Below, in pieces: positions 1 through 39,555 of a stretch of DNA of 39,555 nucleotides. Both the position numbers and the translations under genes were made by a program. The notes under the pieces were generated by a model. It ran no database searches. It was not told the DNA's origin and saw only the letters and a list, made by a program, of their open reading frames with translations. How positions within the stretch are numbered: position 1 is the stretch's first letter; each line of letters starts with the position of its first letter. The DNA is from Nitrospira sp. CG24E (GTDB taxonomy: Bacteria; Nitrospirota; Nitrospiria; Nitrospirales; Nitrospiraceae), in NCBI GenBank assembly GCA_002869895.2, contig NEWP02000005.1:43921-83475 (forward strand). Direction: 5' to 3'.

Positions 1-153
1 ATGGATGCAGATCATTCGCCACACTAGAACGGTCAATGTCGGACAGGCTCCTAGGTGTGATGTCGCTCTAAAACTGGTTATTACGAGTCGCATCTTACCG
101 TCCTCTCGGCCCGGCCTCTGTGAGGCAGCTTACAGTTCAGGAAAGCCCATGGT

Positions 154-717
154 TTAGGCGACTGTGGCACCCTTGGCTTTCCACGCTTGTGCCGCAAACT
201 GTGGATCGAGCGGCGTATGGGCAATGTGATTTGCATAGTTGCTCAAGGTCTTGAGCGCCACGATCGTGAACACATCCAACAGGTGCCGCTGGGTATAGCC
301 CGCTGCCGCAAAACTCTCCAGATCCGCCTCCGGTACCCACCCGCGATGGTGCAGGACGGCCAGCACCAGCGCCCGTAGCGCATTCAGCTTGTGGTCCGAC
401 AACGGTCTTTGCTCCCGCAAGGCTGCGAGCACGTCCTCGGGCATGCGCACCATCTGCGCCACAGCAGAATGGGCCCCCATACAGTAGGCACAGTTGTTGG
501 CGGCGCTGACCGTCAACGTCACCACCTGCTGTTCCACTGGAGAGAGCGCACTCTGCTCAAGAGCCTTGTTGATGGCAGCATAGGCTTGTACCGCCGTCGG
601 GGACTCTGCGAGCACGCCGAATAAATTGGGAAGAAATCCGTACTTCTTCGCGGTCGCTTCGAGCGTCGCACGAGACGCCTCAGGAGCCGTCTCCTTCGTA
701 TGGACCTGAAACTTCAT
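154..717 (-). CDS. AhpD-like carboxymuconolactone decarboxylase-family protein
   Basis: The 187-residue protein carries the AhpD/CMD-family redox signature CAYCMGAH (Cys76, Cys79, His83), with a helical region before it typical of alkylhydroperoxidase-like folds. In AhpD the two cysteines and the histidine reduce disulfide partners or peroxides; whether this paralog does so, and on which substrate, cannot be told from sequence. The start is supported by a strong GGAGGAG ribosome-binding site 5-6 bases upstream. It is likely cytoplasmic, since no signal peptide is seen. The next gene upstream on the same strand (tautomerase-like) ends 37 bases away, so the two are probably cotranscribed. The family is sure, the function is not. 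Confidence 0.88.
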   Translation of the reverse strand: MKFQVHTKETAPEASRATLEATAKKYGFLPNLFGVLAESPTAVQAYAAINKALEQSALSPVEQQVVTLTVSAANNCAYCMGAHSAVAQMVRMPEDVLAALREQRPLSDHKLNALRALVLAVLHHRGWVPEADLESFAAAGYTQRHLLDVFTIVALKTLSNYANHIAHTPLDPQFAAQAWKAKGATVA

Positions 718-754
718 GGTTCTCCTCCTTCTCGTCAGGTTCGATGAATTGCGG

Positions 755-976
755 CTACTTGGCTTGCGCGGCCATCTTCTTCAGCGCTTCGGTCGTGACG
801 GGTGAGCCGCCGACGCCCCATTGCCCAGACGGAACTTCTTCGAGAATGACCCAGGTCACGGGCCTCAATCCTTCTCCTTCAACCGACACGATGGCGTCCG
901 TCACCTTCCGAATCAGTTCGCTCTTCTGCTCCACGCTCAGAAACCCGCTGAGCCCTTTCAATTGTGCGAGTGGCAT
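755..976 (-). CDS. 4-oxalocrotonate tautomerase-like small protein
   Basis: The product is 73 residues beginning Met-Pro-Leu-Ala. In the tautomerase superfamily the initiator Met is removed and the N-terminal proline is the catalytic base, so the start at 976 is preferred over a possible start 36 bases upstream that would bury the proline. A GGAGGTG ribosome-binding site sits just before this ATG. The body (LSVEQKSELIRKVTDAI, then VTWVILEEVPSGQWGVGG) matches the beta-alpha-beta layout of 4-OT subunits, which normally run 60-75 residues and assemble as oligomers. Its substrate is unknown. It lies 37 bases upstream of the AhpD-like gene on the same strand. Confidence 0.85.
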   Translation of the reverse strand: MPLAQLKGLSGFLSVEQKSELIRKVTDAIVSVEGEGLRPVTWVILEEVPSGQWGVGGSPVTTEALKKMAAQAK

Positions 977-1076
977 GTTTTCACCTCCTTTCCTGATGGG
1001 CCGGCATAGCATTTCTCCTTGTCGATCACCCCATCATCTTCTGATAACGCGTAACCGCATCGGTGCTCAGGCTGAC

Positions 1077-1289
1077 CTACACCGCCACGAGCCCCTGCAT
1101 CCGAAGGCCTTTGCGCATGATCAGTTCAACCGCCTCGGCTGAACGCCGTCTGTTTTCTAGAATTGTCGCGTCGACGATATTGCCGCAGAGGATACAGCGA
1201 TAGCCATCTACGCATAGATCGCCGCTCAATCCCTGAGGATCATAGATCCGCTCGCTCACCATCAAGCCATCACACCGTTCGCAACACAT
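1077..1289 (-). CDS. small zinc-ribbon protein, unknown function
   Basis: The 70-residue protein starts MCCERCDGLM and has a second knuckle, CILCGNIVD, about 35 residues later. Two CxxC pairs this far apart are the hallmark of a structural zinc ribbon. The C-terminal third is basic (RRRS, RKGLR). I chose the ATG at 1289 because GAGGTG lies just upstream; an in-frame ATG at 1322 would add 11 residues but has no well-spaced ribosome-binding site. I do not recognise a specific family. Such single-ribbon proteins may bind nucleic acid or act as partner subunits, but nothing here decides that. It is followed on the same strand by the tautomerase-like gene. Confidence 0.65.
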   Translation of the reverse strand: MCCERCDGLMVSERIYDPQGLSGDLCVDGYRCILCGNIVDATILENRRRSAEAVELIMRKGLRMQGLVAV

Positions 1290-1322
1290 GCGCACCTCAT
1301 TGTGAGTGATCTGTGCGTTCAT

Positions 1323-1888
1323 ATCCTGAGGGCGATCCTACCCATAGCCTCGACAATCTTCTGTAAGCCACCCCACACATTCTGAAAGAAATCGTGGTGT
1401 GAGCAGATACGGGAAGCATGAAGGCCTCGAACGGGTCGTCAATGCGCTGGAAACGGTCAACAAATTCACAGAAATCCATGACGCCGCTCAACTCATCTAT
1501 GCGGCGTCAAGCCCAGGCGGATTCCTGAGTTCGAAAGGCACGAACAGAAACTTCACGGGCTACAGGCAGCGGGAAAAGACCGGATCTCAGGTGCGTGCGA
1601 GTTCCGTTCCGAGGGGGGGGGCATGAAGAACAAGGTCGTGGTCTGCGGCATTCGACGCCTATTCTTCGTCTGGACAACCGCATGGTTATGGCGACCTCAA
1701 GGAATATCAATTCGTTCTGCACACGATTCCTAATAGCGCTCTTCTACGGATGCGTCAGGAAGCACAGAAGCCCACCGCTGACTTTTGGGCTTCAACCGGC
1801 AGAATTCTTTGCAATGATCTACACCGTCCTCATTGCTTCGCTGTTCCTTTCCCTCTTTTCCATCGCGCCTTCTCCCCGAGTTTTGCAG
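1323..1888. other. gene-poor stretch with a possible gene remnant
   Basis: No convincing intact gene is present in these 566 bases. One plus-strand reading frame, about 1627-1908, is open for 93 codons without a credible start and reads like part of a protein (residues such as GYGDLKEYQFVLHTIP and RMRQEAQKPTADFW). It could be a decayed gene whose 5' part is lost just after a run of nine G at 1613-1621. Other frames give only short, low-quality peptides. Confidence 0.3.
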
Positions 1889-2299
1889 TCATTGCAACAG
1901 CCTCTTGAAGAAAGATCCCGCTCCATCCCCGCTCTTTCCTGCCTCAGACAATGCCCCATTAGGGATCACGGATCCGCGGTAGGTTGAGAGCGGTGTACCG
2001 GCACTTTCTACAGCTTTGAGAAGCTGATCGGGGCTGGCACGACCGCGCTCGACTGCCACGATGGCGCCGCCGCGAGGATAACTCACGTCTGCTGCCTTCA
2101 CCCCGGGCACTGCGAGCAAGGCCCGGCGAATGTCCTTTTCACAACTTCGACAGGTCCATCCTTCAATCTTCAGCGTGATCGTTTCAGCAGACTGATCTGT
2201 AGACGCAGCGGTTCCTTGCGACCAGGCAGGTCCAAGGTTGATGGTGCTGAGCGCGATAACGATCACCACCATGTTTGCGCAAAACCTTTTCTTGTTCAT
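1889..2299 (-). CDS. MerP-like secreted heavy-metal-binding (HMA) protein
   Basis: The 136-residue protein has an N-terminal signal peptide (basic MNKKR, hydrophobic core to about residue 22, probable cleavage near AWSQ) followed by one HMA domain with the metal-binding motif GWTCRSC (Cys50, Cys53). In the mercury system MerP is the periplasmic Hg(II) carrier that hands metal to MerT. The usual GMTC Met is replaced by Trp. The protein is longer than a typical 90-residue MerP, because about 35 poorly conserved Gly/Ser-rich residues follow the domain. The ATG at 2299 has a GGAGG site upstream. It is the last gene of the merR-copZ-merT-merP unit, 56 bases after merT. Confidence 0.82.
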   Translation of the reverse strand: MNKKRFCANMVVIVIALSTINLGPAWSQGTAASTDQSAETITLKIEGWTCRSCEKDIRRALLAVPGVKAADVSYPRGGAIVAVERGRASPDQLLKAVESAGTPLSTYRGSVIPNGALSEAGKSGDGAGSFFKRLLQ

Positions 2300-2355
2300 T
2301 GGACGTTCCTCCTTCTTCAAACAGCTTTCTCTATACTCCGGAACAATCGCACCTA

Positions 2356-2802
2356 TCATAACTCCAGCCAATAGGGGGCCATGATCAAGACCAGCGCCAT
2401 CGCTGCGATGACCCACAAGACGACCCGAGCCTTGCGTGGGCCTGATGCAGCAACGCAGGCGATTCCTGGAGCGCATGGGGATTTCGGGTTTCGATACACC
2501 TGGTAGAAGGCAACACCGAGCAACACAACCGTCAGACCGATGAAGTACGGCCGATAGGGCAACAGCGCCTTAAGAGCACCCGCTGTGCCGGCCAGAAAGC
2601 CTGTGGCTCCAACCCCGACGCCCAGCGCCGCAAGCAGCAGCGGGCCCAGGCAACACAGCGAGGCCAGGAACGCCGCCAGAAGGCCACCACTGGTCGTGAC
2701 TGCGGTTGTCGTACTCTCTGAAGACCGAATTCCCGCATCGGATTCGGAATGTTCCATACGTTCCGTATGAGGTGACAGCAGGTCCTCTCCGCCGGTCTTC
2801 AT
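2356..2802 (-). CDS. merT: MerT-type mercuric ion transporter
   Basis: The 148-residue inner-membrane protein has three hydrophobic segments (about 38-62, 68-103, 126-146). The vicinal pair Cys50-Cys51 lies in the first helix (SLCCLGP), and a second pair, Cys110 and Cys116, in the loop before the last helix (CAPGIAC). This Cys-Cys plus six-spaced pair is the MerT pattern for receiving Hg(II) from MerP and releasing it into the cytoplasm. Compared with classical MerT (about 116 residues) there is a polar N-terminal extension of about 35 residues. The start overlaps the stop of the upstream gene (ATGA), and a GAGGAGGG site precedes it, so translation is coupled. Confidence 0.88.
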   Translation of the reverse strand: MKTGGEDLLSPHTERMEHSESDAGIRSSESTTTAVTTSGGLLAAFLASLCCLGPLLLAALGVGVGATGFLAGTAGALKALLPYRPYFIGLTVVLLGVAFYQVYRNPKSPCAPGIACVAASGPRKARVVLWVIAAMALVLIMAPYWLEL

Positions 2803-3284
2803 CGTGATCCCTCCTCTTCTAACAGCGCGCGCTTTTCCGCGTGAGCCACTTCACCCAGGCAACACCGCCCGGACGGGTTCTCCACTGCGCATCGGCAGGT
2901 TTCGGCCTTGACCTCTGCACGAATGCGTGAAGATGCGGTGGAACGCCCTGTCCGTTTAATCTCCTCCTGGATCATCCGTTCGGTAATCCCGAAGCAGTAG
3001 CAGTCCAGAATCGGATCTTCTCTCTCCTTTAAGCCGACCCGGACCCGGATCTGGTCTTTTGTGAATAGGATCCCATCCCGAGCAAAGTACACGACCGGAC
3101 AATCTGGGCTCTCACAAAAACCATAGGGCGCGCCATCCGCACGCTCTCGGAATTCCGGCTTGAGGAGGGCCTCCACCGTAATCCGATCTACCGGCTTGCC
3201 TGTCCCGCCGCACCGTGGACACACCACGCCTTTGGTCTGTTTTTTCGCCGCCGCCGGTAACGCTATGCAACAATCACCCATCAT
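2799..3284 (-). CDS. CopZ N-terminal-domain-like Zn / 2Fe-2S protein in the mer operon
   Basis: The roughly 161-residue cysteine-rich protein has CPRCGGTGKPV near residue 22, CESPDCPVVYFA near 57 and DCYCFGIT near 95. This is the layout of the CopZ N-terminal domain described from Archaeoglobus, which holds a Zn ion and a 2Fe-2S cluster, but the HMA domain of CopZ is absent. An extra C-terminal cysteine cluster (ETCRCAVENPSGRCCLG) is also present. The start is taken at the ATG at 3284 with AAGGGAG upstream; a GTG two codons earlier is possible. By position it should be a cytoplasmic metal/redox partner of MerT, which is an inference. Confidence 0.75.
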   Translation of the reverse strand: MMGDCCIALPAAAKKQTKGVVCPRCGGTGKPVDRITVEALLKPEFRERADGAPYGFCESPDCPVVYFARDGILFTKDQIRVRVGLKEREDPILDCYCFGITERMIQEEIKRTGRSTASSRIRAEVKAETCRCAVENPSGRCCLGEVAHAEKRALLEEEGSR

Positions 3285-3302
3285 TCTCACTCCCTTTTAG
3301 GC

Positions 3303-3764
3303 TTAACGAACACTCCTGCTCGCAATAGAGTCGTTTCTGTTGTCTTTGTTGCTCCTCTTTTCTCTCTTCTCCAAGCTCTGCAAAATCGGACAACGATCCG
3401 TCGGCTGGCCGGCCCGGCAGTCTCGAATCAGGCTCCGCAGCGAGCGGGCGAGCGCTTGCAGATCCCGCACCTTGGTCTCCACCTGCGCAAGTTTGACTTG
3501 CGCTCGTCGTTGTACATCGCCGCAGTGCGCGGTCGAAGTGACGCTGAGCTTGAGCAGTTCAGCGATTTCCTCCAGCGCGAAGCCCAGTGCTTGAGCGTTC
3601 TTGATGAACCGGAGCCGCCGTTCCTCGTCTTCACCGTAAATCCGGTATCCCGACGGTCGGCGCGCCGACGGACCGAGGAGCTTGAGCCGTTCGTAGTAAC
3701 GCACGGTCTGGATGTTGACGCCGACCGCTTTTGCAAGTTGCCCTATCGTCCACTCTTTCATCAT
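3303..3764 (-). CDS. merR: MerR, mercury-responsive transcriptional regulator
   Basis: The 153-residue MerR-family regulator has an N-terminal winged helix (TIGQLAKAVGVNIQTVRYYE, then RRPSGYRIY) and a long dimerisation helix. It has Cys81, Cys116 and Cys125. Their spacing matches the three Hg(II)-ligating cysteines of Tn501 MerR (82, 117, 126) shifted by one residue, including the nine-residue step of the last pair, which argues for mercury rather than copper, zinc or lead. GGAGGTG lies upstream of the MetMet start. It is the first gene of the operon it should control, as in Gram-positive mer operons, rather than divergent as in Tn501. Confidence 0.92.
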   Translation of the reverse strand: MMKEWTIGQLAKAVGVNIQTVRYYERLKLLGPSARRPSGYRIYGEDEERRLRFIKNAQALGFALEEIAELLKLSVTSTAHCGDVQRRAQVKLAQVETKVRDLQALARSLRSLIRDCRAGQPTDRCPILQSLEKREKRSNKDNRNDSIASRSVR

Positions 3765-3781
3765 GACTCACCTCCGATCAG

Positions 3782-3813
3782 ACTCTACACCCTGTACTTG
3801 GGTACCGAGTCAA
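3782..3813 (-). promoter_or_regulatory. mer promoter with MerR operator in the spacer
   Basis: On the minus strand, TTGACT (3813-3808) and TAGAGT (3787-3782) are separated by 20 bases that contain the dyad GTAC-ccaa-GTAC, flanked by CGG and AGG. Tn501's mer operator is the closely similar CCGTACatgaGTACGG with a 19-base spacer. An over-long spacer that MerR untwists on metal binding is the known mechanism; 20 bases is the spacing seen for ZntR-type promoters. Predicted transcription starts about ten bases before merR's ribosome-binding site, so merR, the CopZ-like gene, merT and merP form one autoregulated transcript. Confidence 0.85.
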
Positions 3814-3963
3814 GAGAGCTGTAAGAATTCTCTTGAACGACCGACTCACGACTAATGTTTCCGCGACCAAGGGATGGGTGTGTCGTCTTTGTAAGCCAGC
3901 TTACAGAGGCCCCATGCCTTTCACTGTATGCTCCTGCCAATGGATCTATCGCCAAGAACACGA

Positions 3964-4012
3964 TTGACCTTGAATAGGAGGGGTTGATACATAGACGCAT
4001 GTCGATATGTAT
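3964..4012 (+). promoter_or_regulatory. arsM promoter and palindromic operator candidate
   Basis: TTGACC at 3964-3969 is followed, 17-18 bases on, by a weak -10 (ATACAT/TACATA near 3987-3993). Overlapping the -10 is a perfect inverted repeat, ATACATA (3987-3993) and TATGTAT (4006-4012), centred on CATG. AT-rich dyads placed over the -10/start region are typical of ArsR/SmtB repressor operators. No arsR gene is in the window, so the regulator would act in trans. The promoter strength and the repressor identity are inferred. Confidence 0.55.
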
Positions 4013-4029
4013 CTCAATGCAAGGACGCG

Positions 4030-5217
4030 ATGCCGACAGATGAGATTTCTCAAAAGGTCAGTGATCGCTATGCGCGGGCTGCGTCGACCGGCGAGCAGAT
4101 GTGCTGTCCGACCAGCTACGACATGGCCCATCTCCAGTCCTTCATACCCGATGAAGTCCTCAAGATCTCGTATGGGTGCGGGACGCCGGCCGGACTCAAA
4201 ACTGTCTCCCCAGGGGAAACGGTGCTGGATATCGGGTCTGGAGGCGGCATCGATTGCTTCGAAGCTTCCCGGCTCGTCGGACCCTCCGGACATGTCATCG
4301 GAATAGACATGACCGACACGATGCTGGATATCGCCAGAAAGAATTCTCCCATCGTTGCATCCAATCTTGGCTATATCTCCTCCAATGTCGAGTTTCGCAA
4401 AGGGATGGCTGACGCGATGCCGGTCGCCGATAACACCATCGATCTGATCATTTCCAACTGCGTGATCAACCTGGCGCCGGATAAACGGGAGGTCTTCGGA
4501 GAAATGTTTCGGGTTGCCAAACCTGGCGGACGATTTACCATCTCCGACATCGTCTCCGACCAGCCTGTTCCGCAGTACTTAGTGCATGACTCTGACAAGT
4601 GGGGCGACTGCCTCTCGGGCGCCCTAACGCTCACCGACTATATCGCTGGGATGATGGGAGCCGGCTTCCTGGGCATTCATCTCATCAAGTCTTCGCCCTG
4701 GCAGGTGATCGACGGCCTTCACTTCTTCTCCGTCACATTGACGGGATATAAACTGCCCTCTGGCCCGCCTCAGTCGGCTCATCGATATGCCACGCTCCGC
4801 GGGCCGTTCAGCCGAGTGGTCGATGAACGAGGCACGACCTATCTCCGAGGCATTCCCCAGCCGGTCACGCCGGAGACTGTATGCCTGTTGAGCCAGGCTC
4901 CGTTTGCTGCTCACTTTATTCTGTCTTCAGACCCTCTGTCGCTGGATCATACAGATAGTCGATGGACCGCCGTCTATCCGGACGATACCCCCTGCCACTG
5001 GCGAGGACATTTCGCTCTGTTCGCCGGACCTTTCGTCGAGGCTGCCGATGACGATCACCACCTCTATCGCCGGGGGGAACCGTTGGAAATCTGTTCGAAG
5101 ACGCTCACCGTATTGGAAACTGAAGGCTACGCCCCACATTTCGCGATCATCAATCGCGCAGGCCGGCAGGTCAGCGGTGACGCAGTCACCTGCTCTCCCG
5201 ATGGGAACTGTTGCTGA
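4030..5217 (+). CDS. arsM: ArsM, arsenite S-adenosylmethionine methyltransferase
   Basis: The 395-residue class I SAM methyltransferase has motif I VLDIGSGGGIDCF (65-77) and GIDMT (91-95). Cys50 (YGCGTP), Cys144 (NCVINL) and Cys194 (GDCLSGA) match the arsenic-coordinating cysteines of ArsM enzymes; Cys25-Cys26 could supply a further thiol. The reaction is methylation of As(III) to mono-, di- and trimethyl species. After the catalytic domain there are two related 46-residue modules, about 253-298 and 329-374, sharing GPF, an acidic stretch, Y-x-RG-x-P and AxHF, then a Cys-Cys C terminus. Read with arsS downstream, it probably supplies dimethylarsinous acid for an arsenosugar route. Confidence 0.9.
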   Translation: MPTDEISQKVSDRYARAASTGEQMCCPTSYDMAHLQSFIPDEVLKISYGCGTPAGLKTVSPGETVLDIGSGGGIDCFEASRLVGPSGHVIGIDMTDTMLDIARKNSPIVASNLGYISSNVEFRKGMADAMPVADNTIDLIISNCVINLAPDKREVFGEMFRVAKPGGRFTISDIVSDQPVPQYLVHDSDKWGDCLSGALTLTDYIAGMMGAGFLGIHLIKSSPWQVIDGLHFFSVTLTGYKLPSGPPQSAHRYATLRGPFSRVVDERGTTYLRGIPQPVTPETVCLLSQAPFAAHFILSSDPLSLDHTDSRWTAVYPDDTPCHWRGHFALFAGPFVEAADDDHHLYRRGEPLEICSKTLTVLETEGYAPHFAIINRAGRQVSGDAVTCSPDGNCC

Positions 5218-5295
5218 TGCTCGGTGACACTGAGTCTCGCAGACGAGCTAGATCTTCCGTTCAGAAACTGCCCTCGGCATTGTGAAAAGGATCCT

Positions 5296-6336
5296 ATGGC
5301 CCTGACCCTGCTGGGACAACAGAACCCCCTTGCCTCCTCAGGAGAGCAATTGAGGTTGCTCGGGAAGACAGCGAGCTGCGCCCCCTTCGAAACACAACTC
5401 GATCACATCGGCCTGCTCCCGCTTCGCGCCACCGGAATCACAATCTTTCAGATCAATGTCGGCAAACTCTGTAACCAGACCTGTCGCCACTGCCATGTCG
5501 ATGCGGGGCCGGATCGGACCGAAAGCATGTCCAGAGAGACGGCGACACAGTGCATCCAGGCTCTCGCGATGACCGTGATACCGACAGTCGATATCACGGG
5601 GGGAGCGCCGGAGCTCAACCCCAACTTTCGGTGGCTGGTCGAACAGAGCCGTGCGCTTGGTCGCCATGTGATGGATCGATGTAACTTGTCTGTGTTGCTC
5701 CTCCCATCCCAATCGGACTTGGCGGAGTTCCTCGCAGAGCACCGTGTGGAAATCGTCGCATCGCTGCCCTACTACCGAGCCGGCCAGACCGACGCACAGA
5801 GAGGTGAAGGAGCCTTTGGAAAATCCGTCGAGGCCCTGCAGCTTCTGAATAAACTCGGATACGGACGTCCCGATAGCGGTCTCGTCTTGAACCTGGTCTG
5901 CAATCCGGTTGGAGCCTTTCTTCCTCCTAAGCAAGAAGCGATTGAGGCACAGTTCCGGAAAGAGCTCCTGACTCGCCATGGCGTCGAGTTCAACCACCTC
6001 TATACGATCACCAACATGCCGATCAGCCGGTTCCTTGAATTTCTCGTGGAGAGCGGCAACTACGAGCAGTATATGGAACGGTTGGCCAACGCCTTCAATC
6101 CCGCTGCCGCGGCAGGCGTCATGTGCCGCTACACGATCTCAGTCAGTTGGGATGGCACCCTCTACGACTGCGACTTCAATCAGATGCTCGATCTGCCGGT
6201 AGACCACGGCGCGCCGGCCCATATCCGAAACTTCGATCCGGCTCAACTCAATCAGCGCCAAATCACGACACGCAACCATTGCTACGGCTGCACCGCCGGA
6301 GCCGGTTCGTCTTGCGGCGGATCCGTGACCGCTTAA
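5296..6336 (+). CDS. arsS: ArsS-type radical SAM protein (arsenosugar biosynthesis)
   Basis: The 346-residue radical SAM enzyme has the cluster motif CNQTCRHC (Cys59, Cys63, Cys66) and a conserved C-terminal tail CYGCTAGAGSSCGG. This is the signature of the radical SAM/Cys-rich family that includes Synechocystis ArsS, which couples a 5'-deoxyadenosyl group to dimethylarsenic. Some members carry selenocysteine in the tail; here all positions are Cys. I prefer the ATG at 5296, since AAAAGGAT lies upstream and the N terminus (LLGQQNPLA) then fits the family. A GTG at 5224 would add 24 residues. It is 78 bases after arsM and 9 bases before the PiT gene. Confidence 0.88.
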   Translation: MALTLLGQQNPLASSGEQLRLLGKTASCAPFETQLDHIGLLPLRATGITIFQINVGKLCNQTCRHCHVDAGPDRTESMSRETATQCIQALAMTVIPTVDITGGAPELNPNFRWLVEQSRALGRHVMDRCNLSVLLLPSQSDLAEFLAEHRVEIVASLPYYRAGQTDAQRGEGAFGKSVEALQLLNKLGYGRPDSGLVLNLVCNPVGAFLPPKQEAIEAQFRKELLTRHGVEFNHLYTITNMPISRFLEFLVESGNYEQYMERLANAFNPAAAAGVMCRYTISVSWDGTLYDCDFNQMLDLPVDHGAPAHIRNFDPAQLNQRQITTRNHCYGCTAGAGSSCGGSVTA

Positions 6337-6345
6337 GAGCTATCT

Positions 6346-7482
6346 ATGGTGGATATTTCCCTACTCGCCTTCGCTCTTGTATTTGCCCTCGCTTTCGCCA
6401 ACGGGGCTAACGACGTCTCGAAAGCTGTCGCTACCTTGGTCGGTAGCGGCGTCACTAACTACCGGACAGCTATCGCATGGGGGACTGCCTGGACCATGGC
6501 CGGCGCAGCGTTGGCCGCCTTTGTCGCAAGCTCGATGATCAATACGTTTGGTCATGGACTCATCCAGCCAGGCACGAGCATCGGACCGGCCGTGACCTTG
6601 GCAGTCTTGACCGGAGCGATGGCCTGGATCCTCTTCGCCGCTCGCACCGGACTCCCAGTCTCAACGACCCATGCACTCACCGGAGCCATCGTCGGCATAG
6701 GCTTGATCGCCTTCGCTGGAGAAGGATTGATCTGGTCCGCGATCGGGAAAAAGATTGCCCTTCCCTTGTTGGTCAGCCCGTTCCTCGCTCTCGCCGCTTC
6801 TCTAGTCATCCATCCGGCTATTCGCGCGCTCGCGAGAAAGTGGGAAGGCTCCTGCTTGTGCGTGATGCCGGCCTCGCGGGCACTGGTGACTGTCGATGCA
6901 CGAGGCGGCACCAGAACTCTGCTTCAGGCCACGAGCTTCGGCTCGCCGGTTATGGCAGTGCCATCCCAATGCGACCGCGCCGGGTTACAGGGCCTGGTTG
7001 TGGGACTCGATACGATTCACTGGGTTTCCAGCGGGCTTGCATCATTTGCCCGTGGCACGAACGACGCGCCGAAAATCGTGGCGATGCTTCTGCTCGGCAA
7101 TGCGACAACCGCATGGCCCAGCACTTTGTCCCAACTTACCGTCTTCGGGGGAGTCGCCGTTGCAATGGGACTGGGCAGTTATTTCGGAGGGCGACGCGTC
7201 ACTGAAGTCCTTGCCGAAAAGGTCACCCGCATGGACCATAGCGAGGGATTATCCGCGAATCTAACCACAGCCGGATTGGTCTTGGCATCAGGGACGCTCG
7301 GGCTGCCGGTCTCTACAACTCACGTCAGCAGCTCGGCGATCATCGGAATTGGCCTTCTCAAAGGCTGGAACAACGTACGCTGGAGAACGGTGCGCGACAT
7401 GGTCCTGGCTTGGGTCGTCACGCTGCCAGCATCGGCCCTCCTCGCTTGTATCGCCTACTTCATCCTCTCGCGAATTCTTTAG
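6346..7482 (+). CDS. PiT-family inorganic phosphate permease
   Basis: The 378-residue polytopic membrane protein has the duplicated PiT signature: FANGANDVSKAVATLVG near the N terminus and ARGTNDAPKIVAML in the second half, plus PVSTTHALTGAIVG and PVSTTHVSSSAIIG. PiT proteins are low-affinity phosphate symporters. Placement nine bases behind arsS suggests a role linked to arsenic, such as phosphate supply under arsenate stress or movement of arsenate or organoarsenicals. This is inference from context only. The stop TAG at 7480-7482 runs directly into an inverted-repeat element. Confidence 0.92.
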   Translation: MVDISLLAFALVFALAFANGANDVSKAVATLVGSGVTNYRTAIAWGTAWTMAGAALAAFVASSMINTFGHGLIQPGTSIGPAVTLAVLTGAMAWILFAARTGLPVSTTHALTGAIVGIGLIAFAGEGLIWSAIGKKIALPLLVSPFLALAASLVIHPAIRALARKWEGSCLCVMPASRALVTVDARGGTRTLLQATSFGSPVMAVPSQCDRAGLQGLVVGLDTIHWVSSGLASFARGTNDAPKIVAMLLLGNATTAWPSTLSQLTVFGGVAVAMGLGSYFGGRRVTEVLAEKVTRMDHSEGLSANLTTAGLVLASGTLGLPVSTTHVSSSAIIGIGLLKGWNNVRWRTVRDMVLAWVVTLPASALLACIAYFILSRIL

Positions 7483-7607
7483 CAGGCTGTTGAGAAAGTC
7501 CGCCAGCTTTGTTCTCGCGTCGCTCAGAGGCTCAACATACGGCACAGAGTATGCCTCGCCTCTTCGCTCGCTGCGGCCGCGCTGGACGGCCTTTCTGAAC
7601 AACCTGC
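7482..7607 (+). repeat. inverted-repeat (MITE-like) element, copy A
   Basis: The 126-base element begins at the last base of the PiT stop codon. Its ends are imperfect inverted repeats of about 26 bases: GCAGGCTGTTGAGAAAG at the left pairs with CTTTCTGAACAACCTGC at the right, and TCCGCCAGC with GCTGGACGG. Inner blocks CAGAGGCTCAAC and CTCGCCTCTTC-CTCGCTGCGGCC recur in copy B at 34735. It has no coding capacity beyond short spurious frames. It could fold as a long hairpin at the mRNA 3' end. I know of no characterised family to assign it to. Confidence 0.8.
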
Positions 7608-7774
7608 AAGCATCAAGCCCTTGCGTTTCGGTCATGTTCACGAGAAAACCAGGGAAATACTCCATTTCGGGTGCGTGTAAGCGTCGGGCCGGGCTCAAAA
7701 TTACGTCTGGCGATGACAGATAATAGTACTTGAATGTCCCTGTTCTGCCTCCTCCATTTCTTGATGTGAAATGG
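7608..7774. other. intergenic stretch between repeat A and the toxin promoter
   Basis: I see no gene here. A minus-strand frame runs through it and repeat A, but its predicted protein has no recognisable domain, has no ribosome-binding site, and continues antisense into the PiT gene. Confidence 0.4.
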
Positions 7775-7822
7775 TTGTATTCGAGCAGTAGCCGCTTGTA
7801 TACTAGTACGTCATTGGCGTAC
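7775..7822 (+). promoter_or_regulatory. higBA promoter with small inverted repeat
   Basis: TTGTAT (7775-7780) and TATACT (7799-7804) are spaced 18 bases apart just upstream of the toxin gene. Directly after the -10, GTACG (7806-7810) and CGTAC (7818-7822) form an inverted repeat over the expected transcription start. This is a sensible place for autoregulation by the antitoxin or the toxin-antitoxin complex. Confidence 0.55.
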
Positions 7823-7830
7823 CATGCCGC

Positions 7831-8148
7831 ATGCGTTTTATCGAGACCCCGGCGTTTACCACCGCACTTTGGCGACACCTAGACGATGAGACCTATCGGG
7901 CGCTCCAGCTGGCACTGTTGCTCCGCCCTACTCAAGGGCCTCTCATTCAGGGAGGAGCAGGGATTCGGAAACTTCGGTGGGCGAGGCCGAGCAGGGGGAA
8001 ACGAGGCGGCATCCGCCTGATCTACTACTGGGAACCGGAAATGGAGACCTTTTATATGCTGTATCTCTACGCAAAGAACCAGCAGGGCGACTTGACGTCG
8101 GCACAACTCAAGGTTCTGGCGAAGTTCGTTCGGGAGGAGTTGAAATGA
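7831..8148 (+). CDS. RelE/HigB-2-like toxin of a type II toxin-antitoxin pair
   Basis: The 105-residue protein belongs to the RelE/HigB superfamily of ribosome-dependent mRNA interferases. Visible hallmarks are the central basic beta strands IRKLRWARPSRGKRGGIRLIYYW, then FYMLYLYAKNQQGDLTSAQL and a C-terminal helix LAKFVREEL, which matches HigB-2/YgjN-type toxins. The toxin precedes the antitoxin, the order typical of higBA. Its TGA overlaps the antitoxin ATG (ATGA), so the two are translationally coupled. The neighbouring repeat element and AT-richer flanks suggest acquired DNA. Activity is inferred from family membership. Confidence 0.85.
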   Translation: MRFIETPAFTTALWRHLDDETYRALQLALLLRPTQGPLIQGGAGIRKLRWARPSRGKRGGIRLIYYWEPEMETFYMLYLYAKNQQGDLTSAQLKVLAKFVREELK

Positions 8149-8471
8149 AAGACGCAGCATTTCAGGAGTTGCTAACCAGCATCAAGCAGGCAGGGCGGAT
8201 TCGCCGCGGTATGCTCAAGCCGGCTCGAGTCACCACATTTCGCCCGGCGGATGTGAAAAGTGTTCGCGAGAAGCTAAAGGCGTCGCAGTCGGAATTTGCG
8301 CTAATGATCGGCGTCAGCGTGGCGACACTGCGCAACTGGGAACAGGGCAGGCGCACACCCGACGGTCCAGCCTTGGCGCTCCTTCGTGTTGCAGCGCGAA
8401 ATCCTCGCGCGGTGGCCGAAGCTCTGCACGGGAACCACGCAAAGGAGCGGCATAGCTTGCGCGGCTCATAG
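8145..8471 (+). CDS. HigA-like helix-turn-helix antitoxin
   Basis: The 108-residue protein has a Cro/C1-type helix-turn-helix (LKASQSEFALMIGVSVATLRNWEQGRRTP, about residues 46-74), which would bind the operator upstream of the toxin gene. The N-terminal half (QELLTSIKQAGRIRRGMLKP) is the kind of region that wraps the cognate toxin in HigA-2-type antitoxins. The start is taken at the ATG overlapping the toxin stop, with GGGAGGAG upstream. A longer in-frame reading through the toxin gene is disregarded. Confidence 0.87.
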   Translation: MKDAAFQELLTSIKQAGRIRRGMLKPARVTTFRPADVKSVREKLKASQSEFALMIGVSVATLRNWEQGRRTPDGPALALLRVAARNPRAVAEALHGNHAKERHSLRGS

Positions 8472-8513
8472 CTGCCATTCATCCCCGCTCTTCCGAGCGG
8501 GGCATTCTGGCAG
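8472..8513 (+). terminator. two-tier hairpin downstream of the antitoxin gene
   Basis: Starting at the base after the antitoxin stop, CTGCCA pairs with TGGCAG (outer stem), and CCCCGCTC pairs with GAGCGGGG around a TTCC loop (inner stem, 8483-8502). There is no long T run after it, so it may be an mRNA-stabilising or weak terminator hairpin. Confidence 0.6.
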
Positions 8514-8848
8514 ATCTTGGTAAAGCAATTTCTGAGCCAATTATGTGCAAAAGAATATGATGGCCAAAACCTATCAATATCTTAGAGTCTTATACTTCTC
8601 GTCTACCTCTTGCAACTTCCAACCGCAACTGAATTAGACCTCTACAATCACATAAAAGGCAGGATATTGCTAGAAATGTGCGATTTTCGTCAATGAGATC
8701 TGTCGGCTCTTACGATGGATTAGAATGAGGCACTGTCAATTGGCACCTCTCATCAACATCGAAAAGACCAACCAAATGTGGCATGAGTCTCATTGACAGG
8801 CTTTTGCCCCCTCACATATGATAGTGAGTCAACTAAAGAGGCCATGGA
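8514..8848. promoter_or_regulatory. AT-richer intergenic region with a strong sigma-70-type promoter
   Basis: No gene is seen in most of this region, which is richer in A+T than its surroundings. At its right end TTGACA (8793-8798) and TATGAT (8817-8822), 18 bases apart, form a near-consensus plus-strand promoter that would drive the rhodanese gene starting at 8849, with a leader of about 20 bases containing AGAGG. Confidence 0.7.
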
Positions 8849-9169
8849 ATGGGATTTGTCATTTCCCCCAAAGAACTAAAAACGAGACTCGATAAGGGTG
8901 ACAGGCTAGTCCTGGTAGATGTGCGTGAAAACTGGGAGTATTCCCTTGCAAAAATAGATGGCTCAGTCCTCATTCCCCTTGGAACACTGCCTCAATCGCT
9001 TGCTCAATTGAATCGTGACTCGGAGATCATCGCCATCTGCCACCATGGCATGAGAAGCGCTGACGCAACAAACTTTCTCCTTCAGCAGGGGTTCCAAAAT
9101 GTAAAGAACTTAGTGGGGGGAATCGATGCGTGGTCGACTCAGGTCGATGGGGCAGTTCCACGATACTAA
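8849..9169 (+). CDS. single-domain rhodanese-like sulfurtransferase
   Basis: The 106-residue protein has the rhodanese fold markers VLVDVRENWEYSLAKIDGSVLIPLG and the active-site loop CHHGMRS. In this loop Cys would carry a persulfide when moving sulfur from donors such as thiosulfate. HHGMRS loops are common in GlpE- and MoeB-associated rhodaneses. No signal peptide is seen, so it is likely cytoplasmic. It is an apparently single-gene unit behind its own strong promoter. The actual sulfur donor and acceptor are unknown. Confidence 0.9.
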   Translation: MGFVISPKELKTRLDKGDRLVLVDVRENWEYSLAKIDGSVLIPLGTLPQSLAQLNRDSEIIAICHHGMRSADATNFLLQQGFQNVKNLVGGIDAWSTQVDGAVPRY

Positions 9170-9227
9170 CCAAGTCCCACCAGCCCGATTACAGCCCACT
9201 TCCCCTATCTAAACAGCACAGTCTGCC

Positions 9228-10151
9228 CTAGCCCATGCGCTCACGGAAATAGTCGACAGTACGTTTGAGCCCTTCGCTCAGTTCAGTTTTTGGATCCCAG
9301 GATAATTCTTGTCGGAGCTTGTTTGAATCAATCACGCTACGCGCCTGTTCGCCGCTCTTGGCTGGTCCATGAACCTCTTTACATATCGAACCGGTATGGG
9401 CGATTAAAATCCTCAGCAAATCGTTGATTGAAGTCTCTTCTCCCGTCCCAACATTATACGTACCTTGCACTTCCTGACCCATCACCGCGAGATTAGCCTC
9501 AACGACATCTTCAACATACACGAAGTCTCGCGTTTGCCGACCATTCCCGTTGACGATGGCTTGCTCGTTATTCAGTAACTTCTGAATGAAGATCGCGACC
9601 ACACCGGCCTCTCCATCGGGATCCTGACGCGGGCCATAGACATTGGCATAGCGCAGATTCACCATTTGCAGCCCACTCACTCGTTGATAGTAGGACAGAT
9701 ATTGCTCCCCGCACAATTTGCTGATGCCATAAGGCGAGAGTGGCCGCGTGATATGGGTCTCGGGGGCTGGATAGATCTCCTGCTCACCGTAGATAGCCCC
9801 ACCGGAAGAAGAGAACACCACCTTCCGGACACCATGCCTGACTGCTTGCTGCAGCATGTTCAGCATTCCAAGAACATTTATCTGGGCATCGAAGATGGGA
9901 TCCTCCACAGATTTTCGGACGTCCATCTGTGCAGCAAGATGCATGACCATATGAGGCCGTTCGTTGCGAAACACCCGTTCGAGTCGCCAACTTTGAATAT
10001 CCAGTTTGTAGAAACGAGCCGCGCGATTGAGATTTCGCCGCTTCCCCGTGGACAGATTGTCCACAACAACGACCTCATGCCCTTCCTGGGCAAGACGATC
10101 GACCAAATGCGATCCAATGAAACCGGCGCCTCCCGTCACAAGTACCTTCAT
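9228..10151 (-). CDS. NAD-dependent epimerase/dehydratase (UDP-glucose 4-epimerase-like)
   Basis: The 307-residue extended short-chain dehydrogenase has the N-terminal NAD motif TGGAGFIG (6-13), the catalytic Tyr141-x3-Lys145 (SPYGISK) and Ser114-Ser116. The sequence DNLSTGKRRNL after the second beta strand and the RDFVYVEDV motif are typical of GalE-type sugar-nucleotide epimerases. It should act in the cytoplasm on nucleotide sugars for envelope polysaccharide. The exact substrate (UDP-Glc, UDP-GlcNAc or UDP-GlcA) is open. The start at 10151 begins right at the Rossmann strand (MKVLVTGG); an ATG at 10163 would add four residues. Confidence 0.88.
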   Translation of the reverse strand: MKVLVTGGAGFIGSHLVDRLAQEGHEVVVVDNLSTGKRRNLNRAARFYKLDIQSWRLERVFRNERPHMVMHLAAQMDVRKSVEDPIFDAQINVLGMLNMLQQAVRHGVRKVVFSSSGGAIYGEQEIYPAPETHITRPLSPYGISKLCGEQYLSYYQRVSGLQMVNLRYANVYGPRQDPDGEAGVVAIFIQKLLNNEQAIVNGNGRQTRDFVYVEDVVEANLAVMGQEVQGTYNVGTGEETSINDLLRILIAHTGSICKEVHGPAKSGEQARSVIDSNKLRQELSWDPKTELSEGLKRTVDYFRERMG

Positions 10152-10205
10152 GCAAGACCCCATTGCCTATGAGTCTGTTTCATCATCTATCCACCGCCCA
10201 CCCAA

Positions 10206-10964
10206 TCACGTCGCTATTGTTCGCGCAAAACCAACAAGAATCTCCCGATTTCCTTTTCGCCCTATCACCGGAGAATCAAGCACCCCTTTCAACTGAAGTC
10301 CCAAATGAGCGGCACAGGCAACGATCTTCTCAGTCACCGCCTCGCGCTGCGCATCATCGCGCACGATTCCCCCCCGCCCCACTTGACCCTTTCCAACTTC
10401 AAACTGCGGTTTCACTAACGCCACGACCATTGCAGGGCTATTGAGTAAGTGGACGACTGGGGGCAACACCAGGGTCAGAGAGATAAATGAAACATCAATT
10501 ACCGCCAAGTCGATCGGCTCAGGAACCACTGCTCGGTCAACATACCGGATATTGGTCCGTTCGAGCAAGACAACACGAGAATCTTGGCGAAGCCTCCATT
10601 CAAATTGTCCATAGCCCACATCGATGGCATAGATGCGGCTAGCCCCTCGCTGCAACAGACAGTCGGTAAATCCACCGGTCGAACACCCAACATCCAATCC
10701 GATTGCCCCTCTTGGTTCGATGTGAAAGGCCTCAAGAGCCGCAGCCAGTTTGTCACCCGATCGACTGACAAAAGTCGCTGGTCGCACGACTTCGATGCGC
10801 ACATCCGGCAACACCATCTTCGCAGGTTTATCGACCATGACTCCGTCAACCGAAACTCCACCAGCCAGAATCGTTCTGGCTGCAGCCTCCCGACTGGGCA
10901 CCAGACCCTGAGCCACAAGCACAAGATCCAGCCGCTCTTTGTAAACACGCGAGGGGGAGGCCAT
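10206..10964 (-). CDS. tlyA: TlyA-family rRNA 2'-O-methyltransferase / hemolysin A homolog
   Basis: The 252-residue protein has an N-terminal S4 RNA-binding domain (KERLDLVLVAQGLVPSREAAARTILAGGVSVDG) followed by an FtsJ-like SAM-methyltransferase domain (GLDVGCSTGGFTDCLLQRGA, then KPQFEVGKGQ). TlyA methylates ribose 2'-OH groups in 16S and 23S rRNA. The length matches the family. It lies on the minus strand in a compact run after xseA and xseB; in several bacteria tlyA also neighbours xseB. No good ribosome-binding site precedes the ATG at 10964, but the N terminus fits family alignments. Confidence 0.93.
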   Translation of the reverse strand: MASPSRVYKERLDLVLVAQGLVPSREAAARTILAGGVSVDGVMVDKPAKMVLPDVRIEVVRPATFVSRSGDKLAAALEAFHIEPRGAIGLDVGCSTGGFTDCLLQRGASRIYAIDVGYGQFEWRLRQDSRVVLLERTNIRYVDRAVVPEPIDLAVIDVSFISLTLVLPPVVHLLNSPAMVVALVKPQFEVGKGQVGRGGIVRDDAQREAVTEKIVACAAHLGLQLKGVLDSPVIGRKGNREILVGFARTIAT

Positions 10965-11026
10965 AGAGAATAGGGGAAACCACTTGTCGGAGTATGGACG
11001 GATATAGCGGTCGGCAGCAGAGGAAC

Positions 11027-11275
11027 CTAGGGGAAAGGTCCATCGGCTTCGTCGTCTAGAGAGTATGCGTGGATTCGTTTCTTCCCGTTCTTGTCTTGCA
11101 CGAGTACTTCTACTTTATGTTCGGCTTCTTCTAGAATCTTGAGACAATTCTTCGAGAGACGAATGCCTTCCTCGAAAATCTTGAGAGATTCATCTAGCGG
11201 AAGATCGTTTTTTTCCAGTTCGCCAACGATGGCTTCCAGACGCGCCATCGCCGTTTCAAACTTAACTGCTGCCAC
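11027..11275 (-). CDS. xseB: exodeoxyribonuclease VII small subunit
   Basis: The 82-residue helical protein has the XseB core FETAMARLEAIVGELEKNDLPLDESLKIFEEGIRLSKNC. The small subunit binds in several copies to XseA to form exonuclease VII, which degrades single-stranded DNA from both ends. It follows xseA on the same strand with a 56-base gap and precedes tlyA, the usual order. Confidence 0.95.
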   Translation of the reverse strand: MAAVKFETAMARLEAIVGELEKNDLPLDESLKIFEEGIRLSKNCLKILEEAEHKVEVLVQDKNGKKRIHAYSLDDEADGPFP

Positions 11276-11331
11276 AACAGGCCTCGTTAGTAAATGGATA
11301 GGGGCCCATTATACTCAACCGTATCTGGATT

Positions 11332-12780
11332 TCAAACTGAGGAATCGTCGAGCACACGCGTAACTATGCAATTCAATCGCCCGCTGGCCAATTGAGCCTC
11401 CAGTTCCTGTCCAACCTCGACATCCTTGGCTCGATGGAGAACTCGACCGGACGGGGTCGTGTGAAGAATGCTGTAGCCACGTCCAAGAATCGCCAAGGGA
11501 CTTAGGCTATTGATCTGCGCCAGCGTCGCATGAACCCGGTGACGATGCTGTGCCAATATCACACCCATTTGCCCATCAAGGCGCTTTGAGAATTGCGGGA
11601 TAGTCGCCAGCCCCTGCTTGATCGCGAGAATAGGGTTGAGATGGGATAGATCGCCCTGCACCTCGTGAACCTGTTCACGCCAGGACCTAAGCAATTGTTG
11701 GACCATCTTGTGCAATCGATCGACCGTATCATCCGTTCGTTGTGCCGATTCCTGGAGGCGGAAGCGTATATCGACCACCTCTCGAATGTCGGCATCGAGT
11801 CGCTGTCGCTCGGAAGCACAGCGCCGGATCATCACCTGTCCCATACGAACCTTCAGTTCCCGCAATCGATCGAGGATCTCAGCCAATACTGGAACCACAA
11901 CCTCCGCTGCAGCCGACGGCGTCGGCGCTCGGAAATCGGCGACGAAATCGGCAAGCGTTATATCTATTTCATGACCGATGGCCGACACCACAGGCACATG
12001 GGAAGCCGCAATGGCGCGCACCACAATTTCCTCGTTGAAACTCCAAAGATCTTCCGACGACCCTCCACCTCGCCCGACAATGATAACATCCACCGAACTT
12101 AATCCATTCAAGGCAATCAGCGCTTCGGCGATTTGGCGTCCGGCATGCTCCCCCTGAACTTGAACCGGGACGATAACAATATGGAGCGCCGGCCATCGAC
12201 GCCTCAGAACAGCCAGGATATCCCGAATGGCTGCCCCGGTCAGTGATGTGACGACACCCACCCTCCGAGGAAATGCAGGAATCGGCTTCTTTCTATCTTG
12301 ATCGAATAGCCCCTCCGCCGCCAATCGTTCTTTCAACTGTTCAAATGCCAGCTGCAGCGCGCCGATCCCCTTCGGCTCTACCGCATCGAGCACGATCTGA
12401 TATTCTCCGCGCGGTTCATAGACCGTGAGCCGCCCTCGGACGATAACTTGTAGCCCTTCTTGCAGCGCAAAATGCAGCCGAATCGCGCTGGATCGGAACA
12501 GCACCGCGCGAATCTGGCTCGTTTTATCCTTGAGCGTGCAATAGACATGTCCCGACGCAGGAGCGCGGATATTGGAGAGCTCGCCTTCCAGCCAAATGTC
12601 GGAGAATTGTTCTTCGATGGAGCTACGAAGCAGACCGGTTAACTCCGAAACCGTTATAATCCGTTTCGGAGGAATGGTCTGAGAGAAGGAGGCAGGGAAA
12701 CCGAGAGAGCTCGTGGCAAGTTCTCCTTTAATCGATGATTCGGATGCGTTCGATCGACAATGCTTTGCCAAGTCGCGCAT
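11332..12780 (-). CDS. xseA: exodeoxyribonuclease VII large subunit
   Basis: The protein (about 482 residues) has the N-terminal OB-fold (ITVSELTGLL, then WLEGELSNIRAPASGHVYCTLKD), the catalytic block VGRGGGSSEDLWSFNEE and SAIGHEIDITLADFVADFRAPTPSAAAE, then a long coiled-coil region. It is the catalytic subunit of exonuclease VII. The start is uncertain. The ATG at 12780 overlaps the end of the upstream ymdB by about 50 bases and has no clear ribosome-binding site, while AAAGGAG near 12725 suggests a later, non-ATG start. Conserved residues begin near ITVSELT, so all options keep the full domain. Confidence 0.92.
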   Translation of the reverse strand: MRDLAKHCRSNASESSIKGELATSSLGFPASFSQTIPPKRIITVSELTGLLRSSIEEQFSDIWLEGELSNIRAPASGHVYCTLKDKTSQIRAVLFRSSAIRLHFALQEGLQVIVRGRLTVYEPRGEYQIVLDAVEPKGIGALQLAFEQLKERLAAEGLFDQDRKKPIPAFPRRVGVVTSLTGAAIRDILAVLRRRWPALHIVIVPVQVQGEHAGRQIAEALIALNGLSSVDVIIVGRGGGSSEDLWSFNEEIVVRAIAASHVPVVSAIGHEIDITLADFVADFRAPTPSAAAEVVVPVLAEILDRLRELKVRMGQVMIRRCASERQRLDADIREVVDIRFRLQESAQRTDDTVDRLHKMVQQLLRSWREQVHEVQGDLSHLNPILAIKQGLATIPQFSKRLDGQMGVILAQHRHRVHATLAQINSLSPLAILGRGYSILHTTPSGRVLHRAKDVEVGQELEAQLASGRLNCIVTRVLDDSSV

Positions 12781-13507
12781 CAAGTTCGAGCAGCACCGCG
12801 CAGAACACGGAAGGACCGGAGGCCACTTCAAAGCGCCGTGGCATCCCAGTCAGGAATTTTTCGATCGCCAGCTCTTTCTTCACTCCGATCACGGAATGGA
12901 GCGGGCCGGTCATCCCGATATCCGTCAGATAGGCAGTCCCCTTTGGTAGAATCTGATCATCGGCTGTTTGCACATGAGTATGGGTACCGACCACAGCCAC
13001 AACTTCACCATCCAAGTAGTGCCCCATCGCCATTTTTTCTGACGTCGCTTCCGCATGCATGTCAACGATCACGGCAGCCGTCCGCTTTTTCAGCGCAGCT
13101 AATTCCTTCTTGGCCGTCTGAAACGGGCAATCCAACGTCGGCATATATGCGCGCCCCATCAATTGGAGGATGCCTAGCTGCTCCCCACCGGCGGATTCGA
13201 CCACTACGCTCCCTTGACCAGGAACGCCAACCGGATAGTTAGCCGGACGAAGGAGACGCGGCTCTCGTGGAAAATAGTCGAGGATTTCTTTCTTGTCCCA
13301 CGCATGATTCCCGGTGGTAATCACCGCGAGGCCGAGGTCGAACAATTCTTCTGCCAACTCCGGCGTAATCCCAAACCCGCCGGCCGCGTTCTCTCCATTC
13401 CCGATCACAATGTCGATCTGCCGTTGACCTACCAGCCGGGGAACAGCCCTGGCTAACGCGCGACGCCCAGGCTCTCCAAAGATATCTCCAATGAAGAGAA
13501 CCTTCAC
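12728..13507 (-). CDS. ymdB: YmdB/TIGR00282-family metallophosphoesterase
   Basis: The 259-residue protein has the metal-binding series of the family: GDIFGEPGR, GNGENAAGG, TTGNHAWD, DMHAEATSEK and GTHTHVQTAD. The family hydrolyses 2',3'-cyclic nucleotides and in Bacillus affects biofilm and motility gene expression. The GTG start overlaps the rny stop (GTGA), which indicates translational coupling; rny-ymdB adjacency is conserved in many phyla. The product is likely cytoplasmic and may process RNA-decay products generated by RNase Y, which is a contextual inference. Confidence 0.93.
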   Translation of the reverse strand: MKVLFIGDIFGEPGRRALARAVPRLVGQRQIDIVIGNGENAAGGFGITPELAEELFDLGLAVITTGNHAWDKKEILDYFPREPRLLRPANYPVGVPGQGSVVVESAGGEQLGILQLMGRAYMPTLDCPFQTAKKELAALKKRTAAVIVDMHAEATSEKMAMGHYLDGEVVAVVGTHTHVQTADDQILPKGTAYLTDIGMTGPLHSVIGVKKELAIEKFLTGMPRRFEVASGPSVFCAVLLELDARLGKALSIERIRIID

Positions 13508-15072
13508 TTAGCATACTCCACATACCGGCTTTCTCGAATGACGGTCACTCTGATCGTGCCGGGATAGGTCAGCTCCTGCTCAATCTTCTTCGCCAGATCC
13601 CGAGACAGTTGGAACGACTCGGCATCGGTGATGTCTTCCTGTCGTACGATGACGCGAATTTCTCGGCCCGCTTGAATAGCATAGGCCTTCTGCACCCCTT
13701 TGATGGTCGTGGCGAGCGACTCTAATTTCTCCAGCCGTTTCACGTAGGTCTCCAAGGCTTCCCGTCTGGCTCCAGGCCTGGCAGCAGATAACGCTTCAGC
13801 CGCAGCAACCAAGACTGATTCGGGACAGATCGGCTCCACCTGTTCATGATGCCCCGCAATGGCATTCACAATCTTGTCGCTTTCGCCGTACTTCTTGGCG
13901 ATCTCGGCTCCCAGCATGGCATGCGGGCCTTCTTCCTCGTGACTGACGGCTTTCCCGATGTCGTGCAGCAATGCGCCTCTTCTCGCCAACCTCACATCGA
14001 GCCCAAGCTCCGAAGCCATAATGCCGCAAATGTATGCCGCTTCACGCGAATGATAGAGATTGTTTTGTCCATAGCTGGTCCGGTACTTGAGCCGACCGAG
14101 CACCTTGATCAACTCCGGGTGAAAATCCGATAACCCCAGCTCAAAAATGATTTTCTCGGCCTCGTCATACATGAGCTTATCGATATCGACTTTGACTTTC
14201 TCCACAATCTCTTCGATCCTCGTCGGATGGATGCGCCCATCATGCATCAACCGTTCAAGCGAGACCTTGGCGATCTCACGGCGCAATGGGTCGAAGCCCG
14301 ACACGATAACAGCCTCGGGGGTCTCATCGATAATCAGATCGATGCCGGTTGCGGCTTCAATCGCACGGATATTGCGCCCTTCCCGTCCGATGATTCGACC
14401 CTTCATCGCGTCATTCGGAATCGGCACGACAGAAATCGTCGATTCGGAAACGTAATCACGCACGACCCGTTGAATCGAACTGGTAATAATTTCACGCGCT
14501 TCCCGTTCTGCATTCTCCCGCGCCTCTTCTAGCGTCCGCTTCGCATGCCCAACGGCTTCCAACCGCGCCTGGCTCTCCATCTCTTGGATGAGCTGTTTCT
14601 TCGCCTCATCTGCCGTCATCCCCGCAACTCGCTCCAACGCCTCACGATGCTCCTTCTCCACCCGAGTACAGGCCGCCTCCTTGGTCACCAGCTTTTCTTC
14701 ACGTTTCAACAGATCCAGCTCCCGCTTCTGAACCTCCGTATCCCGCTTATCCACCACACCGATTCGTTTCTCAAGAGCTTCATCCCGTTGGATCACACGC
14801 TTTTCTGCGACAGAGAGCTCTGCCATTTTGGCCTTTTGCTCTTTTTCAATTTCCGCCTTCGACTGGAGCAAAAGGTCTTTTGCTTCTAGCTTGGCTTCTT
14901 TGACGATATTCTCCGCTTCTCGCTGAGCGTTCTGCGCAGCCTGGTGTACCTGCTCCTCTTCCTGCGCCCTCTTCGCAGCACCCGATGAGCGACGAATCAG
15001 CTCAAAGATCCCGATACCGAGCAGCCCTCCAACGAGTCCTGTCAATAGATAGGCAATAATTGAGGTTGACAT
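13504..15072 (-). CDS. rny: ribonuclease Y
   Basis: The 522-residue endoribonuclease has an N-terminal membrane helix (about 5-24), a long charged coiled coil (about 35-200), a KH domain (GRIIGREGRNIRAIEAATGIDLIIDETP) and an HD domain (LLHDIGKAV, then EEEGPHAMLG). The full domain order matches RNase Y, which starts bulk mRNA decay at the membrane in bacteria lacking RNase E. The start at 15072 is preceded by an unusual run of 12 G on the coding strand, five bases before the ATG, serving as the only ribosome-binding sequence. The stop overlaps ymdB. Confidence 0.95.
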   Translation of the reverse strand: MSTSIIAYLLTGLVGGLLGIGIFELIRRSSGAAKRAQEEEQVHQAAQNAQREAENIVKEAKLEAKDLLLQSKAEIEKEQKAKMAELSVAEKRVIQRDEALEKRIGVVDKRDTEVQKRELDLLKREEKLVTKEAACTRVEKEHREALERVAGMTADEAKKQLIQEMESQARLEAVGHAKRTLEEARENAEREAREIITSSIQRVVRDYVSESTISVVPIPNDAMKGRIIGREGRNIRAIEAATGIDLIIDETPEAVIVSGFDPLRREIAKVSLERLMHDGRIHPTRIEEIVEKVKVDIDKLMYDEAEKIIFELGLSDFHPELIKVLGRLKYRTSYGQNNLYHSREAAYICGIMASELGLDVRLARRGALLHDIGKAVSHEEEGPHAMLGAEIAKKYGESDKIVNAIAGHHEQVEPICPESVLVAAAEALSAARPGARREALETYVKRLEKLESLATTIKGVQKAYAIQAGREIRVIVRQEDITDAESFQLSRDLAKKIEQELTYPGTIRVTVIRESRYVEYAK

Positions 15073-15077
15073 TTGAA

Positions 15078-15089
15078 CCCCCCCCCCCC
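15078..15089 (-). promoter_or_regulatory. 12-base G tract acting as the rny ribosome-binding region
   Basis: On the coding (minus) strand twelve consecutive G lie five bases before the rny ATG. No ordinary GGAGG is seen, so this tract must provide any anti-Shine-Dalgarno pairing. Homopolymers this long are prone to length change. Confidence 0.6.
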
Positions 15090-15546
15090 TCTTACAGTCG
15101 CGAGACGAGAAGAATTCCGCTTCCCTAACTCGGCTGAGACAAAGTCATTAGACGGTCCCGAATGAGAAGGGAGGCAGTGGAAAGATAAGGACAGGAAAAA
15201 AGAAGAAGGCAGCCAGAAACGCGGTCTACTGACTTACTCCGAGAATGGTCTCCACGGGGATGGACGGTTTGATGGATTGAGATGACGAATACGTCCTGTG
15301 TGGGACAGATCCCTTGATGTCCATCTGCGTCGGAGCGCCCTCTTGTGCATGAGATCGCTCTGTGCATGAACCGGAATCGGCTGCTGGCCGTTTCCGGAAA
15401 TCATACTCCGTGACGGCAGCAGAAACTCCACGATCTTACCCAACGTTTCCAATAAGTTATGCATGAGGTGGACGAACCCCTGTGCACAGTCTAATTGCCT
15501 CAATTTCGCCAGCATCAAAAACCCACATCCATTCCGCAGTGACTGC

Positions 15547-15577
15547 GTTATACTCTCGGATTATGTAACCGGTTCAA
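15547..15577 (-). promoter_or_regulatory. candidate promoter for the rny leader
   Basis: On the minus strand TTGAAC (15577-15572) and TATAAC (15552-15547) are 19 bases apart. Transcription would begin near 15540 and run about 470 bases before rny. The spacing is on the long side. Confidence 0.4.
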
Positions 15578-15641
15578 GCGCCACCTAGTTGTGTCCCCAT
15601 CGTAGTATCCACTACGTCCCGATATATGCGTGTTACGATAA

Positions 15642-15660
15642 CAAAGGGGGATGCCCTTTG
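15642..15660 (-). terminator. terminator downstream of zapBA
   Basis: CAAAGGG and CCCTTTG form a seven-pair stem shortly after the zapA stop, followed on the minus strand by TTAT. It is a plausible, modest intrinsic terminator. Confidence 0.55.
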
Positions 15661-15670
15661 CAAGGTTAAT

Positions 15671-15967
15671 CTAGCGAAAGAGGGAGGTTGGGACCTGCTC
15701 CTCGATCGATTCCATGAGCGTCGTCATGCGCCGCTCGACATCAGCCTCACCTTGCGCACGTTTCCGTTCAACCTCAAACAACTGATGGGCCAAATTGAGG
15801 GCCGTCAGCACAGCCAGTTTCGAGGGAGTCGTCGTATTCATTCCTTCCGCAAGGTGACGCATCTGGCCATCGACAAAGCTCGCAAGACGGCGGATATCGT
15901 TCTCGTCCGCTTCGCCACGAATCGCGTACCGTTGGCCATAGATTTCCACGTCAATCGTCTTAGTCAA
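15671..15967 (-). CDS. zapA: cell division protein ZapA
   Basis: The 98-residue protein has the ZapA pattern: TIDVEIYGQRYAIRGEADENDIRRLASFVDGQM, then LAVLTALNLAHQLFEVERKR and a terminal helix. ZapA bundles FtsZ filaments at midcell. I place the start at the TTG at 15967, because GGAGGT sits five bases upstream and the protein then begins at the conserved T-K-T-I-D strand. An ATG further upstream lies well inside zapB. The start overlaps the stop of the zapB-like gene, so the pair is translationally coupled. Confidence 0.9.
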   Translation of the reverse strand: MTKTIDVEIYGQRYAIRGEADENDIRRLASFVDGQMRHLAEGMNTTTPSKLAVLTALNLAHQLFEVERKRAQGEADVERRMTTLMESIEEQVPTSLFR

Positions 15968-16214
15968 GGGCCACCTCCTTACGTTCTTCGAAACACTCCA
16001 ATAACTCGACATCGCTGAGAACTTTTTCTATGCGTGACTTGATATCGACACGCTCTTGCTCCCACCGTCGATTCGAATCATCCTTCTCCGCAAGCCGTTG
16101 CCGTGCAGCTTTTAGCTCCTCTTCAACTGCTGCATTCTTCTTCTTCAGTTCCTGAACGAGTTTCACCAAATCTCTAATGCGATTCTCAAGTGCATCCAAC
16201 CGATCAAGCGCCAT
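15960..16214 (-). CDS. zapB: ZapB-like coiled-coil cell division protein
   Basis: The 84-residue protein is almost entirely heptad-patterned helix (LDALENRIRDLVKLVQELKKKNAAVEEELKAARQRLAEKD). This fits ZapB, a small coiled coil that joins ZapA at the division ring. Direct linkage to zapA (overlapping stop and start) supports the call more than sequence does, since short coiled coils align poorly. GGGAGGAG lies upstream but is somewhat far from the ATG. It is transcribed from a near-consensus promoter about 45 bases upstream. Confidence 0.78.
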   Translation of the reverse strand: MALDRLDALENRIRDLVKLVQELKKKNAAVEEELKAARQRLAEKDDSNRRWEQERVDIKSRIEKVLSDVELLECFEERKEVALD

Positions 16215-16258
16215 CCCCTAATCTCTCCTCCCTAAATAGCCACTACAGATTGTGGCAT

Positions 16259-16287
16259 ACTATAGAAACTTGTCTAGATCTTGTCAA
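16259..16287 (-). promoter_or_regulatory. zapBA promoter
   Basis: On the minus strand TTGACA (16287-16282) and TATAGT (16264-16259) are exactly 17 bases apart, close to the sigma-70 consensus. It lies between the 3' end of the lytic transglycosylase gene and zapB. Confidence 0.75.
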
Positions 16288-16297
16288 GAAATAGACA

Positions 16298-18574
16298 TCA
16301 GGAGGCCTTGTCTAGACGCATATACTCTCGATAGCTTCGCAGTACGCGCTTCACATACTGACGCGTCTCCTGGTAGGGAATTAATTCGACGAATTCATCC
16401 TGACTTCGACCGCGATGCAGCGCAATCCAGTTTTCAACAGCAATCGGCCCTGCGTTGTATGAGGCAATCGTGTGCGCGAGATTCCCTGAAAATTGTTCGA
16501 GTAACTGATCAACGTAGTGGACACCGATCCGAATGTTGGTCTCCTGATCGAAGAGGTCCTCTCGTGCGACCACAGAAAGCCCGAGTCGCTGCGCGACATT
16601 ATTCGCGGTTCCCGGCATTACTTGCATCAGGCCGATCGCGCCAACCCTCGACACAGCCCGCCAATCATACTGACTCTCCTCTCGAATGATCGCCGCCACT
16701 AAGTAGGGATCGACACCGCTCACACCCTGGCCTTTGATTGTAGGAAGTAACCCTGTCGGATAGGCGACCTTCCAGAGCGACGGATCGACGACACCGCCCA
16801 CTCGCTCCAATTTATCGCGGAATCTGGCTCTCGCGAGCCGGAGCGCATGATGGTACGCGCCCACCTCATTCAACATCGTTGCAAGCGCCATGAGGACGTC
16901 TGGACCTCGACTATAGCGATCAGTCAACCCCGCTAGCTCTCGTGCGGCATCCGAATCCAATCCCAACGTCTTGAGCTCAATGGCTCGACGATAGGCCGAC
17001 TGCTGCTCGATTTCCGCTCTGGCAGACACTGCGCGTGCGGCCTCACCATTCACAGGCGCGCCACCGTTCATCGGGACAGTCGTCGAAACCGGCTCTGCCG
17101 CAAGGGGCTCCGGCAACGGAATATTGATCCGCTCGCGCGCCAGTTGACAATAGTAGGTGTAGACATGTCGCTGGCAAAGTTGCATGTACACGTCACGGGC
17201 GTGAGGCTGTTGGTTCAATTCGGCCGCGCGCGCCATCCAATACAGCGCCTGTGGTTCGAAATCGCTGTCGTGCAGATCGGCGAGCATCCGCAATTCCTCG
17301 CCCGCCTCACGATACCGCGCCATACGGTAATACACCCAGCCCACGTGCCATCGTGCCTCGGCTCGCTGAGACACTGGTTCTCCAACTTTCGCTACCTGAC
17401 GATACCGCACAACCGCATCGTCATAGCGACCTTGATCCTCCAGCCACATTCCAGCGAATAGGAGGATCTGGCCCTTCTGCTCTGCAGAAAGCGAAGACGA
17501 CGGCAGTGGATTGGTAAGATCCAACAACTTACCTCCCTGGCCTTGTCGCAAATAGACACGGGCGAGCCAGACCAATGCTTCCGAAGACAATGCCCCCCCG
17601 TCTTTGACCAGCAGGCGGAACGTCTCTCTGGCTTGGTCATACTGTTTCAGTCGGACCTGCGCGATACCGAGCTTCAGCTTGGCCTCGACACGCCGAGGCG
17701 ATTGCGGATCAGCCGCAAGAAACTTTCGGAGTTCCTCGATCGCCTCGGCATGAAATGATTGTCCAAGATAGGCCTGAGCCCGGGCATACCTCTCGCTCGG
17801 CTGCACCACCCAGGGTTCGCCACCAAGATTCGAGGCCAGTAGAACTTCCGCCTCTTTTGCCTCTGGGCTGTATGCAAACCGAATCCAGAGCTGCATCAGG
17901 GTCTCGCGACCTTCCGGTATCTTGTTGTCGCGCAGTTGGCACAGGCCTCGCCGCAAAAGCGCCTGGGGAGCCCCTCGCTCCTTATCATCCAACTCCACCG
18001 CTTTTGCAAACCACCCCGTCGCTTCTGGACAACTCGACGCTTGATACCAGGCCTCCCCCGCTCGATACGCGGCCTTGGCCAGCAGATACGAGTCCGGCAC
18101 AGCCTGCGGAATGCTTTCGAACATATCCGCCGCCTGCTCGGCATCTCCGAGACTTAACAGGGCCTCCCCTGTCCAAAATCGGACATAGTCGTCCAGGGCA
18201 GGAAAGTCTCGCTGCGACGAACGGAGAAATTGAATGGCCACGGCGGGATTTCGTTCAAGAAGCAACACTCCGGACAAGAGCCCGGCGCGCTTGGCCCAGA
18301 CTGTGGAAGGGAATCGTTCCATCAGCCGTTGCAACCGGCTCAGCTTGAGCGACAAGACTTGCTCTTTGTTGAGGGTCTTACCGAGCCGTTCCTTCGGCAA
18401 GACGGCGGCCTGAAAGCAATCCTCCGCCTTCTCACAAGTGTCACTGTCACTCAATATCGGTGAAAGGGAAGGGCCAGCTGGCGACTGGTCGGAAAACAGA
18501 GTAAACCCACTGAGGCCAATAGACGTAGCAAAGAACAGATTGCGAATGAGCTGTTGATATCGATAGTCGCGCAC
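16298..18574 (-). CDS. soluble lytic transglycosylase-like protein with TPR-type repeats
   Basis: The protein (about 758 residues) has an N-terminal hydrophobic segment (LIRNLFFATSIGLSGFTLF), a long stretch of TPR-like helical repeats (about 80-520, such as YDDAVVRYRQVAK and MARYREAGEELRMLADL), and a C-terminal SLT domain with the catalytic Glu in AAIIREESQYDWRAVSRVGAIGLMQVMPGTA. It should cleave peptidoglycan in the periplasm, releasing anhydro-muropeptides. I choose the GTG at 18574 with GAGGGAG upstream, since it gives a clean signal sequence. An ATG at 18607 is possible, and a longer reading to 18742 would run antisense into rlmN. It is the Slt70-type family, longer than E. coli Slt. Confidence 0.88.
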   Translation of the reverse strand: MRDYRYQQLIRNLFFATSIGLSGFTLFSDQSPAGPSLSPILSDSDTCEKAEDCFQAAVLPKERLGKTLNKEQVLSLKLSRLQRLMERFPSTVWAKRAGLLSGVLLLERNPAVAIQFLRSSQRDFPALDDYVRFWTGEALLSLGDAEQAADMFESIPQAVPDSYLLAKAAYRAGEAWYQASSCPEATGWFAKAVELDDKERGAPQALLRRGLCQLRDNKIPEGRETLMQLWIRFAYSPEAKEAEVLLASNLGGEPWVVQPSERYARAQAYLGQSFHAEAIEELRKFLAADPQSPRRVEAKLKLGIAQVRLKQYDQARETFRLLVKDGGALSSEALVWLARVYLRQGQGGKLLDLTNPLPSSSLSAEQKGQILLFAGMWLEDQGRYDDAVVRYRQVAKVGEPVSQRAEARWHVGWVYYRMARYREAGEELRMLADLHDSDFEPQALYWMARAAELNQQPHARDVYMQLCQRHVYTYYCQLARERINIPLPEPLAAEPVSTTVPMNGGAPVNGEAARAVSARAEIEQQSAYRRAIELKTLGLDSDAARELAGLTDRYSRGPDVLMALATMLNEVGAYHHALRLARARFRDKLERVGGVVDPSLWKVAYPTGLLPTIKGQGVSGVDPYLVAAIIREESQYDWRAVSRVGAIGLMQVMPGTANNVAQRLGLSVVAREDLFDQETNIRIGVHYVDQLLEQFSGNLAHTIASYNAGPIAVENWIALHRGRSQDEFVELIPYQETRQYVKRVLRSYREYMRLDKAS

Positions 18575-18659
18575 CGCCGTCTCTCCCTCAATCTGAGCGA
18601 TAGACATATATAGCAGTGTACTTCCCTTGTTGCCAGCAAAGCCGCGCGAGCTCCATACC

Positions 18660-18695
18660 TTGTTCCACTTTTTGAGGCTGTGGTAGGCTACCCCC
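18660..18695 (+). promoter_or_regulatory. rlmN promoter close to the start codon
   Basis: TTGTTC (18660-18665) and TAGGCT (18684-18689), 18 bases apart, place the expected first transcribed base at or beside the A of the rlmN ATG (18696). No ribosome-binding site lies between, so the mRNA may be leaderless. Confidence 0.4.
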
Positions 18696-19802
18696 ATGCG
18701 GCATGAAAACAACGCCTTCCCAGCGGACACAACCCTCCTCAATCTCCTGGCCCTTGATGAAAAAGAGATGGGTCGCCTTGTGCAACGATTCGGATGGCCT
18801 CGCTACCGAACCGGTCAAGTTTTGCGCTGGCTTTATCAACGTCGCGCCAAAGACATCCACCAGATGACGGACCTCAGCCAAGGGGAAAGAACTTCTTTGG
18901 CTTCAATGACAACGATTTCACGTGCCACAAACTGCAGAGTTTTCTCTTCGATCGATCACACGAGAAAACTGGTGCTCACGCTCAACGATGGACTGACCGT
19001 CGAAACGGTGCTGATTCCCGATGAAGGCCGTCTCACCCTCTGCGTCTCGACACAGGTCGGCTGTACATTGGATTGCGGATTCTGTTTGACCGGTACCATG
19101 GGCTTGAAACGCAACTTGAAACCGCATGAAATCATGGAGCAGGTGCTGACTGCCCAGGATCGACTCGATTCCGGTGAACGGATTACCAGTCTCGTCTTTA
19201 TGGGAATGGGCGAGCCCTTAGCCAACATGGAGGCTTTATCAGAAGCCATTCGGCGGCTCACGAATAAACCCTGGGGACTCGGATGGTCGCCAAGACGTAT
19301 CACCGTCTCGACTGCCGGCCTGGCCGCACGATTAAAAGATATCGCGCCGCTCGGCGTCAATGTGGCCATCTCCCTGAATGCGACGACAGACGATCAACGC
19401 GCGAGTCTGATGCCGGCTGTAAATGGCATCGCTTCGCTCAAAATATTACTTGCCGCCTGCCGCCGTTACCCCTTACCCCCGACCAGACGACTCACGTTCG
19501 AATACGTACTGCTGGCCGGAGTGAACGATCGCCCCGACGACGCTCGCCGCCTCACCAAGCTCGTCCGCGGGATCGCATGCAAAATCAATCTTATTCCCTT
19601 CAATGAGTTTCCCGGAAACCCCTATCGCCGCCCGTCGGAATACGACATTTCAGCCTTTCAATCCATTGTGAGACAGACAGGCATCGACGTGTTCGTCCGC
19701 AAGAGCCGCGGGCGCGATGTCCTCGGCGCCTGCGGCCAGCTGGGTAATCTCTCACCCGAATATGCAGAACGTGTCTTGACACAAATCGAAGCCCGTTGCT
19801 AG
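18696..19802 (+). CDS. rlmN: RlmN, dual-specificity 23S rRNA/tRNA adenine C2-methyltransferase
   Basis: The 368-residue radical SAM enzyme has the cluster motif CTLDCGFC (Cys123, Cys127, Cys130) and the conserved C-terminal catalytic cysteine in GACGQL (about Cys346). The SLNATTDDQRASLMP segment is also typical of RlmN. It methylates C2 of A2503 in 23S rRNA and A37 in some tRNAs by a ping-pong mechanism using the second cysteine. There is no tRNA-recognition or other fusion. It starts 121 bases from, and divergent to, the lytic transglycosylase gene. Confidence 0.95.
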   Translation: MRHENNAFPADTTLLNLLALDEKEMGRLVQRFGWPRYRTGQVLRWLYQRRAKDIHQMTDLSQGERTSLASMTTISRATNCRVFSSIDHTRKLVLTLNDGLTVETVLIPDEGRLTLCVSTQVGCTLDCGFCLTGTMGLKRNLKPHEIMEQVLTAQDRLDSGERITSLVFMGMGEPLANMEALSEAIRRLTNKPWGLGWSPRRITVSTAGLAARLKDIAPLGVNVAISLNATTDDQRASLMPAVNGIASLKILLAACRRYPLPPTRRLTFEYVLLAGVNDRPDDARRLTKLVRGIACKINLIPFNEFPGNPYRRPSEYDISAFQSIVRQTGIDVFVRKSRGRDVLGACGQLGNLSPEYAERVLTQIEARC

Positions 19803-19805
19803 CAT
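19776..19805 (+). promoter_or_regulatory. promoter for the M16 peptidase genes inside the end of rlmN
   Basis: TTGACA (19776-19781) and TAGCAT (19800-19805), 18 bases apart, overlap the last codons of rlmN. They would start transcription about 15 bases before the first M16 gene. Confidence 0.45.
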
Positions 19806-19827
19806 ACACTGTGCCTACCGTCCAACC

Positions 19828-21213
19828 ATGACCCAACTCAAATCTCGACAGATCATGCTCCTATCCTGGGTGATTGCGGCGAGCAGTCTCCTCTTCGCCT
19901 TTCCATCGCCCGCCGTCGCTACAGAACCTCGCGAGTTCATCCTCTCCAATGGGATGAAGGTCCTATTAGTCGAAATCCCCAAAGCGCCGGTCGCCACAGT
20001 TCAAGTTTGGTATAAAGTCGGCTCACGCAACGAAGTCATGGGCCGTGCAGGACTATCCCACATGCTTGAGCATATGATGTTCAAGGGCACCGCGAAATAT
20101 CCCAAAGGCGCCTTCTCCCGTCTCATACGAAAGAACGGCGGGATGGACAACGCCTTCACGAGCCAAGACTTCACAGCCTACTTCGAAAATCTCGCCGCCG
20201 ACCGTGTTGAACTGGCCCTGGAACTCGAGGCTGACCGTATGCAGGGGCTCGTGCTCGACAGAAGTGAATTGACGACGGAACGAGAGGTCGTGAAGGAGGA
20301 GCGTCGTCTTCGCACCGAAGACGACCCCCAGGGTGCGCTTGTTGAGGCGCTCTTCGCCCAGGCCTATCTCAGCCACCCGTATCATTGGCCTGTGATCGGC
20401 TGGTTCAGCGACCTGGATGCCATGACCCTTGATGACCTACAGCGGCACTACGACACCTATTATTCACCCAACAACGCAACCCTCATCGTGGTGGGCGACA
20501 TCAAGGCTGACAGCCTGCTCCCTATGATTAAACAGCTGTTTGAACCGATTCCGCGGGGACCGGAGCCCAAGCCGGTCGTCACCATGGAAACGGAACAAAA
20601 AGGTGAACGCCGCTTTCTCCTCAAACGGGATGCCCAAGTCCCATTCGTCATGATGGGTTATCGCGTGCCGAATTTTACCAGCGAAGACTCCTACGCCCTC
20701 GATATTCTGAGCTCGATTCTATCGCACGGGAAAAGCTCGCGCCTCTATCAGAGCCTTGTGTACGAGCAAAAATCATCCCTCGCAGTCGGAGCGGAATACA
20801 GTTTGCTGCAGACCGATCCAGGCCTTTTCTATTTTTATGCCCTGGTGAGCCCAGGCCAAAAACCGGAGGCGGTCGAAGAGGCCCTGCACCTAGAGATCAA
20901 GCGCCTCCAGACCGATCCCCCGACAGAACAAGAACTCCAACGGGCAAAGAATCAAGTCGAGGCTACTCATGTCTTCGAGCAGGACTCCAACTTCCGGCAT
21001 GCCATGTTACTTGGACAGGCTGAAACCGTTGGCGCCGGGTGGCGGAAAATCGACCAGTTTGTCGAACGGATCAGGGCCGTGACCACCAAAGACATTCAGC
21101 GTGTCGCCCGCCAATACTTGACGGAAGACAATCGGACCGTCGGCACGTTGATTCCTGTGCCTCCCAAGCCACCAGAGGCGCCCTCCACAGCCACCCAACA
21201 GGGAGGGCCTTAG
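19828..21213 (+). CDS. M16-family zinc peptidase, catalytically competent
   Basis: The 461-residue secreted peptidase has a signal peptide (hydrophobic 9-27, cleavage near AVATEP). The inverted zinc motif HxxEH is intact as HMLEHMMFKGT, with a downstream ELTTEREVVKEE helix supplying the third metal ligand. The second, inactive half-domain follows the usual M16 layout (about 255-440). A Pro-rich tail (PVPPKPPEAP) ends the protein. It should act in the periplasm on short or unfolded peptides. The gene two bases downstream encodes a family member lacking the zinc motif, so a heterodimer like mitochondrial MPP is likely. Confidence 0.93.
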   Translation: MTQLKSRQIMLLSWVIAASSLLFAFPSPAVATEPREFILSNGMKVLLVEIPKAPVATVQVWYKVGSRNEVMGRAGLSHMLEHMMFKGTAKYPKGAFSRLIRKNGGMDNAFTSQDFTAYFENLAADRVELALELEADRMQGLVLDRSELTTEREVVKEERRLRTEDDPQGALVEALFAQAYLSHPYHWPVIGWFSDLDAMTLDDLQRHYDTYYSPNNATLIVVGDIKADSLLPMIKQLFEPIPRGPEPKPVVTMETEQKGERRFLLKRDAQVPFVMMGYRVPNFTSEDSYALDILSSILSHGKSSRLYQSLVYEQKSSLAVGAEYSLLQTDPGLFYFYALVSPGQKPEAVEEALHLEIKRLQTDPPTEQELQRAKNQVEATHVFEQDSNFRHAMLLGQAETVGAGWRKIDQFVERIRAVTTKDIQRVARQYLTEDNRTVGTLIPVPPKPPEAPSTATQQGGP

Positions 21214-21215
21214 TC

Positions 21216-22580
21216 ATGTCTTCAACGAGACGATGGCCTGTGCCTGGACGACAGGCCATCCTGGCCCTGGTAATGGGACTTTGTGTCTTCCTCTTGAGAA
21301 GCGGTCCCACTGTGGCGGCAGAAATTGCCCCGACGAAATTTGTGACCGCCAATGGCATCACAGTGCTCATCCTTGAGCAACATTTCCTCCCCATCGTCGA
21401 GATCCATGCGCTGATCAAGACCGGCTCTTCACAAGATCCTCCCGACAAAGCAGGACTTGCAAACCTCGTCGCCAGCCTCCTCGACGAAGGAACGACCTCA
21501 CGCACCTCGAAACAGTTGGCGGAACAAATCGATTTCGTCGGCGGATCCCTGGAAGCGAAAGCTTCAGAGGATTTCACCACCGCCTCCGCCCGCGTACTCA
21601 AAAAAGATATCGATCTCGGCTTTACCCTGCTCGCAGACATGCTGCAACGCCCCGCGTTTCACAAACAGGAGTTCGAACGGGTTCGCACCCAACTCCTGGG
21701 CGAAATGGCGAGCGATAATGACGATCCAGGCCATATCGCCATGAAAGCGTTCAACCAGCTCGTATTTCATGGACACTCCTACCGCTGGCCCGTCAATGGA
21801 ACGGAGGAGACCCTCCACAAGATCACCCTGGCCGACGTACAGGGCTTCTACGGACGTGAATACTCGCCTTCCCAGATCATCTTGACCATCATCGGCGATG
21901 TGACGCTTGAGCAGGCCACGGCGCTGACACAGACTCATTTTGGATCTTGGAAAAAAGGGGCGGCGGCAGTTCGGAACATGAAACACCCCTTGCCGGTCGA
22001 ACGAAAAACAGTCCAACTCATCGAAAAAGACCTTACCCAATCCACGATCGTACTCGGTCATGCCGGTATCCAGCGCACGCACCCGGATTTTTATTCAGTG
22101 ACAGTGATGAATTACATCCTGGGAGCTGGCGGGTTTTCCTCTCGCTTGATGGATTCGATTCGCGACAAACAGGGCCTGGCCTATGGAATCACAAGCCACT
22201 TCGATGCCCGGCTGATGCCAGGGTCATTCTGGGTCAACCTGCAAACCAAGACGGAGACGACGAATCAAGCTATCGTCGGCGTCCTGTCAGAAATCAAATC
22301 CATTCGCGACGCGCCCGTGTCCGACCAGGAACTGGCCGAGGCCAAATCGTTCCTGATCGGCAGCTTCCCGCTGCGATTCGACTCCACCGCGAAACTTGCA
22401 AATGTGCTCGCGCAAGTGGAATTCTATGGCCTGGGACTCGAATACTTCTCGGACTATCCTAAATGGATAGACCGGGTCACGAAGGAAGACGTGCAGCGCG
22501 TTGCCAAACAATACCTGGACCCCAAACGCTACGCCTTGGTGGTGGTGGGCAACCTCGCCAAGGCGAAAATCAAGCGATAG
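21216..22580 (+). CDS. M16-family peptidase-like subunit lacking the zinc motif
   Basis: The 454-residue secreted paralog has a signal peptide (QAILALVMGLCVFLL, cleavage near TVAAEI). At the position of HxxEH it reads GLANLVASLLDEGT, so both zinc histidines and the catalytic Glu are lost. The rest of the two-domain M16 fold is retained, including GGFSSRLMDSIRDKQGLAYG in the second half. Loss of catalysis with an active neighbour is the pattern of heterodimeric M16 enzymes, in which the inactive chain binds substrate. The start at 21216 lies two bases after the previous stop, with GGGAGGG upstream. Confidence 0.9.
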   Translation: MSSTRRWPVPGRQAILALVMGLCVFLLRSGPTVAAEIAPTKFVTANGITVLILEQHFLPIVEIHALIKTGSSQDPPDKAGLANLVASLLDEGTTSRTSKQLAEQIDFVGGSLEAKASEDFTTASARVLKKDIDLGFTLLADMLQRPAFHKQEFERVRTQLLGEMASDNDDPGHIAMKAFNQLVFHGHSYRWPVNGTEETLHKITLADVQGFYGREYSPSQIILTIIGDVTLEQATALTQTHFGSWKKGAAAVRNMKHPLPVERKTVQLIEKDLTQSTIVLGHAGIQRTHPDFYSVTVMNYILGAGGFSSRLMDSIRDKQGLAYGITSHFDARLMPGSFWVNLQTKTETTNQAIVGVLSEIKSIRDAPVSDQELAEAKSFLIGSFPLRFDSTAKLANVLAQVEFYGLGLEYFSDYPKWIDRVTKEDVQRVAKQYLDPKRYALVVVGNLAKAKIKR

Positions 22581-22608
22581 GCATCGGCAACTCTAAGGAC
22601 AGAAATTC

Positions 22609-23418
22609 ATGCTGACCGAATCACTCAACGGTAAACTCAATACCCTGCGTCAGATGCTCTCGGACATGCAGTCCGTCCTGGTCGCCTACTCCGGTGGGAT
22701 CGACAGCACCGTCGTCCTGAAAATCGCCCATGAACAGCTTGGTCAACAGGCGCTGGCCGTTACAGCTGTCTCACCGACGTTTCCCACGATCGAACTCGAT
22801 GGCGCAAAGCTGGTCGCCTTAGAAATCGGCGCGCGACATGAGCTGGTCCACACCGATCAACTTGAAGTTCCAGCCTTCGTCCAGAACGACGCGACACGCT
22901 GCTTCCATTGCAAGACCGATCTCTACCAATTGCTAGACGGACTGCGCGAACCGCGCGCAAGCCGGTGGATTGTGGACGGGACGAATCTCGACGACCTCGG
23001 AGACGATCGCCCCGGCATCAAAGCGGCACGCGAGTGGGGAGTTCGGAGCCCGTTGGTCGAAGCGGCTCTCTCGAAATCCGATGTGCGGGCAATCGCCCAG
23101 GCCTTGGGACTCTCAAATTGGGATAAGCCTGCAGCCGCCTGCCTGTCTTCCAGAATCCCTCGTGGCACACCGATCACCATCGACAGTCTCCGTCGCGTGG
23201 AGCAGGCCGAAGACATTCTGCAGGCTGAGGGGTTTCGCCATGTGCGGGTACGGGAACACGGAGAGCTGGCGCGAATCGAGGTCGGGTCAGAGGAGTTTTC
23301 TCGGTTGAATCAGCCAGACCTACGCGCTCGCATCAGCGCTCGTCTCCGTCAGGCAGGATTTCGATTCGTCTGTGTGGATTTGGAAGGATACAGACCTGGG
23401 GGAGCCAGCCTAGGCTGA
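22609..23418 (+). CDS. larE: LarE-like ATP-dependent sacrificial sulfur transferase
   Basis: The 269-residue PP-loop ATP pyrophosphatase has SGGIDST near residue 29 and the conserved AACLSSRIPRGTPIT segment, whose Cys corresponds to the sulfur-donating residue of Lactobacillus LarE. LarE adenylates and thiolates the pyridinium precursor of the nickel-pincer cofactor of lactate racemase. LarB and LarC partners are not in the window, so the role here is inferred; related NadE/TtcA-like sulfur chemistry is an alternative. AAGGA lies upstream of the ATG. The gene's last 27 bases lie inside a 40-base palindrome. Confidence 0.85.
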   Translation: MLTESLNGKLNTLRQMLSDMQSVLVAYSGGIDSTVVLKIAHEQLGQQALAVTAVSPTFPTIELDGAKLVALEIGARHELVHTDQLEVPAFVQNDATRCFHCKTDLYQLLDGLREPRASRWIVDGTNLDDLGDDRPGIKAAREWGVRSPLVEAALSKSDVRAIAQALGLSNWDKPAAACLSSRIPRGTPITIDSLRRVEQAEDILQAEGFRHVRVREHGELARIEVGSEEFSRLNQPDLRARISARLRQAGFRFVCVDLEGYRPGGASLG

Positions 23419-23431
23419 CTCCCCCAGGTCT
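23392..23431. terminator. 40-base near-perfect palindrome at the convergent larE/atpF ends
   Basis: AGACCTGGGGGAGCCAGCCT is followed without a loop by its reverse complement, with a single mismatch. It overlaps the larE stop (23416-23418) and ends five bases from the atpF stop. RNA from either strand could form a very stable hairpin. T runs are absent, so a bidirectional terminator or 3'-end stabiliser is inferred. Confidence 0.75.
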
Positions 23432-23436
23432 CAAGA

Positions 23437-23943
23437 TTATCGCTGGTAGGATTTAGACAGCGCCTCAAGCGCCTCGTCTGCGAATTTCCGGTGGTCCGCC
23501 TCAGTCAGGCTTCGCTGCACGACTTTCTCCCCAACCATCAAGGCCAATTCAGTGGTTTGGGCGCGAATATCCTGAATCGCCTTGCGCCGCTCCTGGTCTA
23601 TTTCACGTGTCGCATCGCCCTTGATCCGCTCCGCTTCGGCCGTGAGCCGCTGCTCATTCTCCTCCATTAAGCGCTGGGCCCGTTCTTTTGCGGCAGCGAG
23701 AATGCCTTCCGCCTCTTTCGCAGCGGAATTCAACTTAGCCTCGTACTCCTTGAGTTTCCGTTCGGCCTCGGACCGGTGATGCTCGGCCTGATCGAGGCTG
23801 TCCTTAATTTTCTTTTCCCGCTCTTCCAAGACGCTCAAGATGCCCGGGAACGCATACTTGTAAAGTACGAACAAGAGAATCGCAAACGACAGGACTTCCC
23901 AGAAAATCAAAGAAGAAAAAAAATCAGATTCAAACTGAGGCAT
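23437..23943 (-). CDS. atpF: ATP synthase F0 subunit b
   Basis: The 168-residue protein has an N-terminal membrane helix (FFSSLIFWEVLSFAILLFVLYKYAF) followed by the long charged coiled coil of the b stalk (EEREKKIKDSLDQAEHHRSEAERKLKEYEAKL and onward). It forms the peripheral stalk tying F1 to F0. Its ribosome-binding site is only GAGAG, and that lies in the 3' arm of a predicted hairpin (23949-23986). This may lower b synthesis relative to the c subunit. It is the last gene of the atpZ-B-E-F unit; no F1 gene follows. Confidence 0.94.
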   Translation of the reverse strand: MPQFESDFFSSLIFWEVLSFAILLFVLYKYAFPGILSVLEEREKKIKDSLDQAEHHRSEAERKLKEYEAKLNSAAKEAEGILAAAKERAQRLMEENEQRLTAEAERIKGDATREIDQERRKAIQDIRAQTTELALMVGEKVVQRSLTEADHRKFADEALEALSKSYQR

Positions 23944-23948
23944 GTATG

Positions 23949-23986
23949 CTCTCGTAAAACGTTAAACGTGAATCGTGAAACGAGAG
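23949..23986 (-). promoter_or_regulatory. hairpin covering the atpF ribosome-binding site
   Basis: CTCTCGT (23949-23955) and ACGAGAG (23980-23986) are exact inverted repeats. They are extended by ACG/CGT after a three-base internal loop, and the terminal loop is about 12 bases. On the mRNA the GAGAG six bases before the atpF ATG lies in the paired 3' arm. A second pair of direct repeats (GACGGTTGACG and AACGGTTAACG, 23999-24023) lies next to it. Confidence 0.6.
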
Positions 23987-24027
23987 ATTTTCCCGCTTGA
24001 CGGTTGACGAATAACGGTTAACGCTCC

Positions 24028-24258
24028 CTATTTGCGGAGGCCCATGATGATAAACGCAATGACCAAGCCGTACAGTGCGATGGCTTCCACCAGCGCAAAC
24101 CCAATCCACATATACTTTGTGACGCGGCCTTCTGCTTCCGGCTGACGTGCCACCACTTCAATCATCTTCCCGAAAATGTAGCCGATTCCCACACCGGCCC
24201 CGGCAAACCCTGCCGCGGCACAACCCATACCTATCAACCCTGCTGCTGCTGGATCCAT
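24028..24258 (-). CDS. atpE: ATP synthase F0 subunit c
   Basis: The 76-residue two-helix proteolipid has the glycine-rich first helix (GFAGAGVGIGYIFG), the polar loop ARQPE (38-42) and the ion-binding Glu58 in the second helix (FALVEAIALYG). The helix-2 motif is of the proton-binding type; the ES and Gln pattern of sodium-binding rings is absent. The ring of c subunits rotates as protons pass subunit a. A strong GGGAGGAG site precedes the ATG, unlike atpF, in line with the need for many c copies per complex. Confidence 0.95.
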   Translation of the reverse strand: MDPAAAGLIGMGCAAAGFAGAGVGIGYIFGKMIEVVARQPEAEGRVTKYMWIGFALVEAIALYGLVIAFIIMGLRK

Positions 24259-24294
24259 TATGTCTTACTCCTCCCTTGTCTAAACTTACACGCG

Positions 24295-25044
24295 CTAATG
24301 GGCGTGCTCATCATGGCCATGCAAATGAAATGCGTCACCCAAGTAGACACAGGTCAATATGCTAAAAATATAGGCTTGAATGAACGCGATACCAAATTCC
24401 AATCCGTATATTGCAACAGTGAACGCAAAGGGCAACCACCCGATCAACAATCCGCCGCCGATCGTCAGGCCGAACAGTACCGCGAGCATCACGTGGCCCG
24501 CCGTCATATTCGCAAACAACCGAACGGCCAGTGAAATGGGCCGCGCCAACTGACTGATCAACTCGATCGGTATCATCAATGGCACCAGCCATCCAGGCGT
24601 ACCGGGCGGAATAAGAATGCCCAGAAACTTTATCCCATGTAACCAGAATCCTATAACCAAGCTGAGCCCATACACCAGGCAGGAGAACACCGCCGTCACA
24701 ATAACCTGACTCGTCACCGTGTAGCTGCCGGGGATCAACCCGATAAGATTACTGAAGAGGATAAAGAGAAACAGGGTGGCGATGAGGGGGAAAAATCGCA
24801 TCCCGTCCTTCCCCATCGTATCCATGATCATGCTGCGAATGAAATCCACCATCATCTCTGCCAGGCTCTGCAACTTGCCGGGTATCAGCTTGCGCGCCGA
24901 TCCTGCCACCACCATAAGCACCGCCGCCAGGAAGACGACAACCCACATGAAGACAACGGCCTTATTGATGGAAATATCCAATCCACCAAGTGAGATAGGG
25001 ATCCAGGTCTGAAGTTCGAATTGATGAAGCGGACTTTCTTCCAT
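24295..25044 (-). CDS. atpB: ATP synthase F0 subunit a
   Basis: The 249-residue polytopic membrane protein has the conserved ISQLARPISLAVRLFANMTAGH, holding the essential Arg of the proton half-channels, and the C-terminal EFGIAFIQAYIFSILTCVYLGDAFHLHGHDEHAH with a His-rich tail. It matches bacterial subunit a in length and order. It lies 33 bases after atpZ and 36 bases before atpE. Confidence 0.95.
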   Translation of the reverse strand: MEESPLHQFELQTWIPISLGGLDISINKAVVFMWVVVFLAAVLMVVAGSARKLIPGKLQSLAEMMVDFIRSMIMDTMGKDGMRFFPLIATLFLFILFSNLIGLIPGSYTVTSQVIVTAVFSCLVYGLSLVIGFWLHGIKFLGILIPPGTPGWLVPLMIPIELISQLARPISLAVRLFANMTAGHVMLAVLFGLTIGGGLLIGWLPFAFTVAIYGLEFGIAFIQAYIFSILTCVYLGDAFHLHGHDEHAH

Positions 25045-25077
25045 AGCTCTCTTTTGCTTTCGCTTATGTAAACGACG

Positions 25078-25299
25078 TTATGTCTTCGGCCATCGCTGGG
25101 CCGACCGGTATGCATTCCTGATCCCGGCCACGCTACCTAACACCAAACCTCCGACCATCCCCCAGGGGGTTGAATCAAAGAGGTAGGTGTCACATACCCA
25201 CCCCACCCCTCCGCCGACGATCAGCGAAGCGAGCAGATCGGTTGCGATCCGGACCGCTTGGCCAAGCCCCGTGTACAATGGATCTTGTGAAGGGGGCAT
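25078..25299 (-). CDS. AtpZ/AtpI-like small F0F1 accessory protein
   Basis: The 73-residue protein has two membrane helices (ATDLLASLIVGGGVGWVCDTYLF and GMVGGLVLGSVAGIRNAYRSA). The pattern (A..L...ILGG.GW..D) and position upstream of atpB match the AtpZ/ATPase_gene1 family, which is linked to c-ring assembly and in some species to Mg/Ca handling. It is first in the F0 gene unit. Confidence 0.85.
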   Translation of the reverse strand: MPPSQDPLYTGLGQAVRIATDLLASLIVGGGVGWVCDTYLFDSTPWGMVGGLVLGSVAGIRNAYRSAQRWPKT

Positions 25300-25366
25300 G
25301 TCGTACCCACGGAGGAGAGTGCTATGCGGCTAATAACGCAAGGACTCTGCCGATTGCGGGCGCGCA

Positions 25367-25396
25367 ATTCAACCAGAATCACACTGAATTTGTCAA
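25367..25396 (-). promoter_or_regulatory. promoter for the atpZ-B-E-F unit
   Basis: On the minus strand TTGACA (25396-25391) and TTGAAT (25372-25367) are 18 bases apart. The -35 is consensus and the -10 weak. The predicted leader is about 60 bases. Confidence 0.5.
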
Positions 25397-25410
25397 GCCG
25401 ACCGTGCACT

Positions 25411-25439
25411 ATGACACAGCAGATACAGTCGGGTATAGT
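25411..25439 (+). promoter_or_regulatory. promoter for the pabB-like gene
   Basis: ATGACA (25411-25416) and TATAGT (25434-25439) are 17 bases apart, with predicted transcription from about 25446. This divergent promoter sits beside the atp promoter. Confidence 0.5.
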
Positions 25440-25475
25440 GCATCGCGCTATGTGCAGAGCGATACACGTTCGCCC

Positions 25476-26960
25476 ATGACTCATTTCTCTCAACCATCAT
25501 TCTTGAGCGGTGCCCCACAGCCTCTAATCCTTACGATGGATGGCCAGGGAAGAACGCCCCTTGAGCTGTATCGCCTGATTGCATCTCCCTCTCAACCATC
25601 GTTCTTACTCGACAGCGGGAAGGGACCTGATGGCGGGAGCCACTATTCATATTTAGGGAGCAATCCATTTTCGGTACTGACGGAGCGGCAGGGACAGGCT
25701 TCTTATCGAACCCAGGATGGGCGCGAGCGTTCGTCGGGAAACCCCCTCGTAAGTCTCGGCAAATTATGCACCGGAGCGTGGAGCGAGCCTCTTCCAGGCC
25801 TGCCCAACTTTTTTGGTGGAGCCGTCGGCTACCTCAGTTACGACTTTGTGCGCGAATATGAAGTACTTCCGTCCATTGCCAAGGACGATCTGCTCCTCCC
25901 CCATTTGCAATTCGGTCTGTATGACATCGTCACCGCTGTCGATCATCAGACCGACTGGATACAGATCATTTTTTGCCCTCCCATTGAACGATTTTTGGGA
26001 GAACCACGGGAGCAGCTCTATCGTGAAGGCTTGGACCGGCTGGCAGAGTGGGAGACCAGACTCAACAGAAAACCGTCCCTCCTCAACAAACTTCCCTCCC
26101 TCGACCAAATGGCTTTTCATCCGGACCAAACGCGGGATGCTTACCTTCGACAAGTCCGCCGCTGCCAGGAGTATATTGCAGCAGGAGACATCTATCAGGC
26201 GAACCTATCGCATCGATTCACCCTGGAGCCACTTAGCGCCTATGACGATGGCATGGATCGACAGCCCTACGAGCAGGAACTCTATCGACGCCTGCAGGCT
26301 ATCAACCCGTCGCCCTTCTCAGGTCTCCTGCACTTCGACCATGTCACATTGATCAGCGCTTCGCCCGAACGGCTCATCCGTCTCCATGATAGGCGTGCGG
26401 ATACACGCCCGATTGCCGGAACCAGGCCCCGTGGGGTCGACACCCATGATGATCAACGCCTCATCGGGGAATTACTCGCAAGTGAGAAGGAACGAGCCGA
26501 GCATCTTATGCTCGTCGATCTCGAACGAAACGACCTTGGCCGTGTCTGCCGATACGGCACCGTACAGGTCGATGAATTCATGGCAATTGAGCAGTACTCC
26601 CACGTCAACCACATCGTGTCTAGTATCAGCGGGGCCTTGAAACCGGACACTACGCCTCTCGACCTGATTCAAGCGCTATTCCCCGGAGGCACCATCACAG
26701 GTGTGCCGAAGATCCGCTGCATGGAGATTATTGAAGAGCTGGAACCGGTACGCCGTGGCCCCTACACAGGATCTTTTGGATACATCGGCTGGAACGGAGA
26801 CCTCGATCTCAATATCGTGATTCGAACTTTGGTATGGTGTGGGGGGAAGGGATACTTGCAGGTCGGGGCCGGGATTGTCGCCGACTCCGAGCCGGCCAAA
26901 GAATACGAAGAAACGCTCCAGAAGGCCCAGGCTTTCTTCAGCGCACTGCGGCAGATGTAA
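25476..26960 (+). CDS. pabB: chorismate-binding enzyme, PabB-like (aminodeoxychorismate synthase component I)
   Basis: The 494-residue protein belongs to the anthranilate/aminodeoxychorismate synthase component I family. Visible motifs are CQEYIAAGDIYQANLSHRF, ISASPERLIRL, PIAGTRPRG, LVDLERNDLGRVC and the C-terminal FPGGTITGVPKIRCMEIIEELEP. It would aminate chorismate with ammonia from a glutaminase partner not present here. The next gene, a class IV aminotransferase, favours the PabB/PabC folate pairing over TrpE. The ATG at 25476 has no clear ribosome-binding site; an open frame extends upstream but crosses the divergent promoter region. Confidence 0.85.
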   Translation: MTHFSQPSFLSGAPQPLILTMDGQGRTPLELYRLIASPSQPSFLLDSGKGPDGGSHYSYLGSNPFSVLTERQGQASYRTQDGRERSSGNPLVSLGKLCTGAWSEPLPGLPNFFGGAVGYLSYDFVREYEVLPSIAKDDLLLPHLQFGLYDIVTAVDHQTDWIQIIFCPPIERFLGEPREQLYREGLDRLAEWETRLNRKPSLLNKLPSLDQMAFHPDQTRDAYLRQVRRCQEYIAAGDIYQANLSHRFTLEPLSAYDDGMDRQPYEQELYRRLQAINPSPFSGLLHFDHVTLISASPERLIRLHDRRADTRPIAGTRPRGVDTHDDQRLIGELLASEKERAEHLMLVDLERNDLGRVCRYGTVQVDEFMAIEQYSHVNHIVSSISGALKPDTTPLDLIQALFPGGTITGVPKIRCMEIIEELEPVRRGPYTGSFGYIGWNGDLDLNIVIRTLVWCGGKGYLQVGAGIVADSEPAKEYEETLQKAQAFFSALRQM

Positions 26961-26962
26961 CG

Positions 26963-27838
26963 ATGTTCATTTACCTCAATGACCGGTTCGTTAATGAAAC
27001 GGAGGCCGTCGTCTCTGTGTTCGACCATGGTTTTCTCTATGGCGATGGCGTTTATGAAACGATTCGCTCCTACGGGAGCCGGATCTTCATGCGGGACCAA
27101 CATCTTGCCCGGCTTCGCCGGTCTGCGGATGCGATCGGCCTCACCATCCCGATTCCCGAGAACAGGTGGCCGGTGCTCCTCCACGAGGCCATGACAAGGA
27201 ATGATGTCGGCAATGATCGAATCGATGCCTATCTCCGAATCACGATCTCCAGAGGAGCAGGCGATATCGGCCTCGATCCGGCCTTATGCCCAACTCCCAC
27301 GGTCGTGATCATGACCAAGCCTCTCGCACCACCCTCACTCCAGACCTATCGAGACGGCGTGAGCTTGATTGTCGCCAAAACCAGGCGCAATCTTCCAACC
27401 GCCCTTGATCCTCAGATCAAAGCCACCAATTTCCTAAACAACATTCAGGCCAAACGTGAAGCGATCGCGGCTGGCGTCTTTGACTGCATCCTACTCAATT
27501 GGGAATCTCATCTGACAGAATGCACCGTCAGCAATCTCTTCTTCGTACAGGCTGGGAGACTCTGTACCCCGGCACTTTCATGCGGCCTGTTGGACGGTAT
27601 CACGCGCGACGTTGTGCTCAACCTTGCTCAAGAGTTGCAGATCCCCGTCGATGAAGGATCTTTCGGGGTCGAAGCGATCCATAAGGCAGACGAGTGTTTT
27701 GTCACCAACACAAGCCTGGAAGTGATGCCAGTCACCATGGTAGATGGGCATCCGATCGGAAATGGAGCACCAGGACCTCTCACCCAGCAGCTCCATACAG
27801 ATTTTGTAGCCAACCGAGCAAAGTTTTTAGAGTCCTAG
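26963..27838 (+). CDS. class IV PLP enzyme (PabC / branched-chain aminotransferase-like)
   Basis: The 291-residue fold-type IV PLP protein has the N-terminal VFDHGFLYGDGVYETIRSYG, the likely Schiff-base lysine in QIKATNFLNNIQAKREA, and the phosphate-binding LTECTVSNLFFV and CGLLDGITRDVV. Members act as aminodeoxychorismate lyase, branched-chain aminotransferase or D-amino-acid transaminase. Coupling to pabB (two-base gap) argues for 4-amino-4-deoxychorismate lyase, giving p-aminobenzoate for folate. IlvE-like activity cannot be excluded. Confidence 0.85.
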   Translation: MFIYLNDRFVNETEAVVSVFDHGFLYGDGVYETIRSYGSRIFMRDQHLARLRRSADAIGLTIPIPENRWPVLLHEAMTRNDVGNDRIDAYLRITISRGAGDIGLDPALCPTPTVVIMTKPLAPPSLQTYRDGVSLIVAKTRRNLPTALDPQIKATNFLNNIQAKREAIAAGVFDCILLNWESHLTECTVSNLFFVQAGRLCTPALSCGLLDGITRDVVLNLAQELQIPVDEGSFGVEAIHKADECFVTNTSLEVMPVTMVDGHPIGNGAPGPLTQQLHTDFVANRAKFLES

Positions 27839-27916
27839 TAACGCCCTGCGTTATCACATACTCCGTTGTTTTCCTGTACTACTTACAACTCCCCATGGCA
27901 TAAGACCTGCATTCTC

Positions 27917-27951
27917 TTGACACCCAGAGGTGGACTGGTATCGTTGCATCC
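27917..27951 (+). promoter_or_regulatory. promoter abutting the small lytic transglycosylase start
   Basis: TTGACA (27917-27922) and TATCGT (27939-27944), 16 bases apart, put the expected transcription start at about 27951, next to the ATG at 27952. No ribosome-binding site fits, so the mRNA may be leaderless. Confidence 0.45.
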
Positions 27952-28662
27952 ATGCGCAACACATTTTCTCTTATCATGACAGCCCTCGGGCGGCAGGCAG
28001 CCATTGGCCTCACGACGACAGTAATTGCAGGAATTGGATCGCTGGCCTTCTCCCTGCCGACAGCCACGGCAGAAATTTATCAATATATCGAGCGGGATGG
28101 CTCAATCTCTCTCACCAATGTGCCGTCAGACTCGCGCTATCGGAAAATCGCGATCGAGTCCAGCCGATTCCACGCCGCCCTGTCCGAGCAAGAGCTCGAA
28201 CCGCTCATTCGTCGGCACTCTGTACAACAGCAGCTCCATCCCGCGCTGATCCGTGCCGTCATCAAAGCTGAATCGGACTTCGATCCACGGGCAGTATCTC
28301 GCTCTGGCGCCATCGGCCTGATGCAGCTGATGCCCCAGACAGCGGTGCGTCTGGACGTGCGGGACATGTATGATCCGGATGATAATGTGGGCGGAGGGAC
28401 CAAATATTTACGCCAGCTGCTCGATCGCTTCCATGGGAATTTACCGTTGGCCCTGGCGGCCTACAATGCCGGAGAGAATGCGGTCGACCGTTATCAGGCG
28501 CTTCCCCCCTTCGATGAAACCAGACAATATGTCCGGAAGGTTCTCCGATACTATCGGACATTCCTGGTCCGCGATGGCGTCGCCATGAAACATCCAGTCA
28601 ACCGATTCGTCCCCGCAGAGATAACAACAATCCCCGCGATTTCTGAAGTGGCTTCCCGCTAA
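27952..28662 (+). CDS. lytic transglycosylase (SLT domain) with N-terminal DUF4124-like segment
   Basis: The 236-residue secreted protein has a signal peptide (to about TATA-EIYQ), then a short YQYIERDGSISLTNVPSDS segment like the DUF4124 modules that often precede SLT domains. The SLT catalytic domain follows, with the acid Glu in AVIKAESDFDPRAVSRSGAIGLMQLMPQTA and LALAAYNAGENAV. It should cut peptidoglycan glycan strands in the periplasm. Its last 65 bases overlap, in convergent orientation, the 3' end of nadB. Confidence 0.9.
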   Translation: MRNTFSLIMTALGRQAAIGLTTTVIAGIGSLAFSLPTATAEIYQYIERDGSISLTNVPSDSRYRKIAIESSRFHAALSEQELEPLIRRHSVQQQLHPALIRAVIKAESDFDPRAVSRSGAIGLMQLMPQTAVRLDVRDMYDPDDNVGGGTKYLRQLLDRFHGNLPLALAAYNAGENAVDRYQALPPFDETRQYVRKVLRYYRTFLVRDGVAMKHPVNRFVPAEITTIPAISEVASR

Positions 28663-30241
28663 CGACTTCTCCGCTCGATAAGCGACTGTGTTGTTGCCAG
28701 CCCGCCCGCTTGGCCTCTGGAAAATCAGATCGATAATGGGCCCCGACGCTGTTCTCTCTCCACAGCGCCGCCTCCGCGACACATTGCGCCACCTGCACCA
28801 TGTTTTTCACTTCCAGCGCTGCCCGGCTCGCAAAGGGCTGGGTCACCAATTGCGCCCACCGCGACAGTTGAGCGCAGGCCCGGATGAGCGACTCGCCCGA
28901 ACGGATAACGCCGACTTGTCCCCACATCGTTCGACGCAGTGAACTCCGCAGTTTTTCCGCATCCTCTAGAGTCCCGAACTGACCCGCTCGGAATGTAGCC
29001 TCCTGAGGCGATAGCGTAGAGACAGCGGATTGGCCGACAGACGCCACGGCTGCCGATGCCGCACGCGCACCAAACACCAATCCTTCGAGCAAGGAATTAC
29101 TCGCCAAACGATTCGCCCCATGCACACCGCTACAAGCCACTTCTCCGGCGGCAAAGAGCCCCGGAACCGATGTCGCACCGTTCAGATCGGTCCAGACACC
29201 ACCCATCATGTAATGTGCGCTGGGAGACACCGGGATCCATTCTTCCGTGATATCGATGTCATAGCGAAGGCAGGTCGCATAAATCGTCGGGAAGCGCCGC
29301 TTCACAAACTCTGCACCCAAGTGGGTCACGTCGAGATAGACATGCCGGGCTTTGGTCGCAGCCATTTCGGCCAAGATCGCCCGCGACACAATGTCTCTCG
29401 GCGCTAAGGCCCCCATAGGGTGGTAGCGTTGCATGAACAGCGCCCCTTTATTGTTGCGCAGCTGCGCCCCCTCCCCTCGCATCGCCTCGGACAGTAAGAA
29501 CGGCGGACTCGACGGCAAATAGAGCGCCGTCGGATGGAATTGCACGAACTCCATGTCTTGAAGGACTGCGCCTGCGCGCAGCGCCATGGCCATCCCATCC
29601 CCGGTGGCATTTGCAGGATTGGTCGTCCGCGCATAGATCTGCCCGGCCCCGCCGGTGGTCAGCACGACAGCGCGAGCCGGCAGCACGAACTGGCGGCCAG
29701 ATCCTTCATCCAACACAATAGCCCCTCTGCAACGTCCCGCTTCGACGACAAGATCTACGGTAAAGTGATGGTCCAGCCGCTGAATCTGCGACTGTCTATT
29801 CACTTCGGCAATCAACACTCGCACCATCTCGTTCCCCGTCGCATCCCCCCGTGCGCGCAAAATGCGGCTTCGACTATGGGCGGCCTCCCGGGCAAACGCA
29901 AACTTTCCGCCGACTTTGTCGAACTTGGCCCCCCACCCGATCAATTCCTGGATCCGCTCAGGCCCCTCTTCAACGAGGACTCTCACCGCTTCTTTCCGAC
30001 AGAGCCCATGCCCCGCTTTGAGCGTGTCGGTTAAATGGATGGCCACGTCGTCTTCTTCACTCATCGCCACCGCGACTCCACCCTGCGCATGGATCGAGCT
30101 GCTTTGAAGCGGATGCCCCTTCGTCAGCACCATGACACGGCCGGCACGGCTCAACTCCAACGCCGCACGGAGGCCGGCCACACCGCTCCCAATGATCAGG
30201 AAATCGGCCTGCGCTGGAGCAGGGGATCGACGAGATGACAT
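28598..30241 (-). CDS. nadB: L-aspartate oxidase
   Basis: The 547-residue flavoenzyme has the FAD-binding IIGSGVAGLRAALELSRAG at the N terminus, SSSIHAQGGVAVAMSEEDD, the active-site region EFVQFHPTALYLP and HYMMGGVWTDLNGATSVPGLFAAGEVACSGVHGANRLASNSLLEG near residue 360. It oxidises aspartate to iminoaspartate, the first step of de novo NAD synthesis (with NadA, not in this window). It starts three bases after the lipoprotein gene stop, so the two are cotranscribed. The C-terminal residues overlap the opposing transglycosylase gene. Confidence 0.95.
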   Translation of the reverse strand: MSSRRSPAPAQADFLIIGSGVAGLRAALELSRAGRVMVLTKGHPLQSSSIHAQGGVAVAMSEEDDVAIHLTDTLKAGHGLCRKEAVRVLVEEGPERIQELIGWGAKFDKVGGKFAFAREAAHSRSRILRARGDATGNEMVRVLIAEVNRQSQIQRLDHHFTVDLVVEAGRCRGAIVLDEGSGRQFVLPARAVVLTTGGAGQIYARTTNPANATGDGMAMALRAGAVLQDMEFVQFHPTALYLPSSPPFLLSEAMRGEGAQLRNNKGALFMQRYHPMGALAPRDIVSRAILAEMAATKARHVYLDVTHLGAEFVKRRFPTIYATCLRYDIDITEEWIPVSPSAHYMMGGVWTDLNGATSVPGLFAAGEVACSGVHGANRLASNSLLEGLVFGARAASAAVASVGQSAVSTLSPQEATFRAGQFGTLEDAEKLRSSLRRTMWGQVGVIRSGESLIRACAQLSRWAQLVTQPFASRAALEVKNMVQVAQCVAEAALWRENSVGAHYRSDFPEAKRAGWQQHSRLSSGEVVSGKPLQKSRGLLLSLRGRIG

Positions 30242-30244
30242 GGG

Positions 30245-30754
30245 TTACTTCTTCTTGGGAGGACGTGTGGAGTCGCTCGTCGCCTGCCGAGCTTGCATGC
30301 CGAAGGGAGAATCGCCCTGAACCCCTCGTAAGAGAATCGACTGGGTTCCGACCCACTGCAATCGCGTATGCCCTCTCTGCCGGAGACCAGGGTCTTCTAC
30401 ATCCTTCTTCCATAAGCCTTGCCAATGCACGAACACATCAATGTTATCCCCATCGACCATGATGCGCTCGACCGCGAAGTCCAAGGTGATGGCGTTGAAT
30501 GTTTCGAAATCGCCCTGCGCCTCTTCCTTCAGCCGCTCAAGCTGCTCAATCGGCATCATGAGCGAGGACAGGCTCGTCGAATCTTTCTTCGCATAGGCTT
30601 GCCGAAGCGATTCCACCGCCCGATCGATACGGAGGTATCGTTCGTGATCATCGGGATACAACTGTTTCTTGCCGCCGCAGCTGACGACGAGCAAGCCCAT
30701 CGAGACGAGCAGGACCAAGAGGGGAAACAGTGGGAATTTATTCTGATGCATCAT
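30245..30754 (-). CDS. lipoprotein with NTF2/SnoaL-like domain, unknown function
   Basis: The 169-residue protein has a lipoprotein signal ending LLVVSCGGK, with Cys as lipidation site (Ser at -1, not the Asp of an Lol-avoidance signal). The rest (IDRAVESLRQAYAKKDSTSLSSLM, later NIDVFVHWQGLWKK) resembles the helix-sheet pattern of NTF2/SnoaL-like domains, though I would not assign a ligand. A Lys-rich tail (RPPKKK) ends it. The ATG at 30754 coincides with the predicted transcription start. It is upstream of nadB by three bases; a functional tie to NAD synthesis is not evident. Confidence 0.75.
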   Translation of the reverse strand: MMHQNKFPLFPLLVLLVSMGLLVVSCGGKKQLYPDDHERYLRIDRAVESLRQAYAKKDSTSLSSLMMPIEQLERLKEEAQGDFETFNAITLDFAVERIMVDGDNIDVFVHWQGLWKKDVEDPGLRQRGHTRLQWVGTQSILLRGVQGDSPFGMQARQATSDSTRPPKKK

Positions 30755-30789
30755 GGTTGCAGTATAGAAACGGCTATCAGGCAGGTCAA
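30755..30789 (-). promoter_or_regulatory. promoter of the lipoprotein-nadB unit, probably leaderless
   Basis: On the minus strand TTGACC (30789-30784) and TATACT (30766-30761) are exactly 17 bases apart. Seven bases past the -10 falls on the A of the ATG (30754), with only GCAACC between, so a leaderless transcript is predicted. Confidence 0.65.
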
Positions 30790-30933
30790 GCGGCTGAAAG
30801 ACAGTCCTCACGCGTGACAGTCGACAATCCAGCCGTTTGACTTCCGTCCGATCTTGATCAATTTAATCCGTCGTTGACCTTGCTATTTGAGAGGAAAACT
30901 TCTACACTCCCTCTCCTTCCAGGGAGCGAACGC

Positions 30934-31029
30934 ATGTCCAGTGTGCTGAAAAAACGCCGTAAAAAGATGCGCAAGCATAAGTATAAGAAGCTGCGCCGGC
31001 GTCAAAAGTTTGAACGTCGAAAAAGCTAG
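30934..31029 (+). CDS. AURKAIP1/COX24-domain (bS22-like) basic small protein
   Basis: The 31-residue, highly basic protein starts MSSVLKKRRKKMRKHKYKKL and ends FERRKS. This is the AURKAIP1/COX24 pattern (VxKKRRxKMxKHKxKKxxxRxR), seen in mitochondrial ribosomal protein mS38 and in tiny bacterial proteins that sit at the 30S decoding region (bS22-like). AGGGAG precedes the ATG. Genes this short are often left out by length cutoffs. A role on the ribosome follows from the family, not from the context. Confidence 0.85.
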   Translation: MSSVLKKRRKKMRKHKYKKLRRRQKFERRKS

Positions 31030-31058
31030 TCTCACCCGAGAAGGGGGAGGATGGGTCA

Positions 31059-31166
31059 ATGCCAGAAGGCAAGAAGGTTCGCATCCGCGTCCGGACTGTG
31101 AGCTTTGTCTACGGTGGCGACTTACCCATTCCTCCCACGATATTGTGTGTCCTATGCCAGGAATGA
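31059..31166 (+). CDS. candidate 35-residue protein, unknown
   Basis: The short frame is preceded by GGGGGAGG eight to ten bases before the ATG and starts 29 bases after the COX24-like gene. The product begins MPEGKKVRIRVRTVSF and ends with a LCVLC motif. I recognise no family. The ribosome-binding site and position are the main support; it may be coincidental. Confidence 0.35.
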   Translation: MPEGKKVRIRVRTVSFVYGGDLPIPPTILCVLCQE

Positions 31167-31170
31167 AGGG

Positions 31171-31338
31171 CTAAGCCTCTTCATCCGCCTCGGTAACGAG
31201 CAGATGAATGAAACAGACTTTTGAGACTTCGTAACCATCGATAAAAACCTGGTTGAGTTCATCGCAAAGTTGTAGTGCCACACCACCTCCGGTTCGATGC
31301 CTTGCCTCCGCGATTCTCTCTTGGTTTTCCGTAACCAC
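31171..31338 (-). CDS. candidate 55-residue protein, unknown
   Basis: The minus-strand frame, from a GTG at 31338 to TAG at 31171, has a balanced, protein-like composition (ALQLCDELNQVFIDGYEVSK, then CFIHLLVTEADEEA) and codon usage like nearby genes. AGAGGAG abuts the GTG rather than being properly spaced. A second GTG at 31281 with GGAGG four bases upstream could start a 36-residue form. It ends four bases from the stop of the opposing 35-residue frame. No family is recognised. Confidence 0.4.
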   Translation of the reverse strand: MVTENQERIAEARHRTGGGVALQLCDELNQVFIDGYEVSKVCFIHLLVTEADEEA

Positions 31339-31361
31339 CTCCTCTAAAATCGCCTCTCATT

Positions 31362-33092
31362 ATGTCCACCTTTTCACGATTTCTCCCTTTCCTGAGACCC
31401 TATCTGTCACGCATGGCACTGTCTGGCCTGCTGGTCATGGGCGTGGCTGCCATTAATCTGGCTCTGTTGCGGTTTGCCGGCAACCTCTGGGACATCATTA
31501 CCGTGCAACACGACGAGCCCAGGATGACGAACCTGATTACCGTCTTTCTCGGGCTCGTCGTCCTGCAGGGGCTCTGTTCGATGGGCCATAGTTACCTGAC
31601 CGCCTGGATTTCGCAGCACATCATCGCTGATTTTCGCCGGCATCTCTTTGCACATCTACATACCCTGTCGGTGAGTTTCTTTGCCCGCAGGCGAACCGGA
31701 GAACTCCTCTCACGGCTCATGAACGACGTCACGGTGATCCAGTCGGTCGTAACGGAAACCCCCATCGATAGCGCCAAACAGCTGGTGACCCTCGTCGGAG
31801 GGATCGCATTCTTGCTGACGATGAATTGGCGGCTCTGCCTCCTGATTCTGATTCTGCTCCCGCTGCTCGTCCTCGTAGCTAAGCTCTTCGGGAAAAGGCT
31901 GAAATCCCTCTCGACCTCGATTCAGGATCAAACCGCTGCCTTGAGCACCCTGATCGAAGAAGTCATCTCGGGCATTCGCATCGTAAAGTCCTTCGTCCAG
32001 ACAGAACGAGAAGAAACCAGGTTTGCAGCACAAGTCGAACAGACGCTGGCATTGTCCATGCGGCGAGCAGGAATCATGGCGGTGTTTACCCCCGTCATCA
32101 TCCTCCTCACATTCTCCGCGGCAGGAGCCGTCCTCTGGTATGGAGGACGCCAGGTCATCGACGGGAGCGTCTCGCCTGGCGATCTCTTTGCGTTCGTCCT
32201 TTTCGCTGGAATTCTGATCGGTCCGTTTGGTTCCGCTGCCCGCGTCTTCGCCCAGATCAGAGAAGCGCAGGGAGCCACCCAGCGGGTATTCGAAATTCTG
32301 GACACAGGAGCAGAAGTCAGCGACTCCCCCACGGCCGCTCCGCTGTCCAATGTCTCGGGACACATCCGAGTCGAGCGTGTCAGCTTTGCCTACGATCCAC
32401 GCCAACCGGTCTTGACGGATATATCCTTCGAAGCCAAGGCAGGCGAATTGGTCGCCATCGTCGGTCCTACCGGCGCCGGAAAGACCACCGTGATGAACCT
32501 GCTCCACCGCTTCTACGATCCGACCGAGGGGCACATCACCATCGACGGGCAAGACCTCCGCCAAGTTACGATGGATAGTTGGTATCGACAAATCGCCCTG
32601 GTCCCGCAAGAGACGATCCTGTTCGGCGGGACGATTCTCGACAATATCCGCTACGGAGACAGTACGGCTACGGAAGAAAACGTGGTAGCAGCAAGCCGGG
32701 CGGCCCATGCCCACGACTTCATTATGAACTTCCCGGACCAGTATCAAACCATCGTGGGGGAAAAGGGGATCAATGTGTCCGGCGGGCAGCGGCAACGTAT
32801 CGCCATCGCCAGGGCCATTGTAAAAAATCCACGGATCTTGTTGTTAGATGAAGCCACCTCCGCCCTCGACAGCGAGTCGGAACGACTCGTCCAGGAGGCG
32901 CTGGAACAACTCATGAAAGGCCGCACGACATTTGTGATCGCCCATCGCTTAACGACTATACAACGAGCGGATCGTATCCTCGTACTCAACAAAGGGCGTC
33001 TTGTGGAAACCGGCACCCATGCCGAACTGATGGACCGTAAAGGGCTCTACCAGTATCTCTACACCCTTCGACTAATCGAACTCCCTTCGTAA
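31362..33092 (+). CDS. ABC transporter, MsbA-like half-exporter (membrane plus ATPase)
   Basis: The 576-residue fused permease-ATPase has six membrane helices in the first 300 residues. The ATPase domain has Walker A GPTGAGKTT (about 367-375), signature VSGGQRQR (about 470) and Walker B ILLLDEATSALD, followed by the His switch IAHRLTT. Single-chain half-transporters of this type dimerise and export lipids, lipid A-core, peptides or drugs. The substrate cannot be read from sequence; MsbA-type lipid flipping is one option. No ribosome-binding site of note precedes the ATG at 31362. Confidence 0.92.
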   Translation: MSTFSRFLPFLRPYLSRMALSGLLVMGVAAINLALLRFAGNLWDIITVQHDEPRMTNLITVFLGLVVLQGLCSMGHSYLTAWISQHIIADFRRHLFAHLHTLSVSFFARRRTGELLSRLMNDVTVIQSVVTETPIDSAKQLVTLVGGIAFLLTMNWRLCLLILILLPLLVLVAKLFGKRLKSLSTSIQDQTAALSTLIEEVISGIRIVKSFVQTEREETRFAAQVEQTLALSMRRAGIMAVFTPVIILLTFSAAGAVLWYGGRQVIDGSVSPGDLFAFVLFAGILIGPFGSAARVFAQIREAQGATQRVFEILDTGAEVSDSPTAAPLSNVSGHIRVERVSFAYDPRQPVLTDISFEAKAGELVAIVGPTGAGKTTVMNLLHRFYDPTEGHITIDGQDLRQVTMDSWYRQIALVPQETILFGGTILDNIRYGDSTATEENVVAASRAAHAHDFIMNFPDQYQTIVGEKGINVSGGQRQRIAIARAIVKNPRILLLDEATSALDSESERLVQEALEQLMKGRTTFVIAHRLTTIQRADRILVLNKGRLVETGTHAELMDRKGLYQYLYTLRLIELPS

Positions 33093-33210
33093 GTCTCGAC
33101 GTTCACGCGACATAATCGTTTCCGGCTAAATTTCCCGCTCTAATTAACCGATAGAGACACTGGAAGACTACTTCGGCGTTCCGCCCACAGACTAGACAGG
33201 AGGCACAATA

Positions 33211-34734
33211 GTGCAAACTGCTCCATCGGTGATGAACTCTGAGGCTAACAGCGAAATTTTCGCGCTGGTGCCCCCTTCGTTGCGCCGACTCTTCGATCCG
33301 CAGGCCAATGCGCTCCCGGCATTGCAGGCAACCTGCCAGAAAATTCTTAACATGAGCGGCGACACTTCGAGCCCCGAGGCCCTCGCGCAAGTCGTCAGCC
33401 GCGATCCCGGGTTGACCTGCAAAGTCCTCCAGATCGCGAACGGAATCGCGTACAGCCCACAGCAGACCATCACCTCCGTAGCCCATGCGGTGATCTGGCT
33501 TGGGCTGGATACAGTTCGTGCGCTCGTGGCCACGGCACAGTTGATGGAACATCTGGAGCAAGCGCCGGATCGCCGCCCGCTCTTGAGCCGCTTGATCGCC
33601 AAGGCACTCTTCGCATCGACACATGCGTTCGAGCTCGGCACAGCCATGCACTATCCTCAACCGGGACAGCTCTTCAGCGCCGCCCTGCTCTACTCATTCA
33701 CCGATCTGGTCATTGCCTACCAAGCGCCGGATCTGTATGAATTACTTGTCGAAGCGCGAACACCAGTCGACGAATCCAACATTCTCGGTGTCTCGAAAGT
33801 TCGCTTTGCGACGGCCTTAGCTCGAACATGGGTCCTGCCGACCGGCTTAGTGGACCTCATCGGCGCCCCGACGCCTCCCATGGGGACCCGTTGGCAGACC
33901 GATCACCAGATATTTGTAGGGCTCGTCGCAGGTGCGAACAGTCTCGTCTCCGCCATGGCCAATTCATTGAAGCCCGACGTCGCAGGACGCATTCGTCGCA
34001 CCCTCCAGCAGGGTACCGCTTTGCCGGAGCGCAGCTTGCAAGAAGCCTTGACTCGCGCCTTCGACAAGGGCCGACAACTCTCCCGTTCCGTTGGAATTAC
34101 TGAGACCCTCATCGCCCAGGCCTCGGCCCCAACTCCCACAGTGACTCCCGTCATCTCGTCACCCAAGATCCAAATCCCATCGCCTAGTCAGCCAAGCAGC
34201 CAGACCGTCCCACCGATCCAGGCACAACCGTTCGAAACCTTGCAAAGGTTTCAGACTTCCTTGTTAGCGGCAAAAGACTTCAATAGCCTCCTGTCGGCTC
34301 TAGTCAAGGCACTGCATGATGACGGGGGATTCACACGGGTGGCGCTGGCACTCTTGAATCCTGGCGATACCGACCAACTACTGGGCCGAGTTGTCGTCGG
34401 TGTCGATGAGCCAACTCAGCACTTGTGCAGCTTCACAGGATCACTCACTGTCGATCACCCGCTGTTCTTGCGGGTACTTAAACGGCACGATCCAATCTTG
34501 GTATCGGATGCTGCCGCCGAAGGGCCGCAATCTCTTCACCCGACATTCGCTGCAACCTGGCAAACCTCATCTGCCGTCCTGGCCCCTATCCGTGTCGGCA
34601 ACCGACCGATCGGACTCCTCTATTGCGACCGAGGCGCCCAATCCACTCAGGTATCGTCCCACGATCTACAGTCCTTCCAGCTGTTCTTTGGACAAGCCAT
34701 TCTCAGCATCAATCGGCTGGCTGGAATCCTCTAA
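33211..34734 (+). CDS. HDOD-domain signalling protein with C-terminal GAF-like domain
   Basis: The 507-residue protein starts at a GTG with AGGAGG seven bases upstream. Residues about 20-220 form an HDOD domain (LPALQATCQKIL, VVSRDPGLTCKVLQIANG, ITSVAHAVIWLGLDTVRALVATAQLM), related to HD phosphohydrolases but lacking the metal His-Asp pair. A Pro/Ser/Gln-rich linker (about 305-345) leads to a GAF-like domain (FNSLLSALVKALHDDGGFTRVALALLNP onward). Such proteins sit in regulatory networks for motility, the cell cycle or stress; no ligand is visible. Its stop TAA runs straight into repeat copy B. Confidence 0.85.
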   Translation: MQTAPSVMNSEANSEIFALVPPSLRRLFDPQANALPALQATCQKILNMSGDTSSPEALAQVVSRDPGLTCKVLQIANGIAYSPQQTITSVAHAVIWLGLDTVRALVATAQLMEHLEQAPDRRPLLSRLIAKALFASTHAFELGTAMHYPQPGQLFSAALLYSFTDLVIAYQAPDLYELLVEARTPVDESNILGVSKVRFATALARTWVLPTGLVDLIGAPTPPMGTRWQTDHQIFVGLVAGANSLVSAMANSLKPDVAGRIRRTLQQGTALPERSLQEALTRAFDKGRQLSRSVGITETLIAQASAPTPTVTPVISSPKIQIPSPSQPSSQTVPPIQAQPFETLQRFQTSLLAAKDFNSLLSALVKALHDDGGFTRVALALLNPGDTDQLLGRVVVGVDEPTQHLCSFTGSLTVDHPLFLRVLKRHDPILVSDAAAEGPQSLHPTFAATWQTSSAVLAPIRVGNRPIGLLYCDRGAQSTQVSSHDLQSFQLFFGQAILSINRLAGIL

Positions 34735-34943
34735 CAGGATACTGAGAAAATCCGCCAGCGTCGTTTTCGCATCATTCAGAGGCTCAACGCTGAGTAACGC
34801 TGTATCGGAGGCCGAAACTCTGGAAGGGTTTTTCCGTTCGCCAAGACCCATTACAAGGGCGAACGGCCACACGAAGTGCGGCGCGCACCTCCTCGCCTCT
34901 TCACTCGCTGCGGCCTTGCTGGACGGCCATTTTGAGCATCCTA
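34735..34943 (+). repeat. inverted-repeat (MITE-like) element, copy B
   Basis: The 209-base element starts at the base after the HDOD-GAF stop codon. The left end CAGGATACTGAGAAAATCCG and the right end CGGCCATTTTGAGCATCCTA are imperfect inverted repeats. Left block TCAGAGGCTCAAC and right block CTCGCCTCTTC-CTCGCTGCGGCC match copy A at 7482. About 85 extra bases in the middle account for the length difference. The plus frame reads LRKSAS..ASFRGST as in copy A, but I take that as shared DNA, not a gene. Confidence 0.8.
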
Positions 34944-35060
34944 TGCGGTGCGCTCTGACTGGTCATACGGATAGAGATGGGGAGAGAATGGTCTACTTCA
35001 CCGGTTATTCATCTATGCGAAACCAGCTGAAGCCTACCCGACATCCTTTGAGCGTCCGAC
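34944..35060. other. intergenic, no feature seen
   Basis: This is sequence between repeat B and the convergent aldo/keto reductase gene. A plus-strand frame crosses it from the HDOD gene, but it has no recognisable content. Confidence 0.4.
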
Positions 35061-35900
35061 TTACATTCCAGCCGTTTCGATTACCTGCATATCTTCAGCG
35101 GTGAGGGTAAGCTGTTCTGCCTGAAGATCGTCTTTCATATGTTGCGGATTCGTCGTGCCGGTCAAGGGGAGCATCCCGATCTGCGTCGCAAACCGGAACA
35201 CGACTTGCGCCAGACCAGTCCCTAACCGCTGGGCGATGGCCCGAATGCCTGGATCGCTAAAGACTTCTCGATTGGCGGTCAAGAGCGAAAAACCTTGATA
35301 GATGATGCCATGGGTGCGGCAGATTCCCCGCACCTCTTTGTCCCATCCCAATGCAGCATAACAACGATTTTGCACCATCATGGGTTTCACAGCCGCCTTG
35401 GCACAAAGCTGAGTGAGTTGTTCGGCAGTCACATTACTGATGCCGACCATTCTTGTTTTCCCTGACCGATAGAGTCCCTCGATCGCAGCCCACACCTCCC
35501 AGTCCGCAACCCCCAATCCCTGCCGCTGATAGGGACCGTGTAACACATAGGAGTCGAGATAATCGCTGTGCAGATGGGCCAACGAGCTGTCGAACGACTG
35601 AGTCACTTGGGTGGTAAGAGAAGCCGAGGCATCATAGGGGGTTCGATGGTCCTGGCCATTGGTCGGCGTAAACTTGGTTTGAAGAAAGAGGCGATCCCGC
35701 GCGATCCCCTGCCTTGCAAGGGCCAGTAGAGCCTCCCCGACCAACGCTTCCTGGTAATGAATCAGTTGGTTGGCCGTATCGATGGCGGTGAAGCCGGCTG
35801 CCACCGCGAGCTGCACCAGTTCTGCTGTGGCCTCTTGTTTCCAAGCCGTGCCATACATGAAGGTCGGAACCGGCACATGATTATACGCGGTCAAGGACAT
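35061..35900 (-). CDS. aldo/keto reductase
   Basis: The 279-residue TIM-barrel oxidoreductase has the four catalytic residues visible: Asp in AIDTAN, Tyr in LIHYQEALVGEAL, Lys in LFLQTKFTP and His in SYVLHGPY. The C-terminal TGTTNPQHMKDDL is the NADP-binding region. It reduces carbonyl compounds with NADPH, and its natural substrate is unknown. The length is at the short end for the superfamily. It is a single gene on the minus strand, upstream of the beta-propeller gene by orientation only. Confidence 0.9.
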   Translation of the reverse strand: MSLTAYNHVPVPTFMYGTAWKQEATAELVQLAVAAGFTAIDTANQLIHYQEALVGEALLALARQGIARDRLFLQTKFTPTNGQDHRTPYDASASLTTQVTQSFDSSLAHLHSDYLDSYVLHGPYQRQGLGVADWEVWAAIEGLYRSGKTRMVGISNVTAEQLTQLCAKAAVKPMMVQNRCYAALGWDKEVRGICRTHGIIYQGFSLLTANREVFSDPGIRAIAQRLGTGLAQVVFRFATQIGMLPLTGTTNPQHMKDDLQAEQLTLTAEDMQVIETAGM

Positions 35901-35990
35901 GCTGGGCTCTCCAAACGGCAGACTCTCGTCCGCCTCGCAACAGACCGCGGCGACAAGGCTGCGGCCTCGCGAGGTTTCTCGAATCCGATT

Positions 35991-37259
35991 CTACTTCCGG
36001 ACGGCGATCCCGTGGACATCCGCCGTTTCTTTTCCCTCTTTCATATTCGTGATTGCCGCCTGCCCCTTATAGTGACCGACCTTCCCTCCGCCATCCACAT
36101 GAATGACGCCGACGCCGGGGATCGTCCCCTTGGCATTATTCACCGACTTGTCATTCCCGGTGAGTGGGTTGGGTCCGCGCAACCCGACGAAGACATACTG
36201 CCCGTCCGGCGCGTTGTCCATAAGATCGGGAGCCGGATCACTGTTCGCGTCGGTCACCAACTCGACCGAATTCACGCTCAGGTTCGAGACCGTATCGATT
36301 ATTTCAATGTTGTTGCCGGCACGGTCCACACTCCACAGATACCGTCCGACACCGCCCATCCCGTGAGAATCGGCAAACTTTTCATCCCGTTGAGACACCA
36401 GCTTGGCTGAGACCGACTTCGGAAGAGCGGACAGATCGAGGGCGTACACATCGTAGGAAAGAGGCGCTACAGGCCAGCCGCCACCGGAATTGATATACAG
36501 CGTCTCGCTGAGCTGAATGCCCCCACAGCCGGCTGGGTGGATCTGATTATTTTCGAGCATGGCCAGGGCCTTCATCGGTGTGCTGGTGACATCGAATACC
36601 AATAACCCTCCGCCCCGTAGCGTAACAAACGCGTAGCGGCTGGATGATTCCGTGATCGGGCAGATCGGGGAGGTATCAGGGCGCTCGCCGCCTTCCCAGG
36701 CGGCGAGGTTCACCACGTCCTTCTCGGAATCGAACGTGAACGTATGTTTGGCATAGTCAGTCCAGATACGGATGAACTTCTTCTCGGCGATATTCGCCGC
36801 AATGGCCATCTTCTGATCGGGTGTGGGCCACACCGCATGAACATTTTTTCCCATCGACAAACAGGCCACCGGCTTACGGGTTTGAGCATCCATAAAGAGC
36901 GCATGGCCGCTCAGGAACGAGATGATCGCGTGATCCTGGTCCTTGTTGAAGAACAACATATGGGGACGCCGGACCGGCTTCTTAGTCGCTGCTTCGCAAA
37001 ATGCGTTGATCTCGCCGGAAAGGTCGATGGTAGCAGCCGGTTTCGCAGCGGCAGGATTCGCCGCAAGCACCGCACCGTCATAGATATAGAGAAAGCCGCC
37101 GCTTTCTTTGGCCGTATCGGATTGATCAGTCAGCCATACTTCATAGGCAGAAGCTGGAGCCAGGCCCCCGATTCCCCCTCCCGCCACAAGCAAGCCGCTC
37201 ACAGCGACAGCAAGAGTAAGACGAGCCAGCCCTCTGCCCGCCACATCGTAAATTGTCAT
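35991..37259 (-). CDS. secreted beta-propeller protein (methylamine dehydrogenase heavy-chain/YncE-like)
   Basis: The 422-residue exported protein has a signal peptide (hydrophobic 13-36, cleavage near ASAYE). The mature part has repeated beta-strand motifs such as HAVWPTPDQKMAIAANIAEKKFIRIW and GVGRYLWSVDRAGNNIEIIDT, typical of seven-bladed YVTN/MauB-like propellers. No tryptophan tryptophylquinone partner or cytochrome lies nearby, so methylamine oxidation is unlikely to be its job. The start is supported by AGGAGG five bases upstream. An 11-base palindrome ACCTGACAGGT (37279-37289) lies just before the ribosome-binding site and might be an operator. Confidence 0.75.
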   Translation of the reverse strand: MTIYDVAGRGLARLTLAVAVSGLLVAGGGIGGLAPASAYEVWLTDQSDTAKESGGFLYIYDGAVLAANPAAAKPAATIDLSGEINAFCEAATKKPVRRPHMLFFNKDQDHAIISFLSGHALFMDAQTRKPVACLSMGKNVHAVWPTPDQKMAIAANIAEKKFIRIWTDYAKHTFTFDSEKDVVNLAAWEGGERPDTSPICPITESSSRYAFVTLRGGGLLVFDVTSTPMKALAMLENNQIHPAGCGGIQLSETLYINSGGGWPVAPLSYDVYALDLSALPKSVSAKLVSQRDEKFADSHGMGGVGRYLWSVDRAGNNIEIIDTVSNLSVNSVELVTDANSDPAPDLMDNAPDGQYVFVGLRGPNPLTGNDKSVNNAKGTIPGVGVIHVDGGGKVGHYKGQAAITNMKEGKETADVHGIAVRK

Positions 37260-37370
37260 GTATGCCTCCTTACATCAGACCTGACAGGTGTGAATACAGT
37301 CGTTTGCAAACCGGTGATGGCCGTCCCATCCTGAAGAGAGGGTACAGGGTAGAAGGATTGTTGGAAGAGA

Positions 37371-37813
37371 TCAATGGCTTATCGGTCTTACGGGATGCTG
37401 ATTAGGCCCTGGTTGAAACGAGGTGCTGTCGGCCCTGCTCTGCAACTCCACTTCGAGCAAGACGGCGCTACCTGGCTCCTCGGCATTGAGTCTGAGCGGC
37501 ATGCGCTCCACCAGCAGTTTGGCTATGGATACTGCGACGATGTGCGGCGCCTTATCAGAAGGATTGGAATGGAGTCCGAACCGGACATTCTTCGCCCGTT
37601 CGCTCGATGTCAGTTAGGCTTGAGTTGTGCCTCCACAAACCCCACCAGCATCCCACTCCCAATGGTGCAACTTTTTGATTCTTCCTGCTTGCCTCCTTGC
37701 GGCAAACTGACTGAGGCCTGGGCGAGGCTCACGAGGACCAGGTCAAACAGGGATCCAGCCAGAAGGTAAGAGATGGGCTTGGCTCGAGTTGATGGTACGA
37801 CAAGGTCGAACAT
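37371..37813 (-). pseudogene. frameshifted gene for a small secreted protein
   Basis: From the ATG at 37813 the frame codes for a hydrophobic N terminus (SYLLAGSLFDLVLVSLAQA) and CTIGSGMLVGFVEAQLKPN before a TGA at 37610. The -1 frame opens exactly there with LTSSERAKNVRFGLHSNP and stays open to TGA at 37371. Its composition is just as protein-like (IVAVSIAKLLVERMPLRLNA, then GSAVLLEVEL). Joined, they give about 146 residues; loss of one C near 37612 would explain the break. No family is recognised. It is either a real pseudogene or a sequencing error. Confidence 0.5.
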
Positions 37814-37945
37814 GGCTCGTGGTTCTTCCGATACGGCGTGAAAGAATGAGTCTGTAGATAACCTCAGTCTCTATCTTTTAGCAAGCTTTCCCAATTCAGG
37901 GCAATCTTCGTAACATACTCAAGCTGGCCATCACAGGATCGAAGG
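37814..37945. other. intergenic, no feature seen
   Basis: This is a short stretch between the Slp gene stop and the frameshifted gene, both on minus. No clear promoter or terminator is visible. The 37260-37370 stretch is also featureless, apart from the palindrome noted with the propeller gene. Confidence 0.4.
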
Positions 37946-38623
37946 TTATCGGCTCTTCTGAAATCTTGGCGGGAGAGTGTGTCGAGGTAGTGGTGGTGGC
38001 GACGGTGACCGCGGCTGGTTGAAAAATGGAGCGGGCCTCCCGTAATAGGGATAGGATCCATAGGGCCTCCCCCAGTAGCCAAATGGCGAATAGGATGGGC
38101 CGTAAAACGCAGCAGCACCGCTTTCTGAACGTCGTGAGGCGGCAGTATTCCAAACGGTGAGGTGTTTGATATCGAGAACGGGATAGGTGTAGTCACTGTC
38201 ATCCAGAGACCTGGTCGTTGAGCCAGTGACAGCACCGATTACAGTAATCGGTGTGCCAGGAGGCACAGTCGCCGGATCGAGAAACGCTTCTCGGACAGCC
38301 AGGAAACGCCCTTCGGAACTGGTTCGTTCGGTTGTCGAGGGGCCTCCTGCGTCAGCAGGCAGTTGCAGAACCTCGATTTCTGTCCGGTCCTCCGTTCGTT
38401 TTGCCTTGATGACGACACCGGCGACCATGATGACCCGCCCGACATAACTGCCAGGAGCTGCGCGCAAATCCCTAAATGCAATGGAGCCATCGATCTGTTT
38501 TTCCAGTTCAGAAGGCACATCGATATAGCCTCTACTTCGTTGAACCTGATGCGCGGATTCAGCGCAGGCCGATAGAATCAGAATTCCACTGAAAAGAAGA
38601 ATAGTGACGGTCATACGCAGCAT
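37946..38623 (-). CDS. Slp-family outer-membrane lipoprotein
   Basis: The 225-residue protein has a lipoprotein signal ending ILILSACAES. The Slp domain follows: VPSELEKQIDGSIAFRDLRAAPGSYVGRVIMVAGVVIKAKR, then EIEVLQLPAD and FLAVREAFLDPATVPPGTPITVIGAV. Slp is a starvation- or acid-induced outer-membrane lipoprotein in E. coli, and its function in this lineage is unknown. The last 55 residues are rich in Tyr, Gly, Pro and Arg and look disordered. AGGGGAAAG lies upstream of the ATG. The gene follows the barrel gene on the same strand, with repeat copy C in between. Confidence 0.88.
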   Translation of the reverse strand: MLRMTVTILLFSGILILSACAESAHQVQRSRGYIDVPSELEKQIDGSIAFRDLRAAPGSYVGRVIMVAGVVIKAKRTEDRTEIEVLQLPADAGGPSTTERTSSEGRFLAVREAFLDPATVPPGTPITVIGAVTGSTTRSLDDSDYTYPVLDIKHLTVWNTAASRRSESGAAAFYGPSYSPFGYWGRPYGSYPYYGRPAPFFNQPRSPSPPPLPRHTLPPRFQKSR

Positions 38624-38642
38624 AGAGGCTTTCCCCTCTCAG

Positions 38643-38730
38643 CAGGATTCAGTCTCTTACAACCAAATAAACCAGACAGACCAAATAAACCAAATGAACA
38701 AGACAGACTGGAGGACTTTTCAGCATCCTA
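38643..38730 (-). repeat. inverted-repeat element, degenerate copy C
   Basis: On the minus strand the first base after the barrel gene's TAG begins TAGGATGCTGAAAAGTCC, which matches the outer ends of copies A and B (CAGGxTxxTGAGAAAxTCC). At the far side CAGGATTCAG (38643-38652 on plus) is a shorter version of the same end. The core differs: it is a simple tandem of CCAAATAAACC and AGACAGAC units. It separates the barrel gene from the Slp gene. Confidence 0.55.
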
Positions 38731-39378
38731 CTAAAAATGATAGGAGATGCCGACCAAGACATGCTGTGCCCTATAGATACCTTCAAAGCCTCCTCCCGTG
38801 ACAAACGCATCGTCAAACCGTAAGGTAGTCCCTGTGTATTTATATTCGGTAAAGACTGCGACATAAGGAGTGACGAATGCTCTTAACCCTGCCAGCACAT
38901 TCCACCCTCCGGAGACACTGGTATTGCTCCGTATTCCACCGACAGCTGAATGATCGAGTCTGGCAATCACCGTGCCCACACCGGCTCCTACATAGGGCTG
39001 TAACGTCCGCCCAGGATACCGGGCAAGAAGGTTGACTCCTAGAGTAGTCAGACTCAAATGGATGCCGGGAGCGTCATCCAGATTTTTGATGTGCGGCGTG
39101 GTCTGCAAAATTTCTCCTTCGACCCCCAACCAACTATGCTCGGCAAAATATCCAAGCTTAGCCCCATAGCTGATCGAATTCTTGAGGTCAAAGTCGGGCG
39201 TGAAGATGGTCCCTTCACGCCCGTTTGTCCCTGAGATGCCGGTGATGCGATCTGCGAAATTGACCCCAACCGTTCCAGCCACATACATTTCGGCAGAAGC
39301 GGGACCCGGTATGCCGAAGGTCGCAATCAAGAGCCAGGCGAGGACGAGACCAGCAGCAATCGATATCTTCGTCTCCAC
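38731..39378 (-). CDS. outer-membrane beta-barrel protein (OmpA/OmpW-like size class)
   Basis: The 215-residue protein starts at a GTG with GGGAGG about ten bases upstream. It has a signal peptide (hydrophobic 7-28, cleavage near ASAEM), alternating amphipathic strands (LGVEGEILQTTP, LQPYVGAGVGTVIARL, VAVFTEYKYTGTTLRF) and a C-terminal aromatic VGISYHF. The terminal Phe is the BAM recognition signal of outer-membrane proteins. It is likely an eight-strand barrel. The function is unknown. Confidence 0.85.
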   Translation of the reverse strand: METKISIAAGLVLAWLLIATFGIPGPASAEMYVAGTVGVNFADRITGISGTNGREGTIFTPDFDLKNSISYGAKLGYFAEHSWLGVEGEILQTTPHIKNLDDAPGIHLSLTTLGVNLLARYPGRTLQPYVGAGVGTVIARLDHSAVGGIRSNTSVSGGWNVLAGLRAFVTPYVAVFTEYKYTGTTLRFDDAFVTGGGFEGIYRAQHVLVGISYHF

Positions 39379-39440
39379 AGTGAATGAGCCTCCCTGTGAA
39401 AGGTTGTGTATTATCTTAACAAGAGTTAGACGCGATGGGT

Positions 39441-39464
39441 ATGGGTCCCTGAGAAGGGATCCAT
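39441..39464 (-). promoter_or_regulatory. hairpin in the upstream region of the barrel gene
   Basis: ATGGGTCCCT and AGGGATCCAT pair in nine of ten positions around GAGA. A second perfect palindrome, CAGGCAC-atc-GTGCCTG, follows at 39479-39495. They lie 60-120 bases upstream of the minus-strand barrel gene and could be leader structures or protein-binding sites. Confidence 0.4.
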
Positions 39465-39531
39465 ACTGTTCTCTGGCTCAGGCACATCGTGCCTGAAGGA
39501 GCATCATGTGGGGGGGGTATGGAGTAAAGAA

Positions 39532-39551
39532 CCCCGCCCTGCCGGGCGGGG
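39532..39551 (+). terminator. GC-rich intrinsic-terminator-like hairpin at the window edge
   Basis: CCCCGCCC and GGGCGGGG pair perfectly around TGCC and are followed by CTTT at the window end. An upstream A-rich AAAGAA would serve as the T-rich tail for minus-strand transcripts. It resembles the inner stem after the antitoxin gene. Which gene it serves lies outside the window. Confidence 0.6.
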
Positions 39552-39555
39552 CTTT

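Follow-up and report, generated by a model that had tools for sequence, protein, structure and literature searches.

A gene for a putative CopZ-like metallochaperone in a mercury operon without merA in Nitrospira sp. CG24E

A compact mercury (mer) operon of a Nitrospira-family (nitrite-oxidizer-type) bacterium carries, between its regulator and transporter genes, a gene for a protein of the CopZ N-terminal family (CopZ-N), and no MerA over the curated cut-off is found in the window (the whole analyzed stretch of 39,555 nucleotides) or in the rest of the assembled genome. The gene family is known, and its recurrent mercury setting, with repeated linkage to Hg-type MerR, MerT and MerA, is unreported as far as the literature was searched. 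From protein sequence and gene company, we propose that CopZ-N is a cytosolic thiol acceptor for Hg(II), which would give the metal to MerA where this enzyme is present and act as a sink where it is absent. We assign this reading a probability of about 0.5.

A compact mer operon

The genes merR-copZ-merT-merP lie in this order on the minus strand, spanning positions 3764 to 1889 (Table 1). Twelve bases separate merR from copZ, the copZ stop and the merT start overlap as ATGA, and 56 bases lie between merT and merP; because of the short gaps and the overlap, we read them as one operon. The four open reading frames are uninterrupted, and the operator and ATGA overlap are preserved. The source assembly comprises 3.45 Mb in 99 contigs and is 98.24% complete. 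The gene order of the downstream flank is the one found 3' of merR-merT-merP in a genome of the same genus (G134, locus L178).

Table 1. Features of the mer locus and its surroundings (positions in the window)
Feature	Position	Strand	Basis or remark
merR, Hg(II)-type MerR regulator	3303..3764	-	Cys81, Cys116, Cys125 (C-x8-C-P-I)
mer-type operator/promoter TTGACTCGGTACCCAAGTACAGGGTGTA	3786..3813	-	upstream of merR; GTAC-N4-GTAC core at 3794-3805
copZ-like gene (NF047645 CopZ_Nterm_CC)	2799..3290	-	profile match, fold, Cys columns
merT, inner-membrane Hg(II) transporter family	2356..2802	-	PF02411
merP-like gene	1889..2299	-	signal-peptide-like start (by eye), HMA domain with C-x-x-C (GWTCRSC)
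arsM-type arsenite methyltransferase gene	4030..5217	+	divergent neighbor; kept beside merR in relatives
arsS, arsenosugar biosynthesis radical SAM protein	5224..6336	+	TIGR04167, 449 bits (cut-off 300)
Downstream flank: CMD-domain protein, tautomerase, small Cys-rich ORF	154..1322	-	order as in G134

The three cysteines of the regulator fall in the Hg-ligand columns of the alignment, and its best PDB match is Tn501 MerR (5CRL; E = 8.9e-25). Among the NCBIfam models, the MerR model TIGR02051 ranks top with 128.5 bits, under its cut-off of 150.85, and a Zn(II) regulator model follows 3 bits behind (125.5). The assignment to mercury is therefore based on the ligand spacing, on the operator and on the 68 to 86% identity to MerRs heading mer clusters of the family, most of them with MerA. 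The GTAC-N4-GTAC core is found at a single site in the window, against 0.08 expected, and the 28-base operator pattern occurs once in the genome, allowing up to 3 mismatches. The operators of the CopZ-bearing family clusters are nearly the same.

MerT scores 84.8 bits with PF02411 (gathering score, 32.9) and shows, by eye, a Cys pair in the first hydrophobic stretch and a C-x5-C loop. The product of the last gene exceeds the threshold for an HMA domain (38.3 versus 24.8 bits) and reaches 38 bits with the MerP model TIGR02052, whose cut-off is 92.55; we therefore call it MerP-like, and MerP by context. Residue roles are taken from Tn501 MerT, MerP and MerA. The original prediction, made from the DNA letters, had described a MerR with all three Hg ligands, a Tn501-like operator core, MerT and a MerP-like protein, and each of these is borne out. 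The regulator, operator core, MerT and MerP-like protein are shared with classical mer operons (Tn501/Tn21 type), from which the locus differs in that merR is the first gene of the operon and oriented like the others, copZ is inserted and merA is lacking.

The CopZ-like protein

The second gene had been predicted to encode a protein with the Zn/2Fe-2S layout of CopZ plus further cysteines, a description that stands. Its product scores 137.3 bits with NF047645 (cut-off 100) over nearly its full length (residues 4 to 148 of 163) and 75.9 bits with the CopZ zinc domain PF18423 (threshold, 28.4); Fer2_BFD (2Fe-2S BFD) gives 17 bits, under its threshold of 26. The sequence profile leads to the N-terminal domain of Archaeoglobus fulgidus CopZ (2HU9; E = 4.7e-25), and so does the AlphaFold model (pLDDT, 80) by Foldseek (E = 6e-9; TMt, 0.75). 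Counted from the GTG at 3290 (the true start is likely the ATG at 3284 or 3281), the cysteines form an N-terminal pair, Cys7-Cys8, a Zn-type set (Cys24/27/59/64) and a 2Fe-2S-type set (Cys97/99/134/143-144), with Cys132 in addition. In an alignment of 12 sequences, C24, C59, C64, C97, C99, C134, C143 and C144 are fully conserved, and C7, C8, C27 and C132 almost fully. Binding of Zn and a [2Fe-2S] cluster is predicted from these conserved columns, on the assumption that the cysteines of 2HU9 have the corresponding ligand roles.

The window protein has the fold and both sets of cysteine columns in common with 2HU9, but adds the N-terminal pair and Cys132, has mer rather than copper neighbors, and lacks the fused HMA domain of the A. 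fulgidus protein. The 2HU9 protein reportedly reduces Cu(II), and its molecule label in the PDB reads "Mercuric transport protein periplasmic component." The NF047645 family is described as a "putative iron-sulfur cluster-binding metallochaperone," with no mention of a mercury role, whereas the window member is part of a mer operon.

The Cys7-Cys8 pair sits in the low-confidence N-terminal tail of the predicted model. Among the 88 of 95 family rows in which the first Zn-type Cys is aligned, such a pair is commoner in mer-linked members (56/66) than in the others (12/22; Fisher P = 0.007, a statistic that ignores kinship). It is thus suggestive as a marker of mer context, although 10 mer-linked members are without it. 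A quick tree, also of 88 of the 95 rows (7 short, cut or duplicate-like ones were left out), implied 8 switches in MerA state and 10 in mer context; many of its forks are weak, and we give it no weight.

Absence of MerA from the assembled genome

As had been predicted, the operon comes without the reductase: no MerA over the TIGR02053 cut-off was found in the window or in the assembled genome, nor on the contig around the operon, over about 45 kb downstream and 36 kb upstream. The genome contains 13 TIGR02053 matches, the best with 356 bits against a cut-off of 454, and none of the long MerA-like paralogues ends in the C-terminal Cys pair (CC). Since each of the 14 control genomes also yields matches to the model at the same looseness, we take these paralogues to be ordinary lipoamide dehydrogenase relatives until shown otherwise. 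No GTAC-N4-GTAC core was found in their fetched flanks. A merA at another site but governed by this operator, named in advance as the observation that would count against the idea, did not turn up, the operator being single in the genome.

We also looked for a hidden merA pseudogene beside merP, searching the window by tblastn with MerA, MerB, MerF and Grx from a relative. No such pseudogene was found, the MerF match falling on merT itself, and the idea was dropped. A search of the genome for MerB gave no match, a negative of little force because the control genomes likewise gave none.

The copZ gene in the Nitrospira family

Among 175 genomes of the family, copZ is present in 10, MerT in 40 and MerA over the cut-off in 17. 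In all 10 genomes with copZ the gene is inside a mer cluster, and 8 of them have MerA, compared with 17 of 175 overall. The two exceptions are the window genome and G036, where the contig breaks off within merT. MerA belongs to the same cluster as copZ in six fetched relatives and lies about 12 and 15 kb from it in G047 and G055. The full operon reads merR-grx-merF-copZ-merB:merT fusion-merP-(cupredoxin)-merA, often divergent from arsM-arsR-arsS, and some operons of the family miss one or other part of it. In Nitrospira moscoviensis (L069/L027) it is merR-grx-merF-copZ-merB:merT-merP-merA with merA 15 kb on; the regulator, operator, CopZ, MerT, MerP and arsM neighborhood are those of the window, which differs from the long operon in having no grx, merF, MerB domain or merA. 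For each of the four window genes, the highest scores are to family operons that carry CopZ and, in most cases, MerA (a ranking by score rather than by tree), suggesting that the window operon is a reduced copy of the long one.

MerA passes the cut-off in 15 of the 40 genomes with MerT. The remaining 25 include G152, with part of a MerA where a contig ends, and the truncated G036; one cluster was fetched from each of 15 of these 25, and 14 of the stretches show no MerA. Pieces like that of G152 mean that absence by cut-off overstates true absence, and we treated as having MerA the genomes with adjacent pieces (G152 and G346) or an interrupted gene (G763). Several of the MerA-free clusters adjoin arsM, as does that of G134, whose flanking genes are those of the window; clusters of the G134 type nevertheless lack copZ, and their MerP is clearly more distant. 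Mer transport genes without MerA are thus common in the family, and the window differs by also having copZ. The idea that copZ is peculiar to the window was abandoned, the gene being patchy in the family (10/175) and widespread elsewhere.

The copZ gene in other chromosomes and in plasmids

The original prediction had called for a check of the co-occurrence of copZ with merT. The linkage to mer genes, seen in all 10 family genomes with copZ, extends to other groups. A sample of Pseudomonadota had the gene in 43 of 398 genomes; 30 of the 47 matches were fetched, and 20 of these loci had mer genes in their flanks. In a sample of Nitrospirota that includes the family, 53 of 395 genomes gave a match (21 over the cut-off), and mer genes were found at 12 of the 16 loci outside the family (L151-L166). 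This makes 31 mer-linked loci outside the family (19 from Pseudomonadota, after removal of a duplicate of L079, and 12 from Nitrospirota), of which 24 are in genomes where MerA was not found, 5 in genomes with MerA over the cut-off and 2 in genomes with pieces (G346 and G763). The 16 Nitrospirota genomes are all at least 88% complete, and 2 have MerA over the cut-off; for Pseudomonadota completeness is not given, so that the absence of MerA is soft among them. In the search behind these counts, MerA passed the cut-off in 7 of all 58 genomes, those with mer-free loci included; in a further set of 12 genomes with related loci it did so in 3.

Among genomes without MerA over the cut-off, merR-merT-merP-copZ is found at L078, L079 and L080, the first two of which (Dechloromonas and Zoogloea) have the same cassette and an identical protein. 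The looser order MerR-(MerT/MerF)-(MerP)-CopZ occurs in such genomes of other Nitrospirota, Pseudomonadota and one metagenome-assembled genome of the Vicinamibacteria (Acidobacteria). At L077, copZ comes after merT-HMA, with MerA some 14 kb further along that contig. The mercury reading does not suit every member. Ten of the 30 Pseudomonadota loci have no mer neighbors, and 8 of these have no CC pair; several of those viewed form a group linked to an NhaA-like gene, with neither mer genes nor the pair. Of 57 distinct MerR-like ORFs beside copZ, 41 end in a C-x(5-10)-C-[PSA]-[IVL] tail, and the exact GTAC-N4-GTAC core was found for 10 and not for the other 47. The MerRs beside copZ in Deinococcus and cyanobacteria do not have the classical Hg-ligand spacing.

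The family also matches 29 plasmid records, three pairs and one triple of which are nearly identical. A MerR-like ORF stands beside copZ in 19 of them, and 2 more (Halorussus) have MerA and MerB near copZ. In Peribacillus, Cohnella, Cytobacillus and a plasmid labeled Stenotrophomonas, merR-copZ with the GTAC-N4-GTAC core has no other mer gene in the stretch; in the Bacillales plasmids, copZ is the only mer-linked gene to accompany MerR and this operator core. Deinococcus plasmids have MerR-copZ, followed by merB in two cases. When 14 plasmids with a MerR-adjacent copZ were searched whole (the plasmids alone), MerA over the cut-off was found elsewhere in 1 (Peribacillus). Against a mercury role, two plasmid copZ genes come after ArsR and a metal P-type ATPase gene, and two after YnfA.

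Possible role of CopZ-N and alternative explanations

The original prediction had placed the CopZ-like protein "in place of or alongside MerA." The second part is supported by the association within the family (8/10 versus 17/175, with a shared cluster in six relatives), and as copZ occurs with MerA in 8 of the 10 family genomes that have it, CopZ-N would normally work alongside MerA, the window operon looking reduced. The first part is plausible only, by the recurrence of the gene in genomes without MerA. Since copZ mostly travels with MerA in the family, a role without MerA in this genome may be a side effect of gene loss.

Under the preferred reading, that of a cytosolic thiol acceptor, Hg(II), which converts MerR into an activator, would induce the operon, and the MerP-like protein and MerT would carry Hg(II) into a cell without MerA. 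The copZ product, translated next to MerT, would meet it in the cytosol, where the Cys-Cys pair on its flexible tail, resembling the mobile Cys pair of MerA, may accept Hg(II) that MerT or small thiols carry; the Zn/[2Fe-2S] domain beside the tail could offer further thiols next to the cluster. In relatives, CopZ-N would act before MerA or at its side and feed this enzyme, which often has an HMA domain of its own. Without MerA, CopZ-N would be both chaperone and sink, with cellular thiols or a different reductase as the next recipient of Hg(II). We infer the binding of Hg(II), the N-terminal pair as its site, the direction of transfer and any resistance due to the operon.

The operon could instead be a decaying remnant of a full merR-grx-merF-copZ-merB:merT-merP-merA, from which grx, merF, the MerB domain and merA have disappeared, the remainder having no selected role or being harmful. 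The best scores to the longer operons, which hold the missing genes in the same place, would fit this, as would the lack of a merA remnant in the window. Intact ORFs, operator and overlap argue against it, together with the frequency of MerR-MerT-MerP without nearby MerA in the family (14/15 fetched clusters) and the wide recurrence of CopZ without MerA, and we consider decay unlikely. A true MerA missing from the assembly, for instance on a plasmid, seems quite improbable: the contig is free of MerA on both sides and the operator is single in the assembled genome, even if G047 and G055 tell us that adjacency is not needed and the contig ends of G152 and G346 that a MerA can be hidden by them.

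Reduction of Hg(II) might also be carried out by a chromosomal MerA-like FAD oxidoreductase lacking the C-terminal CC, with CopZ-N as thiol donor, comparable to a cyanobacterial enzyme and glutaredoxin. The genome does encode several MerA-like proteins, the best at 356 bits; Synechocystis Slr1849 is described in PMC6741143 as Hg induced under an unlinked MerR, and PMC8261052 cites the glutaredoxin dependence of the cyanobacterial MerA-like enzyme. Equally loose matches in all 14 control genomes and flanks without the operator core nonetheless leave this with a slim chance. Least probable of all, we think, is a response to another soft metal (Cu, Zn or Cd) with CopZ-N as a copper chaperone as in Archaeoglobus; this would agree with the name of the founding family member, with the near-equal score of the Zn(II) regulator model and with the two plasmid members after a P-type ATPase, yet regulator ligands, operator and MerT fit Hg systems, and the closely related MerRs (68 to 86% identity) head family mer clusters, most with MerA.

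Significance for mercury handling without MerA

The main text of Christakis et al. 2021 (PMC8261052) counts 906 genomes with MerB and no MerA, treats this combination as an unsolved point, argues that cells are bound to have acquired other means of handling the released Hg(II) and lists other routes; the term CopZ is absent from that main text. We found no report of copZ in mer operons among titles and the beginnings of abstracts, a coverage outside which most subscription journals fall. A bolder reading makes CC-bearing CopZ-N a general MerA-independent detoxification factor, whose Cys pair would capture Hg(II) imported or released by MerB and whose [2Fe-2S] cluster would reduce it or hold it as a stable thiolate complex. 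We regard this as doubtful; if true, the protein would supply the missing component in many genomes that lack MerA yet import Hg(II) or release it. Recurrence in mer operons of unrelated microbes makes CopZ-N a testable candidate for intracellular mercury handling and a specific one for the MerB-without-MerA problem; in several phyla its gene follows that for an Hg-type MerR, whether or not MerT and MerB are present.

CopZ-N variants and their gene neighborhoods

The N-terminal CopZ protein (CopZ-N; NF047645) has short homologs in Nitrospirota (loci L167 to L173), which consist of the 2Fe-2S half alone. In all seven of those viewed, an in-frame TGA stands at the column of Cys143, one of the 2Fe-2S-type cysteines of the window protein, in the context GR-U-C or GK-U-C; these homologs are likely selenoproteins. 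Marine gammaproteobacterial loci (L083 to L086) encode proteins of 74 to 79 amino acids in which an N-terminal cysteine pair is followed directly by the 2Fe-2S half, and the L084 gene adjoins merR-merT-merP. Two Deinococcus plasmids (L092 and L097) carry consecutive genes for a MerR-like protein, CopZ-N, and MerB, with no MerA above the TIGR02053 cut-off on either plasmid; the tail of the MerR-like protein differs from that of Hg MerR. On the Planctomycetes K2D plasmid, the CopZ-N domain forms the start of a protein annotated as mercuric reductase (L090:4983-6218).

Mercury genes in Nitrospira

Five Nitrospira loci (L178, L180, L182, L183, and L187) have merR-merT-merP adjoining arsM, and these clusters contain neither merA nor copZ. 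Elsewhere in Nitrospira, a single open frame of 395 to 447 amino acids spans MerB-like and MerT domains (Table); MerA was not found near the one in L186. Contig C78 of the CG24E genome harbors two neighboring MerA-like genes (L005 and L007), one with an apparent internal deletion, adjoining a gene for a TVP38-like membrane protein.

Table. Positions of additional open reading frames
Feature	Location	Identification
MerB-like/MerT, one frame	L022:1939-3282	
MerB-like/MerT, one frame	L023:10025-11281	
MerB-like/MerT, one frame	L027:10075-11373	
MerB-like/MerT, one frame	L186:6133-7320	
Small rhodanese-like protein	Window 8849-9169	By eye

Follow-up and report, generated by a model that had tools for sequence, protein, structure and literature searches.

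The window analysed here, a 39,555-nucleotide stretch of the Nitrospira sp. CG24E genome (contig NEWP02000005.1, positions 43,921 to 83,475), contains copies of a dispersed repeat that is very probably a non-coding MITE of about 199 bp with IS5-type ends and a YTAR target-site duplication. Its junctions with stop codons would, on this reading, stem from the overlap between the YTAR target and stop codons combined with selection. A MITE of the IS5 type is an ordinary kind of element; what is notable here is how abundant it is, that its junction restores the stop codon, and that its core is structured.

Distribution and structure of the element

A covariance model (R1) was built from 21 copies of the repeat. 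In the 3.45-Mb Nitrospira-type assembly, 103 matches to R1 were detected at E ≤ 0.01 (about 100 copies), far above chance, which confirmed that the dispersed repeat proposed in the original prediction is real. In the 24 further genomes of the genus that were examined, counts ranged from 30 to at least 86 copies each, 86 being the scoring cap. Membership was patchy in other families of the order, and of 148 genomes drawn from the whole phylum, 56 had at least one copy. In an exact-pattern scan of 84,980 species, the only titles among the matches listed were Nitrospira, Nitrospirae, Nitrospiraceae or Nitrospirota, and plasmid records gave no match. The original prediction had assigned the repeat to no characterised family. 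Rfam gave no match in the window at the gathering threshold, and no description was found in a search of the open-access literature. The family is apparently undescribed.

The intact element of ~199 bp consists of a 124-bp hairpin on the left, a degenerate tail of ~76 bp and a second terminal repeat, GTTTTTCCGCAGCCTG. Terminal repeats with the motif CAGG[A/C]TG occupy both outer ends (CAGG[A/C]TG on the left, GTTTTTCCGCAGCCTG on the right) and recur in copies beyond the window. The right terminal repeat lies 75 to 77 bp past the hairpin in most copies where it is recognisable, and in 62 of 135 copies the right end was above the 97% quantile of the null. The right boundary first drawn was thus too short, since intact copies run on for ~76 bp to the second terminal repeat. 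Short, non-coding and multicopy, the element has the general properties of a MITE.

The features in the window are listed in Table 1. Copies A and B, which both begin 0 nt past a same-strand stop codon, were matched by the single model R1 at 140 and 89 bits and are therefore relatives, as originally proposed. Their imperfect inverted arms of ~25 bp and inner blocks proved to be the arms of one long hairpin, as judged from folding z scores and compensatory pairs. Folded as RNA, copy A was more stable than its shuffles on the two strands (z of -4.0 and -5.3). The tail of copy A persists to about position 7640, with the right end gone. The two different core lengths noted earlier were also correct: the loop of copy B is longer than that of copy A, and its right end is not recognisable. 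In a subset of copies (window 34735-34943, C16:2828-3035, C6:115973-116163 and C20:93193-93382), the loop is 65 to 85 bases longer. At the same stop codon as copy B, the sister genome G023 carries an internally deleted remnant. Downstream of the gene that copy B adjoins, several relatives (L311 and L313-L316) have a related but oppositely oriented hairpin (GCAGGCTGCTCAAACGG), which suggests repeated independent insertion at one gene end.

Table 1. Element copies and adjoining target sites in the window
Feature	Position	Strand	Details
Left target-site copy TTAG	7479..7482	+	Contains the TAG stop of the PiT-like gene 6346-7482
Copy A, hairpin part, 124 bp, CAGGCTGTT subfamily	7483..7606	+	R1 140.1 bits; fold z -4.0/-5.3; in A1
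Copy A, tail remnant CTTGCGTTTCGGTCATG	7607..7640	+	Aligned to tails of L002/L004/L005/L007; without right terminal repeat
Left target-site copy CTAA	34731..34734	+	Contains the TAA stop of the HDOD-GAF gene (called 33232-34734)
Copy B, hairpin part with enlarged loop, 209 bp	34735..34943	+	R1 88.9 bits; right tail not recognised
TTAG at end of gene 38731-39378	38731..38734	-	TAG within is the stop codon
Copy C, degenerate, non-R1	38643..38730	-	Outer tips TAGGATGCTGAAAAGTCC / GAATCCTG shared; core differs (TTTGGTTTATTTGG tract)

Copy C had been described as a degenerate copy of the same element, a claim that held only for its periphery. It has the outer tips and the TTAG junction in common with the R1 element and nothing else: the model search returned no R1 match for it, its TTTGGTTTATTTGG core is of another core type, and its fold was no better than shuffles (z of -0.26 as RNA and 0.36 as DNA). 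Copy C belongs to the TTTGGTTT core type.

The hairpin arms of R1 copies covary. At the hairpin ends the arms change together (CAGGCTGTT/AACAGCCTG, CAGGATGCT/AGCATCCTG and CAGGGTGCT/AGCACCCTG), and the inner arms read either AGAGGC/GCCTCT or AGACCC/GGGCCT. Changes on both sides that preserve pairing were present in 15 of 39 pairs, compared to 6.4 in shuffles, and the same count fell to 1-2 when partners were slid by one to three columns. Template switching is a mutational process that corrects imperfect palindromes. The covariation could reflect either such template-switch correction or selection for folding, as DNA or as RNA. Arm covariation of this strength is not needed by a DDE transposon and goes beyond what the MITE reading accounts for.

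In the same genome, the terminal tips, usually following TAR, also cap several non-homologous and mostly palindromic cores (for example, C20:61860, C1:60314 and C20:215746, all on the + strand), several of which begin exactly at a stop codon. These other cores include TTTGGTTTG/AACCAGA tracts, AAGGTTGAGG palindromes and GGGTGGCTGGGACGATCC types. When examples were folded, six of six proved stabler than almost every shuffle (z from -2.4 to -6.1), a hand-picked set that provides a lead and not a statistic. Given common tips on non-homologous hairpins and the pairing maintained in R1, we tentatively raise the idea, which we hold to be doubtful, that a palindromic core is required for survival or movement. 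If true, foldback structure would be a selected property of a DDE-transposed element, and the repeats would form a modular family of capped hairpins, not a simple deletion derivative of an IS.

Target-site duplication and relation to IS5-type insertion sequences

The sequences flanking the element on its outer sides are the same 4-mer, mostly YTAR. YTAR lay on both sides of 35 copies, and in 29 of these the two flanks were identical, versus 14.1 expected by random re-pairing, and none of 5,000 re-pairing shuffles reached 29. ATAG/ATAG flank pairs were also observed. A duplication of TA alone, as in IS630-like elements, was rejected, as the outer Y and R positions also agree between the two sides. 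Two copies of 199 bp have relatives in which the flanks join without a gap once the element and one 4-mer are removed. For the copy at C20:54648, the flanks are adjacent around a single 4-mer in the closest relative, G023 (left flank 96% identical). The site of the copy at C20:195939 is unoccupied in G008, G004, G047 and G007 and carries an insert in G046. Divergence has since altered the 4-mers at the unoccupied sites, which now read CTGA, CCAG and CCGG. Target duplication and sites lacking the element are both features expected of a MITE.

Insertion sequences with matching ends (1318-1326 bp) were found in three related genomes, and a fourth, G023, carries one of ~1.38 kb that is cut by the contig end. 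Those in G008 and G015 (L095/L097; 1318/1319 bp) have the terminal repeat CAGGCTGCGGAAAAAC and the flanks CTAG/TTAG and CTAG/CTAG; the complement of CAGGCTGCGGAAAAAC is GTTTTTCCGCAGCCTG, the consensus right end of the MITE, an exact match at 16 of 16 positions. The IS in G023 (L099) has CAGGCTGTTGACAAAC, which agrees with the subfamily of copy A, and the IS in L110 has the ends CAGGCTGTTGAAAAAC/CAGGTTGTTGAAAAAG. Where readable, IS flanks are YTAR. Two of the three transposases tested scored above the cutoff of 140 for the NCBIfam IS5 model NF033581, at 281 (L097) and 237 bits, and all three carry PF05598 (DUF772) and PF01609 (DDE). The IS with copy A-like ends fell below both NCBIfam cutoffs, at 119.8 against 140 for IS5 and 214 against 270 for IS1182. 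Assignment to the IS1182 family was rejected, the transposases scoring 182-214 bits, under its cutoff of 270. In Escherichia coli, the duplication motif of IS5 is YTAR (PMC10359306). The element therefore shares its terminal repeats with an autonomous IS whose transposase belongs to IS5, and it has the YTAR duplication motif. In L110 (positions 1-1326), the right end of the IS adjoins the stop of an open frame that spans 389 codons and has a coding score of 117, as the MITE does; no coding frame precedes the other IS ends tested.

Judged from its sequence, the element is most likely a MITE mobilised by IS5-type ISs of related species; we infer mobilisation by IS5-type transposases because the terminal repeats match. 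In the genome studied here, a search with one IS transposase query found a single transposase relative, 39% identical and interrupted by two stops. The source of the MITE may thus lie outside the assembly or be extinct in this genome.

High-copy extragenic palindromes are also a feature of REP/REPIN elements, in which a Y1 (RAYT) transposase would move a single-stranded DNA hairpin beside a conserved flanking tetranucleotide. With its ~100 copies, covarying arms and TAG-containing flank, the element resembles such a palindrome, and the genome contains three Y1_Tnp matches, two of which are not IS200-like by eye. However, a symmetric 4-bp duplication and joined sites without the element are hallmarks of DDE transposition, and the terminal repeats agree with IS5-type ISs; in these properties the element differs from REP/REPIN elements with RAYT. 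No Y1 gene was found embedded in the element. The sole R1 copy near a Y1 gene (C28) is found past a folE-like gene ~0.5 kb away; the IS200-like unit, the one of the three Y1 genes concerned, is not flanked by it. We rejected a REP/RAYT origin on the grounds that this nearest Y1_Tnp gene is an IS200-like unit with ends of its own and that the element has a DDE-type duplication, and we regard a REP/REPIN-like element as highly improbable. The two Y1_Tnp genes that appear RAYT-like by eye, and not IS200, are at G000 C89:31523-31858 and C1:147324-147662 (L036 and L035).

Junctions with stop codons

The original prediction held that the element always lies at a stop codon, which was the case for all three copies in the window but not across the genome. 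In 1.23 Mb of the same genome containing 70 copies, tabulated with home-made gene calls and not standard annotation, 23 copies began exactly past a same-strand stop, none lay within a called gene, and in 48 the left end was no more than 400 bp from the end of a gene on the same strand. Among copies with YTAR at the left, 19 of 35 were at an exact stop, compared to 15.6% of all non-coding YTAR sites (p = 3.6e-7). However, YTAR contains TAG/TAA, so the background near stops is already high: in the first 60 bp past a stop, the stop itself accounts for 46% of the YTAR sites available, and 59% of intact-copy ends (23/39) were at that position (p = 0.07). Most of the exact-stop excess is explained by YTAR targeting together with the absence of copies within genes. 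A small excess remains (23/39 versus 46%, p = 0.07).

Insertion at gene ends, as first suggested, is therefore real, but it is an indirect consequence of the YTAR target sequence. Were the transposase or its complex actively targeting sites of translation or transcription termination beyond its choice of YTAR, an exact-stop frequency above the 46% expected would be seen, as it is among the 39 intact-copy ends near a stop, and the IS in L110 adjoins a stop as well. Against the matched background, however, the excess falls short of significance, and the other IS ends tested do not lie behind coding frames; we consider active targeting unlikely.

It is the host gene that provides the stop codon, which the duplication restores. 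In related genomes, PiT orthologues end in CTAG, GTAG or CTAA whether the element is present or absent. Because orthologues without the element still end in a stop, the element is not the supplier of the stop codon, contrary to one of the two original suggestions.

In the mechanism we propose, the transposase would pick YTAR, and any TAG or TAA stop preceded by C or T is such a site. Duplication would place a copy of YTAR on each side of the insert, leaving the gene with its own stop and its full reading frame. Insertions elsewhere in genes would be harmful and removed by selection, and the duplicated stop would protect the gene. Because the stop would be kept by duplication while other in-gene insertions would be lost, survivors would build up right at stop codons and in the intergenic DNA 3' of genes.

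The same junctions could be read as those of a functional 3' RNA element, a terminator or mRNA stabiliser selected at gene ends with mobility secondary, and a hairpin at the mRNA 3' end had been part of the original prediction. Compensatory changes are present in both stems, one third of copies lie directly past a stop, and the same 48 of 70 have a same-strand gene end nearby. However, positions are not conserved between species: at the stop of PiT orthologues there is either no element, a decayed copy or some other sequence, and occupancy varies at C20:195939. Nor was orientation preference significant in intact copies, in which 14 left ends and 9 right ends adjoin stops, and by inspection no U-run follows the stem, unlike in an intrinsic terminator. 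Orientation-specific function was rejected; the bias toward left ends among copies without a right end (32 versus 4) is probably one of ascertainment, because the search model requires the left hairpin. We find selection as a 3' RNA element improbable. Variation of occupancy and decay between species at the same gene end, together with about equal numbers of left and right ends, favours a parasite tolerated where it does no harm over a conserved 3' RNA signal, as far as sequence comparison can tell.

Relation to known elements and implications

The MITE resembles IS5-family MITEs in being short and non-coding, with terminal repeats equal to those of IS5-type ISs of the same genus and a 4-bp YTAR duplication. 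In contrast to these, a covarying hairpin fills its left 124 bp, its copy number is high across the genus, and about a third of its copies form exact stop junctions. ERIC, Chunjie and QMITE2, compared here by their published descriptions, are likewise short intergenic elements. Chunjie measures 178-235 bp; ERIC, too, is found at the 3' ends of genes, and for QMITE2 a location mostly in 3' untranslated regions of open reading frames is reported (PMC10969869); a stop-codon-restoring YTAR junction is absent from that review of bacterial MITEs.

These repeats are abundant in Nitrospira, which are key nitrifiers, and should be masked and annotated in their genomes: the element lengthens gene 3' ends and can be mistaken for an RNA element. 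With the same caps present on unrelated palindromic cores, foldback structure may play a part in movement or spread. The proposed mechanism offers a simple, testable reason why a mobile element can lie precisely at stop codons: the motif it targets overlaps with the stop, the duplication restores it, and the 3' end of a gene would become a harmless landing place.
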